Origin: Thermotogae bacterium
Lineage (GTDB): Bacteria; Thermotogota; Thermotogae; Petrotogales; Petrotogaceae
Assembly (NCBI GenBank): GCA_022704305.1
Contig: JAKJGQ010000003.1
Span: forward strand, 1-52,914
DNA length: 52,914 nucleotides
Reading direction: 5' to 3'
Shown here: in pieces, positions 1 through 52,914 of the stretch
How positions within the stretch are numbered: position 1 is the stretch's first letter
How the letters are laid out: the number at the start of each line of letters is the position of its first letter
Notes under the pieces: model-generated
Told to the model about the DNA's origin: nothing
Seen by the model: the letters and a program-made list of their open reading frames with translations, nothing else
Databases searched by the model: none
Program-made: the position numbers and the translations under genes

Positions 1-545
1 ATAAAATCAATTTTGTTTTCCTTTGCCTTCTTAAGTACATCTGCTATTTCCAGCACTCCCGGAGTAGTGTTGTATGGTTCGTCTATAAGCTCGTCATTCA
101 CTTTTATTTCGACGGTACTCATAAGAACCGAATCCCTGTGAGATTCCCTCATAAGATGATGAAGCAAACATACACAGGTAGACTTTCCGTTGGTACCTGT
201 CACGGTAAAAAATCTGAAATCTTTTGGATCCACATCAGCCATGAGATATGCAATATCCGCGAGAGCTTTTCTGGTATCCTTTACCAAGATATAGTCAAAC
301 TGAAGTTCAGGCGGAATTTTTGATTTGTTCTGAAGAATGACAAGGCCGGCTTCGTGTTTAACTGCTATGTCTATATAATCATGGCCGTCGACTTTTGGTC
401 CTTTAACTGCTACAAAAATATCGCCTTTCCTTGTTTCCTTGCTGTTGGATGTCAGACCGTATAACTCTCGTTCTAACTGTTCGGGTACTCTTTTCTTTAC
501 AGTCTGGCCTTTAAGACACTCTATTACCTGATTAAGAGTAATCAT
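1..545 (-). CDS. murE: UDP-N-acetylmuramyl peptide ligase MurE, N-terminal part (cut by window edge)
   Basis: Reading the minus strand from ATG at 543-545 gives an open frame to the window edge, about 181 residues, beginning MITLNQVIECLKGQ. It has the Mur ligase N-terminal pattern: TSNSKETRKGDIFVAVKG (substrate-binding fold, about residues 31-48) followed by the ATP P-loop TVTGTNGKST near residue 117. This combination is typical of MurE, which adds the third amino acid of the peptidoglycan stem peptide in the cytoplasm. An SD (GGGAGGG) lies just upstream of the start. The gene is divergent from hrcA, and the ATP-central and C-terminal domains lie outside the window. MurF or another Mur ligase is possible, but the N-terminal signature favours MurE. 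Confidence 0.88.
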   Translation of the reverse strand, partial: MITLNQVIECLKGQTVKKRVPEQLERELYGLTSNSKETRKGDIFVAVKGPKVDGHDYIDIAVKHEAGLVILQNKSKIPPELQFDYILVKDTRKALADIAYLMADVDPKDFRFFTVTGTNGKSTCVCLLHHLMRESHRDSVLMSTVEIKVNDELIDEPYNTTPGVLEIADVLKKAKENKIDF

Positions 546-589
546 AAGTCATTCCCTCCCAAAAATCTTTAATTTTCCGCACCTTTTCA

Positions 590-618
590 ATTTTACATCT
601 ATTTTTTGACTTTGACAA
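590..618 (-). promoter_or_regulatory. Housekeeping promoter for murE
   Basis: On the minus strand, TTGTCA (613-618) and TAAAAT (590-595) are separated by 17 bp. The predicted start site is about 35-40 bp upstream of the murE ATG. Supported by sequence only. Confidence 0.55.
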
Positions 619-684
619 GTTTTTTGTCTTCAATCATGATTCGGAGAGTATTAAGATAATTTAATCAATAATTAACTTTTTTAT

Positions 685-713
685 TTGCCAAAAATAAAAG
701 TTTTTGCTATAAT
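685..713 (+). promoter_or_regulatory. Housekeeping promoter for the hrcA operon
   Basis: TTGCCA (685-690), a 17-bp spacer and a perfect TATAAT (708-713), with an extended -10 TG at 705-706. Transcription would start near 720, inside the CIRCE element. This is one of the strongest promoters in the window. Confidence 0.85.
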
Positions 714-717
714 ACTA

Positions 718-744
718 TTAGCACTCAAAAAAGAGGAGTGATAA
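718..744 (+). promoter_or_regulatory. CIRCE operator (HrcA binding site)
   Basis: TTAGCACTC, nine bases, then GAGTGATAA. Eight of the nine positions in each arm form the inverted repeat of the CIRCE consensus (TTAGCACTC-N9-GAGTGCTAA). It overlaps the predicted transcription start and contains the hrcA SD (GAGGAG), so HrcA binding should block transcription, and the hairpin may also affect translation. This is the expected autoregulatory arrangement for HrcA. Confidence 0.92.
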
Positions 745-747
745 AAA

Positions 748-1767
748 ATGGGTCCTGACTTAACAGAGAGGCAAAAAGATGTTCTGATGGCCATAGTCAC
801 GCTTTATATCAAAAATCAGAAACCGGTGAGCTCTGATGATGTGCTGAGCAATACCAAAATGAATACCAGCAGTGCTACGGTTAGAAATGACATGCAAAAG
901 CTCCAGCACCTGAAGTACATATTCCAGCAGCATACAAGCGGCGGAAGAATTCCTACAGATCGTGCCGTCAAACTCTACTTCGATGTGGTCAAGGAACTTT
1001 ATTCGAACAATTCATCTGTTCTTGATATACCTAAAGAGTACAAGTTTTATGATCTCAACCTGATGTTTGAAAACGTTTCCAAAATGATATCAAATACACT
1101 TGAGTCACTTGTGATATTTGAGTATCCAAATCCAAGGTATCTTTATATAACCAGAGCGGTTGTAACTCCGGTGACTGAAAGTCACTGCGTCATAACGCTT
1201 CTTACCAGCCTTGGGCTTACGATCTCCCGTACAATGGAGATATACGATCTTCCTCATCCCAAAGAACTGGAAAGTCTTTTAAATAAAGGACTCACAGGTA
1301 AATCTCTCTCAGAGGTATTCTCGGCTGTAAAATTGCAGTCTGTCCAGGCCCAGGATGAGAGAGTGGTAAATATGTTCAAGCTGGTCGAGGGCCTTGTAAA
1401 TGAATTCTCCAGAATCAAGTATACTACAAACGGCTTTGATATTCTGATATCAAAAAACCGGCCGCCCATAGAAAGTATCGAGATGCTGGCATGTATTGTG
1501 GGTAATGATAAGATAAAGGAGGAACTGTTCAGAAATCTGACCGCCAACAGGGATATTAATCTTTGTCTTGGAAATGAGCTGGTTACAGGAGAAACTTACA
1601 GGCAATTAAAGAATTTTGCTTTTTTCTATACTTCATACTGTAATGGTGTTAATCCGGTAGGCAGGATCTTTGTCATTACCAATAAATTTTCTGATTACGA
1701 AAAAAATTATAAAGTTATTAATGAGTATACATCAAGATTTTCCGAGATAATATCTAAAAATCTTTAA
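748..1767 (+). CDS. hrcA: Heat-inducible transcription repressor HrcA
   Basis: 339 residues, normal for the family. The N-terminal winged helix (about residues 1-75) carries the typical block SSATVRNDMQKLQ followed by SGGRIPTDRAVKLYFD. The rest matches the GAF-like dimerisation region. HrcA represses chaperone genes through CIRCE and is kept active by GroEL in well-studied bacteria. A CIRCE element sits directly in front of this gene. The ATG at 748 is set by the GAGGAG SD within CIRCE. It is the first gene of the grpE-dnaJ cluster, with 22 bp to grpE. No dnaK or groESL lies in the window, so those would be elsewhere. Confidence 0.95.
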   Translation: MGPDLTERQKDVLMAIVTLYIKNQKPVSSDDVLSNTKMNTSSATVRNDMQKLQHLKYIFQQHTSGGRIPTDRAVKLYFDVVKELYSNNSSVLDIPKEYKFYDLNLMFENVSKMISNTLESLVIFEYPNPRYLYITRAVVTPVTESHCVITLLTSLGLTISRTMEIYDLPHPKELESLLNKGLTGKSLSEVFSAVKLQSVQAQDERVVNMFKLVEGLVNEFSRIKYTTNGFDILISKNRPPIESIEMLACIVGNDKIKEELFRNLTANRDINLCLGNELVTGETYRQLKNFAFFYTSYCNGVNPVGRIFVITNKFSDYEKNYKVINEYTSRFSEIISKNL

Positions 1768-1789
1768 AAAATAGATCTGGAGGTGCAGT

Positions 1790-2419
1790 ATGTCTCAGGA
1801 CATAAAAAAAGAGCAGGAACAAGTTATAAACGAACAGTCAAACATAGGTGAAACTACTGGAAAAGAGGATTGTCAGAACATTATGCCCGAAAATGCGGAG
1901 CTTGAAAAAAGCAAAGAAAGGATATCCGAACTTGAGCAGGAAGTAATGAAGTTCAGAAATGCAGCTATACAACTGAAAATGGATTTTGAAAGTTTCAAGG
2001 ATATAGTGGACAGAGAAAAGAAGAATATCGAGATAAAAACCAAAGAAGATACTTTGAAAAAGTTTATACCTGTCTTTGAAAAATTTGGAATATCAATGAA
2101 GTATTCAGATGGTTCGGATTTTGCCAAAGCTATGGAGATGATATTCAGAGATTTTATGAACGCCTTTGAAAAATGTGGCTTAACGTTTATTCATCCTGAA
2201 AAATCAGACCAGTTTGATCCTTTTGAGCATGAAGTAATTGATAAGTGTGAAACCTCTGAGGTAAGCGAGTATCACGTTTTTGAGACCAAAACCTATGGCT
2301 ACAAGCTTAACGGCACGGTTTTACGTGCTGCACAGGTTGTTGTGGCAGTTAAGCCTAAAGAGAAGAAAGAGGAAGTTAAGACACAGTGTGCGGAGAAAGC
2401 TGAAGAAGGTGAAAAATAA
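1790..2419 (+). CDS. grpE: Nucleotide exchange factor GrpE
   Basis: 209 residues. A charged, poorly conserved N-terminus and a long coiled-coil helix (about residues 35-90, rich in Lys/Glu) precede the C-terminal beta domain, with FDPFEHEVIDKCET and YGYKLNGTVLRAAQVVVA near residues 140-190, the GrpE signature region. It releases ADP from DnaK and so resets the chaperone cycle with DnaJ. SD GGAGGTG precedes the ATG. Its stop overlaps the dnaJ start (TAATG), indicating translational coupling. Regulated with hrcA through CIRCE. Confidence 0.95.
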   Translation: MSQDIKKEQEQVINEQSNIGETTGKEDCQNIMPENAELEKSKERISELEQEVMKFRNAAIQLKMDFESFKDIVDREKKNIEIKTKEDTLKKFIPVFEKFGISMKYSDGSDFAKAMEMIFRDFMNAFEKCGLTFIHPEKSDQFDPFEHEVIDKCETSEVSEYHVFETKTYGYKLNGTVLRAAQVVVAVKPKEKKEEVKTQCAEKAEEGEK

Positions 2420-3555
2420 TGCCTCAGAAAAAGGATTATTATGGTACACTTGGGGTGTCAAGAGATGCTTCGCTTGACGATATAAAAAAAGCGTACCGGC
2501 TCCTTGTCAAGGAATGGCATCCGGATAGGCACTTTGAGGATAAGAAGGTTGCTGAAGAAAAATTTAAGGAGATTCAGGAGGCATATGAGGTTTTAAGCGA
2601 TCCTGAAAAGAAAAAGCTTTACGACAGATTCGGTTTTGTTCCGGAAAACGGTGGAATGCCAAATTCTGATGGTTATTCAGGTTCCGGAGGATTTGAAGAT
2701 GTCTTTAAGGATATATTTGGTGAAGGCAGGGCGGGAACTGGCCCTTTTTCTGATTTTTTTGATATGTTTTTCAACGACTCTTCATCCAAAAGCCAGAGAA
2801 GAACCTCTCAGCCGCCTCAGAAGGGTGAGGATATAAGAGTTAACGTCACTATGGATATGAGAGAAGTACTTGAGGATACTCAGAAAACAATAGAGTATAA
2901 TAAATATGAGGCTTGTCCTGCATGCCACGGAAACGGTTCGGAGCATGGCACATCCTTCAGAAAATGTCCAAGATGTAATGGAGAAGGTACTATACATGAA
3001 GAACAGAGGACTTTCTTCGGAGTGTTTGTAAAAACATATCCTTGCCCTACATGCAATGGCTTGGGAAAGATAATAGAGAAAAAATGTTCTGTGTGTAGCG
3101 GTGCAGGTAAGACCTTTAAAAATGAAAAGTTTATCATAACCATTCCAAGCGGTGTTGAAGATGGTTTCATATTAAGAGTGACAGGAAAAGGAAACTCTGG
3201 AAAGAACGGCGGACCCAACGGTGATCTGCTTGTTGGAATAAGAATAAATTCTGACAAGAGGTTCATCCGTAAGGGGACGGATCTTGAAACCCAGGTTGAT
3301 ATAGACTATCTGCAGGCTCTTTTGGGTGACAGGATAAAGATACCTACTCTTGAAGGCGATGTATACGAAAAAATTTCTGAAGGAACCAGTCCTAATACTG
3401 TTATCAGACTTAAAGGCTTAGGAATACCTGACTTCAGGACTAAAAAACGCGGGGATATTTATGTGAGGATAAATGTAAAGATAGATAAGCCTTCAATCCG
3501 CGAAAAAAAGCTTCTTAAGGAGCTTGCACAGATGAGGGGAATCAGCGCCGAGTAG
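2419..3555 (+). CDS. dnaJ: Chaperone protein DnaJ
   Basis: 378 residues with all classical DnaJ parts. The J domain (residues 1-70) includes the HPD tripeptide in EWHPDRHFED. A Gly/Phe-rich linker follows (about 75-120). The zinc-binding region has four CxxCxGxG repeats (CPACHGNG, CPRCNGEG, CPTCNGLG, CSVCSGAG; about 164-234). The C-terminal substrate-binding domain ends the protein. It stimulates DnaK ATPase and delivers unfolded substrates. The start overlaps the grpE stop. Downstream, 41 bp with no visible terminator or promoter separate it from the YitT-like gene. Confidence 0.96.
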   Translation: MPQKKDYYGTLGVSRDASLDDIKKAYRLLVKEWHPDRHFEDKKVAEEKFKEIQEAYEVLSDPEKKKLYDRFGFVPENGGMPNSDGYSGSGGFEDVFKDIFGEGRAGTGPFSDFFDMFFNDSSSKSQRRTSQPPQKGEDIRVNVTMDMREVLEDTQKTIEYNKYEACPACHGNGSEHGTSFRKCPRCNGEGTIHEEQRTFFGVFVKTYPCPTCNGLGKIIEKKCSVCSGAGKTFKNEKFIITIPSGVEDGFILRVTGKGNSGKNGGPNGDLLVGIRINSDKRFIRKGTDLETQVDIDYLQALLGDRIKIPTLEGDVYEKISEGTSPNTVIRLKGLGIPDFRTKKRGDIYVRINVKIDKPSIREKKLLKELAQMRGISAE

Positions 3556-3596
3556 ATCCTTGCACGAATTATTTTTGGCACAGACGGGAGGGGGAT

Positions 3597-4496
3597 ATGG
3601 GGTTGAAATTAAGCAGGCCTGTTGATGTCAGACGAACTGCCGCAGATTATATTATAATAACGGCAGGGACTTTTTTTACCGCTCTGGGAATAGTTGTTTT
3701 TTTGGTCCCGTTCAATATAATTGCCGGCGGTGTATCCGGACTTTCTATGGTAACCAACTATCTTTTCAACTGGTGGATAGGTACCCAGATGCTTATTTAC
3801 AATCTTTTTCTTTTTGTACTTGCATTTTGGCTGCTTGGAGTAGGCTTTGGAGTTAAGAGCATATACTCAGCTGTGACTCTTTCTGTATTTATCGATCTGC
3901 TTCAGCAGGGATTTAAGCTTGATAAGCTTATGCTCGGAATAACCTCATCGCACTCAGTTGATATGACCCTTTTAAGTGCAGTTTACGGAGCTGTAATAAC
4001 GGGTTTTGGCGTAGGGATAGTGATATGGAGGGGGGCGACCACTGGAGGTACTGATATCTTGGCTATGATAATGAATAAGTATCTCAGTATATCCGTAGGA
4101 ACCAGCCTGATAATTGTAGATTCTGTGATAACGGCGCTTTCGCTTATCATAAATCCTTTGATACCTATGTATGGGTTAATAACCATTTTTATCTCAAGCA
4201 AAGTAATAGATGCAGTTGTGGACGGATTTGAGTCTACACGAACTGTTTTGATTATTAGCGATTATTATGATAAAATAAAAGAAAGAATATATACAGATCT
4301 TGACAGGGGTGTCACTTATATAAAAGGCACAGGCACATATACTAACAAGGACAAGAACATAGTAATGGTAACCGTTCCGCGTACGGAGATAGGGATGTTA
4401 AAAAAAATAATAAAAGAGGTTGATCCTGTTTCATTCACAACAGTTCTTTCTACAAATGAAACCATAGGATACGGCTTTAAAAAAATAACCAAATAA
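3597..4496 (+). CDS. YitT family membrane protein (DUF161/DUF2179)
   Basis: 299 residues. About five to six hydrophobic helices in the first 200 residues (for example ITAGTFFTALGIVVFLVPFN and the conserved GVVIWRGATTGGTDILAMI-like block) are followed by a soluble C-terminal domain of about 85 residues, which resembles DUF2179 (DRGVTYIKGTGTYTNKDKNI). This is the YitT/YqfU architecture, an inner membrane family without a firmly assigned function. SD GGGAGGGGG lies 4-5 bases before the ATG. The SD includes AGGGGGATA, which is complementary to the C-rich segment of the putative sRNAs described here. Probably cotranscribed with dnaJ. Confidence 0.85.
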   Translation: MGLKLSRPVDVRRTAADYIIITAGTFFTALGIVVFLVPFNIIAGGVSGLSMVTNYLFNWWIGTQMLIYNLFLFVLAFWLLGVGFGVKSIYSAVTLSVFIDLLQQGFKLDKLMLGITSSHSVDMTLLSAVYGAVITGFGVGIVIWRGATTGGTDILAMIMNKYLSISVGTSLIIVDSVITALSLIINPLIPMYGLITIFISSKVIDAVVDGFESTRTVLIISDYYDKIKERIYTDLDRGVTYIKGTGTYTNKDKNIVMVTVPRTEIGMLKKIIKEVDPVSFTTVLSTNETIGYGFKKITK

Positions 4497-4519
4497 CTTT
4501 ATATTAGGTGAGGTGTTAT

Positions 4520-5860
4520 ATGGATCCTTCGGGCAGTAGCAGCCCATACTTAGTATGGCAGATTATATCCATTTTTTTCCTTTTGCTTTTGTCGGCTTTT
4601 TTCTCATCTGCAGAAACAACTCTTACTACCATAGGCAAACTGAAGATAAAAGAGATGATGGAGAAAAGGGAGGATAGGTTTGCCGGAATAGAGGATTACT
4701 TTGCAAAACAAAAACAGTATCTTACCACCATTCTTATAATGAACAATATAGTGAACATTGTTGCTTCGTCTCTTACCACCATAACTCTAGTAAGCATTTT
4801 TCCGGGAGACAGCGGAAGGGTCGTGGCTATATCGTCAGGACTGATGACTTTGCTGATACTTACTTTTGGTGAGATAACGCCGAAAGTATATGCCAGGGAA
4901 AACGCAGAAAAGCTTTTTAAGTTTTCATACCACATAATAAATGTTCTTAATATCATCCTTACCCCTGTGGTTTGGGTATTTATAAATATATCAAACGTAT
5001 TCATAAAAATTTTCGGAGGAAAAACCATCGTATCAGCCCCTTTTATCACAGAAGATGAAATACTGGGTTATCTTGACTTGGGACATGAAGAAGGGGTAAT
5101 AGAAAAGCATGAAAAGCTTCTCATGCAGAGAAGCCTTGAAATGCGCGAGATATCAGTTAAGGAGGTTATGTCTCCAAGAATAGACATAGTTGCTCTTGAA
5201 GATACGCAGACCATAAAAAACTTAATAGAGCTTATTAATGATGAAGGATACTCCAGGATACCGGTTTACAGGGATTCGCTTGATTCGATAGTAGGTATAT
5301 GTTACGCCAAGGATGTTTTTAAGATACTTAATCAGAATGACAGTTATGAAAAGGTTAAAAACCTTCCTGTGACGCAGATAATGCATAAGCCTTACTTTGT
5401 ACCGATGACGATGAAGGTTAAGGATGTATTGAAGATGATTCTTGCAAACAGGGTGCATATGTCCATTGTTGTTGATGAATACGGCGGAACAGCCGGACTG
5501 GTAACTCTTGAAGATGTTCTTGAGGAACTTACCGGAGAGATAATGGATGAGTACGACGATGTTAAAGAGGAGACTCAGTTTTTCAGAATAGATGATTCTA
5601 CACTTCTTTGTAAAGGAACTACTCCTATTAACGATCTTGAAAGAGAGTTTGACAAGGAGTTTCCGGAAACTGAATATGAAACATTGAGCGGATTTGTGCT
5701 TGAAAAGTTTGAACGTTTTCCAACACCCGGTGAAAAGCTGAGCGTCGATGATTTTGAGTTTGAAGTAGTGGCTGTTTCCATGAACAGAATAGAAAAAGTA
5801 AAGGTTCACTGTACGGTCCATGACGAAAAAACAGCAGGAAGTGATGATGATGACCTATAA
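4520..5860 (+). CDS. CNNM/CorC-type transporter-associated protein (DUF21, CBS pair, CorC_HlyC)
   Basis: About 446 residues from the ATG at 4520, chosen over an upstream GTG at 4508 because AGGTGAGGTG (4505-4514) is correctly placed for 4520. Order: DUF21 membrane domain (about 10-190, three to four helices, SAFFSSAETTLTTIGKLKI at its start), a CBS pair (about 205-330, beginning EVMSPRIDIVAL) and a C-terminal CorC_HlyC domain (about 345-430, ETEYETLSGFVLEKF). The family is often annotated haemolysin but is linked to Mg2+/Co2+ homeostasis and efflux. The start of cdd lies within its last codons. Confidence 0.88.
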   Translation: MDPSGSSSPYLVWQIISIFFLLLLSAFFSSAETTLTTIGKLKIKEMMEKREDRFAGIEDYFAKQKQYLTTILIMNNIVNIVASSLTTITLVSIFPGDSGRVVAISSGLMTLLILTFGEITPKVYARENAEKLFKFSYHIINVLNIILTPVVWVFINISNVFIKIFGGKTIVSAPFITEDEILGYLDLGHEEGVIEKHEKLLMQRSLEMREISVKEVMSPRIDIVALEDTQTIKNLIELINDEGYSRIPVYRDSLDSIVGICYAKDVFKILNQNDSYEKVKNLPVTQIMHKPYFVPMTMKVKDVLKMILANRVHMSIVVDEYGGTAGLVTLEDVLEELTGEIMDEYDDVKEETQFFRIDDSTLLCKGTTPINDLEREFDKEFPETEYETLSGFVLEKFERFPTPGEKLSVDDFEFEVVAVSMNRIEKVKVHCTVHDEKTAGSDDDDL

Positions 5861-6269
5861 GACGCAGGATGAGGTAATAAGGCAGCTGTATGAACAAGCT
5901 GTAAATGTGCGTGAAAAAGCGTATGTTCCATACTCCGGGTTTAAAGTAGGGGCAGCTTTGCTTGGAAAAAGCGGGAAAATTTTTACCGGCTGCAATGTTG
6001 AAAATGTTTCTTACGGTCTTACGGTCTGTGCTGAACGTAATGCTTTTTTTAAAGCTGTTTCTGAGGGCGAGACTGCCTTTGCCGCTCTGCTGGTGGTTGC
6101 CGATACCCCTGAGCCTGTAAGCCCTTGCGGAGCATGCAGACAGGTCATGGCAGAGTTTGGAGATTTTGAGGTAATTCTTTCCAATCTTTCATATCAGCTA
6201 AAAAGAATGTTTGTCCACGAGCTTTTGCCGTACTCCTTTGATAAGGATAATCTTAATGCTGACAAATAA
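5847..6269 (+). CDS. cdd: Cytidine deaminase
   Basis: About 140 residues from one of three tandem ATGs at 5844-5852; 5847 is best spaced from AGGAA at 5836-5840. Zinc and catalytic motifs are present: CAERNAFF (C-x-E) and PCGACRQVM (PCxxC). PYSGFKVGAALLG and TGCNVENVSYG are also conserved in the family. It deaminates cytidine and deoxycytidine to uridine in pyrimidine salvage; enzymes of this length are usually tetramers. It overlaps the CorC-like gene by 14 nt, and its end overlaps the next gene, so these genes are translationally coupled. Confidence 0.94.
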   Translation: MMTYKTQDEVIRQLYEQAVNVREKAYVPYSGFKVGAALLGKSGKIFTGCNVENVSYGLTVCAERNAFFKAVSEGETAFAALLVVADTPEPVSPCGACRQVMAEFGDFEVILSNLSYQLKRMFVHELLPYSFDKDNLNADK

Positions 6270-7407
6270 TGATATGTCCTATACGGTGCTTATAATTGAT
6301 GATTCTCCTATAAATAGAATGTTCATAAAAACCGTCGTTGAAGACGGACTTGTTGGTTTTAAGGTGATAGAATGCGAAAATGGCCGCCATGGCTTAAGCA
6401 TGGCCAGAGAAAAAAATCCTGATCTTATTCTTTTAGATATAATGATGCCTGAGATGGATGGCTATACAGTATGCGGACTGCTTAAGAATGACCCGTCTAC
6501 CAAAGAAATACCGGTAATATTTTTAAGTGCGCTGTCTGAAATAGAAGATAAAACCAAGGGATTTGAAGCAGGTGGTGTAGACTACATAACCAAGCCGGCC
6601 GATCCGAGGGAAATTCTTGCACGGGTCTTTGCCCATGCCAGACTTTACAGGACGCAAAGATCACTTTTAGATTATATAAACAGGATAGACCAGGAGCTTA
6701 GCATAGCCCAGATAGTTCAGTTTGAGCTTCTTCCCAAAAATCTAAGGATTAATGATCTCAAAATGGAATGGCTTTATCAGATATCCAACAATGTTTCAGG
6801 CGATATATTCGGAGTAATACCGTATGACCAACAAGACAGTATTGTTTATATAGTCGATGTCTCAGGACACGGAGTAGCCTCTGCGATGAGGTCGACCATG
6901 ATAAAGCAGAAACTGGAAAGTATAGTACTTTCCAAGGGAATAACGGATCCTGAAATTATTGCCAAGAACATAGAAAACGAGCTTTCCGGAATATTTTTTG
7001 ACGGGGCATACTTTACCATGGTAATTGCAAGGGTAACCCAAACACAGGTTGAGCTTTGCAACTTCGGACACCGTGAGCCGGTTTTGATTAACAAAGATGG
7101 AATGCGTATAATAAACGGTTCCGACTTTCCTATCGGTTTTGGAATAATAAAGAATATCCCTGTGGCCAAAACGAAGTTTGATTTTTTGCGTGATGATGTT
7201 CTTGTGCTTTATACTGATGGTCTTGTTGAAACAACAAATAATAATGATCTTTCAATACCTTTTGAAAAAATACTTGAGATAATCGGTTCTGTAGAAAACA
7301 AAACACCTATAAACATAGTAAACGCAATCTCCCATGAACTTAAATCATTTCTTGGGGACAAACAGCCTGAAGACGATATAACTCTTTTAGTGCTTAAGAG
7401 GGAGTAA
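6256..7407 (+). CDS. Response regulator with PP2C-type (RsbU/SpoIIE) phosphatase output
   Basis: About 383 residues. REC domain (residues 12-130): acidic pair IIDDSP, phospho-acceptor Asp in LILLDIMMPEMDGY, and conserved Lys in ITKPADP. After a short helical linker comes a PPM/SpoIIE phosphatase domain (about 170-380) with metal-binding motifs SGDIFG, VDVSGHGVASA, YTDGLVET and PEDDITLL. Such proteins usually dephosphorylate anti-anti-sigma proteins in partner-switching stress control. Start 6256 is preferred because AAGGAT lies 8 bases upstream; ATG 6274 lacks an SD. No histidine kinase or anti-sigma partner is in the window. Confidence 0.88.
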   Translation: MLTNNDMSYTVLIIDDSPINRMFIKTVVEDGLVGFKVIECENGRHGLSMAREKNPDLILLDIMMPEMDGYTVCGLLKNDPSTKEIPVIFLSALSEIEDKTKGFEAGGVDYITKPADPREILARVFAHARLYRTQRSLLDYINRIDQELSIAQIVQFELLPKNLRINDLKMEWLYQISNNVSGDIFGVIPYDQQDSIVYIVDVSGHGVASAMRSTMIKQKLESIVLSKGITDPEIIAKNIENELSGIFFDGAYFTMVIARVTQTQVELCNFGHREPVLINKDGMRIINGSDFPIGFGIIKNIPVAKTKFDFLRDDVLVLYTDGLVETTNNNDLSIPFEKILEIIGSVENKTPINIVNAISHELKSFLGDKQPEDDITLLVLKRE

Positions 7408-7412
7408 ATTAA

Positions 7413-7952
7413 ATGGATTTCACAGAAAAAATTCTTTCTGAAAAACAGATTTACAAGGGCAAGCTCCTTGATGTGCGTAAGTATGAGGTTGTTCTTCCAA
7501 ACGGCTTAAAGTCAGGCAGGGAAGTCATAAAGCATATAGGGGCAAGTGCGGTGCTGGCTGTTGACGATGAAAATAATATTTTTATGGTTCGTCAATACAG
7601 GTTTGCAGCAGGTGAACATCTTCTGGAGGTTCCTGCCGGAAAGTTTGACAGACATGGTGAAGATCCTCTGGAATGCGCCAGACGGGAGCTTGAAGAAGAA
7701 ACCGGTAAAAAGGCAGAGTTCTGGAGTTATCTTGGGTACATTCTTACAACGCCAGGCTTTACAGATGAGAAGATACATCTTTTTCTCGCCAAGGGACTAT
7801 TTGACGGTAAGACAGATCCGGATTCTGATGAGTTCATTCAGCTTGTAAGAACACCTTTGGCGGAGTTTGAAAAAATGATTCGTGAAGGGAACATCAATGA
7901 TGCGAAAACAATTGCCGTATATACAAGAGCTAAACTGAGCGGAGGTATATGA
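7413..7952 (+). CDS. NUDIX hydrolase, ADP-ribose pyrophosphatase type
   Basis: 179 residues. The NUDIX box starts at GKFDRHGEDPLE and continues CARRELEEETG, giving the GX5EX7REUXEEXGU pattern at about residues 73-96. The upstream LEVPAGK and N-terminal EVVLPNGLKSGREVI strands match NudF/ADP-ribose pyrophosphatases, which cleave ADP-ribose to AMP and ribose 5-phosphate. The stop codon falls 2 bases before the likely gltX start, and GGAGGT at its end serves gltX. Substrate is inferred from family resemblance only. Confidence 0.87.
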   Translation: MDFTEKILSEKQIYKGKLLDVRKYEVVLPNGLKSGREVIKHIGASAVLAVDDENNIFMVRQYRFAAGEHLLEVPAGKFDRHGEDPLECARRELEEETGKKAEFWSYLGYILTTPGFTDEKIHLFLAKGLFDGKTDPDSDEFIQLVRTPLAEFEKMIREGNINDAKTIAVYTRAKLSGGI

Positions 7953-7954
7953 TT

Positions 7955-9412
7955 ATGAAAGAGGTTAGAGTACGATTTGCCCCAAGCCCAACAGGGTTTC
8001 TTCATGTGGGCGGTGCAAGGACAGCATTGTTTAATTATCTTTTTGCCAAGCATCATAACGGCAAGATGATACTCAGAATAGAGGATACCGATGCTGAAAG
8101 ATCCACAAAAGAGTCTGAGGAACAGCTTATAAGCGCTCTGACATGGCTTGGAATTGACTGGGACGAAGGACCGACTGTGGGAGGACCTTATGGACCTTAC
8201 AGACAGAGTGAAAGAACTGATATTTACAGGCATAAGGCAGCAGAATTGATGCAAGCCGGTGTGGCCTATGAAGGATATGCCTATCCGCAAGAGCTTGAGA
8301 ATATACATGATGCTTTGCTTGAAAATGGAGAACCTCCTCACTATACTCAAGAGATGATCAGCAAGTTTGATACTCCCCAGAGAAGGAAAGAGTTTGCAGA
8401 AAAGGGAATGAGCCCTGTAATCTACTTTAAGATGCCCCGCAAGGATTATATACTTAAAGATATGATACGTGGAGAGGTGGTCTTTAAAGAAGGTTCAGTA
8501 GGAGATTTTGTACTTATAAGAAGCAACGGCCTTCCAACTTACAACTATGCAGTTGTAGTTGACGATATTCTTATGGAAATAACTCATGTAATAAGAGGAG
8601 ACGACCATATTTCGAATACTCTGAGGCAGCTTGCCATTTATGAGGCTTTTGATGCCCAGACGCCTTATTTTGGGCATGTGTCCATGATCCTTGGTCCTGA
8701 CGGAAAAAGACTTTCCAAAAGACACGGTGCAACTTCTGTCGAGGAGTTTAAAGACAGAGGATATCTTCCTGAGGCTCTTATAAACTATCTTGTTCTGCTT
8801 GGATGGTCACATCCCCAGGCAAAGGAGATAATCCCGCTGACAGAAATGATAGAACATTTCGGTATGGAAAGGGTGAATCCGTCATCGGCCATATTTGATG
8901 AGGTTAAGCTCAGATGGATGAACGGAATGTATATACGTCAGGCACAGACCGAAAGAATATTTAAACTTTCTGTTCCCTTTATAATGGAGTCCAAGGTGCT
9001 TACCATGGATCAGATACAGGGTAGTAAAAAATGGATAATGCAGGCTATTGAACTTATAAAAACTTCGGTAGAAGAAATTTCGCAGATTCCTTCCGAACTG
9101 AGCATATTTATTAACGAGTTTGAATTTGACCTTCAGAACGAGGAGTTTAAGGGATACTTTGAAGCCGAGGGAGTAAAAGACGGATTAAAACATCTCTATG
9201 AGCTTATAAACAACGATATGCTCTGGACTGTTGAGTCGATAACGGACAACATAAAATCCTGCATAAAGATAAAGAAACCAGATAAAAAATCTTTTTATAT
9301 GGCGCTAAGAAAGATACTTACCAACCAGTTCCACGGGCCGGACCTTGTAAAGACCATTCATTTAATAGGAAGGGTCAGGGTTCAGCAGCGGATAGAAAGA
9401 GTGGTGTTCTAA
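7955..9412 (+). CDS. gltX: Glutamyl-tRNA synthetase (copy 1)
   Basis: About 485 residues from ATG 7955, which has GGAGGT 8 bases upstream; ATG 7949 is too close to it. Class I motifs: the HIGH-like element in PSPTGFLHVGGARTALFN, and KMSKS-like KRLSKRHGATSVEEF near residue 250. The C-terminal anticodon-binding region is complete. It charges tRNA-Glu. A second paralogue lies at 17158-18525, as in bacteria where one GluRS also makes Glu-tRNA(Gln) for the GatCAB amidotransferase. Which copy does which cannot be read here. It lies in the CIRCE-headed gene run, immediately before cysS. Confidence 0.95.
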   Translation: MKEVRVRFAPSPTGFLHVGGARTALFNYLFAKHHNGKMILRIEDTDAERSTKESEEQLISALTWLGIDWDEGPTVGGPYGPYRQSERTDIYRHKAAELMQAGVAYEGYAYPQELENIHDALLENGEPPHYTQEMISKFDTPQRRKEFAEKGMSPVIYFKMPRKDYILKDMIRGEVVFKEGSVGDFVLIRSNGLPTYNYAVVVDDILMEITHVIRGDDHISNTLRQLAIYEAFDAQTPYFGHVSMILGPDGKRLSKRHGATSVEEFKDRGYLPEALINYLVLLGWSHPQAKEIIPLTEMIEHFGMERVNPSSAIFDEVKLRWMNGMYIRQAQTERIFKLSVPFIMESKVLTMDQIQGSKKWIMQAIELIKTSVEEISQIPSELSIFINEFEFDLQNEEFKGYFEAEGVKDGLKHLYELINNDMLWTVESITDNIKSCIKIKKPDKKSFYMALRKILTNQFHGPDLVKTIHLIGRVRVQQRIERVVF

Positions 9413-10816
9413 ATGGATATAAAAATATTTGATACTCTTAAAGGAGAGCTTGTAAACTTTGTCCCCATAAAAAATGACAGCGTTTCAATGTATGTCTGCG
9501 GACCTACCGTTTATAATCTTATCCATATTGGAAATTCAAGACCGATGATTGTTTTTGATGCTTTCAGAAGGTTTCTTGAGTATGTCGGGTATAAAGTTAC
9601 AATGGTTCAGAACTTTACCGATATTGACGATAAGATAATAATAAAAGCTGTTAAAGAGGGTGTTCCCTTTAACGAGATATCAGAAAGATACATTGTTGAA
9701 TATATGAAAGATGCCCTGGCTCTGAGAATAAGGACGGCCAACTTTCATCCTAAAACCACAAACTATGTGCATGAGATAATCAAGTTTATCAATGAACTCA
9801 TTGATAAAGGGTTTGCATATGAATCCGCAGGTGATGTCTATTTTGATGTAAGAAAGTTCGAGCAGTATGGTATGCTTTCACATAGGAATCCGGACGATAT
9901 GAGATCAGGCTCAAGGATAGAGGTTTCTGATATAAAGACTGACCCGCTTGACTTTGCCCTCTGGAAAAAAGCAAAAGAGAATGAACCTTCATGGGAAAGT
10001 CCATGGGGAAAAGGTAGACCTGGCTGGCATATTGAATGTTCGGTTATGGCTACCGAGCTTTTGGGAGAGTCATTTGACATACATGCAGGAGGAAATGATC
10101 TTATATTCCCACATCATGAGAATGAACGCGCCCAGTCTATGGCACACAGCGGAAATGATTTTGCCAATTACTGGATGCATAACGGTATGATAAAGGTTGC
10201 CGGAGATAAAATGTCAAAGTCTATAGGAAACATCTGGCTTGTACGTGATGTTGTGAGCAAGTACGGAGCTGATACGGTCAAAGTGTTTGTCCTTTCCAAG
10301 CACTACAGAGTTCCGCTTGATTTCAGCGAGGAAGGACTGCAGGCACAAAAAAAATCCGTAAGCAGAGTTCAGCAGGCTTTAAAAGATGCGGAAGATTTTT
10401 TTGCCGGTACGGTGCCGTATGTAAAAAACACTGAGTATATGAAATCGAAGATAGAGACTTTCAAACAGGCATTATCAGACGACTTCAACACCTCAAAGGC
10501 TGTCGCCCTTATATTTGATCTTTCGGCAGAGCTTAATAAAGCGTTGTCCGAAAAGAATGAAACCCATGTAATTGAGAACTATCACCTTATACGTAATGAG
10601 TTCGGGCCGGTTCTGGGGATCTTTGAAATACAGGAAACCCAGCAGAAAAGTTCGACAGACGATACGGATAAAGTAATGCAGGTCTTGATACAACTGAGAA
10701 ATCAAGCCAGAACCGACAAAAATTATACTTTGAGTGACAGTATACGCGACGGTCTTGCATCAATCGGGATACAGCTCAAGGATACTCCTGAAGGAACTAA
10801 ATACATAATACAGTAA
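9413..10816 (+). CDS. cysS: Cysteinyl-tRNA synthetase
   Basis: 467 residues, typical length. Motifs: CGPTVYNLIHIGNSRP (HIGH as HIGN, first zinc Cys at residue 28), the zinc-site strand GWHIECSVMA and FPHHENE, and KMSKSIGN near residue 266. The C-terminal helical and anticodon-binding region is present (DALE-type domain). It attaches Cys to tRNA-Cys. The ATG directly follows the gltX stop (TAAATG), so the two synthetases are translationally linked. A bidirectional terminator follows at once, closing the long run that starts at hrcA. Confidence 0.96.
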   Translation: MDIKIFDTLKGELVNFVPIKNDSVSMYVCGPTVYNLIHIGNSRPMIVFDAFRRFLEYVGYKVTMVQNFTDIDDKIIIKAVKEGVPFNEISERYIVEYMKDALALRIRTANFHPKTTNYVHEIIKFINELIDKGFAYESAGDVYFDVRKFEQYGMLSHRNPDDMRSGSRIEVSDIKTDPLDFALWKKAKENEPSWESPWGKGRPGWHIECSVMATELLGESFDIHAGGNDLIFPHHENERAQSMAHSGNDFANYWMHNGMIKVAGDKMSKSIGNIWLVRDVVSKYGADTVKVFVLSKHYRVPLDFSEEGLQAQKKSVSRVQQALKDAEDFFAGTVPYVKNTEYMKSKIETFKQALSDDFNTSKAVALIFDLSAELNKALSEKNETHVIENYHLIRNEFGPVLGIFEIQETQQKSSTDDTDKVMQVLIQLRNQARTDKNYTLSDSIRDGLASIGIQLKDTPEGTKYIIQ

Positions 10817-10840
10817 AAAACCATGCTTAGGCATGGTTTT

Positions 10841-10842
<2 letters not shown>
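10815..10842. terminator. Bidirectional intrinsic terminator between cysS and tgt
   Basis: A 12-bp perfect stem, AAAAAACCATGC / GCATGGTTTTTT, with loop TTAG. It has T-runs on both strands and sits between convergent cysS (plus) and tgt (minus), overlapping both stop codons. Confidence 0.92.
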
Positions 10843-11986
<1,144 letters not shown>

Positions 11987-12664
11987 TTAAATTTTAAGGC
12001 CTTGCCTGAGTAAATCAAAGCTTATAAAAAACTCAGGTATTCCTATACAGTAAGGGCCTATTTCATACTGCTGGAAGAACATTACTATGCCTTCTTCGGT
12101 AAGATAAAAGTTCTGCTCGTTTTCTATACGCTCAATGCTGTCTGAGAAAAAAGTTCCCTCTTCAGCTTTTTTCATCTGCAGATTGATTTCTTTCAGAATT
12201 ACGGAAGAGTAGTCATAATCATCACTGAAGATACTGCGCAGCTCAAGATTTTTTCCTGTTGAAAGATCTATATTATAGGCTGTTTTTACGGTGAGACCAT
12301 GTGCTCCTCCTGTGAACTGGTAGTAGTTCATTGTAAGGCTCATGAACCTTTCGTTCAGAAAATGAAGGTCATACTGTGACCATGCGGCATACTGCATGAA
12401 AGGAAAATCATATTTTTTTGAGTCCTCAAATCCCTGTTCTGCCATATCGTATATAGACTGCATAAATTCAGAAGCGTGATTGAAAAACATAGTGTTGATA
12501 TACTTCTGCGTCGGAATATTTTTCATTCCGTAAAAGATTGGAAACTGCATATTTACTTCAATGATCTCATCATTTTTGGCTATAGTGCAGGTTGCAGAAC
12601 TTGTAAAAGCCATGGTAAAAACAGATAGAAGCATAACTATAACCAGTACTGATAGTTTTTTCAT
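11987..12664 (-). CDS. Secreted DUF3298/RsiV-like protein
   Basis: 225 residues. A clear signal peptide (about residues 1-22: MKKL, a hydrophobic core, then TSSA) is followed by a domain resembling DUF4163/DUF3298, with YYQFTGGAHGLTV near residue 117 and FYLTEEGIVMFFQQYEIGPY near 185. In RsiV-type anti-sigma factors this fold is the extracytoplasmic sensor, which binds lysozyme in Bacillus. Here it stands alone, with no cytoplasmic anti-sigma segment and no sigma gene beside it, so the protein is probably periplasmic or surface-exposed with unknown function. SD GGAGGTG. Operonic with radical SAM and tgt genes. Confidence 0.75.
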   Translation of the reverse strand: MKKLSVLVIVMLLSVFTMAFTSSATCTIAKNDEIIEVNMQFPIFYGMKNIPTQKYINTMFFNHASEFMQSIYDMAEQGFEDSKKYDFPFMQYAAWSQYDLHFLNERFMSLTMNYYQFTGGAHGLTVKTAYNIDLSTGKNLELRSIFSDDYDYSSVILKEINLQMKKAEEGTFFSDSIERIENEQNFYLTEEGIVMFFQQYEIGPYCIGIPEFFISFDLLRQGLKI

Positions 12665-12693
12665 TTTAACACCTCCGGTAAATTTGATAGTTA

Positions 12694-13695
12694 TCAGTAA
12701 ATATTTTTTATTCTGAACAAAAGTTCGTTATACGAAAGTTCTTTTCCATCAAGCAGAAAGTCCGGACGTTCTTTGAAGCTTATTCTGCTATCCAGATACT
12801 TTAGATTAGAACGGCTCAGACCTATAAAGTCAGGCTTATACTTCATAGGTACTTCAAGCTGGCTGAAATCAACCGTTGTGAGTATAAAACGAGCTATTCT
12901 GCTTTTGACGATGCTTCCAAAAGAATCATGATAAGGCCCCGCCACAATATTTTCCTTTTCCTTGCCATAAACACAAAGCCCAAGCCGGATAATCTTTTTT
13001 TCCATTTTTTGAGCATATATACTTATAATGGCACATTTTTCTACAGCAATCTCAAGCGTTTCCGGTGTGTAAAGTCCTTGTCTGTACTGCTGTTCAAGCA
13101 TACTGCCTTTTAGCACTACACTTGGATGGACTCTTAATGTAACAGCATTGGTGCAACAGGCTATAAAGCCGCTTAGGATATCTTTGTGAAACGAGCTTTC
13201 TTTAAGGCCGGTCATAATATGAAGACCATAGGGAATCTTAACCTGATCCAAAAGAGCCATTGCAGTATAAACATCTTCTGCGTCATGAGGACGGTTGGCG
13301 GCCAAGAGAACATCATCAAAAAACGATTGAACACCAAGTTCAATAAGATCTATTTTATATCTGGAAAGAATATCCAGTTTTTCCGGAGTTATTTCGTGGG
13401 GAGAGGTTGAAAACCTTATACCCAGTGCTTGGCCGGAGTTGACTTTAGACTGTGCCCAATCAAGATAAAAACGCATTTTTCCTTCTGTAAGCGCTGTGAA
13501 GGTAGAGCCATAAAAAGATATATATACACTGTCTTTTTTTTGAAACCAGTTTACGAACTTCTGAAATTCTCGTTCAAGCCCGTCCTTATCTGGAGGACTG
13601 CTGAGACCTGTGGCAGAAAATTCGTTACAGAAACTGCATATTCTTGAACATCCCGCATGTGGAATGAATATAGGAACAATATACTCTTTTTTCAT
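12694..13695 (-). CDS. Radical SAM protein, Elp3-like without acetyltransferase domain
   Basis: About 333 residues from ATG 13695 (GGGGGAT SD upstream); a longer frame to 13752 would cross the promoter. The [4Fe-4S] motif CSRICSFC (Cx3Cx2C) lies near residue 17 in FIPHAGCSRIC. The radical SAM barrel follows, with FYGSTFTAL, ELGVQSFFDDVL and LHIMTGL. The C-terminus (TLRVHPSVVLKGSMLEQ...) resembles the Elp3-like radical SAM proteins of Clostridia and Thermotogales. The GNAT domain of true Elp3 is absent. Substrate unknown. First gene of the rSAM-DUF3298-tgt group; a tRNA-modification role is possible but is only suggested by context. Confidence 0.8.
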   Translation of the reverse strand: MKKEYIVPIFIPHAGCSRICSFCNEFSATGLSSPPDKDGLEREFQKFVNWFQKKDSVYISFYGSTFTALTEGKMRFYLDWAQSKVNSGQALGIRFSTSPHEITPEKLDILSRYKIDLIELGVQSFFDDVLLAANRPHDAEDVYTAMALLDQVKIPYGLHIMTGLKESSFHKDILSGFIACCTNAVTLRVHPSVVLKGSMLEQQYRQGLYTPETLEIAVEKCAIISIYAQKMEKKIIRLGLCVYGKEKENIVAGPYHDSFGSIVKSRIARFILTTVDFSQLEVPMKYKPDFIGLSRSNLKYLDSRISFKERPDFLLDGKELSYNELLFRIKNIY

Positions 13696-13726
13696 AGAAT
13701 CCCCCGTAATTTTCTTCAGTAATCCA

Positions 13727-13732
13727 ATTATA
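13727..13732 (-). promoter_or_regulatory. -10 element for the radical SAM-tgt group
   Basis: TATAAT on the minus strand, about 30 bp before the start codon. The -35 region is weak (TTTTTG at 17 bp). It is back-to-back with the iadA promoter. Confidence 0.45.
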
Positions 13733-13774
13733 TCAGCAAAGTACCTTTTCAAAAAGGGAAAAAATAATTTTTAA

Positions 13775-13783
13775 TGTTATAAT
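13775..13783 (+). promoter_or_regulatory. Extended -10 promoter for iadA
   Basis: TGTTATAAT, an extended -10, about 35 bp before the iadA ATG. No good -35 hexamer is seen, as usual for extended -10 promoters. Confidence 0.5.
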
Positions 13784-13818
13784 CGAAAAAAGACTCAAAA
13801 TGGAAAAAAGGAGGAAGT

Positions 13819-14982
13819 ATGATTCTTATAAAAAATGCGGACGTATACGCTCCAATGCATCTTGGCAAAAAAGATGTTCTGACTGAAGCTGGTTTGATAG
13901 GGTTTATCGAAGATTCTATCGATGAAAAAAGATTTCCTGTGGATATTCAGGTTATAGATGCCCGTGGAAAGTATCTTTTTCCTGGTCTGATAGACTCGCA
14001 TGTCCATATAACCGGAGGTGGAGGCGAAGGAGGGTTCAGCACCAAGACTCCGGAAATACTCCTGAAAAACATAGTACAGGCGGGGATAACAACATTAGTA
14101 GGCTGTCTTGGAACAGATGGGTTTTCAAGAAGCATGGAAAATCTTCTTTCAAAGGCATATGCCCTTGAAGATCAGGGAATAAGTACTTTTATCTACAGCG
14201 GTTCATACCAGATTCCCGTTCTGTCACTTACCGGCAATTATGAAAAAGATATAATGTTTATTCAAAAGATACTGGGAGTGGGTGAAGTAGCACTGGCAGA
14301 CCACCGTTCATCACAGCCAGACCTTCAAAGCTTCATAAATCTAGCGGCAGGCTGCCGTGTAGCCGGCATACTGTCAGGTAAGGCGGGAATAATAAATGTC
14401 CATGTGGGAGATCAAAAAGAATGCATTGACTATCTTTTTGCAGTATGTGAAAAGACACAGATTCCTCCGTCGCAGTTTCTTCCAACCCATATGAACAGAA
14501 GCAGGAAGGTTTTTGAACAGGGGATAATATGGACGGAAAAAGGAGGAAGTATAGATCTTACATCCAGCTCAGGCGAAAAAGATGAAGATATGAAACTTTC
14601 ATGTGCCAAAGCACTTAAAGAACTTTTGGAAAGAAACGTTCCCATAGGCAGTATAACTTTCAGTTCGGATGGTCAGGGCAGCCTTCCAGTTTTTGATGAA
14701 CAAAAAAACTTTAAAGGCCTTTCTGTGGGAAAAGTTGAATCACTTTTTGAAGAAGTGGCAAAAGCAGTGAATCTCTATAATATTCCGTTTGAAACAGCTC
14801 TGAAACCTGTGACGGAAAATCCGGCAACGGTACTTAAGCTTAAAGACCGTGGACATATAGAATGCGCAAAGCGTGCCGATATAGTTATAGCAGACAGGCA
14901 ATTTTGTATAGAAACCCTCATAAGCGGTGGGAAAGTAATGATGCTGGAAAAAAACATGCTGGTAAAAGGCAACTTTGAATAA
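13819..14982 (+). CDS. iadA: Isoaspartyl dipeptidase (beta-aspartyl peptidase)
   Basis: 387 residues, close to the E. coli enzyme (390). An amidohydrolase-fold protein with metal ligands in FPGLIDSHVHITGGGGEGG, VGEVALADHRSSQP, AGIINVHVGD and LPTHMNRS. These blocks distinguish IadA from dihydroorotases. It hydrolyses beta-linked Asp-X dipeptides that arise from damaged proteins. SD AGGAGG lies before the ATG. It is monocistronic between its own promoter and a strong terminator, and divergent from the radical SAM group. Confidence 0.92.
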   Translation: MILIKNADVYAPMHLGKKDVLTEAGLIGFIEDSIDEKRFPVDIQVIDARGKYLFPGLIDSHVHITGGGGEGGFSTKTPEILLKNIVQAGITTLVGCLGTDGFSRSMENLLSKAYALEDQGISTFIYSGSYQIPVLSLTGNYEKDIMFIQKILGVGEVALADHRSSQPDLQSFINLAAGCRVAGILSGKAGIINVHVGDQKECIDYLFAVCEKTQIPPSQFLPTHMNRSRKVFEQGIIWTEKGGSIDLTSSSGEKDEDMKLSCAKALKELLERNVPIGSITFSSDGQGSLPVFDEQKNFKGLSVGKVESLFEEVAKAVNLYNIPFETALKPVTENPATVLKLKDRGHIECAKRADIVIADRQFCIETLISGGKVMMLEKNMLVKGNFE

Positions 14983-15013
14983 AAAACCTGCACAAAAAAA
15001 GTGCAGGTTTTTT
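14981..15013. terminator. Bidirectional terminator between iadA and the AEC permease gene
   Basis: AAAAAACCTGCAC, a 7-A loop, then GTGCAGGTTTTTT: a 13-bp perfect stem with T/A runs on both sides, between convergent genes. Confidence 0.92.
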
Positions 15014-15034
15014 GCTATATGAAACAAGTATTTG

Positions 15035-15937
15035 CTATATAAAAATTGACCAAAAAGGTATAGTTAAAACTGAAAAAGCAGTAGTAAAGAATACTACCAG
15101 ACTTCCTACCTCTGGTTCCTTATTCAGCTCTGCTGTTACAACTACCATATTCATAGCTGTAGGCATTGCGGTTTCAAGAAGGAAAATCTTTCTATACATA
15201 GGCTCCATAGGAACTATGCTTACTGCAAGAAAACCTAGGACGGGAAGGAAAAGAAGCTTCAGTGCGGTCAGCAGAACCGTCTGTTTTACATTTGACGGAC
15301 TGAGCTTTACTCTTGAAAGAGTTACCCCGATATATATCAATATAAAAGTTATAGCGGCGTCGTTCAGCATATCTATGGGATAGCTTACAAGGAAAGGAAG
15401 CTTCTGGTAGTTCACTCCAACGGCGGCAAGTAGCCATCCTGCAAGAAAACCGTGTATAAGAGGAAGTTTTACCATGTTTTTCAGACCGTTCTTAATGTCC
15501 CCGCTCAGCATTACTATCCCAATGCTGGACATTATAAGTGTCATAGTTATAGAGTATATAACTCCTATACGTATAAACTCCTCACCGTAAAGAACCGTTA
15601 TAATAGGGTATCCGAGATACCCAGCATTAAGGTGGGTTACTAGATTTACGGCTACTCCGGTGTCATACTTATAGATTCCTAACTTTTTAAGGATGATGAT
15701 CATGATAGTGAATATTCCAAATATTATAAGAAAAGCGAATAAATAGTTGAAGAAATCTTGTCCTGAAGGAGGATTAAGATTTACGTTGACAAAAGCTATT
15801 ATCGTTCCGAAAAGATAAAGCGTGAGTTTTCCGAGAAGTTTATGATCAAGGGTTTTAAAGATTTTTCCCAGGGCAAAGCCAAGAAAAATTATCAGGAATA
15901 TGGGAACTATCCTGTATATTGTAGTGATAAAAAGCAT
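15035..15937 (-). CDS. AEC (auxin efflux carrier) family permease
   Basis: 300 residues, about ten hydrophobic helices, with no signal peptide. It starts MLFITTIYRIVPIFLIIFLGF and contains the family-type N-terminal domain and LNAGYLGYPIITVLYGEE, the conserved broken-helix region of Mem_trans/AEC carriers; the end KIFLLETAMPTAMNMVVV is also typical. Bacterial members export or import small carboxylates such as malate. The substrate here is unknown. SD AAGGAGAA. It is the last gene of the minus-strand skp-lptB-gltX-LDT-AEC run, 5 bp after the transpeptidase gene. Confidence 0.85.
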   Translation of the reverse strand: MLFITTIYRIVPIFLIIFLGFALGKIFKTLDHKLLGKLTLYLFGTIIAFVNVNLNPPSGQDFFNYLFAFLIIFGIFTIMIIILKKLGIYKYDTGVAVNLVTHLNAGYLGYPIITVLYGEEFIRIGVIYSITMTLIMSSIGIVMLSGDIKNGLKNMVKLPLIHGFLAGWLLAAVGVNYQKLPFLVSYPIDMLNDAAITFILIYIGVTLSRVKLSPSNVKQTVLLTALKLLFLPVLGFLAVSIVPMEPMYRKIFLLETAMPTAMNMVVVTAELNKEPEVGSLVVFFTTAFSVLTIPFWSIFI

Positions 15938-15942
15938 CTGGT

Positions 15943-17136
15943 CTATTCTCCTTCACTTTTATATACCGTTACCTGAGTGCCCAGAGAAACTATAAAATCT
16001 ATCTGTTCAACATCAAAATTGAACATTCTTATGCAGCCATGAGATATTCTCTTTCCTATCTCCCAGGGTTTATTGGTTCCGTGTATGCCGTACTGTGGAA
16101 AAGAAAGCTGAAGCCATCTGCTTCCGATTCCGTTGATTATGGAACCTGGCCGAATATACTCACCGTACCAGTAAAGAGCAGGTTCTTTTTCCCTATACAT
16201 TATCCTGTACTCTCCAGGCGGGGTAGAATCACTGGTTCCAACTGCAACGGTGAAATTTTTGATGAGCCTGTCATGGTAGTACAGATACATCTTATTTTTT
16301 GAAATATCTATTTTTATACTGAGTGGGCTGTCCTTAAAAAGGATCTTTGAAATCTTTAAAACTTGTCCCGGGAAGATTTTTGAAGGATCCTTTATATTAT
16401 TTGCTATTACTATTTCCCCGGGATGAAGGCTATACAGTGTGGCAATCTTTGAAACCGTATCGTTTGAGCTGACAACGTAATAACCTATGAACTCTTCATC
16501 AAATTCTGTTTTTATAGAATTTTCAGATAGTATAAGATCTGATATTTTCATGAGTTTAACATCAAATGAAAACTCCATTCCATAGTAATTGAGAAACCGA
16601 AAAACGGTATTATAAGTACCATCGGGCAGATTCTCCATGCTTTGGACAAGCTCTATGGCCTGTGTAAAAGTTGACTCCGGAGTGCTTATGGATGAAAGAA
16701 CCAAACCTGCATCTGTAGTTACCGAATAGTCATACTCGTACTCGCCGGCGTTGTTTCTGGCGGCCCATAAATTTATCTCAGGAGAAGGCCTGAAATCAGA
16801 AAGATTAATAAAATCCGGAAAGGATGAACTGCGTGTATTCTGCATAAAATCTTTTCCACGTATTATTGCAGTTAATTTTGCAAGTTTTGGAAGTGACCCT
16901 GCATAAAAAGAAAAGTAATATGATCCCAATCCCAGTTTTTTAGGGAGGATCTCTCTTCTGAAAACTCCCGAAAAAAGAGTTACCCTCGGATCTTCCACAG
17001 AGATAAAGTTGCATACAACGGCAACATCCACTCTGGAAGTCTGAGGATCATAATTTTTTATATATAATGTAAAATCTCCGCTTAAAGAGATTATAGAAAC
17101 AGTACACAGATAAACAAGCAAAAGTTTAATTTTCAA
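15943..17136 (-). CDS. LysM domain L,D-transpeptidase (YkuD)
   Basis: 397 residues from a TTG start at 17136, with GGGTGA upstream. An N-terminal signal peptide (about 1-19) is followed by a beta-rich region of about 200 residues, a LysM-like module (about 220-262: YVVSSNDTVSKIATLYSLHPGEIVIANN in segments) and a C-terminal YkuD domain with the motif HGTNKPWEIGKRISHGCIRM, catalytic Cys near residue 367. It likely acts in the periplasm, forming 3-3 peptidoglycan crosslinks or anchoring proteins. The middle region has no family I recognise. It lies 21 bp after gltX2. Confidence 0.9.
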   Translation of the reverse strand: MKIKLLLVYLCTVSIISLSGDFTLYIKNYDPQTSRVDVAVVCNFISVEDPRVTLFSGVFRREILPKKLGLGSYYFSFYAGSLPKLAKLTAIIRGKDFMQNTRSSSFPDFINLSDFRPSPEINLWAARNNAGEYEYDYSVTTDAGLVLSSISTPESTFTQAIELVQSMENLPDGTYNTVFRFLNYYGMEFSFDVKLMKISDLILSENSIKTEFDEEFIGYYVVSSNDTVSKIATLYSLHPGEIVIANNIKDPSKIFPGQVLKISKILFKDSPLSIKIDISKNKMYLYYHDRLIKNFTVAVGTSDSTPPGEYRIMYREKEPALYWYGEYIRPGSIINGIGSRWLQLSFPQYGIHGTNKPWEIGKRISHGCIRMFNFDVEQIDFIVSLGTQVTVYKSEGE

Positions 17137-17157
17137 AAAATCACCCGCAGGTAATAT

Positions 17158-18525
17158 CTAAATAACATTGGACAATCGTTGCAGAACCTTTTCCTTTCCA
17201 AGAACCGTTATGCTTTCATATAAGCCAGGAGTAATGAGTCTCCCCATTAAAGCGCCTCTTACTGCCTGGAAAGTATTTTTTTTGTTCGTAAACTTTTTTT
17301 CAGCTACAAGATTGAGAGCCTGAGATATTCCATCAACCGTATAAACAGCGTTTTCAAGTTCCTCGATAGCTTGTCTGATAACAGGAGCAAACCATTCCTT
17401 TGTCTTTAGTTCACTAAACTCCTGACAGTATTCAAGACTATCAGTGAAAAAACCGTACGAAAAATCATAAAGCTGCTTTAATGTACTTACCTTTACTCTT
17501 GAAATATCAAGAACCGATTTTATATACTCTTTATCAAAAGGCAGATTGATTTTGCAGGTTTTAAGCCAGTCCTCAAAATGACTGTATAACGAATCAATAT
17601 CCATGCTTCTCATATGCTCGCCGTTTATCCACATCAGCTTTTTATAATCGAATACCACGGATTTGCTTGAAACCATTTCCATGCTGAACTGTTCGACCTT
17701 GTCCTGAATATTGAAGATCTGTTCTTCGGCAGTCCATCCTAGTACTCCCAGATAATTCATAAGGGCCTGAGGCAGATAACCCTCTTCCTTAAAGAATTCT
17801 ACTGATGTTCCTCCGTGCCTCTTGGAAAGCGGGGTTTTATCTTCCCCAAGTATAAGTGGAATATGGGCAAACCTTGGAGGCTGTGCGTTAAAAGCTTCAT
17901 AGAGCATTATCTGCTTAGGTGTGTTGGAGATATGGTCTTCACCTCTGAATACATGAGTAACCTTCATCAGCATATCGTCTATTACAACAGTGAAGTTGTA
18001 CATCGGCGCGCCGTTTGACCGCATTATCACAAAATCGTCAAAAACCTGTGTATCAAACTCTATATTGCCCTTAACCATATCATCGAAAGTGATTTTACGG
18101 TTTTTAGGCACTTCAAACTTAACGGTAACAGAGTAACCCAGTGAAGAGTACTCTGATGGAAAATCATAAGATTTTGAGATAACCTCTTCTTCGTTTTCTT
18201 TTGAGTAAACAGCATAGTAAGCTTTTTTTTCTTTTATAAGAAGATTTATATACTCTTTATAAATCTCATTTCTTTCGCTCTGTCTATAAGGACCAAACTG
18301 TCCAGGCTTATCGGGGCCTTCGTCATAGTTCAGACCGCACCAGTTCATATCCTTTATTATTATATCCTCGTACTCTTTTTTTGATCTTTCAATATCGGTA
18401 TCCTCTATACGCAGTATAAAAGCTCCATTATTTCTACGTGCGTAATACCAGTTAAATAATGCAGTTCTTACTCCTCCGACATGAAGAAAGCCGGTAGGAC
18501 TAGGCGCAAAACGTACCCTTACCAT
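17158..18525 (-). CDS. gltX: Glutamyl-tRNA synthetase (copy 2)
   Basis: About 455 residues from ATG 18525, preceded by AGGAGTG; a GTG at 18534 overlaps the SD. HIGH-like PSPTGFLHVGGVRTALFNW and KMSKS-like TPLSKRHGGTSVEFF are intact, so it looks functional. It is clearly diverged from copy 1, with many differences outside the motifs and a shorter C-terminus. Paired GluRS enzymes are known in Thermotoga and other bacteria lacking GlnRS, one of them charging tRNA-Gln for transamidation. It sits among cell-envelope genes, between an LptB-like ATPase and an L,D-transpeptidase. Confidence 0.93.
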   Translation of the reverse strand: MVRVRFAPSPTGFLHVGGVRTALFNWYYARRNNGAFILRIEDTDIERSKKEYEDIIIKDMNWCGLNYDEGPDKPGQFGPYRQSERNEIYKEYINLLIKEKKAYYAVYSKENEEEVISKSYDFPSEYSSLGYSVTVKFEVPKNRKITFDDMVKGNIEFDTQVFDDFVIMRSNGAPMYNFTVVIDDMLMKVTHVFRGEDHISNTPKQIMLYEAFNAQPPRFAHIPLILGEDKTPLSKRHGGTSVEFFKEEGYLPQALMNYLGVLGWTAEEQIFNIQDKVEQFSMEMVSSKSVVFDYKKLMWINGEHMRSMDIDSLYSHFEDWLKTCKINLPFDKEYIKSVLDISRVKVSTLKQLYDFSYGFFTDSLEYCQEFSELKTKEWFAPVIRQAIEELENAVYTVDGISQALNLVAEKKFTNKKNTFQAVRGALMGRLITPGLYESITVLGKEKVLQRLSNVI

Positions 18526-18556
18526 AAAAATCACTCCTGTTATTTGGATTAACCAA

Positions 18557-19264
18557 CTACCATCCCAGATAGTTGTCTTTTACTTCTTTCATTTCAAGTA
18601 CCTGATGCGGAGAACCATGAGCAATTATGTTACCCTTGTGTACAACATAAAGTTCATCAACTACCTGAGCTATCTCATCGACATTGTGATCGGTTACTAT
18701 AACCGCTATACCCTCACTGGAAAGCTTTTTTATCATTCCCTGGATATCCTTGACAGTTATTGGATCTATTCCTACAAACGGTTCATCAAGAAGTATAACC
18801 TTTGGTTCGATAAGAAGAGTCCGGGCAAACTCGAGCCGTCTTTTTTCTCCGCCGGATAAAGAGTCAGCATTTTGGAGCAAAAGAGAGTCTATTCCGAAAT
18901 CTTTTGAAATCTTACGGATTTTTTCATCCTTGCTTTTGATTTTCAGGATATCTGCTATCATGTAAAGATTATCTTTAACCGTTACATTTCTGAATACCGA
19001 AGGTTCCTGCGGAAGATAACCCATCCCCAAAAGGGCCCTTTGATATATGGGCAGATGGGTGATATCCTTATCTTTAAGGAATACCTTGCCTTTATTTGGT
19101 ACCACCAGTCCCAGAACAGTCTTAAATAAAGTAGTCTTACCGGCACCATTTGGTCCTAGTATGCCGGTAATCCTGCCTTCTTCAGCAGTAAAGTCAACAT
19201 GGTTGAGAACAGTTTTTCTGCCGTATTTTTTGAGAATACTGCTGCATTTTATTACAGGCTCCAT
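18557..19264 (-). CDS. lptB: LPS-export-type ABC transporter ATPase (LptB-like)
   Basis: 235 residues, a single ABC ATPase domain: Walker A GPNGAGKTTLF, Q-loop YLPQEPSVFRNVTV, signature LSGGEKRRLEFAR, Walker B VILLDEPFVGIDP, H-loop VTDHNV. The DEPFVGIDPITV and EPSVFR stretches match the LptB subfamily, which drives LPS transport with LptF/LptG. No lptF, lptG, lptC or lptA is in the window, and whether this organism makes LPS is uncertain, so the exported substrate could be another envelope lipid. The ATG is one base after the skp stop (TAACATG). Confidence 0.85.
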   Translation of the reverse strand: MEPVIKCSSILKKYGRKTVLNHVDFTAEEGRITGILGPNGAGKTTLFKTVLGLVVPNKGKVFLKDKDITHLPIYQRALLGMGYLPQEPSVFRNVTVKDNLYMIADILKIKSKDEKIRKISKDFGIDSLLLQNADSLSGGEKRRLEFARTLLIEPKVILLDEPFVGIDPITVKDIQGMIKKLSSEGIAVIVTDHNVDEIAQVVDELYVVHKGNIIAHGSPHQVLEMKEVKDNYLGW

Positions 19265-19265
19265 G

Positions 19266-19745
19266 TTATTTGTTTACAAGAGTAATCACAGATTCGGTTA
19301 TATCAACGTTTTTGCTCGCATAAACCACACTCTGCTCAAACAGGACAAGATCGTAGCCATTGGTCTGGGCATACTCGGTGATCTTGGTTTTTATTTCAGT
19401 AAGGAGAGCATTCGTTTTAGCTGTGTACTCATTCTGAAGAGCTGTCATATACTCCTGAGCTTTGGTCTGTATATCCTGATATTTTTTCTGGAGGACATCT
19501 GTCGCTGCTTTGGAATCTTGGAGCTTCTTAAGATCCGCCTGATCCTTGTCTATCTTCGACTGATAGTACTGGAGATCATTTTTATACTTGTCTTCCATAT
19601 CTTTCCATTTAATAGAGTTTTCGGTTACCTTCTCTATATCGACGAAAGCTATCTTGACGGTCTGGGTATTATTGGCGGCCGCAAAAGATATAACCGCAAA
19701 TACTACAAGTATCGCTGCCAAAGAGAAAAAAAGAGTCTTTTTCAC
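19266..19745 (-). CDS. skp: Periplasmic chaperone Skp/OmpH-like
   Basis: About 159 residues from GTG 19745; the in-frame GTG at 19754 sits inside the SD GGAGGTG and is rejected. A signal peptide (about 1-24, ending FAAA) is followed by the OmpH pattern IAFVDIEKVTENS, a long Lys/Gln-rich coiled coil (about 50-125) and the terminal strand GYDLVLFEQSVVYASKNVDIT. Skp trimers hold unfolded outer-membrane proteins in the periplasm. With lptB next to it, this supports an outer membrane. First gene of the run, behind a strong promoter. Confidence 0.88.
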   Translation of the reverse strand: MKKTLFFSLAAILVVFAVISFAAANNTQTVKIAFVDIEKVTENSIKWKDMEDKYKNDLQYYQSKIDKDQADLKKLQDSKAATDVLQKKYQDIQTKAQEYMTALQNEYTAKTNALLTEIKTKITEYAQTNGYDLVLFEQSVVYASKNVDITESVITLVNK

Positions 19746-19782
19746 AAAAAACACCTCCGGTATTTATGTTTGAGCTTATAAC

Positions 19783-19811
19783 ATTATACTCTAAAACTGC
19801 ACTTTTTTCAA
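19783..19811 (-). promoter_or_regulatory. Strong promoter for skp-lptB-gltX2-LDT-AEC
   Basis: On the minus strand, TTGAAA (19806-19811), a 17-bp spacer and a perfect TATAAT (19783-19788), giving a leader of about 30 nt before the skp start. Confidence 0.82.
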
Positions 19812-19923
19812 TTACAGACTCTAAAAAAATTAATATATCAGGTGATACGAAAATTTACATTGCGTTTTTCAATAGCAAATTATCAGCAAATATATCTTTA
19901 CATTTGGCTGTTACAATTATACC

Positions 19924-20006
19924 AGAAACATGTAATACCCCTATCCCCCTTGAGTATAAATCCCCCACCCTTTTGGCGGAGCCGATGATATGGTTCCGTT
20001 TTTTTT
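19924..20006 (+). ncRNA. Putative C-rich small RNA A
   Basis: An intrinsic terminator stands here with no gene in front of it on the plus strand. Upstream are an extended -10-like TGTTACAAT (19909-19917), then AATAC and the C-rich segment CCCTATCCCCCTTGAG (19939-19954), and a second C-run CCCCCACCC. Promoter-like bases, AATAC, CTATCCCCCT and GAG recur in the same order at 41356-41395, also followed by a terminator. CCCTATCCCCC is complementary to the SD of the DUF4912 gene 240 bp downstream. Known C-rich sRNAs of other bacteria (RsaE type) block SDs in this way. Start and expression are inferred. Confidence 0.45.
19977..20006 (+). terminator. Orphan intrinsic terminator (end of putative sRNA A)
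   Basis: CGGAGCC / GGTTCCG stem (one G-U pair) with loop GATGATAT, directly followed by eight T. No T-run follows on the minus strand, so it acts on plus-strand transcripts only. Confidence 0.8.
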
Positions 20007-20114
20007 ATATATATGCACAATCTCAAAACATTAATTTTATTCAGTAACAAATTATAACAGCTTTTTTGAGGTTATTAGCAAAGTATATATGCAGTTATTT
20101 TTAAAAAACTTTAT

Positions 20115-20143
20115 TTTATATTAAGAAAACTCCTTTTTATGAT
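20115..20143 (+). promoter_or_regulatory. Promoter for the DUF4912-GH57 operon
   Basis: TTTATA (20115-20120), 17 bp, TATGAT (20138-20143). The same -10 context (TTTTATGATAAAATA) recurs before the foldase gene at 22638. The leader of about 40 nt contains the SD AAGGGGGGATAGGG. Confidence 0.55.
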
Positions 20144-20189
20144 AAAATAGCAGTGTCAGGAAAAAAGTTTTAAAAGGGGGGATAGGGAA

Positions 20190-20981
20190 ATGGAGCTGGA
20201 TAAAAATCTAATTCAGATGTTGAAAAACGAGGAACCTACCATCCAGGACCTTAGGAATATCGCAAAATCTCTAGGCCTTAAGCTTAGGAGGTCAATGAAA
20301 AAAAGAGACATAGTAAAGGAGATCCGAAGGGCCCTTTCTCAGGAGAACTATTCCGCAGTAACTTCAGACCGTCTTCAAAACAATAAAAGAGCAGACGTAT
20401 CGTCAGGCAGGCTTTCCAGAACTTTAACAAAAAAATCCAACGACAGCACAGAACTATGCGAAACCTACAACAATGACAGACTGGTTCTTATGGTGGTTAA
20501 CCCTTTCTGGGTTTACACTTACTGGGATTTTTCAAAAGAGCTTTCCTTTAATCTTAAAAATTCTCCTCATGCCGATTCCTTTTTTATGAGGGTATACGAT
20601 ATTACAAATATCATTTTCAACGGCAGTAACGCAAACAGAATACTTCAGCAGAGCATAAGGATACTTGAAAAGTCCAGTGCATACTTTAATGTTCCTATGC
20701 CCGACGCAGATTATATTTCGGAAATAGGATACTATGAAAACAACAGTTTTGTAGCAGTTCTAAAATCCAATATAGTACATACTCCGCCGTCTTCTCCAAG
20801 AAACGTTAAGTTTCAAAAATGGGTAAGTCTCAAAGACAAAACTTTCAAACAGATAATTTTGGACGAAAATTACCGTCCTCTGATAACCGTAATTGAGAAA
20901 CTTTCCGGTCCGGAGAATGCTTTTTCCAGTGGTTCTGCCTTCAGAACCACAGAAATCTTCAAATCAGGAGGTATAAAATGA
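20190..20981 (+). CDS. DUF4912 protein with N-terminal Rho-N/SAP-like domain
   Basis: 263 residues. Residues about 14-50 (TIQDLRNIAKSLGLKLRRSM, then KKRDIVKEI) look like a Rho-N/SAP helix-extended-loop-helix nucleic-acid-binding motif. Residues about 95-210 match DUF4912 (LVLMVVNPFWVYTYWDFSKE). DUF4912 genes are regularly found next to GH57 glucan enzymes, as here, where the next ATG overlaps the stop (ATGA), so a role in glycogen or alpha-glucan metabolism is inferred, perhaps carbohydrate binding or control. The SD is unusually long and G-rich and is complementary to putative sRNA A. Confidence 0.82.
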   Translation: MELDKNLIQMLKNEEPTIQDLRNIAKSLGLKLRRSMKKRDIVKEIRRALSQENYSAVTSDRLQNNKRADVSSGRLSRTLTKKSNDSTELCETYNNDRLVLMVVNPFWVYTYWDFSKELSFNLKNSPHADSFFMRVYDITNIIFNGSNANRILQQSIRILEKSSAYFNVPMPDADYISEIGYYENNSFVAVLKSNIVHTPPSSPRNVKFQKWVSLKDKTFKQIILDENYRPLITVIEKLSGPENAFSSGSAFRTTEIFKSGGIK

Positions 20982-22582
20982 AGAATCCTAAGGGTTACTT
21001 CTCTCTGATGCTTCATGCCCATCTTCCATACGTCCGGCATCCGGATTTTGAAGAGTTTCTGGAGGAAAGATGGCTTTTTGAGGCTATAACAGAAACGTAT
21101 ATTCCACTGATAAAAATGTTTAGGAATCTAGAAAGAGATAAAGTGCAGTTTCATCTTACTATGAGTATAACCCCGCCTCTTATGGAGATGTTGGGATCAG
21201 AAGATCTCAACCAGAAGTATTCCAGGCACATGGAAAAACTTATAGAGCTGTGTGAAAAAGAAGTTGTAAGGACAAAAGATGAGGATCTGCGTAAGCACAA
21301 GATGGCTAAATTTTATTTAGCTGATTTTAAGGAAACTTATGTATTATTTTATCATGATTATAATCAGAGATTACTTGATGCGTTCAGAGAGTACCAGGAT
21401 AAAGGTTTTATAGAAATAGTTACCTGTAATGGCACACACGGATTTCTCCCCTTTATGCAGCAGTATCCTTCCGCGGTAAGGGCGCAGCTGGATGCAGGGG
21501 TAAAAACTTATGAGCGCTTTATGAAATGTAGTCCTAAGGGAATATGGCTGGCTGAATGTGCTTACTTCCCGGGAGCCGAAAAGTATCTTTCTGAATATGG
21601 CATAGAGTATTTTTTTACTGACTCACACGCCCTGTGGTTTGCAGATGAGCCCGCACACTATGGAGTATATAGACCTGTAATAACTAATGAAGGGGTTTTT
21701 GCTTTCGCACGTGATCCTGAGTCAAGTGAACAGGTATGGAGCGCAACTGTTGGATATCCTGGAGATTTCAGATACAGAGAGTTCTACAGGGATATAGGCT
21801 TTGACAGGGAAGTTGATTACATAAAGCCATATATAGACAGAAGCGGAGTAAGATGTAATGTCGGAATAAAGTATCATAAAATTTCTGGAAAAGGTGTGGA
21901 GATTGACCGAAAGGACTATTACGATATAGACGAAGCCAAACAGGCAGTAAAGGAGCATGCAGCTGATTTTCTCGATAAAAAAATAGAACAGGCCAAAAGG
22001 CTTTACGGTATCTTTGACGGAGAAGTGCCGCTTATAACTGCTCCTTTTGATGCAGAGCTTTTCGGTCACTGGTGGTATGAAGGGCCGTTATTCCTCGAAG
22101 AGCTATTCAGAGCCATGAGCGCTCAGCAAACAGTTAAGCCTGCAACTCCCACATCATTTTTGGAAAAAATAGATTCAGTACAGGTTACAACCCCATGTCA
22201 GTCAACGTGGGGAGCCAACGGTTATAACGAAGTATGGTTAAATGGCTCTAATGACTGGATATACAGACATCTTCACCAGGCAACCGAAATTATGGTATGC
22301 TGTGCCAAAAAATATGAGCAGCCCGACAGTTTGAAACGAAGAGTACTGAATCAGATGGCAAGAGAACTTCTTCTTGCACAGTCAAGCGACTGGGCATTTA
22401 TAATGACGACAGGCACCACCGTGGAGTATGCTGTTTCCAGAACCAAAAACCATATAAAAAGGTTTTTTGATCTCAAGAGTATGCTTGAAGCAGATACTGT
22501 GGATGAAAACCTTTTAAAGTACATGGAATGGATAGATAAAATCTTTGAGGATATTGATTTTACAGTATATTCAAAGGATTAA
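20978..22582 (+). CDS. GH57 family 1,4-alpha-glucan branching enzyme / AmyC-type glucanotransferase
   Basis: 534 residues, as in T. maritima AmyC and archaeal GH57 branching enzymes. The first region is FSLMLHAHLPYVRHP. GIWLAECAYFPGAEKYL holds the probable catalytic Glu (near residue 192). APFDAELFGHWWYEGP holds the probable acid/base Asp (near 357). The C-terminal DUF1957-type helical region contains STWGANGYNEVW and HQATEIM. Such enzymes make alpha-1,6 branches or rearrange glucans in the cytoplasm. Start chosen at ATG 20978 with SD GGAGGT, overlapping the DUF4912 stop. Confidence 0.9.
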   Translation: MKNPKGYFSLMLHAHLPYVRHPDFEEFLEERWLFEAITETYIPLIKMFRNLERDKVQFHLTMSITPPLMEMLGSEDLNQKYSRHMEKLIELCEKEVVRTKDEDLRKHKMAKFYLADFKETYVLFYHDYNQRLLDAFREYQDKGFIEIVTCNGTHGFLPFMQQYPSAVRAQLDAGVKTYERFMKCSPKGIWLAECAYFPGAEKYLSEYGIEYFFTDSHALWFADEPAHYGVYRPVITNEGVFAFARDPESSEQVWSATVGYPGDFRYREFYRDIGFDREVDYIKPYIDRSGVRCNVGIKYHKISGKGVEIDRKDYYDIDEAKQAVKEHAADFLDKKIEQAKRLYGIFDGEVPLITAPFDAELFGHWWYEGPLFLEELFRAMSAQQTVKPATPTSFLEKIDSVQVTTPCQSTWGANGYNEVWLNGSNDWIYRHLHQATEIMVCCAKKYEQPDSLKRRVLNQMARELLLAQSSDWAFIMTTGTTVEYAVSRTKNHIKRFFDLKSMLEADTVDENLLKYMEWIDKIFEDIDFTVYSKD

Positions 22583-22614
22583 ACAAAAAAAATGTACTGG
22601 ACAGTAGTGAATTA

Positions 22615-22643
22615 TTGTAACACAATTTAGCAACTTTTATGAT
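22615..22643 (+). promoter_or_regulatory. Promoter for the PpiC-type foldase
   Basis: TTGTAA (22615-22620), 17 bp, TATGAT (22638-22643), about 50 bp before the ATG at 22696. An upstream in-frame ATG at 22639 lies inside this -10 box and is therefore not the start. Confidence 0.6.
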
Positions 22644-22695
22644 AAAATACTTAAAGCGAATGTGTTTTAACCAAACGAATAGGAGGAGCAGAAAG

Positions 22696-24636
22696 ATGAG
22701 AAACTGGTTTGTGAAACACGAAAAAATCATATCCATAGTCATAGTAGCACTCTTTGTCGTGGGAATAGTATGGTGGTCTATTGCTGCGTATATTTCTTCT
22801 CAGCCGACAGGCTCGGGTACATCTGTGAGCAGAGAAAATGCAGTTGCTGTTCTTACAAAAGATTCTACAGAACTAAGCTATCCCTACTGGGTAATGAGCG
22901 ATGAGCTTGATAAGGCGTATCAATCACAGTCTCAGCAGTACTATCAGTACTACGGTCAGGAAATAGATCCTGTTTTTGATTCTCTCTCTTTTAAAATAAG
23001 CATAATCGATGACCTTATGGATCAGAAAATAGCCAGATATTATGCCGAACAGAACAAGCTTCTTCCTTCAAAAAAAGACACTGAAAAAGAACTTAACAAA
23101 CAGGTTGACGATTACTTAAACCAGCTGAAAGAAAACAAAACCAACTGGGATCAGATTATACAGTACTATGGTTCTGAAAAGCAGGTAAGAGATATACTTG
23201 TAAATTCCATAAAAGATTCGATAGAAATTAAACTCGTTGTTGACAGGATAACCGAAAAAGTCGTATCAGTTACCAAAGACGAGGCAATTGACTATATAAC
23301 AAAGAATTTTGACCAGCTCAAGACTCAGTATGAGGAAGTAAAAGCCCAGCATATCCTTGTGACAGATGAGGCTACTGCAAATAAAATAAAGGCAGACATA
23401 CTCTCCGGCGCTATGAGCTTTGATGATGCAGCTGCAAAATTCTCCATAGATACATCCAATGCAACATCATCCGGTGAACTTGGTTGGTTTAAACACGGAA
23501 CAATGGTTCAGGAGTTTGAAGATGCTTCCTTTGCCGCAACTGTAAATGAACTGATAGGCCCTGTAAAGTCACAGTTTGGTTCCCATCTTATAAAGGTTGA
23601 AGACAAAAAAGTTTTCAGCACACCCGAAGATGTATTGAAGTATCCTGATATATACAGTCAGATAGAAACCACATTAAAGCAGGATAAGTTCAAGACATGG
23701 TTTGAAGCATATAAAGCAGACCAAAAGTTTGGAAAGGTTTATGTTGACAAAGCCATCGGTCTTGCAGCAAGACTTAACTCATCAGTGGAAGATAAAGCTG
23801 CTCTTGAAGAACTTTTGAATGACCTGTCCATAGATGTTATAGATTCAACCGGAAAGGCTTTGCCGGATGCTAAATCCGAGCTTATGGCCATTTTCGCAAA
23901 TACTTCAAACGCACTTTCGCTCATCTATGATACAAATGCCAATGATGCAACAGCCTATATTACTCTAGTGAGCAGCGTAGATAAAAAAATAGTTGCATTG
24001 GGAATTGAAAAAATCAATGAAAAGATAACCGAGCTTACAGAAAAAATATCCAAAGATACCTCCAACTTTACCCTTACTACCGAAAAGCTTAAGTACGATG
24101 ATGCCAAAAAATATATCGAACTTAAAGAAAAATATGAAACAATGAATCTTACGGATCCAAATGTACTTGCACAGTACAAAAAGGAAAATGAAACCAAATC
24201 AGCATCTATAACAGCTCAGAGAGCTGAAGTGCTTAAAGAGCTTTTCCTTCAGTATCCTTCATCTTCCAGAGTTGTGTCTGAGTACTATCAGGTAAATCCG
24301 AACGATAACCAGGTTAAAATACAGTATACCAGAATACAGCTTAATCAGCTTAAGGGTTATATTTCGTATATAGGCCAGGAGAACCTTATGTCATACTTCA
24401 GCAAACAGATAAACGATATGCTGAGAAATGTTGCAACAGTAGTAGGATCTACCGACTCTTCAGTTGGCACGAAACTCTCTGCTCTTGACCTTGGACTAGA
24501 AATTGCCGATACACTTGGTGACAAGAATCTTAAGATAGGTTATCTTGAACAGATAAAGGCCATAGACCCCAACTATATAACTGATATAGATAAGGTTATA
24601 CAAGACACTAAAAACGCAACAGAAGTCATTAGCTGA
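22696..24636 (+). CDS. Membrane-anchored peptidyl-prolyl isomerase/foldase (SurA/PpiD-like)
   Basis: 646 residues from ATG 22696, SD AGGAGGAG. A short cytoplasmic N-terminus, one transmembrane helix (about 11-33, IISIVIVALFVVGIVWWSIAA), a SurA_N-like helical region (about 40-205), a parvulin/PpiC domain (about 215-305: VKAQHILVTDEATANKIKAD, GELGWFKHGTMVQEFEDASF, SQFGSHLIKV) and a long helical C-terminus of about 340 residues with tetratricopeptide-like spacing. It probably helps fold exported proteins. Only one PpiC domain is evident. The C-terminal extension is longer than in PrsA or SurA. Confidence 0.85.
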   Translation: MRNWFVKHEKIISIVIVALFVVGIVWWSIAAYISSQPTGSGTSVSRENAVAVLTKDSTELSYPYWVMSDELDKAYQSQSQQYYQYYGQEIDPVFDSLSFKISIIDDLMDQKIARYYAEQNKLLPSKKDTEKELNKQVDDYLNQLKENKTNWDQIIQYYGSEKQVRDILVNSIKDSIEIKLVVDRITEKVVSVTKDEAIDYITKNFDQLKTQYEEVKAQHILVTDEATANKIKADILSGAMSFDDAAAKFSIDTSNATSSGELGWFKHGTMVQEFEDASFAATVNELIGPVKSQFGSHLIKVEDKKVFSTPEDVLKYPDIYSQIETTLKQDKFKTWFEAYKADQKFGKVYVDKAIGLAARLNSSVEDKAALEELLNDLSIDVIDSTGKALPDAKSELMAIFANTSNALSLIYDTNANDATAYITLVSSVDKKIVALGIEKINEKITELTEKISKDTSNFTLTTEKLKYDDAKKYIELKEKYETMNLTDPNVLAQYKKENETKSASITAQRAEVLKELFLQYPSSSRVVSEYYQVNPNDNQVKIQYTRIQLNQLKGYISYIGQENLMSYFSKQINDMLRNVATVVGSTDSSVGTKLSALDLGLEIADTLGDKNLKIGYLEQIKAIDPNYITDIDKVIQDTKNATEVIS

Positions 24637-24648
24637 AAAACAACATAT

Positions 24649-24674
24649 AACCGGGCCTTATATGGCCCGGTTTT
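24649..24674 (+). terminator. Terminator of the foldase gene
   Basis: AACCGGGCC / GGCCCGGTT, loop TTATAT, followed by TT then G. Stem of 9 bp, 12 bp after the stop codon. Confidence 0.8.
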
Positions 24675-24746
24675 GTAATTTAATACAGAATTATAAAAAA
24701 ACAAAATCTATGATATAATTAAGTACACACGATGCAGTGAACTGAT

Positions 24747-24774
24747 AAAAAACCGGGCTATATGCCCGGTTTTA
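24747..24774 (-). terminator. Terminator of tRNA-Gln
   Basis: On the minus strand AAACCGGGC / GCCCGGTTT with loop ATATA, followed by a T-run (six T in total). It lies about 10 bp beyond the tRNA 3' end. The stem is nearly identical to the foldase terminator 90 bp away. Confidence 0.8.
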
Positions 24775-24783
24775 AATCCCCGA

Positions 24784-24857
24784 TGGCTGGGACGGTAGGA
24801 TTCGAACCTACGATGCCGGAGCCAAAGTCCGATGCCTTGCCGCTTGGCTACGTCCCA
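24784..24857 (-). tRNA. tRNA-Gln (anticodon UUG)
   Basis: Minus-strand 74-nt cloverleaf. Acceptor TGGGACG / CGTCCCA with discriminator G73 and encoded CCA. Anticodon stem TCGGA / TCCGG around the loop CTTTGGC (anticodon TTG, Gln). T arm GTAGGTTCGAATCCTAC. A consensus promoter and a terminator frame it, so it is transcribed alone. With two GluRS paralogues in the window and no GlnRS, it may be charged by the Glu-transamidation route; that is inference. Confidence 0.97.
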
Positions 24858-24873
24858 ACGATAATTCTGAATA

Positions 24874-24902
24874 ATTATAGCACACATATAATTTCTTGTC
24901 AA
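24874..24902 (-). promoter_or_regulatory. Consensus promoter of tRNA-Gln
   Basis: Minus-strand TTGACA (24897-24902), 17 bp, TGCTATAAT (TATAAT at 24874-24879): a full consensus with extended -10. Confidence 0.92.
24887..24892 (+). promoter_or_regulatory. Possible -10 for the uridine kinase-like gene
   Basis: TATAAT on the plus strand, 33 bp before the ATG, with a weak TTCTGA 16 bp upstream. It lies inside the spacer of the tRNA-Gln promoter on the other strand, so the two would compete. Confidence 0.4.
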
Positions 24903-24924
24903 ATGAAAAGGAGGAAAAAGAAGT

Positions 24925-26586
24925 ATGACTTTAACTTTAAGATGTTCCAAAACACAGCAGACATACTATATAGAAAAAGGAAGACCTTTTTCGGAGCTTG
25001 CTAAAAATTTTGAAAAACAAACCAACAGGAAAGTATATGGAATTAAGTTCAACAACAATATAAAAGAACTTTTCAAACCTGTTGAAGAAAACGGTGAGAT
25101 AGAGTTTTTAGATCTGTCTACGCCCGATGGCGTAAGGATATATCAAAGAGGCCTGCTTTTTATACTTTTCCTTGCATTAAAGGATATCGACCCTACAGAA
25201 CATTACAGTGTTCACTACTCAGTTGGGAACGGACTTTACTGCGAGTTCAAGAATTCAGAAGCTTCTGAAGAAAAACTCCAAGCGCTTAAAAACACAATGC
25301 TAAATATCATATCCCAGGATATAAAATTTGAAAAACTTTCCATAGACAAGTATAAGGCCATGTCTCTTTTTTCAGAACAGGGACTTCACTCCAAAGCATT
25401 ACTGGTTAAATTCCGAAAAAAGAGCACCGTCAACGTTTACAGAGCAAAAGGTTATTACAACTACTTTTATGGCTACATGCCTGTTTCATCATCTATGATA
25501 GATAAGTTTGACCTCCAAAAATTTAATGGTGGTTTTATGCTTTTACACCCCAATGAAACCTGTCCAGATGCTGTTCCGCAGTACAAACATTTCGAAAAGC
25601 TTTCAAATACTTTTTCCGAGTATAAAAACTGGCTTAAGATAATGGAGATTGAAACCGTAGGTGAGCTCAACGAAATAATACTTAAAGGAAAAGAACACAG
25701 CATTGAATTAATAAGAGTTGCAGAAGCACTTCACGAAAAAAAATATGCCATGATAGCAGATGAAATAATAAAAAACAAGAAAGCAAGACTTATACTGATA
25801 GCTGGTCCGTCGTCTTCGGGAAAAACGACTTCAGCAAAGAGACTTTCACTCCAGCTTAAGGTCAACGGACTTAAACCAGTTTCTATTTCCCTTGATGACT
25901 ACTTTGTAGAAAGATCACTGACTCCCAGGGATGAAAACGGCAACTATGATTTTGAGTCTATAAACGCATTAGATCTGGAGCTTTTCAACAAAAATCTTGT
26001 TGATCTTCTTAACGGCAACGCCATAGAGCTTCCCAAGTTTGATTTTATAAGTGGCACGCGCAAACCATCCGGAAAGGTTCTTAAAATAGCAAAAGACCAG
26101 CCGGTTATAATAGAAGGAATTCACGGACTGAACGAACAGCTTACAAATAGAATTCCCAGAGAGAACAAGTTTAAAATATATGTGAGTGCGCTTACCCAGA
26201 TGAGTCTTGATGATGTAAATAGGATTCCAACGACCGACACACGTATAATAAGACGTATTGTAAGAGATTTTAATACAAGGGGACATTCAGCTTTATCTAC
26301 ATTGAAAATGTGGCCAAGCGTGAGACGTGGAGAAGAAAAGAATATATTTCCCTTTCAGGAAGATGCTGACGTTATGTTCAATTCACATTTGGCGTACGAA
26401 CTTGCGGTTCTTAAACTTTTTGCCGAACCTCTTCTTTTACAGATAGAGCCTTCCTGTCCGGAGTTTTCAGAAGCCAAGAGGCTGCTCCGTTTTCTTGATT
26501 ACTACCTTCCTGTCACCGAACTGGAAGAAATTCCAAGACACTCAGTAATAAGAGAGTTTATAGGCAGAAGCACCTTTGAATACTAA
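24925..26586 (+). CDS. TGS/ThrRS-like N-terminus fused to uridine kinase-type P-loop kinase
   Basis: 553 residues. The N-terminus (about 1-65) has a TGS-like ubiquitin fold and is followed by a region like the second additional domain of threonyl-tRNA synthetase (about 70-250). The C-terminal half is a uridine kinase/phosphoribulokinase domain: P-loop LIAGPSSSGKTTSAKRL (near 293), SLDDYFVERSLTPRDENG, the Asp/Glu-rich YDFESINALDLELF, and RIIRRIVRDFNTRGHS. This fusion is common in Thermotogales and Clostridia and is annotated nucleoside kinase. The nucleoside substrate is unproven. SD AAGGAGG, ATG 24925. Confidence 0.87.
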   Translation: MTLTLRCSKTQQTYYIEKGRPFSELAKNFEKQTNRKVYGIKFNNNIKELFKPVEENGEIEFLDLSTPDGVRIYQRGLLFILFLALKDIDPTEHYSVHYSVGNGLYCEFKNSEASEEKLQALKNTMLNIISQDIKFEKLSIDKYKAMSLFSEQGLHSKALLVKFRKKSTVNVYRAKGYYNYFYGYMPVSSSMIDKFDLQKFNGGFMLLHPNETCPDAVPQYKHFEKLSNTFSEYKNWLKIMEIETVGELNEIILKGKEHSIELIRVAEALHEKKYAMIADEIIKNKKARLILIAGPSSSGKTTSAKRLSLQLKVNGLKPVSISLDDYFVERSLTPRDENGNYDFESINALDLELFNKNLVDLLNGNAIELPKFDFISGTRKPSGKVLKIAKDQPVIIEGIHGLNEQLTNRIPRENKFKIYVSALTQMSLDDVNRIPTTDTRIIRRIVRDFNTRGHSALSTLKMWPSVRRGEEKNIFPFQEDADVMFNSHLAYELAVLKLFAEPLLLQIEPSCPEFSEAKRLLRFLDYYLPVTELEEIPRHSVIREFIGRSTFEY

Positions 26587-26618
26587 ATGTTTTGAATAAT
26601 TAAATATATACCACAAAA

Positions 26619-26648
26619 AAATAGGGACATCATTCGATGTCCCTATTT
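26619..26648. terminator. Hairpin after the kinase gene, stronger on the minus strand
   Basis: A perfect 13-bp stem AAATAGGGACATC / GATGTCCCTATTT with loop ATTC. On plus it is followed only by TTT then GC, on minus by a run of seven T in total. It ends the kinase message weakly and would stop minus-strand transcripts well. Confidence 0.7.
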
Positions 26649-26699
26649 GCTTTGGCTTAAGCCTAAAACTTTTCATTTTTATTCAAAAGCTCAATAAAT

Positions 26700-27194
26700 A
26701 AAAGTGACAGTGATCGAATATTCCAAAGCAGAGACGGAAGACCGACTACAGATTTAAGCCAGGTTGAAGGATACCGTCTTGCAACAGAGGCAGAGTGGGA
26801 GTATGCAGCAAGGGGAGGAAACAAAAGTAAAGGATACAAGTACAGCGGAAGCGATAATATAGATGATGTGGGATGGTATAAAAAAAATTCCGGTGGCACT
26901 ACTCACGGAGTGGGAACCAAACAGCCAAATGAGCTTGGAATATACGACATGACCGGAAGTGTGTGGGAGTGGTGTCATGACAGATACAGTTTTAAAGGAA
27001 ATTCATCGGATCCGCAAAAAAAGGTATCCGAAACATTTTCTATGGCCTACAACATTGCCCTGGGAGGTAGCTACTACAGTTTTCTGGAACAGATGAGTCC
27101 CTCTTACCGTTACTTTATCTCATCCGAAAACAGACACGGCAATGTTGGAATAAGAATAGTCAGAACGTATCAGCCAAAAAAAACAACACACTGA
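26700..27194 (+). pseudogene. 5'-truncated FGE/SUMF1-family (formylglycine-generating enzyme-like) gene
   Basis: An open frame with clear FGE-sulfatase family homology but no start or N-terminus. It reads TDLSQVEGYRLATEAEWEYA, then YKYSGSDN, PNELGIYDMTGSVWEWCHDR and ending ...NVGIRIVR. The family blocks YRLPTEAEWEYAARGG and NVWEWC are recognisable, with Pro to Ala in the first. About 100-150 N-terminal residues expected for the family are missing: upstream the frame runs into the terminator hairpin of the kinase gene, with no ATG or SD. A GTG at 26868 would give only a 108-residue fragment. Probably a remnant of deletion or recombination with a paralogue. Confidence 0.72.
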
Positions 27195-27203
27195 TTATTT
27201 GTA

Positions 27204-27259
27204 AAAATCACCCCGCGTATTAGTCCTTTGATTGAGCTAATAACAACCGGGGTGATTTT
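27204..27259. terminator. Large inverted repeat between FGE remnant and malG
   Basis: Outer arms AAAATCACCCC (27204-27214) and GGGGTGATTTT (27249-27259), 11 bp perfect, with an inner TATTAG/CTAATA pair. It lies between convergent genes and ends in T4 on plus and T4-5 on minus, so it is probably a bidirectional terminator for malG and the FGE remnant. Confidence 0.6.
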
Positions 27260-27292
27260 GTTATGGTTTTTAGTAAGTAACTTTTATGGGTA

Positions 27293-29932
27293 TCATCCTT
27301 TTACGGAGCCTTGTGTAAGACCACCTACTATCCACTTTTGCATTAACAGGAAGATGGTCATCATCGGTACTGCTCCCATAAGTGCAGCTGCTGTAAATAT
27401 GCCCCACTCTGTTTCAAACGGTCCGTTGGCTGCGGTGAAGGACTGCAATCCTACTGCATAGGTAAACTTATCTTCACTCTGAAGTATTATCTTTGCCAGT
27501 ACAAACTCGTTGAAATTGCCCATAAAGGTCAGTATTGTTACTACTGCAATAATAGGCAGGCAGAGGGGAAGAACAATTTTTATGAAAGTCTGAAATCTTG
27601 TGGCTCCGTCTATCATTGCAGACTCCTCAAGAGAATCAGGAATCGTATCGTAATAACCCTTGAAAAGCCACATGTTATAGGCTATTCCTCCCAGGTAAAT
27701 GAAAATCAGTCCTCCCATCGTGTCAAGTCCAATAAAAGGAAGATAGTCGCCTATGAACTTTAGTATTCCATACATTGAAACCATATACATTACTGCTGGG
27801 AACATCTGTATTATCATAAGGAATAACAGCCCTTGGTTTCTCCCTTTGAAGCGCATTCTTGAGAATGGATATGCTGCAACCGAAGTCATGGTAACTGTAA
27901 GCAAGGAAGTTATAAGTGCTACCAGAACGGAGTTAAGAACCCATCTCAGGAATGGTTTTCTTATGGCTTTTTCCCAGTCCTTCTGTATGGTGTAAATGTT
28001 TTTATCTATAGTCCGCATCTTGCTTTTTATCTCACCGTAAGGAGAGTCATCTGCCAGATCGCTAACTATTCTTGAGGCTCTTGCCATATCCGCATTTGCA
28101 CTTTCATAAGAGCTTTGGTATGTTTCGAGCATGTTTTCCACTGGAGTAATCTCGGCAACATTTGCACCATAATTTAGCTTCATGTAACTGGTCAGGTCAT
28201 TCATCAGAATATCCGATTGCTGAGCTATGCTGGCAAACATTGTTGAAAGTTTTTGTTTTGCTGTGTTGAACTTGTCGACCGACTCTGTCATCCTATCGTA
28301 GAATTTGAATAAGAAGTACTTTTTAAGGTTTGTAGGTATACCAGGGTAGAACTTTTCATCTTCGATGATCTTTGCATATGAGGATGCCTGGTTCATGGTC
28401 TTTATGTCCTGTTGCGCAAGGCTGTAAAGTACTGTCATATTTGGAATGAATGTTATTTTTTCATTGAACTGCTTTTTGTCTGAATTTTCTGTACCCAGCA
28501 GTTCTAGGTTTTGCTGAAGAAAAGTCTCCTTTGTTTTGATACTGTCAAGTGTAGTGTCAGTTTTAGATGCTTTTTCCAGCAAAGTGACGTAAGAGCTTGT
28601 TATGCTGTGTAGCTGGCTTACAGAAACATACATCTTCATACTTGAGCTTTCAATTGCTGCAAATGCCGGATGAACAAGTTCTTCATCCCTGCGCTGTGCG
28701 ATTGAAGCAAAAGCAGAGAAAATATACCCGTATACTTCTTTATAGGTTAAGAGAAGAGATTTGAAAGTATTATCTCCAAAGGAATCAACTGCTGATATGT
28801 CATCAAGTACAAGTCCAATGGCCCGCTCTATATTTCCAATTACAGAGTAAAGGTTTTGGGTTTGTTCATCCGTGCTTTCAAGCCACATCATAGTATCTTG
28901 GGATGGTAAGGCTATATCTGCTTTCTTTAAAAGTTCGTATGCGGCTTTAAGCCTCTGTTCTTCCGGAGACATTATGTCTGAAACTGTTTTTATCTGATTC
29001 TGTGTGGCAAATATTTCGGCGTTCAGAGAGTTTTTCTGATTTTCGAGAATAGCAATTTCTGATCGTATATCAGTAAGTTCATCTTCTTTTTCTGTGAGTT
29101 CCTGCAGGTATGAGCCAAAATTTTCAGATTTTAAAGCTTCTATTTCTTCAGAAAGCTTTTTCATTTCAGATTCAACAGACTGCCAGCTTTCAGAAAGAGC
29201 ATTTATGGGCTCATATATGCTTTGAACTTTCGGTTCCTGGGTAAGCCATTTATTGTATATCCGTATTTTCCATAGAGTCATTTTTACGGGAATAGAGTAT
29301 ATAAGTTTTTCTGTTTCGGTAAAGTAAGGACTTTTAGTATCAAGACCGGAGGAAAATAATGTTTGTACAGCCTGTTCTCTAAGAACGGTATATGCGTTTA
29401 CAGAGTTTTGAAGATGAGAAGTGTCCGGTTTTTTGATCCCTAGGGTCTGAAACTGTTTATCCAGGGAGGTCATGTCATCTTCAATGATTTTTCGGTCTTT
29501 ATGATATAAATCATTTATATCTTTAAGTATGTGGCTAAGAACCTGCCGATCAAAAAGTTCAAATGCCTGTGTGTATTGAAGAGATATTTCTTCGAGTTCG
29601 GTGTTTGACTTGGCTATGAAGTTTTTAAGATCGGTTATAAGAACGGTGGTGGCTTTTTGAGCTTTTTCAGTACTGTACTGTTTATACTTGCCTATGTAGG
29701 CAGTCGAGGAATTCATCTCCTTTATTATTTCAGGTGCATTTGGAGAAGGAAAGAGCAAAGTGGTGTAATTGCGCATAGTAAGCCTGGAAGAAAACATTTT
29801 GGGTGAAAATGCGGCATTATCTCTTCTTATGGAGGTTAAAACAACCCACAGCAGAGGAAACAGAACAATAACCGTAAATAAAATCAAAAAAAGGTGTCTG
29901 AGAAAGTAGTTTTTCTTTTCTATGCTGGCCAT
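27293..29932 (-). CDS. malG: Maltose/maltodextrin ABC permease MalG with very long extracytoplasmic insert
   Basis: 879 residues, against about 300 for E. coli MalG. TM1 lies at about 12-34 (FLILFTVIVLFPLLWVVLTS). The permease core resumes at about residue 664 (WVLNSVLVALITSLLTVTM), with the EAA loop EESAMIDGATRFQTFIKIVLP and the C-terminal GGLTQGSVKG typical of MalG. The roughly 600 residues between them are mostly alpha-helical and coiled-coil (for example ELTEKEDELTDIRSEIAILE) and should be periplasmic. Long MalG proteins of this sort are known in Thermotoga. The start overlaps the malF stop (TAATG). No MalK ATPase is in the window. Confidence 0.9.
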   Translation of the reverse strand: MASIEKKNYFLRHLFLILFTVIVLFPLLWVVLTSIRRDNAAFSPKMFSSRLTMRNYTTLLFPSPNAPEIIKEMNSSTAYIGKYKQYSTEKAQKATTVLITDLKNFIAKSNTELEEISLQYTQAFELFDRQVLSHILKDINDLYHKDRKIIEDDMTSLDKQFQTLGIKKPDTSHLQNSVNAYTVLREQAVQTLFSSGLDTKSPYFTETEKLIYSIPVKMTLWKIRIYNKWLTQEPKVQSIYEPINALSESWQSVESEMKKLSEEIEALKSENFGSYLQELTEKEDELTDIRSEIAILENQKNSLNAEIFATQNQIKTVSDIMSPEEQRLKAAYELLKKADIALPSQDTMMWLESTDEQTQNLYSVIGNIERAIGLVLDDISAVDSFGDNTFKSLLLTYKEVYGYIFSAFASIAQRRDEELVHPAFAAIESSSMKMYVSVSQLHSITSSYVTLLEKASKTDTTLDSIKTKETFLQQNLELLGTENSDKKQFNEKITFIPNMTVLYSLAQQDIKTMNQASSYAKIIEDEKFYPGIPTNLKKYFLFKFYDRMTESVDKFNTAKQKLSTMFASIAQQSDILMNDLTSYMKLNYGANVAEITPVENMLETYQSSYESANADMARASRIVSDLADDSPYGEIKSKMRTIDKNIYTIQKDWEKAIRKPFLRWVLNSVLVALITSLLTVTMTSVAAYPFSRMRFKGRNQGLLFLMIIQMFPAVMYMVSMYGILKFIGDYLPFIGLDTMGGLIFIYLGGIAYNMWLFKGYYDTIPDSLEESAMIDGATRFQTFIKIVLPLCLPIIAVVTILTFMGNFNEFVLAKIILQSEDKFTYAVGLQSFTAANGPFETEWGIFTAAALMGAVPMMTIFLLMQKWIVGGLTQGSVKG

Positions 29933-31698
29933 TATCTGCTCACCTCTTCAAACGACTTCGTAAATTTAAAGTTGGCATAACTTATTCCGGCAACAATTAC
30001 AAAAATTATAAGCGAAATAGCGCTGGCAAAGCCAAAATCCTGTCCGCGTCCGCCTTCAAAAGCTAATTTATAGGTGTATGAAATCAGGATGTCAGTTTCT
30101 CCGGCATAAGTGTTTGTGTTTGCCATTGCCGGATTTCCGGCAGTGAGAAGGTATATATTGACGAAATTATTAAAATTGAAAGCAAAGCTCATTACCAATA
30201 GGGGAGCGACAGAGACCATAAGCAGAGGAAATGTAATCTTCCAGAACTGTTTGAACCTACTTGCCCCGTCGATAGAGGATGCTTCATAAAGCTCTTCAGG
30301 TATGCTCTGAAGTGAGCCAAGGGTAACTGTCATCATATATGGAAAGCCAAGCCATGTATTTACAATAAGTACTGCCACTTTTGCCAGAAAGGGGTCATTA
30401 AGCCATTTTAATGGTTCAAATCCCAAAGGTGTAACAACAAATTTGTTTATGAATCCGTAGGTTTCGTTAAAAAATCCGTTTCTCCAGACCAAAACCGAAA
30501 TAAATGCAGGAATGGCCCATGGAAGGATAAGAAGTGTCCTGTATATCATTCGTCCTCTGAGACCCTTGTCGTTAAGAGCCAATGCAAGCATGAGTCCTAT
30601 CGCAAAGGTAAATAGAACACTCAATCCTGCGTATGTAAATGTCCATATAAATATTTTTATAAATGGTCCCGTTATCTTTGGATCTTTGAATATTTTTTCA
30701 AACTGTCCGGTTCCGATATCCTGTACGTATCCCTCAAGTCTTACCAGATTGCCGTTTTCGTCGTAATCCCAGAATGCACCGTCTTTTTCGGTAAGATTTC
30801 TTGAGGCCAGCTTGTTTACAACAATGGTTTTATATACATTGCGTTGGCCTATGTTTTCTGTGGTGACGAGGATATCGTACTTTTTATATGTTTCAGAAAA
30901 CTTTCTGTATATGTTTCGGTCTGACAACCGGAACCTGAGTGTATCGTAACTTATTTCCAGATTCCCGATGTACTTCTGGCGGAGAACGGAAGCGTAAAAA
31001 GCCGAGTTGCCCGCAACAGATGGATCGTTTATAGAATAGAAGTAAGAGTATCGGATTTTCTGGGAATCTTCTATTGCCGATATGTTGTCAACTCTTGCTG
31101 AAAATGGTTCAAGAGTTGTTTCTGAGACACTTCGGATGAGCCTATAGGATGAAGAATCAAGGTTGATATAGTCGTCTTGTGCCTTATACATTCTTGTATT
31201 CGCATTTATAGTATTTCCCTTAGAGTCATACCTGATATCAGAAAGTTTTTCTGTTACGAATATGCTTTCATTGTCGTACAGAAGGATTCTGAAATCTTCC
31301 GTCGGCTGGAATTTTTCGTCATAGCGCACGTATACTCTGAAATCAAGCGTTTTTCCTTCCTGAGGTTCATAATTAAACCTTGGATCAGTAAGCAGTGTCT
31401 GGATAGCTTGGTCGCGTGTAAAAAGATGGCCGGTGCCGTAATCTGTGAATGCTGTTTTTATGGTATAGTACATGGGATAGATAGTCAGTATGAAAAGGAA
31501 AAACATTGCAGGAAGGGTATAACGGTAAGGATAGCCTTTCTTTGAGAATACAGCCCAGTCCGCTATCGCCAGGAAAATGCCGACTACTATTCCCAATCCG
31601 TAATTGCCAAAAGCCAAAAGTGTAAAGAACACCCAGAAGAGCAGTACGTTTATAACTGTTATAAAAAGCCAAATAAGAACTTTCTTTAGCGTATTCAT
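29932..31698 (-). CDS. malF: Maltose/maltodextrin ABC permease MalF
   Basis: About 588 residues from ATG 31698, where GGGAGG is well spaced; the longer frame to 31728 lacks an SD. N-terminal helices (about 5-85) are followed by a P2-like periplasmic domain of about 250 residues (about 90-340), larger than the roughly 180 of E. coli MalF, and then the permease core with EAA loop EELYEASSIDGASRFKQFWK and helices to the end. It forms the channel with MalG and accepts sugar from MalE. It is 97 bp downstream of malE across a stem-loop, and translationally coupled to malG. Confidence 0.92.
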   Translation of the reverse strand: MNTLKKVLIWLFITVINVLLFWVFFTLLAFGNYGLGIVVGIFLAIADWAVFSKKGYPYRYTLPAMFFLFILTIYPMYYTIKTAFTDYGTGHLFTRDQAIQTLLTDPRFNYEPQEGKTLDFRVYVRYDEKFQPTEDFRILLYDNESIFVTEKLSDIRYDSKGNTINANTRMYKAQDDYINLDSSSYRLIRSVSETTLEPFSARVDNISAIEDSQKIRYSYFYSINDPSVAGNSAFYASVLRQKYIGNLEISYDTLRFRLSDRNIYRKFSETYKKYDILVTTENIGQRNVYKTIVVNKLASRNLTEKDGAFWDYDENGNLVRLEGYVQDIGTGQFEKIFKDPKITGPFIKIFIWTFTYAGLSVLFTFAIGLMLALALNDKGLRGRMIYRTLLILPWAIPAFISVLVWRNGFFNETYGFINKFVVTPLGFEPLKWLNDPFLAKVAVLIVNTWLGFPYMMTVTLGSLQSIPEELYEASSIDGASRFKQFWKITFPLLMVSVAPLLVMSFAFNFNNFVNIYLLTAGNPAMANTNTYAGETDILISYTYKLAFEGGRGQDFGFASAISLIIFVIVAGISYANFKFTKSFEEVSR

Positions 31699-31756
31699 AA
31701 TAACCTCCCGCCTTTCGGTCTTGGGCAAAATAAAATGCTTTTCTTATATAGAGACA

Positions 31757-31784
31757 AAGAAGGGAGATATTAACCTCCCTTCTT
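31757..31784 (-). other. Stem-loop between malE and malF
   Basis: A perfect 10-bp stem AAGAAGGGAG / CTCCCTTCTT with an 8-base loop and only a TTG-broken T-tract, so a weak terminator or mRNA-stabilising structure. Similar intergenic structures in other mal operons raise malE over malF levels. Confidence 0.6.
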
Positions 31785-31795
31785 CACGGAAAAAC

Positions 31796-32977
31796 TTATT
31801 TTAAGTTGGCGAGTATCTTTGAAACAGCGTCTTTAAGTGCCTGTTCGGGTGTTGATGTGCCGTTTGTAAAGTTCACAAGGCCTTCGCCGTTCATAACCGA
31901 CCATATATTGCCCATTTCCAGAACGTTAGGCATAGGTTCGGCTCCTATTGCAGCATCCCTGAAGACTTTAGCATTTTCATCAGTTGCAATAACCTTTTCT
32001 GCAACATCTTTTCTTGCGGGAGTCCTGGGATCTTCCTTATAAATAGTGTAAGCACCTTCTGTTGTTGAAATATAATTAATTATAAATTCTTTGGCAAGAG
32101 CTTTGTTTTTAGATTTTGCATTAACCATGAAACCCTGTACTCCTGCAAAAGGCTTTAAGGATTTACCCTTTTCCAGTTCGATGCTTGCAAGTGGCCATAC
32201 TCCGTAGTTTATACCGGCATTGTTGTAGTCCGGGATTGCCCATGGGCCGTTGATTATCATAGCGCAAAGTCCGTCTTTGAAAGCTGAATCCATAGTACCG
32301 TAGTTTGAAGATGATGGCATTCCGTTTTCAATTATCGTTTTAATAAGGTTTCCGCCTTTTATAGCACCGGCGTTTGCAAGACCTACATCCTTAACGTTAT
32401 ACTGTTTTCCGTCCCACTTGAAAACATATCCTCCGAATCCTGAGAGGAAAGGGTATGAAAAATAAAGGTTGTTTACATCCCAGAGAAGACCGAAGGTATC
32501 CTTGGTTGTGAAATCTTTCTGGTATTTGAGGAGCTGTTCGGCTGTTTTTGGCGGATCTTTTATATAATCCTTGTTATAGAACATCAGTATAGACTCGATT
32601 GCATAAGGGATACCGTAGAGTTTGCCGTTCATTGTGAAAGCATCTATTGCTACATCGTAATAGTTCTTTCTGTCAACAGCGGAAAATTCAAAAGGTTCGA
32701 CCAGACCGTTAGCTACCAGTTCACCCATATTATCATGAGCAAGAACAAATATATCCGGTCCTTCTCCAGCCTGCGCGGCGGTAAGGAACTTTGACTTTAT
32801 ATCTCCGAAATTGACCATCTGGACATCGAGTGTAACACCGTACTTTTTGGTGAACTGCTCGCCCATTTTCTTCATGAACGGAACCTGCTTTTCGGATGTC
32901 CATACTACCAACTTAGCGCCAAATATTGCAATAGCGCTTAAAGAAACCAACAATGCTATGAGAACTAACTTCTTCAT
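31796..32977 (-). CDS. malE: Maltose/maltodextrin-binding periplasmic protein MalE
   Basis: 393 residues. Signal peptide about 1-20 (LVLIALLVSLSAIAIFGA) without a lipobox Cys, so a soluble periplasmic protein as in diderms. The mature part starts KLVVWTSEKQVPFMKKMGEQ and has the SBP_bac family features GEGPDIFVLAHDNMGELVANG, YAIESILMFYNKD and MIINGPWAIPDYNNAG. It delivers maltose or maltodextrin to MalFG. SD AAGGGGG before the ATG. First gene of the malEFG operon, behind its own promoter. Exact sugar specificity cannot be told. Confidence 0.92.
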   Translation of the reverse strand: MKKLVLIALLVSLSAIAIFGAKLVVWTSEKQVPFMKKMGEQFTKKYGVTLDVQMVNFGDIKSKFLTAAQAGEGPDIFVLAHDNMGELVANGLVEPFEFSAVDRKNYYDVAIDAFTMNGKLYGIPYAIESILMFYNKDYIKDPPKTAEQLLKYQKDFTTKDTFGLLWDVNNLYFSYPFLSGFGGYVFKWDGKQYNVKDVGLANAGAIKGGNLIKTIIENGMPSSSNYGTMDSAFKDGLCAMIINGPWAIPDYNNAGINYGVWPLASIELEKGKSLKPFAGVQGFMVNAKSKNKALAKEFIINYISTTEGAYTIYKEDPRTPARKDVAEKVIATDENAKVFRDAAIGAEPMPNVLEMGNIWSVMNGEGLVNFTNGTSTPEQALKDAVSKILANLK

Positions 32978-33024
32978 ACTTTTACCCCCTTTTCACTCTT
33001 TTAGATAGAATTACTACATAACAA

Positions 33025-33053
33025 ATTATACCATAAAATTAATTTAAGTTTAA
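33025..33053 (-). promoter_or_regulatory. Promoter for malEFG
   Basis: Minus-strand perfect TATAAT (33025-33030) with TTAAAC (33048-33053) at 17 bp, about 50 bp before the malE start. No obvious operator repeat is seen next to it. Confidence 0.55.
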
Positions 33054-33074
33054 CTCTCCAAACGATTTTATTTT

Positions 33075-34460
33075 TTACACGGGGTATATGCTTACTTCTT
33101 CATTTTTATACTTCTTGAGTATATCCTGATCTACTTTAATTTCTTTTTCATATTTTTTGGTAAGAAATTTCTTTCCGACTTCACCGAAAAGAACGTATGT
33201 GAGAAGATCCTCATCCGTCAATGCAAGTACTCCACTTTCCTTTCTGGCTTTTTCGAGTTCAGGGGCTATATCATCTGCGAATCTGTGGGTGATGGGTTTT
33301 TCATCGCCAAGAGCCTTTTTTAGAAGCTGTGGATCAACAGGAGCCGGCGACCTTCCATACTCGCCTTTCATATAGTTTTTAACCTCATTGGTTATCATCT
33401 TATATCTCTCGCCCGTCAGGACATTTAAGGTTGCCTGAACGCCGACAATTTGGCTTGTAGGAGTAACAAGAGGAGGATAGCCAAGATCTTTTCGCACTCT
33501 CGGAACTTCTTCCATAACCAGGTCAAGCTTATCTTCAGCTTTTTGCTGTTTCAGCTGGGACACTAGATTGGAGATCATTCCTCCTGGTATCTGAGAAAGA
33601 AGCATTTTGCTGTTTATGGACTGCATATTTACATCATCTGCAGCATGATTTTTTCTAACCTTCCAGAAATGATCAACAAGCTTAATTATACCTGCTCCGT
33701 CCAGTCCCATTTCCATTGAATGGTTAAAAGGCTCAAGTGCCGGCTGGGAAGATCCCATTGCAAAAGGACTAAGTGCAAGGTCAAGTACATCCACTCCCGC
33801 TTCAACTGCCGCATAGTATGAAAGATCAGCCAGTCCGGCAGTATTATGTGAATGCAGCTGTATGGGAATATTGAAATTGGATTTAAGATCTTTAATAAGC
33901 TCGTATGCCTGTTTAGGAGTTATAAGCCCGGCCATATCTTTTATACATATTGAATCTATGCCTCTTTCTACAAGTTCTTTAGCGTATGATCTGTAAAATT
34001 CAAGATTGTGGACAGGACTCACTGTATATGAAATGGCTGCCTGAACTTCCATTTTGTATTTTTTGGCTGTTTCTATTGATTTTTCTAGGTTTCTTATATC
34101 GTTCAGAGCATCAAATACCCTTACGATGTCCATTTTATAATCAGCCATTTTCTTTATGAAAAGCTCTACAACATCATCTGAGTAATGTCTGTAGCCCACA
34201 AGGTTCTGTCCACGCAGAAGCATCTGTATTTTGGTGTTTTTAAGACCTTTTCGCAGGACACTCAGCCTCTCCCACGGGTCTTCATCAAGGAAACGTATAC
34301 AACTGTCATAAGTTGCTCCTCCCCAGACTTCCATAGAATAGAAACCTATATTGTCAAATGTGCCTAGTACATCAGAAAATTCAGAAGTTTTCATCCTTGT
34401 GGCTATGAGTGACTGCTGACCGTCACGTAAGGTTGTATCCATAACTTTTACTTTAGACAT
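33075..34460 (-). CDS. Oxaloacetate decarboxylase alpha / pyruvate carboxylase B-type carboxyltransferase
   Basis: About 461 residues from ATG 34460 (GGAGGTG SD). The HMGL-like TIM barrel begins KVMDTTLRDGQQSLIATRM (metal Asp) and includes EVWGGATYDSCIRFL, MLLRGQNLVGYRHY, the carbamylated-Lys type ICIKDMAGL and metal His pair LHSHNTAGL; the PYC_OADA conserved domain follows to about residue 440. The protein ends without the biotinyl-Lys (MKM) domain, so it must work with a separate biotin carrier. No carrier, beta subunit or biotin carboxylase is next to it. It could also belong to a methylmalonyl-CoA or transcarboxylase complex. Confidence 0.87.
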   Translation of the reverse strand: MSKVKVMDTTLRDGQQSLIATRMKTSEFSDVLGTFDNIGFYSMEVWGGATYDSCIRFLDEDPWERLSVLRKGLKNTKIQMLLRGQNLVGYRHYSDDVVELFIKKMADYKMDIVRVFDALNDIRNLEKSIETAKKYKMEVQAAISYTVSPVHNLEFYRSYAKELVERGIDSICIKDMAGLITPKQAYELIKDLKSNFNIPIQLHSHNTAGLADLSYYAAVEAGVDVLDLALSPFAMGSSQPALEPFNHSMEMGLDGAGIIKLVDHFWKVRKNHAADDVNMQSINSKMLLSQIPGGMISNLVSQLKQQKAEDKLDLVMEEVPRVRKDLGYPPLVTPTSQIVGVQATLNVLTGERYKMITNEVKNYMKGEYGRSPAPVDPQLLKKALGDEKPITHRFADDIAPELEKARKESGVLALTDEDLLTYVLFGEVGKKFLTKKYEKEIKVDQDILKKYKNEEVSIYPV

Positions 34461-34769
34461 ATAGCGACACCTCCGTTTTTTTTTCAAACTGCATTTTTAT
34501 TATATTATACCTTTAAAACCCTTTCTTATTTTGCTCTAGCATGGTATACTATTCTTGGTATATTTGTGCTTTTATTTTTTGCTTTTATACTATTCTATAA
34601 TCTATTGATTTAATTAACAAATCGATTATATTACCATTAGTTAAATTAAGAACTTTCGGGCGTTTGGTTCCTTTAAAAATTTGTTACTTCTATTTATTGA
34701 CAGAAAAACCTTTTACGGTTATAATTAAGAATAGTCTTTTTAATCAATATACCCAAAGGAGGTACGGCA
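34461..34769. other. AT-rich divergent intergenic region, OadA-like gene to rpmH
   Basis: 309 bp without a gene. It holds a minus-strand TATAAT (34504-34509) about 45 bp before the carboxyltransferase start, two TATACT boxes on plus, an imperfect inverted repeat ATTGATTT/AAATCGAT near 34608-34633, and the rpmH promoter. No DnaA boxes (TTATCCACA-like) and no dnaA gene are seen, so nothing supports an origin here. Confidence 0.6.
34697..34725 (+). promoter_or_regulatory. Consensus promoter for rpmH-rnpA-yidD-yidC-jag
   Basis: TTGACA (34697-34702), 17 bp, TATAAT (34720-34725). It matches both consensus hexamers exactly, about 45 bp before the rpmH ATG. Confidence 0.92.
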
Positions 34770-34907
34770 ATGAAAAGAACATATCAGCCTTCAAAAGTAA
34801 AAAGAGCCAGAACCCACGGTTTTCTTGAGAGATCAAAAACCAGCGGAGGAAGAGCAGTTTTAAGAAGAAGAAGAGCCAGAGGAAGAAAAAGAGTGTCAGT
34901 CCAGTAA
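34770..34907 (+). CDS. rpmH: Ribosomal protein L34
   Basis: 45 residues, [18 protein letters not shown] then [20 protein letters not shown] and RKRVSVQ, an almost universal L34 sequence. SD AAAGGAGG lies 9 bases before the ATG. A basic component of the large ribosomal subunit. It is followed after 3 bases by rnpA, the standard bacterial arrangement, with a consensus promoter in front. Confidence 0.98.
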
Positions 34908-34910
34908 AAA

Positions 34911-35264
34911 ATGAAAAAGATGTCATTCAGACAACGGGAACGTCTGAGACTAAAAAATGACTTTGATTCTCTCTTCGATACCGGAGGAAGGGTAGAATCA
35001 GAGAGTTTTGTGATTGTCTATAAGGCCAATTGTAAAGGTTGTTGCAGAATAGGCTTTTCCATAAGAAAGAAGTTTGGGAAAGCCCATCTGCGGAATCGAT
35101 TAAGAAGATGCCTAAAGGAAATTTACAGAACCAACAAACCCTTGTTTCCTCAAAGCACAGATATTATCTTTATACCAAGGAAAGGCCTTTCGAAAAGGTT
35201 TTCACAAGTTACGTATCATGAGCTTGAAAATTTAATTCTAGACATGATTGAGGCTTTAAGATGA
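34911..35264 (+). CDS. rnpA: Ribonuclease P protein component
   Basis: 117 residues. The RNR motif is seen in [17 protein letters not shown] near residues 57-72, the N-terminal [14 protein letters not shown] and the Phe/Arg-rich central cleft are in place, and the length is normal. It binds the RNase P RNA and helps it mature tRNA 5' ends. The ATG is 3 bases after the rpmH stop, and its own stop overlaps the yidD start (ATGA). Confidence 0.95.
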
Positions 35265-35500
35265 AGTACCTGTTTCTTGGAATAATCAGGTTTTACCAGC
35301 GCTTTATATCTCCTTTAAAACCTGCTACCTGCAGGTTTTATCCCACATGCTCGGCTTATACCTATGAGGCTGTGAAGAGGTTTGGAAGTATCAAAGGCTT
35401 GTATTTAGGTCTCAGGCGGATTTCACGTTGCCATCCTTTTAACCCTGGCGGCATAGACCCGGTACCTGAAAATTTTAGTTTTCTTAAAAAAAAGAGGTAA
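35261..35500 (+). CDS. yidD: Membrane protein insertion efficiency factor YidD
   Basis: 79 residues with the complete family signature: [20 protein letters not shown] followed by [14 protein letters not shown], then [20 protein letters not shown]. It is an amphipathic inner-membrane protein that assists YidC. It overlaps rnpA by 4 nt and is directly before yidC, the conserved order. Confidence 0.97.
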
Positions 35501-35524
35501 ACTTCATAAAAAGGGGTGCTTGAT

Positions 35525-36910
35525 TTGAAAAAAACAGTAACTTTAATACTTTTTATTATGCTGTGTTTGTCCGTATTCGCATTGCCTGAATACAGGATAA
35601 CCCAAGACCCGACAAGCCAGAGTGTGACTTTGGAGATGAGACTTTATAAGGTCACCGTTGATAATTACGGAAGGATTCAGGATTATTCGATAATAAACAC
35701 CCAAACCAAAAGTATGGTATCAGTTTATAAGTACACAAACGACAGTTATGATCTTTTAGATTCCGACGGGAAAGAGATGCTTCCTGTTTCTTTTGAAGTC
35801 AAAGAATCGGAAGATAAAAGCAAAGTTGAATTTGTCTATGGGTTTGAAAATGGGGGAACAAAAGGTTATATCTTCCATAATAACCCCAACTTTGAGTTTG
35901 ACCTTTCGGTAAAGGGGCTTTCAGGAACTGTAGTTCTCCCCAATATCTCCCTCCCCGGTAAAGTTTCTTCGTTTTCAGTTGAGAATCTAAGCTCATACGG
36001 CATTAGTTCAGCAACCAATTCTTACGTTTCATATAAAGCAAAACCGTTTAAAATTTCACTCATAATATCTTCTGATGTTCCTATCGATAGGAAGAGCCTT
36101 ACCGTAAGTTTCACTGGGAAGTTGGATCTTAAAAATTTTATGGGTCCGATGAAGCTTACTTTGATAAGGGAACTCTATCAAGGCGAGGAGTACAAAACTG
36201 TTAACGGCCTATTGAAGGATGTAAAAGCCATAAGCTGGACTACAGTCATATTCTACTGGTTTGTTGAGTTTTTGTGGTGGCTTAATAATGTAACTGGTAA
36301 CTTTGGTTGGGCTATAATAATATTTACACTTATCATAAATATTATCTTCCTTCCGCTTTACATGAAGCAGAAAAAATCGATGATAAGAATGAAGGAGCTT
36401 CAGCCCGAGCTTGACAAAATAAAGAAAAAGTATCCTAACAATCCGCAGAAAATGCAGGAAGCCCAGATGGCACTTTACAAAGAAAAAGGCTTCAATCCTG
36501 CAAGCGGCTGTCTTTTTGCTTTAATACAGCTTCCAATATTTATTGTGCTTTGGCAGGTCATACAGTATTTTGGAGAAAGTTTTGCTTACAACCCCAGATT
36601 CCTTATCTGGCAGGATCTTTCTGCCGGAGGATGGGCAGAAAACTGGCTATTTATAATAATAAGCTTGATAGCTTATATAGTAAATGCAATGCTTTCTTCC
36701 CAGGATGTAAAAGCGGCTTGGCAGACCATACTTATGAGCCTTTTGTTTCCGTTCATGCTCATAGGCTTGCCTTCCGGTGTTTTTATATACTATACTCTAA
36801 ATGCAATTTTGCAGGTGGGTATCACATTGCTTGTTAATTTCTTATATAAGTCAAAAGGCATAGGTTTCAGGGATCTGTTCGGTCTTGGTCCTAAACCCGT
36901 GAGGAGGTGA
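35525..36910 (+). CDS. yidC: Membrane protein insertase YidC
   Basis: About 461 residues from TTG 35525, giving LKKTVTLILFIMLCLSVFA as the first hydrophobic segment; GTG 35516 falls within the SD AAGGGGTG. A periplasmic beta-rich domain (about 20-210) is of intermediate size, and the conserved insertase core starts near 238 (FGWAIIIFTLIINIIFLPLY, the KKKYPNNPQKMQEAQMALYK cytoplasmic hairpin, GCLFALIQLPIFIVLWQVI). It inserts membrane proteins with or without SecYEG. A periplasmic domain fits a diderm YidC more than a monoderm SpoIIIJ. Confidence 0.94.
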   Translation: MKKTVTLILFIMLCLSVFALPEYRITQDPTSQSVTLEMRLYKVTVDNYGRIQDYSIINTQTKSMVSVYKYTNDSYDLLDSDGKEMLPVSFEVKESEDKSKVEFVYGFENGGTKGYIFHNNPNFEFDLSVKGLSGTVVLPNISLPGKVSSFSVENLSSYGISSATNSYVSYKAKPFKISLIISSDVPIDRKSLTVSFTGKLDLKNFMGPMKLTLIRELYQGEEYKTVNGLLKDVKAISWTTVIFYWFVEFLWWLNNVTGNFGWAIIIFTLIINIIFLPLYMKQKKSMIRMKELQPELDKIKKKYPNNPQKMQEAQMALYKEKGFNPASGCLFALIQLPIFIVLWQVIQYFGESFAYNPRFLIWQDLSAGGWAENWLFIIISLIAYIVNAMLSSQDVKAAWQTILMSLLFPFMLIGLPSGVFIYYTLNAILQVGITLLVNFLYKSKGIGFRDLFGLGPKPVRR

Positions 36911-36915
36911 AATGC

Positions 36916-37575
36916 TTGATAAAGTTAGATATCAAACAGTATACGGCAAAGACTGCCGAACTGGCATATGAAAATGCTTTGAACGAGTATAAAGTTCCAA
37001 AGGAGGAGCTTTCATTCACTGTTGTACAGGAGGCGGCTAAAACTGGATTCTTAGGTTTGCGGACTATTCCTGCCATAATAGAGGTATATCTGAATGAAAA
37101 TCATCTTTTGGCCAACCTTCAGGATTTCTTAAATATTATTTTAGATAAATTCGAGGGAACTTTTTATTCTAATCTTAAGATATTCGGTAAAACCATAGTA
37201 GTATCGCTTGAAGGAGAAGGACTAGAAAAACTTATAGGCAAGTACGGAAGAACTTTGGGAGCTCTTCAGCATCTTCTCATGATATATGTGAACAGGATGA
37301 CAGATACCAAGATAGATGTAAAGCTTGATATAGGCGAGTACAGGAAAAACAGGAAAAAGCATATAGAAGAGATAGCCGATTCAACGGCACGTAAAGCTAT
37401 AAGGGAAGGGAGTACCGAGCTTGCACCAATGTTTTCATTTGAGCGAAAGATAATACATGAGTACATAAGAAAGAATTTTCCTCAGCTTGAAACCAAATCT
37501 GTCGGTCTTGAGCCATACAGGAAGGTTGTAGTGTATGCAAAGGAGCTTCAGACCACAGGTTCAAAAAAGAGGTGA
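36916..37575 (+). CDS. jag: RNA-binding protein Jag/KhpB
   Basis: About 219 residues from TTG 36916, seven bases after GGAGGTG; GTG 36907 lies in the SD. Jag-N domain (about 1-50, YTAKTAELAYENALNEYKV and TGFLGLR), KH domain (about 80-145: GLEKLIGKYGRTLGALQHL) and R3H domain (about 150-219, FERKIIHEYIRKNF with the Arg-x3-His core). It binds RNA and is linked to cell elongation and envelope control in Gram-positives. It follows yidC, as usual. Confidence 0.93.
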   Translation: MIKLDIKQYTAKTAELAYENALNEYKVPKEELSFTVVQEAAKTGFLGLRTIPAIIEVYLNENHLLANLQDFLNIILDKFEGTFYSNLKIFGKTIVVSLEGEGLEKLIGKYGRTLGALQHLLMIYVNRMTDTKIDVKLDIGEYRKNRKKHIEEIADSTARKAIREGSTELAPMFSFERKIIHEYIRKNFPQLETKSVGLEPYRKVVVYAKELQTTGSKKR

Positions 37576-37580
37576 TTTCT

Positions 37581-37943
37581 ATGGTAAAAAAGGCAGTTAT
37601 CGGAAAAGCCGAAGATATTCAGCCTGTTATAATGAATAACGATAAAGTGAAAAATGTTGAAAAAAGAGTACTTATAGGTAAGAAAATTGGTGCAGGAAAT
37701 TTTGTTATGAGGCTTTTCAAGGTTGGTCCCGACGGACACTCTCCCAGACACTCCCATGTATGGGAACATGAGATCTATATTATTAAGGGAACAGCAGGAA
37801 TATTTGATGGAGAAAAGGAAGTTGCGGCCCCTGAGGGAAGTTATGTTTTTGTGCCCGGTGGTGTGGAGCATCAGATAAAAAATATCGGAACCGGAGAAAT
37901 GCACTTTCTTTGTCTTATTCCAAGCACAGCTGATGAAGAATAA
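37581..37943 (+). CDS. Small cupin-domain protein
   Basis: About 120 residues from ATG 37581 (GAGGTG SD overlapping the jag stop). A single cupin_2 barrel with metal-ligand pattern PRHSHVWEHEIYIIKG (His, His, Glu) and VPGGVEHQIKN (His). Such proteins include sugar isomerases, dioxygenases and uncharacterised sensors; nothing identifies a substrate. Last gene of the rpmH run, closed by a strong terminator. Confidence 0.8.
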   Translation: MVKKAVIGKAEDIQPVIMNNDKVKNVEKRVLIGKKIGAGNFVMRLFKVGPDGHSPRHSHVWEHEIYIIKGTAGIFDGEKEVAAPEGSYVFVPGGVEHQIKNIGTGEMHFLCLIPSTADEE

Positions 37944-37973
37944 AAAAATGCGCAGTTTATACTGCGCATTTTT
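37944..37973. terminator. Terminator after the cupin gene
   Basis: AAAAATGCGCAG / CTGCGCATTTTT with loop TTTATA, starting directly at the stop codon. Confidence 0.93.
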
Positions 37974-37992
37974 CTTAATAGGCTGTACATGA

Positions 37993-37998
37993 TATAAT
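37993..37998 (+). promoter_or_regulatory. -10 element for dprA
   Basis: TATAAT 19 bp before the dprA ATG. A -35 would fall in the T-run of the preceding terminator and is poor (TTCTTA). The short leader holds GGGGGAT as SD. Confidence 0.45.
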
Positions 37999-38016
37999 TG
38001 CACGGGGGATGATTTT

Positions 38017-39000
38017 ATGAATACGTTGGATATCATTGCGCTTAAGGAAGTAAACAAACTTAAGAACAGAGAAGTTATAGACATGGTGGACAACAACCGT
38101 GATTTTCTGGTTATCAGAACTGACTTCAGTCAAAGGAAAGATGAGATAGTACACAGGCTTTCCGATGTGCAAGGATTAAAGATACTGACATACTGGGATA
38201 GTGATTATCCTCAAATAATACGAAATATACCTGATCCTCCTGCTGTTCTTTACTGTCTGGGAGATATTTCGCTTCTAAATTCAGACTGTCTGTCGATAGT
38301 CGGAAGCAGGAAAACAACTGAGTATGGACGGCAGATATGCAAAAACCTATGCTCACAGTTGGATGACCATACACTTGTAAGCGGTATGGCTTTTGGTATA
38401 GATACAATAGTACATCAAAATGCCAAACGGACTATTGCAGTTTTGGGCTGCGGCGTGGATGTTATTTATCCGCAGAGCAATAAAGAGCTTTACCGAAGGT
38501 TGGTAGAGGAAGAACTGGTTATTTCCGAGTTTTTTCCGGGAACACCTCCTGCTAAGTATACCTTTCCTTACAGAAATAGGATAATTGCAGGTCTTTCAAG
38601 TAAAACAATAGTTGTGGAAGCATCTAAGAAAAGCGGCTCGCTCATAACCGCAGCATATGCTGCTAACTTTTCCAGGGACGTTTATGCTGTTCCCGGGGAT
38701 ATAACCAGATTAAATTCGGAGGGAACAAACCATCTCATATACTCTGGTGCAACACCTATTACCTCCGTGGAAAGAGCACGGAAAATTTTAGGTTTACAGG
38801 AAAAGTTAGTTTTAGGCTGTTCTGCGTACGAAAACGGAGAGTCTGTTCTTATAGGGTATATCCGTAAAGGCATTTCAACCCTTGATGAACTTGCAGAAAA
38901 AACCGGCCGGGATCTTTCGGAGCTCATGGCAGAAATATCTGAACATGAGATAAACGGTCTGATCTATCAGGAATCAGGAAAATATTATTATAAGGGGTGA
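38017..39000 (+). CDS. dprA: DNA processing protein DprA
   Basis: 327 residues. A short helical N-terminus (1-60), the Rossmann-like DNA_processg_A core with SIVGSRKTTEYGRQICKNL, LVSGMAFGIDTIVHQNA, AVLGCGVDVIYPQSNKELY, SEFFPGTPP, FPYRNRIIAGLS and AKKSGSLIT-like KKSGSLITAAYAA; a C-terminal winged-helix (about 265-327) is present. DprA loads RecA on incoming single-stranded DNA during transformation. No other competence genes are near it. The lipoprotein gene follows after 4 bp. Confidence 0.94.
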   Translation: MNTLDIIALKEVNKLKNREVIDMVDNNRDFLVIRTDFSQRKDEIVHRLSDVQGLKILTYWDSDYPQIIRNIPDPPAVLYCLGDISLLNSDCLSIVGSRKTTEYGRQICKNLCSQLDDHTLVSGMAFGIDTIVHQNAKRTIAVLGCGVDVIYPQSNKELYRRLVEEELVISEFFPGTPPAKYTFPYRNRIIAGLSSKTIVVEASKKSGSLITAAYAANFSRDVYAVPGDITRLNSEGTNHLIYSGATPITSVERARKILGLQEKLVLGCSAYENGESVLIGYIRKGISTLDELAEKTGRDLSELMAEISEHEINGLIYQESGKYYYKG

Positions 39001-39004
39001 TAAG

Positions 39005-40159
39005 ATGAAAAAAGCTTTAGTTTTTCTTTCGGTCATAGCTCTATTGGTTATGATTACTTCCTGCAGTGCTCCGGCAAAGCAAAAAACGTATTTTGAGCTT
39101 CAGCAGGAGCTGTATAAGCAGAACAGAACATCTGACGTAGCCATTGCACCTTCTGTAGAGACAGTTGTGGTTGAAGGAATAGGAATTGATAAGGATGACG
39201 CACTCTTAGATGCAAGATTAAAAGCACTTCAGCAGGTAGTTGGGCTTAAACTTTACTCTCAATCACAGGTATCTAACTTCACCCTTGTGGATAAACAGAC
39301 TTATACTAAGACACAGGGATATATTAAGAGCGAAAAGATACTCAGTGAAAGTGCTTTCCAGATAAGTTATTATAAAGTAAAATGTTCATTTGAAGTAAGC
39401 AAAGATATTCCGGACGATGATTTTTTCTTTGTAATTAAAAAAATGAGAAAGCCTAAAGTTGGAGTCTGGATACCGGCTAACCTTTACAAAGGTCTTTTGA
39501 GTTTTGAGGATAGATCTGCAGAAGTGAACCTTCTTAACAGGCTTAAAGAATACGGTTTTGATGTTTATGATACCGAAAGGCTTCAGGAACTTATGCAGAT
39601 AAAAGCTGATTTTACCCCGGATGTGAAGTCATTCAGAAAGTACGGTGTGGATGTTCTTATAACCGGAGAGCTTTTTGGAGAAAGCACAGGCAGTATAAGC
39701 GGTCTTATGGGAGCACGAGCGACGGTAAACCTCAAAGTATTCTGGACACAGACAGGACAGATTATTGCCTCTGATTCAGTCACAGAAGGTAAGGCTGATG
39801 TTTCAGCCGCAATTGCAGTAAAAAATGCAGTGGGAAAAGCAGCCTATACTATAGGAGAAAGTCTTTCAAGACTTATTGTCAAGGACTGGATGAGTCAGGT
39901 TGCAAATGGTCTTCCTCTTGAAATGAATATAATGAACATTGATTATGACAGCTATGTAGATTTTGTATCTATGCTCAGGAAGGCTTCCGGCGTTATAGAT
40001 CTTGGTTCAACAGTTTTTGAACAGAATACAGCTGATATAGTGGTTTATACCTTCCTTCTCCCCGAAGAGTTCTATGCAAAGATAATAAGGACCTCCTTCA
40101 AAAACTCTCCAACTATGATAAATCAGTCACTTACTCAGATAACTTTCAAGCTTAATTAG
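39005..40159 (+). CDS. Lipoprotein, LPP20/FlgT-like
   Basis: 384 residues. Lipoprotein signal MKKALVFLSVIALLVMITSC with lipidation Cys at residue 20. Residues about 50-140 (VVVEGIGIDKDDALLDARLK and ALQQVVG) resemble the LPP20/FlgT N-terminal fold, followed by a region like the FlgT middle domain (VLITGELFGESTG...). Probably attached to an envelope membrane, facing the periplasm. Function unknown; no flagellar genes are nearby, so a flagellar role is not supported. SD GGGGTGA. It shares transcription with dprA and ends at a strong terminator. Confidence 0.72.
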   Translation: MKKALVFLSVIALLVMITSCSAPAKQKTYFELQQELYKQNRTSDVAIAPSVETVVVEGIGIDKDDALLDARLKALQQVVGLKLYSQSQVSNFTLVDKQTYTKTQGYIKSEKILSESAFQISYYKVKCSFEVSKDIPDDDFFFVIKKMRKPKVGVWIPANLYKGLLSFEDRSAEVNLLNRLKEYGFDVYDTERLQELMQIKADFTPDVKSFRKYGVDVLITGELFGESTGSISGLMGARATVNLKVFWTQTGQIIASDSVTEGKADVSAAIAVKNAVGKAAYTIGESLSRLIVKDWMSQVANGLPLEMNIMNIDYDSYVDFVSMLRKASGVIDLGSTVFEQNTADIVVYTFLLPEEFYAKIIRTSFKNSPTMINQSLTQITFKLN

Positions 40160-40160
40160 C

Positions 40161-40195
40161 AAAAAGCCTGGTCTCTTAAGAGATCAGGCTTTTTT
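40161..40195 (+). terminator. Terminator after the lipoprotein gene
   Basis: AAAAAGCCTGGTCTC / GAGATCAGGCTTTTT with a TTAA loop and one G-U pair, followed by T-run. Confidence 0.92.
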
Positions 40196-40240
40196 ATGTC
40201 AATACTTAATCGTAAAGATATATGCATGCAAAGAAAAAAC

Positions 40241-40277
40241 TGTATATTTTTATGAACATGGTTCATAAAAATATACA
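40241..40277 (+). promoter_or_regulatory. 37-bp perfect palindrome, likely TetR operator
   Basis: Left arm TGTATATTTTTATGAAC (40241-40257), centre ATG, right arm GTTCATAAAAATATACA (40261-40277): 17 of 17 base pairs match. It lies 36 bp before the TetR-family gene. The core ATGAAC-N3-GTTCAT is the usual size and symmetry for a TetR dimer or pair of dimers, and it overlaps AT-rich promoter-like sequence, so autorepression is likely. Confidence 0.75.
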
Positions 40278-40313
40278 CGATGTCTATCAAAATATTCAGT
40301 GAGGTGACAGAAA

Positions 40314-40859
40314 ATGCCAAAGACGATAGAAGACGTTGAAAATTTAATACTGAAAAATGCCTTTGAACTTTTAAAAACATATGGGTATCACAAGCTTAAT
40401 ATGCGTGAGATAGCAAAAAAATCCAATATTGCAACCGGAACAATCTATAATTACTTTCCAACTAAAGATGAGCTTATGATAAGTCTTATAAGATTTTACT
40501 GGAAAGATTACGGAGACAAGATGGATGCTGCTTTTTCTTCTGAAGAAGATTTTTTGGTGAAAATGCACAGGATATTTGAGATAATTGATACTTTTATAAG
40601 AACTTTCGAAGGATTTATACCGGAGTATGCAAAAAAAGGTAATGAAAAACCGGAAGGCAGAGTACAAAAGTTTCTTAACGAGTTCCGAAAAGGTATAAAA
40701 AATGCTCTTGATATGGATAAGACGATAAGTATCGTTCCTAGCATCAAAACAGAGGAGCTCTCAGCCTTTATAGCTGCTAATATGATAAGCATAGCCTTAT
40801 ATCGTCTTTATACTTATGAAAACTTTGAAAAAATAGTAAGAATAATTATTTTGAAGTAA
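40314..40859 (+). CDS. TetR family transcriptional regulator
   Basis: 181 residues. The N-terminal helix-turn-helix (about 8-55) has the family pattern AFELLKTYGYHKLNMREIAK followed by KSNIATGTIYNYFPTKDEL. The ligand-binding domain is diverged. It probably binds the palindrome just upstream and controls itself and the small membrane protein gene 40 bp downstream. The ligand is unknown. SD GTGAGGTGA, ATG 40314. Confidence 0.9.
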   Translation: MPKTIEDVENLILKNAFELLKTYGYHKLNMREIAKKSNIATGTIYNYFPTKDELMISLIRFYWKDYGDKMDAAFSSEEDFLVKMHRIFEIIDTFIRTFEGFIPEYAKKGNEKPEGRVQKFLNEFRKGIKNALDMDKTISIVPSIKTEELSAFIAANMISIALYRLYTYENFEKIVRIIILK

Positions 40860-40899
40860 AAACGAAAGATAAGCAGTTAAAAATTGAGGAGGAAAAAGA

Positions 40900-41262
40900 A
40901 TGCTGGTATTTTCGGTAGTGTTAATTACGCTCGCTCTGATATGTTATAGCATTGGTGTATGGAGCGAAAAAATTCAGGGTTCTCTCAGGGCAAAACATCT
41001 TGTGTTTTTTTGGTTAGGATTTATATTTGACAGTTCGTCCACTTTGATTATGGGAATAATCAGCCGTTCATCATCTGTAAGCCTGCATAGTATTTCCGGA
41101 ATTGCCGCGATACTTTTAATGCTTTTACACGCCGTATGGGCAAGCATAGTGCTCTTGAGCGGCAAGGAGGAAAAAAAGAAGAATTTCAGCAGATTCAGCA
41201 TTCTAGTATGGTGTCTATGGCTTATTCCGTATTCAACAGGAGCTGTAATGAACATGCTTTAA
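40900..41262 (+). CDS. HsmA-like (TIGR03987) small membrane protein
   Basis: 120 residues with four hydrophobic helices. It starts MLVFSVVLITLALICYSIGV and continues WSEKIQG, KHLVFFWLGFIFDSSSTLIM and LLMLLHAVWAS, ending inside the membrane. These blocks resemble the TIGR03987/HsmA family of uncharacterised four-helix proteins; I recognise this from memory. SD GAGGAGG. It shares a probable operon with the TetR gene, which suggests it is the regulated target, perhaps in stress resistance or small-molecule efflux; that is inference. Confidence 0.65.
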   Translation: MLVFSVVLITLALICYSIGVWSEKIQGSLRAKHLVFFWLGFIFDSSSTLIMGIISRSSSVSLHSISGIAAILLMLLHAVWASIVLLSGKEEKKKNFSRFSILVWCLWLIPYSTGAVMNML

Positions 41263-41332
41263 AAAAATTTCTCGATAAAAATTTCCTTATCGGATAGTTA
41301 ACTTAACGAAATAATTTTTTTACTAACTTAAG

Positions 41333-41361
41333 TTGAATAGTAATAATGATGATGTTATCAT
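41333..41361 (+). promoter_or_regulatory. Promoter for putative small RNA B
   Basis: TTGAAT (41333-41338), 17 bp, TATCAT (41356-41361) on plus, inside the noncoding gap between convergent genes. The -10 surroundings resemble those of putative sRNA A. Confidence 0.45.
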
Positions 41362-41367
41362 TATAAA

Positions 41368-41440
41368 CAGATAGGAAATACTTCTATCCCCCTGAGATAG
41401 TTTAAAACCATTATCGGATCCTTGAGGATCCGACTTTTTT
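41368..41440 (+). ncRNA. Putative C-rich small RNA B
   Basis: About 73 nt between a promoter-like element and an intrinsic terminator, in the gap between hsmA-like and MMPL genes. It contains AATAC at 41377, CTATCCCCCT (41384-41393) and GAG, in the same order as in putative sRNA A, and can form GATAG/CTATC stem-loops around the C-run. There is no reading frame. If real, the C-rich loop would pair with G-rich SDs. It could instead be only the 3' UTR of the hsmA-like mRNA, but the shared segment argues for a defined RNA. Confidence 0.45.
41414..41440 (+). terminator. Terminator of putative sRNA B / hsmA-like transcript
   Basis: TCGGATCC / GGATCCGA, loop TTGA, then C and six T. The T-run touches the MMPL stop codon on the opposite strand. 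Confidence 0.88.
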
Positions 41441-43895
41441 ATTCCTGTTTTTCCATATCTTTCTCAAAATTCTTTTCAACTTCTGCTATCTCTTCACGCA
41501 TATCTTTTTCCTTTTTCCAGTACTCTTTTATCTTTTTACGGTTAATTGCCGGTATTAGCACGGCACTTGCTACCCATGAGAACACAAGTGAAAGAGCCAT
41601 AGTTGTAGCAAACTGCTTCAGAAGAGCGCCTTCAGAGACATTGAAACTTATAAAAGCGGCTATGGTTGTAGCAATAGAAAATGTTACAGAGTTGAGGGAC
41701 TGCCAGTAATGTTTAGGATCTTCATCGATTGCATGGAATATATGTATAAAGCCTTCCACTCCGACACCAGATACAAGCGGATAGGTCAGAAGAGTGGTAA
41801 AAGTCGGCCTTATCCCCATAAAATAGCCTACACCGAAGGTTCCTAGGGAAGCACTTACAAGTCCAAAGAAGGTAAGAAGGGTTTCTTTTATATTCTTTTT
41901 TCTCGAAAAGTATGTAAATATGGCTATGAAGATAAAAGACACTGCCGTTGGAAGTATGAATCTCTTGCTGACAATGCTCATTATCTTATACATGGCTTTG
42001 GGATTTCCCAATATTCTGTCTGTATTATCTTTTCCTATTTTGTCGAAGAATTTTTTAAGACCGTTATTGCTCCATATGTCAAAAGCAGGCTGAATACTAA
42101 GGATTATGTATTTTACACCATCTTTTTCCATGAAAAAGGAGCTTTTAAGTTCCTGAGGTAGTATCTCCAGTATATTTAAGGAGAACTGGTTAAGATCAGA
42201 CGAGCGGCTTATTATATCAATTATCTTCAGACTGTCACTGTAGATATTATATTTTTTCAGTATGGATGCAACCATTGGATTGGCAATTACTTCGGACAAT
42301 CCTTGAACTTTATTTTTTAGGTCGGCATACTTCCCCACCTGTTTTTCTATGGTATCAGGCAGGCTTTCTATGCTTTTTACAGCTCCGGTTGCAAGCAGAC
42401 GGCTTTTAAAATCGTCTATGTTTTCATCAAACCGTACTGCACATTTAAGCGAATCGAATGAGGTCTGTCCCATCTTTGACAGAACAAGAACTCCGATTTT
42501 GGAAGATTCCGAACTGGCTGATACAAGACCGGGTGTGGTATATGAAAAATTAAGGGTTGAAAAAGCTCCTATTATAGAGAAAATAATCATTATTGGTACT
42601 ACTATCCTTACAATTATCTTTCCATTTTTAGGTATAAAGTAGCTCATCTTTTTGAAGAATTTATTGGTATACTCTTCTATTCTACTTACCTTAAGACTGG
42701 ATTTGAATATAGTCATTATAGCCGGAACCACAAAAACCATGACAATAAAGAATACGAAAAGACCCGCAATGGTCATTACCGACATCTGTGTGAATGCCGG
42801 TAGCCTCATAAGCAGAAGAGTCGTAAAAACAACAATAGCTGTTATAACTCCATAAAAGATTGGAGTAAGAGAGTTTTTATACGTGTAGTAAAGAGCATCT
42901 ACCATATTGTTGTTCTTCTTGTAGTCATTTATAAAACGGGTAAGAAGGTGCTGGCCGTAGTCAATTCCAAGTCCTACTGTTATTGAAGCCACGAAGGTGG
43001 TTATTATGTTGAGCTGACCGAACATCATCTGGGTTATGCCCATACTTATAACCGTTGCCAGAATAAGGCAGATAAATACAATCGCAGTGGTTATGATATT
43101 GCCGAACGCTATATAGAAAAGAGATATAGTAAAGACCATAGTCAAGGTAGTGGTTATGGCAAAGTCCTTTGAAAGAGCTTTGTTTGCTTCATAACTGTAT
43201 ATATAGTTGCCTGTAAGACCTGTCTTTATGCCATGAATCTTTTCTATCTCAGAAAGGTTTTGTTTGACAACCGGAATAACTTCATTGACAAATCCTAAAT
43301 CTGTGCTTGGTTTTATGAAGCTGACACCCATTATCATAATATCTTTTTCCACAGAGAGCATATAATAGCTTTTTATAAAGTTGTCATCACTCTGGGATAG
43401 ACCCTGTTGTAGATTGTAAATTCCGTCCAGTGTATCATAAAGATACTCGAAAGATTTGAAATCGTATGGATTGGCACTTTTTACGGCATCAAAGACGTTA
43501 TTGACATTCTGGGTAATCTGCTCTATCACTTCGGTGTTAGTTACGTTTAAAAAACCGGATGAAAGGAAAAAGGTCATATCGGTTTTGGTAAACTCTTTAA
43601 GATTTTTATAGGTACTCATTCTATCGTAGAAATTTTTGGCTACAACCTGTGGATCAGTCTGCGGTTCCAAAAAAAAGGCTACTATCATTACGTCCGTGTT
43701 TCCCATGGCGTTTTGTTCTCTGTAGTAGTCCAGGATTATGGGGTCATCTTGGGGCATAACCTTCATGATATCCGAATCTACACCAAGCTTGGTGGTCATG
43801 TATCCAAAAAAAACCGTTGCAATAAGGAATGCCACTAATATATACTTTGCCTTGTTTATTACAAAAAGGGTCAGCCTGGAATAAAAATCCTTCAT
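41439..43895 (-). CDS. MMPL/RND superfamily transporter
   Basis: About 818 residues from ATG 43895, which overlaps the upstream stop (ATGA). Two repeats of one plus five helices flank two large extracytoplasmic loops. The first loop (about 35-230) follows LVAFLIATVFFGYMTT; the first TM block holds VGLGIDYGQHLLTRFIND (GxxxDYG motif), and the second holds SGVGVEGFIHIFHAI. Such proteins export lipids, hopanoids or hydrophobic compounds using proton flow. The substrate here is unknown. It is the end of the csoR-trmI-S41 run. Confidence 0.87.
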   Translation of the reverse strand: MKDFYSRLTLFVINKAKYILVAFLIATVFFGYMTTKLGVDSDIMKVMPQDDPIILDYYREQNAMGNTDVMIVAFFLEPQTDPQVVAKNFYDRMSTYKNLKEFTKTDMTFFLSSGFLNVTNTEVIEQITQNVNNVFDAVKSANPYDFKSFEYLYDTLDGIYNLQQGLSQSDDNFIKSYYMLSVEKDIMIMGVSFIKPSTDLGFVNEVIPVVKQNLSEIEKIHGIKTGLTGNYIYSYEANKALSKDFAITTTLTMVFTISLFYIAFGNIITTAIVFICLILATVISMGITQMMFGQLNIITTFVASITVGLGIDYGQHLLTRFINDYKKNNNMVDALYYTYKNSLTPIFYGVITAIVVFTTLLLMRLPAFTQMSVMTIAGLFVFFIVMVFVVPAIMTIFKSSLKVSRIEEYTNKFFKKMSYFIPKNGKIIVRIVVPIMIIFSIIGAFSTLNFSYTTPGLVSASSESSKIGVLVLSKMGQTSFDSLKCAVRFDENIDDFKSRLLATGAVKSIESLPDTIEKQVGKYADLKNKVQGLSEVIANPMVASILKKYNIYSDSLKIIDIISRSSDLNQFSLNILEILPQELKSSFFMEKDGVKYIILSIQPAFDIWSNNGLKKFFDKIGKDNTDRILGNPKAMYKIMSIVSKRFILPTAVSFIFIAIFTYFSRKKNIKETLLTFFGLVSASLGTFGVGYFMGIRPTFTTLLTYPLVSGVGVEGFIHIFHAIDEDPKHYWQSLNSVTFSIATTIAAFISFNVSEGALLKQFATTMALSLVFSWVASAVLIPAINRKKIKEYWKKEKDMREEIAEVEKNFEKDMEKQE

Positions 43896-44278
43896 ATAAA
43901 CCACCAAAGAAGGAACAGCTCAAAACTTATCCCGATTATCAGAGAAAAACAGTTTTTGTTTTTTATGTCTATATAGCTTCTTAATCCCTGCATCCAAATG
44001 AATGAAGCAATGAGAAAATTTTTTCCCAACGCACCAAAAACAAGTGGGGAAAAGGTGATAATATAAGGGATAAAAAGATTTTTGTCAGAAAAAATATTTC
44101 TGGCACTTGCTCCGAAGTAGGCGGTCATAAGCAAAAAAGCACAGGCTTTCCAATTGAAAAGCCATACCGGAGTAAATAAAAATATAATAATTATTATCAA
44201 AGGAATCAGAAGCGATTCTTTCTTATGCTGGAAAATCTTTGAAGGTCTGAAGATGGCATTGAAAAAATCAACAAGCAT
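43892..44278 (-). CDS. Small membrane protein, unrecognised
   Basis: 128 residues, start ATG 44278 with SD AAAGGGG. About four hydrophobic helices (LLIPLIIIIIFLFTPVWLFN, ACAFLLMTAYFGA, LFIPYIITFSPLVFGAL, FSLIIGISFELFLLWWFI). The opening FFNAIFRPSKIFQ resembles Yip1-domain proteins, but this is weak. Coupled to the transporter gene by a 4-nt overlap, which suggests an accessory role in the same membrane complex. Confidence 0.6.
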   Translation of the reverse strand: MLVDFFNAIFRPSKIFQHKKESLLIPLIIIIIFLFTPVWLFNWKACAFLLMTAYFGASARNIFSDKNLFIPYIITFSPLVFGALGKNFLIASFIWMQGLRSYIDIKNKNCFSLIIGISFELFLLWWFI

Positions 44279-44284
44279 TTTGGT

Positions 44285-44974
44285 TTATTCCCCTTTAAAA
44301 CTTATCAACTTTAGGTCACTGCTGACAGTTATACCGTTATTTTTTAACAGGGAGAGAGTTACGTCAATTTCATCTGTCCCTAATAGTCTTGAATCAAGAA
44401 CTACTCCTCCGGAATTCTTAAGACCTTCAACGAAGCTTTTTTGAAATCCACCTTTTTTGTACATGCTCTTATCAAAGATGAAGTAACGAGTCTTTATATA
44501 AGTCATGTTTGACGGAGTAATTTTTGAAAAATCTATAAGAAAAACCCTTGGAATGTATCGTATATAAAAATTTTTTGAACTGAGAGTGTATCCGTTGATT
44601 ATTGTGTCAAAGTACTTTATTTTTTTTACTTCCTCAAAAGACTCCTTTTCAATCGAAACGGCGAGATTTTTGAGCTCATCGTAAAGATCTTTGTTTAAAG
44701 GTTCAAGATAAAGTATCTGTTCTTTCAAGTCATATCGGTACTTTCCTATGAAGATTTTATAATCAATCATTCCAAAAGAAAAGGCGGATATATTCTTGAC
44801 AGAAGAAAAAGAGTCTATTATACTTTTGGTATTGAAACTCTGTTTTATGGTAAGAACAGGTGTTTTTTCTATGACAATATACTCTCTGTCTGTCTTACCG
44901 TAAAAAACATATAAGAAGAAAGAGAGAACGGTTGTCAGTATGAGCATTACTGCCAGCCAGCCATAGATTCTCAA
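44285..44974 (-). CDS. Membrane-anchored protein, unrecognised
   Basis: 229 residues from TTG 44974 with GGAGGG upstream. One N-terminal transmembrane helix (about 5-25, LAVMLILTTVLSFFLYVFY) and a mixed alpha/beta domain expected outside the cytoplasm. No family recognised. It sits between the S41 protease (2 bp) and the small membrane protein (6 bp), so it is very likely cotranscribed and may act with the MMPL transporter or the protease. Confidence 0.65.
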   Translation of the reverse strand: MRIYGWLAVMLILTTVLSFFLYVFYGKTDREYIVIEKTPVLTIKQSFNTKSIIDSFSSVKNISAFSFGMIDYKIFIGKYRYDLKEQILYLEPLNKDLYDELKNLAVSIEKESFEEVKKIKYFDTIINGYTLSSKNFYIRYIPRVFLIDFSKITPSNMTYIKTRYFIFDKSMYKKGGFQKSFVEGLKNSGGVVLDSRLLGTDEIDVTLSLLKNNGITVSSDLKLISFKGE

Positions 44975-44976
44975 AT

Positions 44977-46248
44977 TTATTTCCCTCCGGACTTTTCCGT
45001 TATTACTTCAAACGCTTTCAAGAGCTGTGAATCGGCAGAAAGGTTTATATACGGTTTGTTTGTGGTACTGAGCATAGCTTCGGTCGTTTCACTTTCGGAA
45101 GGGTTAACTGATTTAAGTTCAACCGCAGGATTATCAATGTCTATGTCCGGATCGATACCCTTAAGATGTATATCTGTGCCGTTGGGTGTAAAGTAATGAC
45201 CTATGGGCAGCCATACCTCTCCGCCGTTTGGGAGCTGTATAGGTCTCTGAACAGTAGCTTTTCCATAAGTCTGCTTTCCTATTATTGTAGCGATGCTGTT
45301 ATCTTTAAGAGCTCCAGTAAGAATTTCCGAAGCTGAAGCGGATCCCTTATTTACAAGTACAACTATGGGGATATCCTTCAGAAAATTGACATATTTTTCT
45401 GGTTCAGGTATCACGGTTTCTTCCTCGCCGTTGTAATATCTTACGGATACTATCTTTCCGTTTCTCACGAACATTGAGCCTATATCTATTGCGACATTAA
45501 GAAATCCTCCCGGATTGCTTCGCAGATCCAGAACCAGTCCATCCTTAGACTTTGAGATAAAATACGAAAGAGCAGTTTGCATTTCTTCGTAGCTTTTTTC
45601 GGCAAAGTTGGTGAGCCTTATATAGGCGATTTTTTTATTGTTATACTCAATAAGATCATACTGAACTGATTTGGTCTCTATTTTGGCTCTGGGTACCTCT
45701 ATTATCTTTGTTTCTTCCCAACCGTCCCTGAATACTTCAAGTTTTACGGCTGTACCTGGTTCTCCCCTCATTCTGTCTACCGAAGGAGTATAGCCAATCT
45801 GGGAAACAGGTGATCCGTCAACTGTTATTATGTAGTCATTGGGGAGTATCCCGGCTTTCTCTCCCGGTGTACCTGACATGGGACTAACCACAACTATGGC
45901 TTTCTTGGCGGTGTCGTACCTTACTGTAAGTCCTACTCCGCCGTATTCCTTGCTTTCTTCTATTCTGTTTTCGTTGGTCTGGCGTTTGTCAAAGTACCAG
46001 GCAAAGGGGTCATCAAGTCCTGAAATCAGACCATCAAGGGTGGAGTCGAGTATTTTTTCATAGTCAACATTTGACTTATCGTAGTAAATATTATCGATAT
46101 AGTATAAAAGCATGAAGATAGGATCATGGTACTGCTGTTCATAGATATCCTGGATTTTTTTCTGGGAAGCGGCCGCAAAGATCCAAGAAGAAAAAAAGAC
46201 AGATACTATTATTACTATTGAGATAGCTGATTTAATTTTCCTGCTCAT
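44977..46248 (-). CDS. Carboxy-terminal processing protease (S41 family)
   Basis: 423 residues. An N-terminal signal or anchor (about 6-26) is followed by a PDZ domain (about 90-170, GGVGLTVRYD and GILPNDYIITVDG) and the S41 domain with LRSNPGGFL, the nucleophile region VNKGSASASEILTGALKD (Ser near 306) and GKQTYGKATVQ (general-base Lys). It cleaves C-termini of periplasmic proteins. SD GGAGAGGAG is within the end of trmI, which it overlaps by 17 nt. Confidence 0.93.
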   Translation of the reverse strand: MSRKIKSAISIVIIVSVFFSSWIFAAASQKKIQDIYEQQYHDPIFMLLYYIDNIYYDKSNVDYEKILDSTLDGLISGLDDPFAWYFDKRQTNENRIEESKEYGGVGLTVRYDTAKKAIVVVSPMSGTPGEKAGILPNDYIITVDGSPVSQIGYTPSVDRMRGEPGTAVKLEVFRDGWEETKIIEVPRAKIETKSVQYDLIEYNNKKIAYIRLTNFAEKSYEEMQTALSYFISKSKDGLVLDLRSNPGGFLNVAIDIGSMFVRNGKIVSVRYYNGEEETVIPEPEKYVNFLKDIPIVVLVNKGSASASEILTGALKDNSIATIIGKQTYGKATVQRPIQLPNGGEVWLPIGHYFTPNGTDIHLKGIDPDIDIDNPAVELKSVNPSESETTEAMLSTTNKPYINLSADSQLLKAFEVITEKSGGK

Positions 46249-47047
46249 AGTACTCCTCTCCCTCCAATTTAGTTTTCCCTAAACCTAGTGTCTTCCTTGC
46301 AAAAATAAGAAATGCCGTATGCCCTACCATTATGTCCGACGGCCTGAGTCTGTATGGATTGGTTTTATATCTTCTGATAAATGTTTCCCAGACATCAATC
46401 TTCTTAAACTCAAAGTTCCTCATGGCCAACAGAATTTCTGAAACCTGGTTTGTTGTAGGAACAAGCACTCCCAGCATACTGGAATTTCCCATAGCCCCGT
46501 AAACTATATCCATATAATCTTGGGGATTAGGAAGGTCTAGAAAAACTGAATCAAAATTTGTTTCATCTATTCCGTCCTTTATATCCCTGTTTTTAAAAAT
46601 AACATTATCGTACTGTGAAAATTTCATAAGATTGGTTCGTGCCAGATCTATAAAATCCTGTCTTTTTTCGTAGGAGAAAACCTTTCCTTCTGATCCTACA
46701 ATCTTTGAAAAAATACCTGTAGCCCCACCGCTTCCGCATCCTGCCTCAAGAATCGTATCTCCGGGTTTTATCCCAAGGTTGAGTATAACATATCCCAGGT
46801 CTTTGGGATATGCAATCTGGGAAGCACGCTTAAGTTTGAAGATGTACTCGTCATAAGTTGGTCTTGCAACGATAAATCGGGCTCCTTTATTTGATTCGCC
46901 TGTATAACCGTACTCCTGTCCGATGAAGCTTGCGGTATCAATACTGCCCTTGTGGCATGAAGATTTATTTCCGTCAGCCTTTATGAGAAGGGTAGTATCG
47001 TCCTCAAAGTATATAAGGACAAAATCGTCCTGGTTTATTGTTCTCAA
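46232..47047 (-). CDS. trmI: tRNA (adenine-58-N1) methyltransferase TrmI
   Basis: 271 residues from TTG 47047, seven bases after AGGAGG. An N-terminal beta region contains KGARFIVARPTYDEYIFKLK and RASQIAYPKDLGYVILNLG, the GCD14/TrmI signature, followed by the SAM-binding motif ILEAGCGSGGATG (near 103) and VFLDLPNPQDY. It methylates A58 in the T loop of tRNA as a tetramer and stabilises tRNA at high temperature. The start lies immediately after the CsoR-family stop, so translation is coupled. Confidence 0.93.
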   Translation of the reverse strand: MRTINQDDFVLIYFEDDTTLLIKADGNKSSCHKGSIDTASFIGQEYGYTGESNKGARFIVARPTYDEYIFKLKRASQIAYPKDLGYVILNLGIKPGDTILEAGCGSGGATGIFSKIVGSEGKVFSYEKRQDFIDLARTNLMKFSQYDNVIFKNRDIKDGIDETNFDSVFLDLPNPQDYMDIVYGAMGNSSMLGVLVPTTNQVSEILLAMRNFEFKKIDVWETFIRRYKTNPYRLRPSDIMVGHTAFLIFARKTLGLGKTKLEGEEYYEQEN

Positions 47048-47048
47048 A

Positions 47049-47306
47049 TCACATCCTCCTAAATTTTGAAAGGTTCTCGATAAGTTCGTTTATGAGTTTC
47101 TCATCCTGTGTGGACTCGTATTTTATAAAACAATTTCTGGCATATTCTTTTACTATTTCTTTGGCAGTGTTGTCTAGAGCACCTGATATGGCACTGAGCT
47201 GGGTAAGTATCTCCACGCAGTTCCTTTCCTGTTCAACCATGTTCTGTAAACCCTTTATCTGTCCCTCTATCCTTTTCAGCCGGTTCATTATCTGTTTTTT
47301 TGCCAC
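47049..47306 (-). CDS. CsoR/CstR-family metal- or sulfide-responsive repressor
   Basis: About 85 residues from GTG 47306, seven bases after AGGAGG; TTG 47312 is closer to the SD. All-helical DUF156 fold with RLKRIEGQIKGLQNMVEQ and LTQLSAISGALDNTAKEIV. In CsoR the Cu(I) site is Cys, His, Cys. Here the order is Cys (RNCVEIL), Tyr in place of His (KEYARNC), Cys, the two-Cys pattern of CstR-type persulfide sensors. It may therefore sense sulfide or redox change rather than copper. First gene of the operon that ends with the MMPL transporter. Confidence 0.87.
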   Translation of the reverse strand: MAKKQIMNRLKRIEGQIKGLQNMVEQERNCVEILTQLSAISGALDNTAKEIVKEYARNCFIKYESTQDEKLINELIENLSKFRRM

Positions 47307-47339
47307 TGTCAACCCTCCTGCCGTTCATAATTCATATTA

Positions 47340-47345
47340 ATTATA
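47340..47345 (-). promoter_or_regulatory. -10 element of the csoR-trmI-S41-MMPL operon
   Basis: Minus-strand TATAAT about 35 bp before the GTG start. No convincing -35, which could fit an activated or repressed promoter. No clear G-tract CsoR operator is seen. Confidence 0.45.
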
Positions 47346-47425
47346 CTACAATTAAGATTTTTACGATACTTTTTTAAAATAAAAACGAACAGGAAAAATC
47401 AATTTATTCGTACTTGGCCAAGATA

Positions 47426-48064
47426 TCAAAAGGAAATCTCCAGATATGGCATGAAAGCGCCTAAAAGAAAACCCAAAGCCGATGCCGCTATTACATCGGA
47501 TGTCCAGTGCTTGTCTTCAATGATTCTCATGGCTGAAACGGTTGCCGGCAGTATGTAAAGCCACTGTCCATATTTTTGTGCATAAGGAGTGACAACCGCC
47601 CATGCAACGATTGAATGCCCGGAAGGAAAGGAAAGGTAGTTGTCAGAAGCTGCTGCTAAGCCCATAAAACTGTTTTTCCCTTCTTCCATGAAGGGGCGGG
47701 CTCTGCCGGTTGCATGTTTGAGCAGATAACCAACTGCTGCACTTGCAGCTCCGGCCTGAAAGGAACGAAAAGCAACATCCTTAAATTCAGGACTGTCAAA
47801 AAGAAAAGACGATATCAATAATGCCGAACTTATACCAAGACTTATCTTTGCATCGGTTAAAGAATCAATCGAAAGGTTCTCAATTTTTGGTACAGTCAAA
47901 CGTATCTGTTCATCAAAAAAGTATGCAGCCGCCACAGCTGAGGCGCAAACCAATACTGTACCTGCAGTATCCTTAGTATCGCTGTACTTCAGATCAAGCT
48001 TAAATTGGGAAAACAAACTAATGCTCAGAGATATCATGAGGAGCATCACAATAATTTTTTTCAA
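47426..48064 (-). CDS. PAP2 superfamily phosphatase, exported or membrane-bound
   Basis: 212 residues from TTG 48064. An N-terminal signal (about 1-20, ending SLFSQF) is followed by hydrophobic helices and the three-part acid phosphatase motif: KHATGRARP, PSGHS and MRIIEDKHWTSDV (Arg, His, Asp). The usual Ser before the last Arg is Met. Such enzymes dephosphorylate undecaprenyl-pyrophosphate or other lipid phosphates on the outer face of the inner membrane. Substrate not determinable. Ends before the csoR promoter without a clear terminator. Confidence 0.85.
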   Translation of the reverse strand: MKKIIVMLLMISLSISLFSQFKLDLKYSDTKDTAGTVLVCASAVAAAYFFDEQIRLTVPKIENLSIDSLTDAKISLGISSALLISSFLFDSPEFKDVAFRSFQAGAASAAVGYLLKHATGRARPFMEEGKNSFMGLAAASDNYLSFPSGHSIVAWAVVTPYAQKYGQWLYILPATVSAMRIIEDKHWTSDVIAASALGFLLGAFMPYLEISF

Positions 48065-48150
48065 AGTATCCCGCCTCTTTTTTTAAAAGTAATTACGTGA
48101 TTAGATTTAGGCTTTCTCTCTCAGAAATTACCAGATCCGGCCATATAAAC

Positions 48151-48179
48151 AAAAAAAGCCCAGACTCCCTGAGCTTTTT
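48151..48179 (-). terminator. Terminator of tRNA-Ala
   Basis: Minus-strand AAAAAGCTCAG / CTGGGCTTTTT with loop GGAGT, one G-U pair, followed by more T. It begins 1-2 bases after the tRNA 3' CCA. Confidence 0.85.
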
Positions 48180-48180
48180 A

Positions 48181-48256
48181 TGGTGGAGTCGATGGGATTC
48201 GAACCCACGACTTCTACAATGCCATTGTAGCGTGCTCCCAATTGCACCACGACCCC
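48181..48256 (-). tRNA. tRNA-Ala (anticodon GGC)
   Basis: Minus-strand 76-nt cloverleaf. Acceptor GGGGTCG / CGACTCC with the alanine identity pair G3-U70 and discriminator A73, with encoded CCA. Anticodon stem CTACA / TGTAG around ATGGCAT, anticodon GGC. T arm GTGGGTTCGAATCCCAT. Preceded by a consensus promoter and followed by a terminator, so a single-gene unit. Confidence 0.97.
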
Positions 48257-48274
48257 CTGAACTTAAACACAAAT

Positions 48275-48303
48275 ATTATATATTAATACTTCATCTTTGT
48301 CAA
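48275..48303 (-). promoter_or_regulatory. Consensus promoter of tRNA-Ala
   Basis: Minus-strand TTGACA (48298-48303), 17 bp, TATAAT (48275-48280): exact consensus, just downstream of the folT stop. Confidence 0.92.
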
Positions 48304-48314
48304 GACCATCTCTT

Positions 48315-48854
48315 TCATGATTTGTTCTCAGTAGGGAGTATCATGCCTGTCCTTAGCTGTGGAACGCGTTTTAAAAGTTCATAAATGATCATCGGATTTA
48401 TTATGACACGCAGGACGAATGTAATAATCCTCGGAGGCATAAGCACTGCCCAGGGTATTTGGAAAAGTTGGTTTATAAGCAGTGGGGTTATAGAAATACC
48501 TATTAATTCAGCTATCATGGAAGTTACAAGTATGTTGGCAAATGTAAGTTTTTTACGCAGAATATATCTGAATAAAAGACCTGGGATAAGTCCGTAAAGC
48601 AGCGAGGTAAGAGTGAACTGAGGCATGAATGCTCCCATAGGGTATATAAAGTAGCCTAGAAGATCAGAAACCGCTCCTACTACTGCGCCGTCAAGCGGTC
48701 CTAAAGAAATGCCTGCAAGTATAACCGGAAGTGTGCCTACTCCGAAACGTACTCCTTCGGCTCCGCCTATCGGAATTCTTACTGACAGAAATCGTGAAAG
48801 TACTATTGCCAATCCTACAAACAAAGCGTTCATAACTATTCTTCTTGATTTCAT
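48315..48854 (-). CDS. ECF transporter S component, folate type (FolT-like)
   Basis: 179 residues with about six helices. It begins MKSRRIVMNALFVGLAIVLS and contains RIPIGGAEGVRFGVGTLPV, and LGPLDGAVVGAVSDLLGYFI, which match FolT-family S components of energy-coupling factor vitamin transporters. These bind folate and dock to a shared EcfT/EcfA module, not seen in this window. The specificity is from pattern similarity only. SD GGAGGAAAA before the ATG. Confidence 0.8.
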   Translation of the reverse strand: MKSRRIVMNALFVGLAIVLSRFLSVRIPIGGAEGVRFGVGTLPVILAGISLGPLDGAVVGAVSDLLGYFIYPMGAFMPQFTLTSLLYGLIPGLLFRYILRKKLTFANILVTSMIAELIGISITPLLINQLFQIPWAVLMPPRIITFVLRVIINPMIIYELLKRVPQLRTGMILPTENKS

Positions 48855-48873
48855 TTTTCCTCCGCACCTCTAT

Positions 48874-48899
48874 AGATATGCTTATATTATATCATATCT
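48874..48899 (-). promoter_or_regulatory. folT promoter inside a 7-bp inverted repeat
   Basis: Minus-strand TATAAT (48886-48891) lies in the 12-bp spacer of AGATATG / CATATCT (48874-48880 and 48893-48899). The repeat could be an operator or chance in AT-rich DNA. The -35 is weak. Confidence 0.4.
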
Positions 48900-48907
48900 G
48901 GTATATT

Positions 48908-49381
48908 CTATAATATGTAAAGAGCTTTCTTGTACTCTTTTACAAAGAACTTTCTGCCTTTTTGTATAACTTCATGTCCTTCACTTTCAAGCAAATTTTT
49001 TTGTGTCAGGACTCCGCCGGGGTACTTTTCATTAAGCTGTCCGTACTTTTTTAATGTTCGCCAGTAAGGCGTAAGGTCGGAGCTGCCTTGGGCTTTTCTT
49101 TCTTCACTGGCATTAGCGACTATGTTTATGAAGATGCCTGCAGTAAGCTGACAAGTATAGTCAGCTGAATACTTTTTTGCTAGGAAGGTTCTTATCTCGT
49201 CCGAAGTTATTAATTTTCCTTTTGGAATCCTCCGCATTACCTGGTCGTACTCTGATGCCGGTGCAACCAGCATCGTTTTAACAGAAGAGTCTTTTCCTTC
49301 AGATTTTTTTTGTTCAATTTTAATAATTTTTGGCAGATCACCGTTTGAAGCAAGCTTATCGTTGAAAGATTTTTTTTGCAT
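48908..49381 (-). CDS. MGMT-family (alkyltransferase-like) protein
   Basis: About 157 residues from ATG 49381; the longer frame to 49435 covers the promoter area. The SD AGGAGG is about 12 bases away, longer than usual. The domain (about 42-157) has RRIPKGKLITSDEIRTFLAK, TAGIFINIVAN and SDLTPYWRTLKK followed by GQLNEKYPGGVLTQ. This is the MGMT-like DNA-binding fold seen in a subgroup without the PCHR active-site Cys of true O6-methylguanine methyltransferases. It may bind or flag alkylated DNA, but this is not established for this subgroup. Confidence 0.75.
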   Translation of the reverse strand: MQKKSFNDKLASNGDLPKIIKIEQKKSEGKDSSVKTMLVAPASEYDQVMRRIPKGKLITSDEIRTFLAKKYSADYTCQLTAGIFINIVANASEERKAQGSSDLTPYWRTLKKYGQLNEKYPGGVLTQKNLLESEGHEVIQKGRKFFVKEYKKALYIL

Positions 49382-49522
49382 GAAGTAACCATGCCTCCTT
49401 AATATTTTATTAGCTGTATGGTAAAATATTACCACATATTTGTCTGATGTGTTTTGCCTAATAGTTTATTTATTTTTAGAAACTTTTTTCTTTTATTTTA
49501 TCAATAAAAGGTTGCTTTAGGG

Positions 49523-49528
49523 TATAAT
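49523..49528 (+). promoter_or_regulatory. -10 element for prmA
   Basis: TATAAT about 58 bp before the ATG at 49586. A good -35 is not seen. An ATG at 49535 overlaps the expected transcription start and is rejected as translation start. Confidence 0.5.
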
Positions 49529-49585
49529 CTTCTTATGGATGCTGTATCAAGCATAACAATATATTTTGGGTTCCAGGAGGCTGAA

Positions 49586-50449
49586 ATGGATAAAAAAATG
49601 ATTTACAATGAATATATTCTTTCTCTAAGTCCTTCTATTGAGGATGAGGTAACAAGTGCGCTTGTAATGAAAGATTTTCTTGAATTTTATGTGGAGTATG
49701 AAGTAAGCAGCAATCTTACTACGCTTAAGTTTTATACTTCCCTTAATGATCCCAGGCAGGATATTCTTCAGATGCTCACAGGATTTTATGGTCTTGAGAT
49801 ACTCCATCATGAAGTTGTTGAGGAAAAGGACTGGCTTGCAGAATGGATGAAAACCTTAAAGCCTTTTGAGTATGTGCCGGGGGTGTGGATAAATCCTTTT
49901 GCCGAAAAGCAGTTTGAACCCAAGGAAGGCATTGTTCTTAAATTGATTCCAGGAACAGCCTTTGGAACAGGCCACCATGAAACGACAAGGCTCATCGGCA
50001 CAGTTCTGTCAAATATGGACTGCCGAGGGGCAAGTGTTCTTGATGTGGGGACAGGCACGGGGATACTGGCTATTCTTGCGAAAAAAAAGGGGGCGGGATA
50101 CACTCTTGCTCTTGATTATGATCCGCTTGCTGTGGAAAAAGCCAAGGAAAGTATAGAGCTTAACGATGTTCATGTGCAGGTCAGGCAGTCGGATCTTCTT
50201 AAGAACGTTGAAGAAGGTGAGAAATTTGATATTGTTACTGCCAATATTGTTGCGGAGATAATAGTTATGCTTATGCAGGATCCAAAGTTTGAAACTGTTA
50301 TGCAGGATAACGGATATTTTATATGTAGCGGTATAATAAAAGAAAAGGAAAAGATGGTAATAGACGAGGCTATGAAACATGAATTACAGATAATAGAGGT
50401 GGTTGAAGACGGATCATGGGCAGCTATAGTATTTCAGAAAACAGTATAA
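49586..50449 (+). CDS. prmA: Ribosomal protein L11 methyltransferase
   Basis: About 287 residues from ATG 49586, five bases after AGGAGG. An N-terminal ferredoxin-like domain (about 1-60) is followed by WLAEWMKTLKPF, PGTAFGTGHHETTRL, the SAM motif VLDVGTGTGILAILAKKKG, ALDYDPLAVEKAKE and TANIVAEIIVML, all PrmA hallmarks. It trimethylates ribosomal protein L11. The end overlaps the DUF501 gene by 34 nt. Confidence 0.94.
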   Translation: MDKKMIYNEYILSLSPSIEDEVTSALVMKDFLEFYVEYEVSSNLTTLKFYTSLNDPRQDILQMLTGFYGLEILHHEVVEEKDWLAEWMKTLKPFEYVPGVWINPFAEKQFEPKEGIVLKLIPGTAFGTGHHETTRLIGTVLSNMDCRGASVLDVGTGTGILAILAKKKGAGYTLALDYDPLAVEKAKESIELNDVHVQVRQSDLLKNVEEGEKFDIVTANIVAEIIVMLMQDPKFETVMQDNGYFICSGIIKEKEKMVIDEAMKHELQIIEVVEDGSWAAIVFQKTV

Positions 50450-50997
50450 AAATAATTGAAACTCTTATAGGAAGAGAGATCTCCAACTGTATTGAAGTTG
50501 TAAAGACATGTCCTTACGGCATTCCGCACGGTATTCCGCACGGTATTCCGCACGGTATTCCGCACGGTATACCGCAGGTTATAAAAAGTTATCCTCTCAA
50601 GGACAACAAGCCTTTTCCCACACTCTACTGGCTGGTCTGTCCATATCTTTGTGAAGAAGTTGCCAAGCTCGAATCAAAAGGCATGATTACTTATTTTGAA
50701 GAGCTTATTGAAAAAAATTCAGAGTTCAAGAAAAAGATGTTTATGGCTCACTGTACGGAAATAAGGGTGCGTCTTGAGATTTTGGGGGAAGCAATCACAG
50801 ATCTTTCACCTTCCATGCAGAGTAAGATGAGGAACACAGGAATAGGCGGAATAACGGATTTCTCAAAGGTAAAGTGTCTCCATCTTCATCTAGCGTCTTT
50901 TCTTGGCGGACAGGATAATCCGGTCGGCGCAGAAGTTTCAAAGATGATAGACAGTTGCTGCTGCAGCAATTTTGCATGCGAAAAGTATATTAGATAG
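50416..50997 (+). CDS. DUF501 family protein with expanded GIPH repeat
   Basis: 193 residues. ATG 50416 is the only in-frame ATG, inside the end of prmA. DUF501 pattern: IGREISNCIEVVKTCPYG, then IPQVIKSYPLKDNKPFPTLYWLVCPYL, and a Cys/His-rich C-terminus (CLHLHLASFLGG, CCCSNFACE) that could bind metal. Between PYG and PQVI lies GIPH repeated four times plus GIPQ, absent in usual members, where a single G-x-P is found. Function unknown. DUF501 genes often stand near ppx/gppA in other bacteria; here it is between prmA and uvrC. Confidence 0.8.
   Translation: MGSYSISENSIKIIETLIGREISNCIEVVKTCPYGIPHGIPHGIPHGIPHGIPQVIKSYPLKDNKPFPTLYWLVCPYLCEEVAKLESKGMITYFEELIEKNSEFKKKMFMAHCTEIRVRLEILGEAITDLSPSMQSKMRNTGIGGITDFSKVKCLHLHLASFLGGQDNPVGAEVSKMIDSCCCSNFACEKYIR
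50518..50577 (+). repeat. Five 12-bp tandem repeats in the DUF501 gene
   Basis: GGTATTCCGCAC units: the first starts GGC, units 2-4 are identical, the fifth is GGTATACCGCAG. They encode GIPH x4 and GIPQ. The near-identity at the DNA level points to recent slippage expansion that keeps the frame. Confidence 0.95.
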
Positions 50998-51007
50998 GCG
51001 ACGTTAT

Positions 51008-52756
51008 ATGCTGGAAAGAGACCTTCTAAAAAATATTCCGCACAGTCCGGGAGTCTATATTTTCAGGGATTCCAAACAGATTCCTGTTTATGTGGGAAAA
51101 GCCAAAGATCTGAAAAAGCGGCTTTCATCATACTTTAATAAAGCCAATCAGGAAAAGAATGAAAAAGTACTGGATATTGTCAGCGAAGCGGATTTTCTTG
51201 ATTATATACTTACTCTGAACGAGGATGAAGCATTTATTCTTGAATCCAATCTTATTTTTACCCATAAACCGAAGTTTAACGTTCTGCTTAAGGATGCGAG
51301 AGTTTATCCGTATATTTTGGTTACGGGTGAGAAGTATCCCCGTATAACCTATGTACGGAACAAAAATGATATTCAGGGAAGATTTTTCGGACCGTATCCG
51401 GATACAAGGTTTGTAAAGGATTTAATTGAAACGGCGCAGAAGGTTTATAAAATACGTTCCTGTGACAGGAGTATGGATAGAAAATCCAAGCCTTGTTTCC
51501 TTTATCACCTGGGAATGTGTTTTGCTCCCTGTTATAAAGATGTTGACCAGGATGAGTACCGCCTTCATGTGGACTCCATAATAGACTTTCTCGGTGGGAA
51601 CGTTGATGCGATGAAAGAGTATCTTTCGGATGCAATGCTGAAGTATTCGAAGGTTCTTAATTTTGAAAAGGCAGCTCAGATGCGGGATGTGTACTCCAAG
51701 CTTACCAGGCTTTTTGTTCCATTGGGAGTTGAATTTACAAACAGCAGGGATTTTGATGTTATAATGTATGAGGAGCCTATATTTCTACTTCTCAGGATAA
51801 GGAGCGGATATCTGCTCTCCAAGCTTACGTTTACACTTGACGGTAACGTAAATGATTTTCTCCAGCAGTTTTATGTTGTGAGGAACAATGAGGTTCCTCC
51901 GTATATATACACTATGGACGATGTTCAGCCGGAGGAAGATTTAAAGAAGTACCTTTATTCTAAAGGATTGAAAAAAATGAGCAGGCTTTCGCAGGGCGAA
52001 AATCTTTTCAGGCTTGCATTTAAAAATCTTGAAGAGGAGGTTCAAAGATTCACAACAATAGGAAATACTCTTAAACAAGCTAAAGAAATACTTTCTCTGA
52101 GCAAGATACCACAGCGTATTGAAGGTATGGATATATCGCATCTTCAGGGAATGTATACGGTGGCTTCTCTTATAGTTTTTGAAAACGGCAAACCCGACAA
52201 GGAACAGTACAGAAAGTACAGGCTCGATGAATTCAAAGAACCGAATGATTTTGAGAGCATAAGAACTGTTATCAGGAGAAGATATTCAAAACACCCGCTG
52301 CCTGATCTGTTGTTTATAGATGGGGGTAAAGGACAGGTTAATTCTGCTCTTGAGGCTTTAAATGAACTGGGGTTTTCACAAAAAGACGTGGATATAATAG
52401 GAATAGCCAAGGAGGATGAAAGAATTGTATTTCCAGGTGAAGTTCAAGATCTTCATCTAAGGCTTGACCATCCTGTTCTTAGAATGCTCATATTTTTGCG
52501 TGATGAATGCCACAGGTTTGCCATCGGATTTAACAGAAGCCTTCGCAGCAAACGTTTTGAAGATACCAAGCTTAATGATATAAAAGGCATCGGTTCAGTC
52601 CGTAAAAAAGAATTGATGGCAAGGTTTGGCAGCATTGAAAACATAAAAAAGGCTTCTTTCGAAGAAATAAATGAAGTTATATGCAACCGTAGAGTAAGTG
52701 AGGAGATTATAAAGAATTTCGGAGGACATACAAATGGAAACAAAAAAAGCGGCTGA
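51008..52756 (+). CDS. uvrC: Excinuclease ABC subunit C
   Basis: About 582 residues from ATG 51008; a longer TTG-started frame overlaps DUF501. GIY-YIG nuclease (about 5-90: SPGVYIFRDSKQIPVYVGKA), a UVR helix pair (about 200-235, FEKAAQMRDVYSKL), a UvrC RNase H-like nuclease (about 370-510: GMDISHLQGMYTVASLIVFE, LLFIDGGKGQVNSAL) and a C-terminal helix-hairpin-helix (about 535-575, DIKGIGSVRKKELMARFG). It makes both incisions in nucleotide excision repair with UvrB. Only 10 bp follow the DUF501 stop. Confidence 0.96.
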   Translation: MLERDLLKNIPHSPGVYIFRDSKQIPVYVGKAKDLKKRLSSYFNKANQEKNEKVLDIVSEADFLDYILTLNEDEAFILESNLIFTHKPKFNVLLKDARVYPYILVTGEKYPRITYVRNKNDIQGRFFGPYPDTRFVKDLIETAQKVYKIRSCDRSMDRKSKPCFLYHLGMCFAPCYKDVDQDEYRLHVDSIIDFLGGNVDAMKEYLSDAMLKYSKVLNFEKAAQMRDVYSKLTRLFVPLGVEFTNSRDFDVIMYEEPIFLLLRIRSGYLLSKLTFTLDGNVNDFLQQFYVVRNNEVPPYIYTMDDVQPEEDLKKYLYSKGLKKMSRLSQGENLFRLAFKNLEEEVQRFTTIGNTLKQAKEILSLSKIPQRIEGMDISHLQGMYTVASLIVFENGKPDKEQYRKYRLDEFKEPNDFESIRTVIRRRYSKHPLPDLLFIDGGKGQVNSALEALNELGFSQKDVDIIGIAKEDERIVFPGEVQDLHLRLDHPVLRMLIFLRDECHRFAIGFNRSLRSKRFEDTKLNDIKGIGSVRKKELMARFGSIENIKKASFEEINEVICNRRVSEEIIKNFGGHTNGNKKSG

Positions 52757-52914
52757 ATATGCACAGGAGTATATAAACTCAAAAAAAGACAAGCTTGCCG
52801 ATGAGTTCGGGCATCTTTTCGGATACTGCGTATACGATGTCAACAGTTCATTTCCCGTAATGACTTATTTTTTTGATGCGCAAGGCAGGTTTTTCAAGAC
52901 TTTAGGCCCCGATC
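52734..52914 (+). CDS. Unknown protein, N-terminal part (cut by window edge)
   Basis: The first 60 residues only, ATG 52734 with GGAGG 8 bases upstream, overlapping the uvrC end by 23 nt. It starts METKKAAEYAQEYINSKKDK and continues with LADEFGHLFGYCVYDVNSSF. No family recognised from this fragment. The frame is kept open to the window end and the SD and coupling to uvrC make it a real gene. Confidence 0.6.
   Translation, partial: METKKAAEYAQEYINSKKDKLADEFGHLFGYCVYDVNSSFPVMTYFFDAQGRFFKTLGPD

Follow-up and report, generated by a model that had tools for sequence, protein, structure and literature searches.

Conservation of small RNAs (sRNAs) does not usually reach beyond the genus or family. 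Thermotogota is a deep-branching, largely thermophilic phylum, and Thermotoga maritima has reportedly been described as having few non-coding RNAs (ncRNAs). RsaE/RoxS, from Staphylococcus and Bacillus, is conserved between genera and can base-pair through its C-rich regions with Shine-Dalgarno sequences that are G-rich (PMC4409812). For T. maritima, the accessible part of Latif et al. (2013; PMC3636130) gives 12-13 unnamed putative ncRNAs obtained by RNA-seq, without definable structure. A search of the open-access literature retrieved no sRNA family described for Thermotogota. Likewise, Rfam 15 at the gathering score gave no match at the two loci described here, A and B, or at 12 loci across the phylum; two tRNAs were the only hits in the window, which is the whole stretch of 52,914 nucleotides that was analysed.

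Locus A, as read directly from the sequence (TGTTACAATTATACCAGAAACATGTAATACCCCTATCCCCCTTGAG), comprises an extended −10 followed by AGAAACATGTAATACCCCTATCCCCCTTGAGTATAAATCCCCCACCC and a terminator. The 5′ end given for its RNA is a prediction from the position of the −10. The features of the locus and its divergent neighbours are:

18557-19264, minus strand: lptB-like ABC ATPase (Pfam), divergent neighbour of locus A
19266-19754, minus strand: ompH/skp-like gene (Pfam), divergent neighbour of locus A
19863..20015, plus strand: block of 153 nt identical in genome G001 (alignment), with the upstream region, promoter, sRNA A and terminator
19909..19917, plus strand: predicted extended −10, TG-T-TACAAT (sequence; same placement relative to the RNA core in relatives)
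19924..20006, plus strand: small RNA A (covariance models: R1, 70.1 bits, E 5.3e-15; R2, 59.3 bits)
19938..19949, plus strand: C-rich core CCCCTATCCCCC of sRNA A (92-100% per column, 71 distinct copies)
19975..20006, plus strand: intrinsic terminator of sRNA A, a 10-pair stem plus 8 T (helix covaries in the family)

The stem of the terminator spans 19975-20000, and the eight T to which the initial annotation had drawn attention are at 19999-20006. G001 is the sole genome from the same genus; the first mismatches with it outside the block occur at 19862 and 20016-20018, both flanks having diverged. The gap without a plus-strand gene, originally put at 444 bp, measures about 435 nt (from the ompH start at 19754 to 20189) and does contain a plus-strand ORF of 93 aa (19766-20047), the only one of at least 80 aa there, which overlaps locus A. 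Nevertheless, this ORF was ruled out as a gene because G001 has a frameshift directly behind its ATG.

Locus B (TGTTATCATTATAAACAGATAGGAAATACTTCTATCCCCCTGAG), also read directly from the sequence, shows TTGAAT and TATCAT separated by 17 nt, with an extended TG, and then AGATAGGAAATACTTCTATCCCCCTGAGATAG and a terminator. The 5′ end of its RNA is again a prediction:

41333..41361, plus strand: predicted promoter, TTGAAT, 17 nt, TATCAT, extended TG (sequence)
41368..41440, plus strand: small RNA B (R1, 74.8 bits; R2, 55.5 bits; DNA matches in relatives from CTATCCCCCTGAGATA on)
41384..41392, plus strand: C-rich core CTATCCCCC of sRNA B (over-represented in the window; family alignment)
41414..41440, plus strand: intrinsic terminator of sRNA B, stem 41414-41433 and then TTTTTT

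The two loci had been picked out as look-alikes from the sequence alone, and they do have in common a promoter-like −10, an intrinsic terminator and, between these, the C-rich core CTATCCCCCT; they are ancient paralogs. A DNA search with B found matches running from CTATCCCCCTGAGATA into the terminator in several Petrotogaceae and in one Mesotoga-type genome (inferred family assignment). The absence of B from G001 is uninformative, since the contig there breaks off within the MMPL gene adjoining B. A perfect inverted repeat, ATAATGAT...ATCATTAT (41343-41364), overlaps the promoter of locus B and is possibly a repressor site; a TetR-family gene (40314-40859) lies 0.5 kb upstream of this repeat. 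Elsewhere in the window, the predicted protein encoded at 50416-50997 carries GIPH as a tandem repeat close to the N-terminus (GIPHGIPHGIPHGIPHGIP).

The initial annotation had proposed a search of the relatives with a covariance model made from the two loci. Model R1, built from six sequences (A, B and relatives), matched in 92 of the 103 Thermotogota genomes, and the refined model R2, built from 74 copies, in 95 of them at E 0.01 or better, the E-values of both models being rough. Named records with a copy include, among others, Thermotoga, Pseudothermotoga, Fervidobacterium, Thermosipho and Mesotoga. In Petrotoga-like genomes, R1 matches scoring under ca. 25 bits fell in coding-looking sequence and were rejected as chance. 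An exact-core scan of a GTDB-based collection returned 18 stretches, 17 of Thermotogota type and one, from Anaerolineales, that was rejected as a chance match because it sits in an ORF of 1263 aa; no isolate genomes were among these matches, which limits the negative outside Thermotogota. One of the 17 comes from a MAG labelled Bacillota (L150, JAMOAB010000007.1) and is a copy of the Petrotogaceae form; the label or the content of this bin is probably wrong. The earlier proposal that C-rich regulatory RNAs form a family not yet described is well supported by the further copies and the conserved C-rich segment, whose absence the initial annotation had named among its grounds for refutation, and by the covarying terminator and the lack of an Rfam match, except for its restriction to one lineage, since the family spans the phylum. 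It is probably a previously undescribed regulator common to all of Thermotogota.

Among 71 distinct copies, each column of the core CCCCTATCCC was 92-100% conserved, and all ten pairs of the terminator stem showed compensatory changes. The covariation score for the whole structure was 0.443, versus 0.162 for shuffles and at most 0.122 in slid controls. An invariant core next to a compensatory terminator marks a small RNA whose unchanging core stays unpaired, and a conserved seed beside a variable, covarying stem is likewise a trait of trans-acting sRNAs that associate with Hfq. A UAUC/GAUA hairpin around the C-rich loop was paired in 89% of cells and is weakly supported because its 5′ arm hardly varies; a diverged form in two genomes (G039 and G046) retains a similar hairpin of different sequence. 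Type I copies leave the core unpaired, and type II copies (L118, L242, L244, L245, L263-L268, L271, L281 and L282) present it in the loop of a hairpin. In the type II form, found in some genomes, CTATCCCCCCTTGGATAG is enclosed by an outer stem whose sequence varies with the group (GAGUGC/GCACUC, AAGUG/CACUU or GGACAGC/GCUGCC type), with CUAUCC/GGAUAG as the inner stem. Most families have further C-runs besides the core. The Thermotoga form (ACCCCCCTATCCCCCTTGAGATACACCCCCCACGGCYTTGGCGGGC...terminator) shares a CCCCCAC segment with A, and B resembles the Petrotoga form. In a Fervidobacterium-type copy (L276, G067:C1:1944513-1944590) the whole C-rich part is kept and unrelated sequence replaces the terminator after TTTATG, as if the copy had been interrupted. 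A small mRNA (dual-function peptide) was rejected: there is no conserved reading frame, length changes of 1 and 2 nt occur inside the core region and the ORF over A is frameshifted in G001.

The motif CTATCCCCC has three occurrences in the window, where 0.33 are expected, and is present in only four places of the 2.04-Mb assembly: in sRNA A, in sRNA B, as the complement of the ribosome-binding site of a DUF4912 gene, and inside ffh. The motif is short and terminators are common, as would suit two unrelated terminators with a fortuitous C-rich similarity. However, the window count was reached in 0 of 100 shuffles and matches across the phylum combine the conserved core with a covarying stem, so that this explanation, to which we give a negligible probability, is refuted by conservation. 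Judged by these sequence comparisons, A and B are almost certainly genes of short non-coding RNAs in a family that spans Thermotogota.

The divergent ompH-lptB pair found beside locus A also adjoins A-type copies in six other genomes (G005, G006, G007, G011, G013 and G015), and locus B has an MMPL gene as a common neighbour with Marinitoga-like genomes. Genes for MnmE or a radical-SAM protein (names given on the basis of sequence and not of a family scan), for a PHO4-family protein, and for a ClpP-like protease with RNase HII adjoin other copies; the T. maritima copy lies between the PHO4-family gene and an operon of the ClpP-like SDH protease and rnhB. This variation between families indicates that the RNA is an independent unit, and its gene is intergenic, with its own promoter-like elements and intrinsic terminator, as is characteristic of trans-acting sRNAs. 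Additionally, (G/T)TAACA was present in the promoter spacer of 20 out of 35 representatives, versus 4.1 ± 1.9 in shuffled sequences. It stands directly downstream of the −35 across families (e.g., L063, L064, L074, L079, L085, L119 and L132). The element suggests that the RNA may itself be regulated, through a common regulator or operator. Rex was rejected as this common regulator, since the operator of T. maritima Rex used for crystallization, ATTTGAGAAATTTATCACAAAA (PMC8836258), is unlike TAACA.

The sole target suggested by the sequence comparisons is a putative one, the DUF4912/GH57 branching-enzyme operon, whose first gene lies ca. 180 bp downstream of sRNA A:

20177..20187, plus strand: candidate target site GGGGGATAGGG in the DUF4912 ribosome-binding site, exact 11-nt complement of CCCTATCCCCC (19939-19949)
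20190..20981, plus strand: candidate target gene, Rho_N-like and DUF4912 protein (Pfam)
20978-22582: GH57 branching enzyme, after the DUF4912 gene (Pfam)

The ribosome-binding site is GGGGGGATAGGG, and its 11-nt complementarity to CCCTATCCCCC is unchanged in G001. By duplex energy for A, the DUF4912 gene ranked second in the window; shuffled RNAs did equally well or better at this gene in 62 of 1000 cases for A and in 6 of 1000 for B, so that duplex energy alone lends weak support to this target. Gene 3597, another candidate target within the window, was discarded because the complement is not conserved in G001. The same arrangement might reflect a leader or attenuator acting in cis, the C-rich segment of A pairing with the DUF4912 ribosome-binding site in a read-through transcript. 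In G000 (the genome of the window), G001 and G006, the DUF4912 gene follows A in the same orientation (in the last of these, likewise with GH57 behind it), and the exact 11-nt inverted repeat occurs in G000 and G001. We nevertheless consider this improbable: the terminator of A is intact, B faces a convergent gene, and no one gene recurs downstream of the copies in the same orientation. Because neighbouring genes differ or converge in most families, regulation in cis fails to account for the family as a whole.

Support for pairing did not extend beyond this site. Over ca. 800 kb, less than half, of one Thermotoga genome, anti-Shine-Dalgarno pairing at the translation starts of 758 genes was no better than with shuffled RNAs, and exact complements of the RNA were not enriched. 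Across the 103 genomes, the 11-mer AGGGGGATAGG fell mostly in the RNA genes and, outside them, was about as frequent as a reversed control. The blocking of Shine-Dalgarno sequences in the manner of RsaE, envisaged in the initial annotation, thus retains one exact match of 11 nt to a neighbouring ribosome-binding site, and a general anti-Shine-Dalgarno role is not supported by these comparisons.

In the Thermotoga genome G092 (C1), IS200/IS605-like terminal hairpins at 143478, 1007239 and 1143909 include AGGGGGATAG(G), which is complementary to the core of the sRNA; the first two are ca. 60 nt upstream of tnpA-like starts. Control of IS200/IS605-type transposons might then be the main function of the RNA, its core being complementary to a hairpin at the element end upstream of tnpA, as illustrated by the two tnpA-like genes of the Thermotoga sample with AGGGGGATAGG ca. 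60 nt before the start, within the terminal hairpin ATCCCCCTTCAGGGGGATAGG. This seems very unlikely, because the core complement in the genome of the window is confined to the two sRNAs, one ribosome-binding site and ffh, and the non-RNA matches in the other genera examined fall in ordinary genes.

A gene for Hfq was present in 98 of the 103 genomes, in keeping with an sRNA that associates with Hfq. G000 and G001 have two copies (in G000, C111:11502-11693 and C189:11763-11951), and all other Petrotogaceae searched have one. One genus of family f5 (G047-G049) has three to four hfq genes, along with at least two copies of the sRNA.

By their sequence, A and B are almost certainly paralogous genes of an intergenic sRNA family of ca. 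75-85 nt, with a sigma-70-like promoter of their own, an invariant unpaired core (CCCCUAUCCCCCUU), often a weak UAUC/GAUA hairpin around it, and a covarying terminator with a U-tail. Somewhat more probably than otherwise, their RNAs are held by Hfq and pair with trans-encoded mRNAs; to the pairing mechanism in trans, taken for the family, we give an even chance or slightly better. The sRNA would be transcribed on its own, possibly regulated through the TAACA element in its promoter spacer, and Hfq would hold it by the U-rich 3′ end. Its C-runs would pair with G-rich stretches in mRNAs encoded in trans, in some cases at least across the ribosome-binding site, which in the genus of the window may be that of the DUF4912-GH57 branching-enzyme mRNA, and pairing there would lower translation.

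CsrB-type RNAs titrate CsrA, and the main rival to pairing in trans is a decoy or scaffold of this kind, in which the C-runs bind an RNA-binding protein that the RNA titrates. The core is conserved almost to the letter throughout the phylum, more strictly than pairing with mRNAs demands of many RNAs, and genome-wide complementarity to translation starts does not exceed chance; both speak for protein binding. Still, a partner protein binding C-runs is neither known nor was found here, a core that is unpaired (type I) or in a loop (type II) suits pairing as well, and an exactly complementary ribosome-binding site adjoins A; we therefore regard a decoy or scaffold as rather unlikely.

A bolder reading, to which we give somewhat less than even probability, is an ancestral sRNA family that defines the phylum, with a single-stranded type I, a double-stem type II and lineage-specific duplications, acting as a global post-transcriptional regulator with a fixed partner. 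If this were true, the near-invariant core would reflect that partner, either a protein or a conserved RNA, and not a changing set of mRNA targets. A core of ca. 10 nt kept nearly letter for letter across Thermotogota, plus a recurring promoter element, offers a ready way into high-temperature Hfq biology in the phylum, its model T. maritima included. The usual GGAGG Shine-Dalgarno sequence is not complementary to CCCCC, and the family is also a test of how C-rich RNAs choose their targets under this condition.

Compared with known systems, the family is like RsaE/RoxS in that the RNA is small, intergenic and C-rich in several regions, but differs in sequence, structure and phylum, in matching no Rfam family at the gathering score and in the lack of support for general anti-Shine-Dalgarno complementarity. 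Relaxed Rfam scans yielded only resemblances far below threshold, none of them to RsaE. C- or CU-rich unpaired stretches and a terminator are shared with suhB/mmgR (RF00519), NmsRb (RF02877) and Yfr1 (RF01116), which the Thermotoga copy weakly resembled in cmscan; however, its scores were far under gathering (18.0 bits versus 41, 19.2 versus 52 and 12.9 versus 38, respectively), and the family is not a member of any of them. Finally, the T. maritima copy could be among the 12-13 putative ncRNAs of Latif et al. (2013), which the accessible part of that report presents as transcripts of a single genome, with no mention of a family or of a C-rich core (PMC3636130).

Follow-up and report, generated by a model that had tools for sequence, protein, structure and literature searches.

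Why a conserved gene of the DUF501 family should carry five head-to-tail 12-bp units at one point, and what the histidine residues encoded there do, is the question raised by this locus. The window, i.e., the whole stretch of 52,914 nucleotides analyzed, belongs to the draft genome of a Thermotogae bacterium of the family Petrotogaceae (2,041,880 bases, 244 contigs, 80% complete). A previous sequence-only reading had proposed the in-frame enlargement of a single Gly-x-Pro turn, and had left two interpretations side by side: that the array tunes metal binding, or that it arose by slippage and is tolerated in a loop. The features on which the argument depends are as follows.

50416..50997, + strand: DUF501 gene, an open reading frame of 193 amino acids (PF04417, E = 1.9e-38), with 34 bp shared with the 3' end of prmA
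50518..50577, + strand: five 12-bp units, residues 35 to 54, GIPH x4 + GIPQ (TRF register 50516-50576)
50518..50565, + strand: excess over relatives in the alignment, 48 bp or 16 residues (any four units are equivalent)
50566..50577, + strand: native G-x-P-Q unit of the family, with Gly51 and Pro53 conserved (Pfam match and alignments)

The tandem array in the DUF501 gene

TRF detects 5.1 head-to-tail copies of the 12-bp unit ACGGTATTCCGC at 50516-50576 of the window, with 95% matches and a score of 108, and the second-best array among its 20 rows scores 45. Among 200 dinucleotide-shuffled versions of the window, the top score was 77 and the median of the maxima was 45. The units start at 50518, 50530, 50542, 50554, and 50566; unit 1 is GGCATTCCGCAC, units 2 to 4 are GGTATTCCGCAC, and unit 5 is GGTATACCGCAG. 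They are translated as GIPH x4 + GIPQ, residues 35 to 54 of the open reading frame 50416-50997, and both TRF and this translation agree with the coordinates and the count of five units, three of them identical, in the sequence-only reading. With tandem units beyond chance, a unit length that is a multiple of three, and an open frame, the array is an in-frame coding minisatellite; units of 12 bp are usually termed minisatellites rather than microsatellites.

No other short-period array scores as high in the 399,814 bases sampled from the same genome (the window and 39 other stretches, about 20% of the 2,041,880 bases). In 400,000 bases of a relative of the same family (G012), units of 20 bp or less score at most 64, and arrays of longer units reach 547. 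A search of the genome for the unit with up to three mismatches returned the array and one site with three mismatches only, which does not exceed the background set by the reversed-pattern control, with its score of 2. The same array was not found in viral contigs. The sole higher-scoring array in the sampled genome has a 240-bp period in three copies and lies at a contig end (L155:7529-8265, G000 contig C224; score 979). Its unit length is also a multiple of three, and it possibly encodes a repeat-domain protein.

Comparison with relatives

The protein matches PF04417 with 131.9 bits, as against a curated cut-off of 23.8 bits, and the match starts at residue 49, just ahead of unit 5, because of the array. 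The family positions C-x-x-G-x-P, PFPT, CP, KCLH, NPxG, and C...C are all present, as are all 24 invariant columns of a 28-row alignment; no NCBIfam model matched the protein at E 0.001. The gene was found in 58 of 61 genomes (its own and 60 relatives). We read 109 relative loci, i.e., 29 from the 61-genome search and the best 80 of 479 from a genome collection, in which a single protein query had found no relatives and an alignment query found the 479. Removal of 5 repeats of identical sequence left 104 non-identical relatives. Those from the DNA scan are mostly Thermotogota.

Counted from just past the Cys32 column up to and including the Pro53 column, the spacing is 5 residues in 103 of the 104 relatives and 21 in the window protein; the remaining relative, L115, starts at a contig end, and this region is therefore incomplete in it. 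Each of the 27 other rows of the 28-row alignment has a gap of exactly 16 residues at this point. This five-residue spacing is a regularity measured here, outside Pfam's definition of DUF501, and apart from the window protein it is invariant across several phyla. A second unit occurs in none of the 104 non-identical sequences, and a codon pattern describing a tandem pair of G-x-P units with Q-[VI]-I behind it, which covers genes that retain these codons, matched only the source genome out of 103 scanned in the phylum. Fixation of the same five units with diverged codons in close relatives, which would have marked an old and stable feature, is not what was found: every relative examined has one unit. 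In the single congener compared (G001), neither DUF501 nor UvrC has a match, and the one for PrmA is weak and methyltransferase-like (E = 2.1e-5, 34% over 78 residues); the assembly of this congener probably lacks the prmA-DUF501-uvrC region and hence is uninformative on the array within the genus. The array is a real, nonrandom, lineage-specific in-frame expansion, and the proposal that a single Gly-x-Pro turn was enlarged in frame, from the one unit of the relatives to five, is borne out.

Place of the array in the protein

In the AlphaFold model of a one-unit relative (L003), strands at residues 25 to 31 and 37 to 42 are joined by a short turn, with a pLDDT of 93 to 94 for this block and a mean of 92.2 for the protein. 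The model of the window protein has the corresponding strands at residues 25 to 32 and 52 to 58, in an otherwise preserved fold (mean pLDDT, 87.6), with residues 36 to 47 between them at a pLDDT under 50; this low value may stem in part from the insert having no aligned rows, besides real flexibility. The order of the strands and the short turn suggest hairpin pairing of the two, and in the models the array appears to lengthen this tight β-hairpin turn into a loop with both native ends kept. A search with Foldseek gave 3 matches for DUF501, none of them with an E value of 0.001 or less, structural comparison gave a Z-score of 2 or more for none of 29 chains, and no sequence relative in the PDB fell below E 0.85.

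Conserved cysteine and histidine residues

The conserved cysteine and histidine residues of the family are Cys32, Cys75, His112, Cys154, His156, Cys183, and Cys188, all of which lie outside the array. Four of them have the following codons.

50509..50511, + strand: Cys32 codon, C in 101 of 104 relatives, three residues ahead of the array
50638..50640, + strand: Cys75 codon (TCP/VCP motif), C in 102 of 104 relatives
50962..50979, + strand: Cys183 to Cys188 codons, C in 98 of 104 (Cys183) and 96 of 104 (Cys188) relatives

Cys154 and His156 are kept in all 104 relatives. On the other hand, Cys32, Cys75, Cys183, and Cys188 are lost together in two of the 104, in both of which Cys154 and His156 are retained: positions 32/75/154/156/183/188 read DDCHVV in L108, from a contig titled Candidatus Endobugula sertula, and GDCHT- in L118, from one titled Halioglobus japonicus. 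Ten other rows depart singly, with a gap at Cys188 in five and Ala or Glu at Cys183 in three; the other two are L028, which has V-I at Cys183/Cys188 in a frame running into a GGDEF domain, and L115, in which the gap at Cys32 is at the incomplete end. The joint loss suggests a single metal site, of which these four cysteine residues are candidate ligands. Since the array starts three residues past Cys32, it could affect this putative site.

Origin of the array

The inner units 2 to 4 share one sequence, from which the outer units depart by one and two bases, as would be expected if the inner copies are the newest. Of 200,000 synonymous recodings of this peptide, with codons taken from the usage of 40 long open reading frames of this one window, only 244 had units with this degree of likeness. 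The codons of the array are all minority codons in the window (GGT, 0.25; ATT, 0.25; CCG, 0.24; and CAC, 0.32). This likeness and the reuse of minor codons make it most likely that DNA was copied, and not that the peptide was assembled codon by codon under selection.

We therefore consider a recent, lineage-specific tandem expansion of the native turn, up to five units and tolerated as a flexible loop, to be probable. Replication slippage or unequal exchange would have copied one 12-bp unit of the native Tyr/Gly-Ile-Pro turn to five. As the unit consists of four whole codons, the reading frame would survive, and tandem copying would spare the native edges, i.e., C-P-Y-G-I-P on the left and G-I-P-Q-V-I on the right; the turn with Cys32 and the strand that follows it are likewise expected to persist. 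The 16 extra residues would then bulge as a flexible loop at the β-hairpin turn and be tolerated there. The copying event was presumably recent and its product nearly neutral. Slippage, with its product tolerated in a loop, is thus the better fitting of the two interpretations offered by the sequence-only reading. What speaks against the expansion is the place that it occupies: the spacing is otherwise invariant and the gene is reported as essential elsewhere, so that tolerance of 16 residues beside a conserved cysteine is not a given. In an excerpt of PMC10166564, DUF501 genes are reported as essential in Corynebacterium diphtheriae, and the same is stated for C. glutamicum and M. tuberculosis.

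A hairpin formed by the DNA of the array, which might have driven the expansion or have a role of its own, is an unlikely alternative. The minus strand as single-stranded DNA folds with a z value of -5.05 relative to dinucleotide shuffles; however, among 1,000 arrays built by permuting the bases of the unit, 143 fold as well or better, and as RNA the z value is only -1.21. Because the permuted-unit control is the fairer one, a special DNA hairpin was rejected as the driver.

Quite unlikely, too, is a contingency-like locus in which the copy number still shifts in the population and adjusts DUF501 activity via the length of the turn beside Cys32. The pure inner units are of a kind prone to slip, the unit length preserves the frame, and the turn adjoins one of the four cysteine residues lost together, all of which would suit such a locus, but in-frame changes offer no on/off switch, and the search with up to three mismatches found no second allele in the genome, which is one assembly with one copy number. 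The fuller form of this idea, in which cells would differ by whole GIPH units and the length of the Cys32 turn would grade the activity of a conserved protein, reported as essential elsewhere, with a candidate four-cysteine metal site, extends the sequence data furthest and is very improbable.

It is no more credible that His38, His42, His46, and His50 of the array bind metal and thereby create or modify a site in the protein, a reading to which we assign a very small probability. Four evenly spaced histidine residues do follow soon after the conserved Cys32, in a fold that bears conserved cysteine and histidine residues. None of the four has a conserved counterpart in any of the 104 relatives, however; the family's own conserved cysteine and histidine residues are complete without these units, which are themselves predicted as a low-confidence loop. 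The histidine residues are moreover explained by the copying itself, since the native codons TAC (Tyr) and CAG (Gln) have the repeated CAC between them. With the array histidines lacking counterparts, the conserved residues lying elsewhere, and the array forming a low-confidence predicted loop, the suggestion that the array tunes metal binding is unsupported. Just as improbable is an artefact of assembly or sequencing, to which a draft of 244 contigs at 80% completeness may be open and of which repeats are a known source (PMC6868369), since the 60 bp are shorter than the usual short read, the unit differences at both edges are hardly the product of a looped assembly, the frame remains open, and no other contig has a different unit count.

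Relation to known systems

The window protein is an ordinary member of the DUF501 family in its full-domain match above the cut-off and in sharing all 24 invariant columns, but it differs in the 16 extra residues at the C-x-Y-G-x-P-Q turn, which are absent from the 104 relatives. According to PMC6749651, prokaryotic satellites are in many cases coding repeats whose unit length is a multiple of three. Like those repeats, the 12-bp in-frame unit encodes an amino acid repeat; it differs in forming a lone short array at a highly conserved turn and not a protein built of repeats. The pe/ppe genes of M. tuberculosis contain in-frame variable-number tandem repeats within coding sequence, as outlined in part of PMC12817950, and the DUF501 array likewise has an in-frame unit that could change in number by slippage. 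In comparison with the repeats outlined there, the host gene here encodes a conserved single-copy protein, and the array is known from the copy number of one assembly. We found no description of a tandem array in DUF501 in the open-licence library searched.

An ordinary repeat expansion thus lies in an unusually invariant place: a turn otherwise constant in length among the members read accepts 16 extra residues beside a conserved cysteine in one lineage. This may be useful for dissecting DUF501, a family that has no solved relative found by sequence or fold and is reported to be essential in Actinobacteria. As a by-product, the joint loss of Cys32, Cys75, Cys183, and Cys188 in two members makes the metal site a testable proposal. 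Among actinobacterial members, Rv1025 of Mycobacterium tuberculosis is linked to DUF501 in the excerpt of PMC10166564, and in M. smegmatis a DUF501 domain is fused to FtsB, as stated in a portion of PMC9846249.

Genomic neighborhood of the DUF501 gene

The gene lies between the following two neighbors.

49535..50449, + strand: prmA-like gene (ribosomal protein L11 methyltransferase), upstream (PF06325, E = 7.2e-60)
50972..52756, + strand: uvrC, downstream (TIGR00194, E = 1.5e-143; PF08459); the coordinates are those of the longest frame, and the start is probably the ATG at 51009

A prmA-like sequence flanks DUF501 in at least 53 of the 109 relative loci, and uvrC is present as well in at least 13; these counts are lower bounds, as the flanks extend for about 1.5 kb or less. 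In one locus of the same family (L005:1483-3519, G018), DUF501 and UvrC, which are separate in the window, occupy one stop-free frame with matches to PF04417 followed by GIY-YIG and UvrC_RNaseH_dom, possibly through an in-frame fusion of the adjacent genes. Another frame of the family (L028:670-1968, - strand, G020) joins DUF501, minus its C-terminal part, to a GGDEF domain, and either a deletion fusion or a misassembly may account for it. At G060:C1:150891-151323, in a genome that is 99% complete, four stops (one TGA, one TAG, and two TAA) interrupt the DUF501 match; the gene is apparently a pseudogene, which counts against a strict necessity of DUF501 in the phylum. Within the window, the 9-mer ATTCCGCAC of the array recurs once at 51035-51043, in uvrC, where it encodes part of NIPHSPGVY; shuffles give an expectation of 0.2 per window, and this second copy is probably due to chance.
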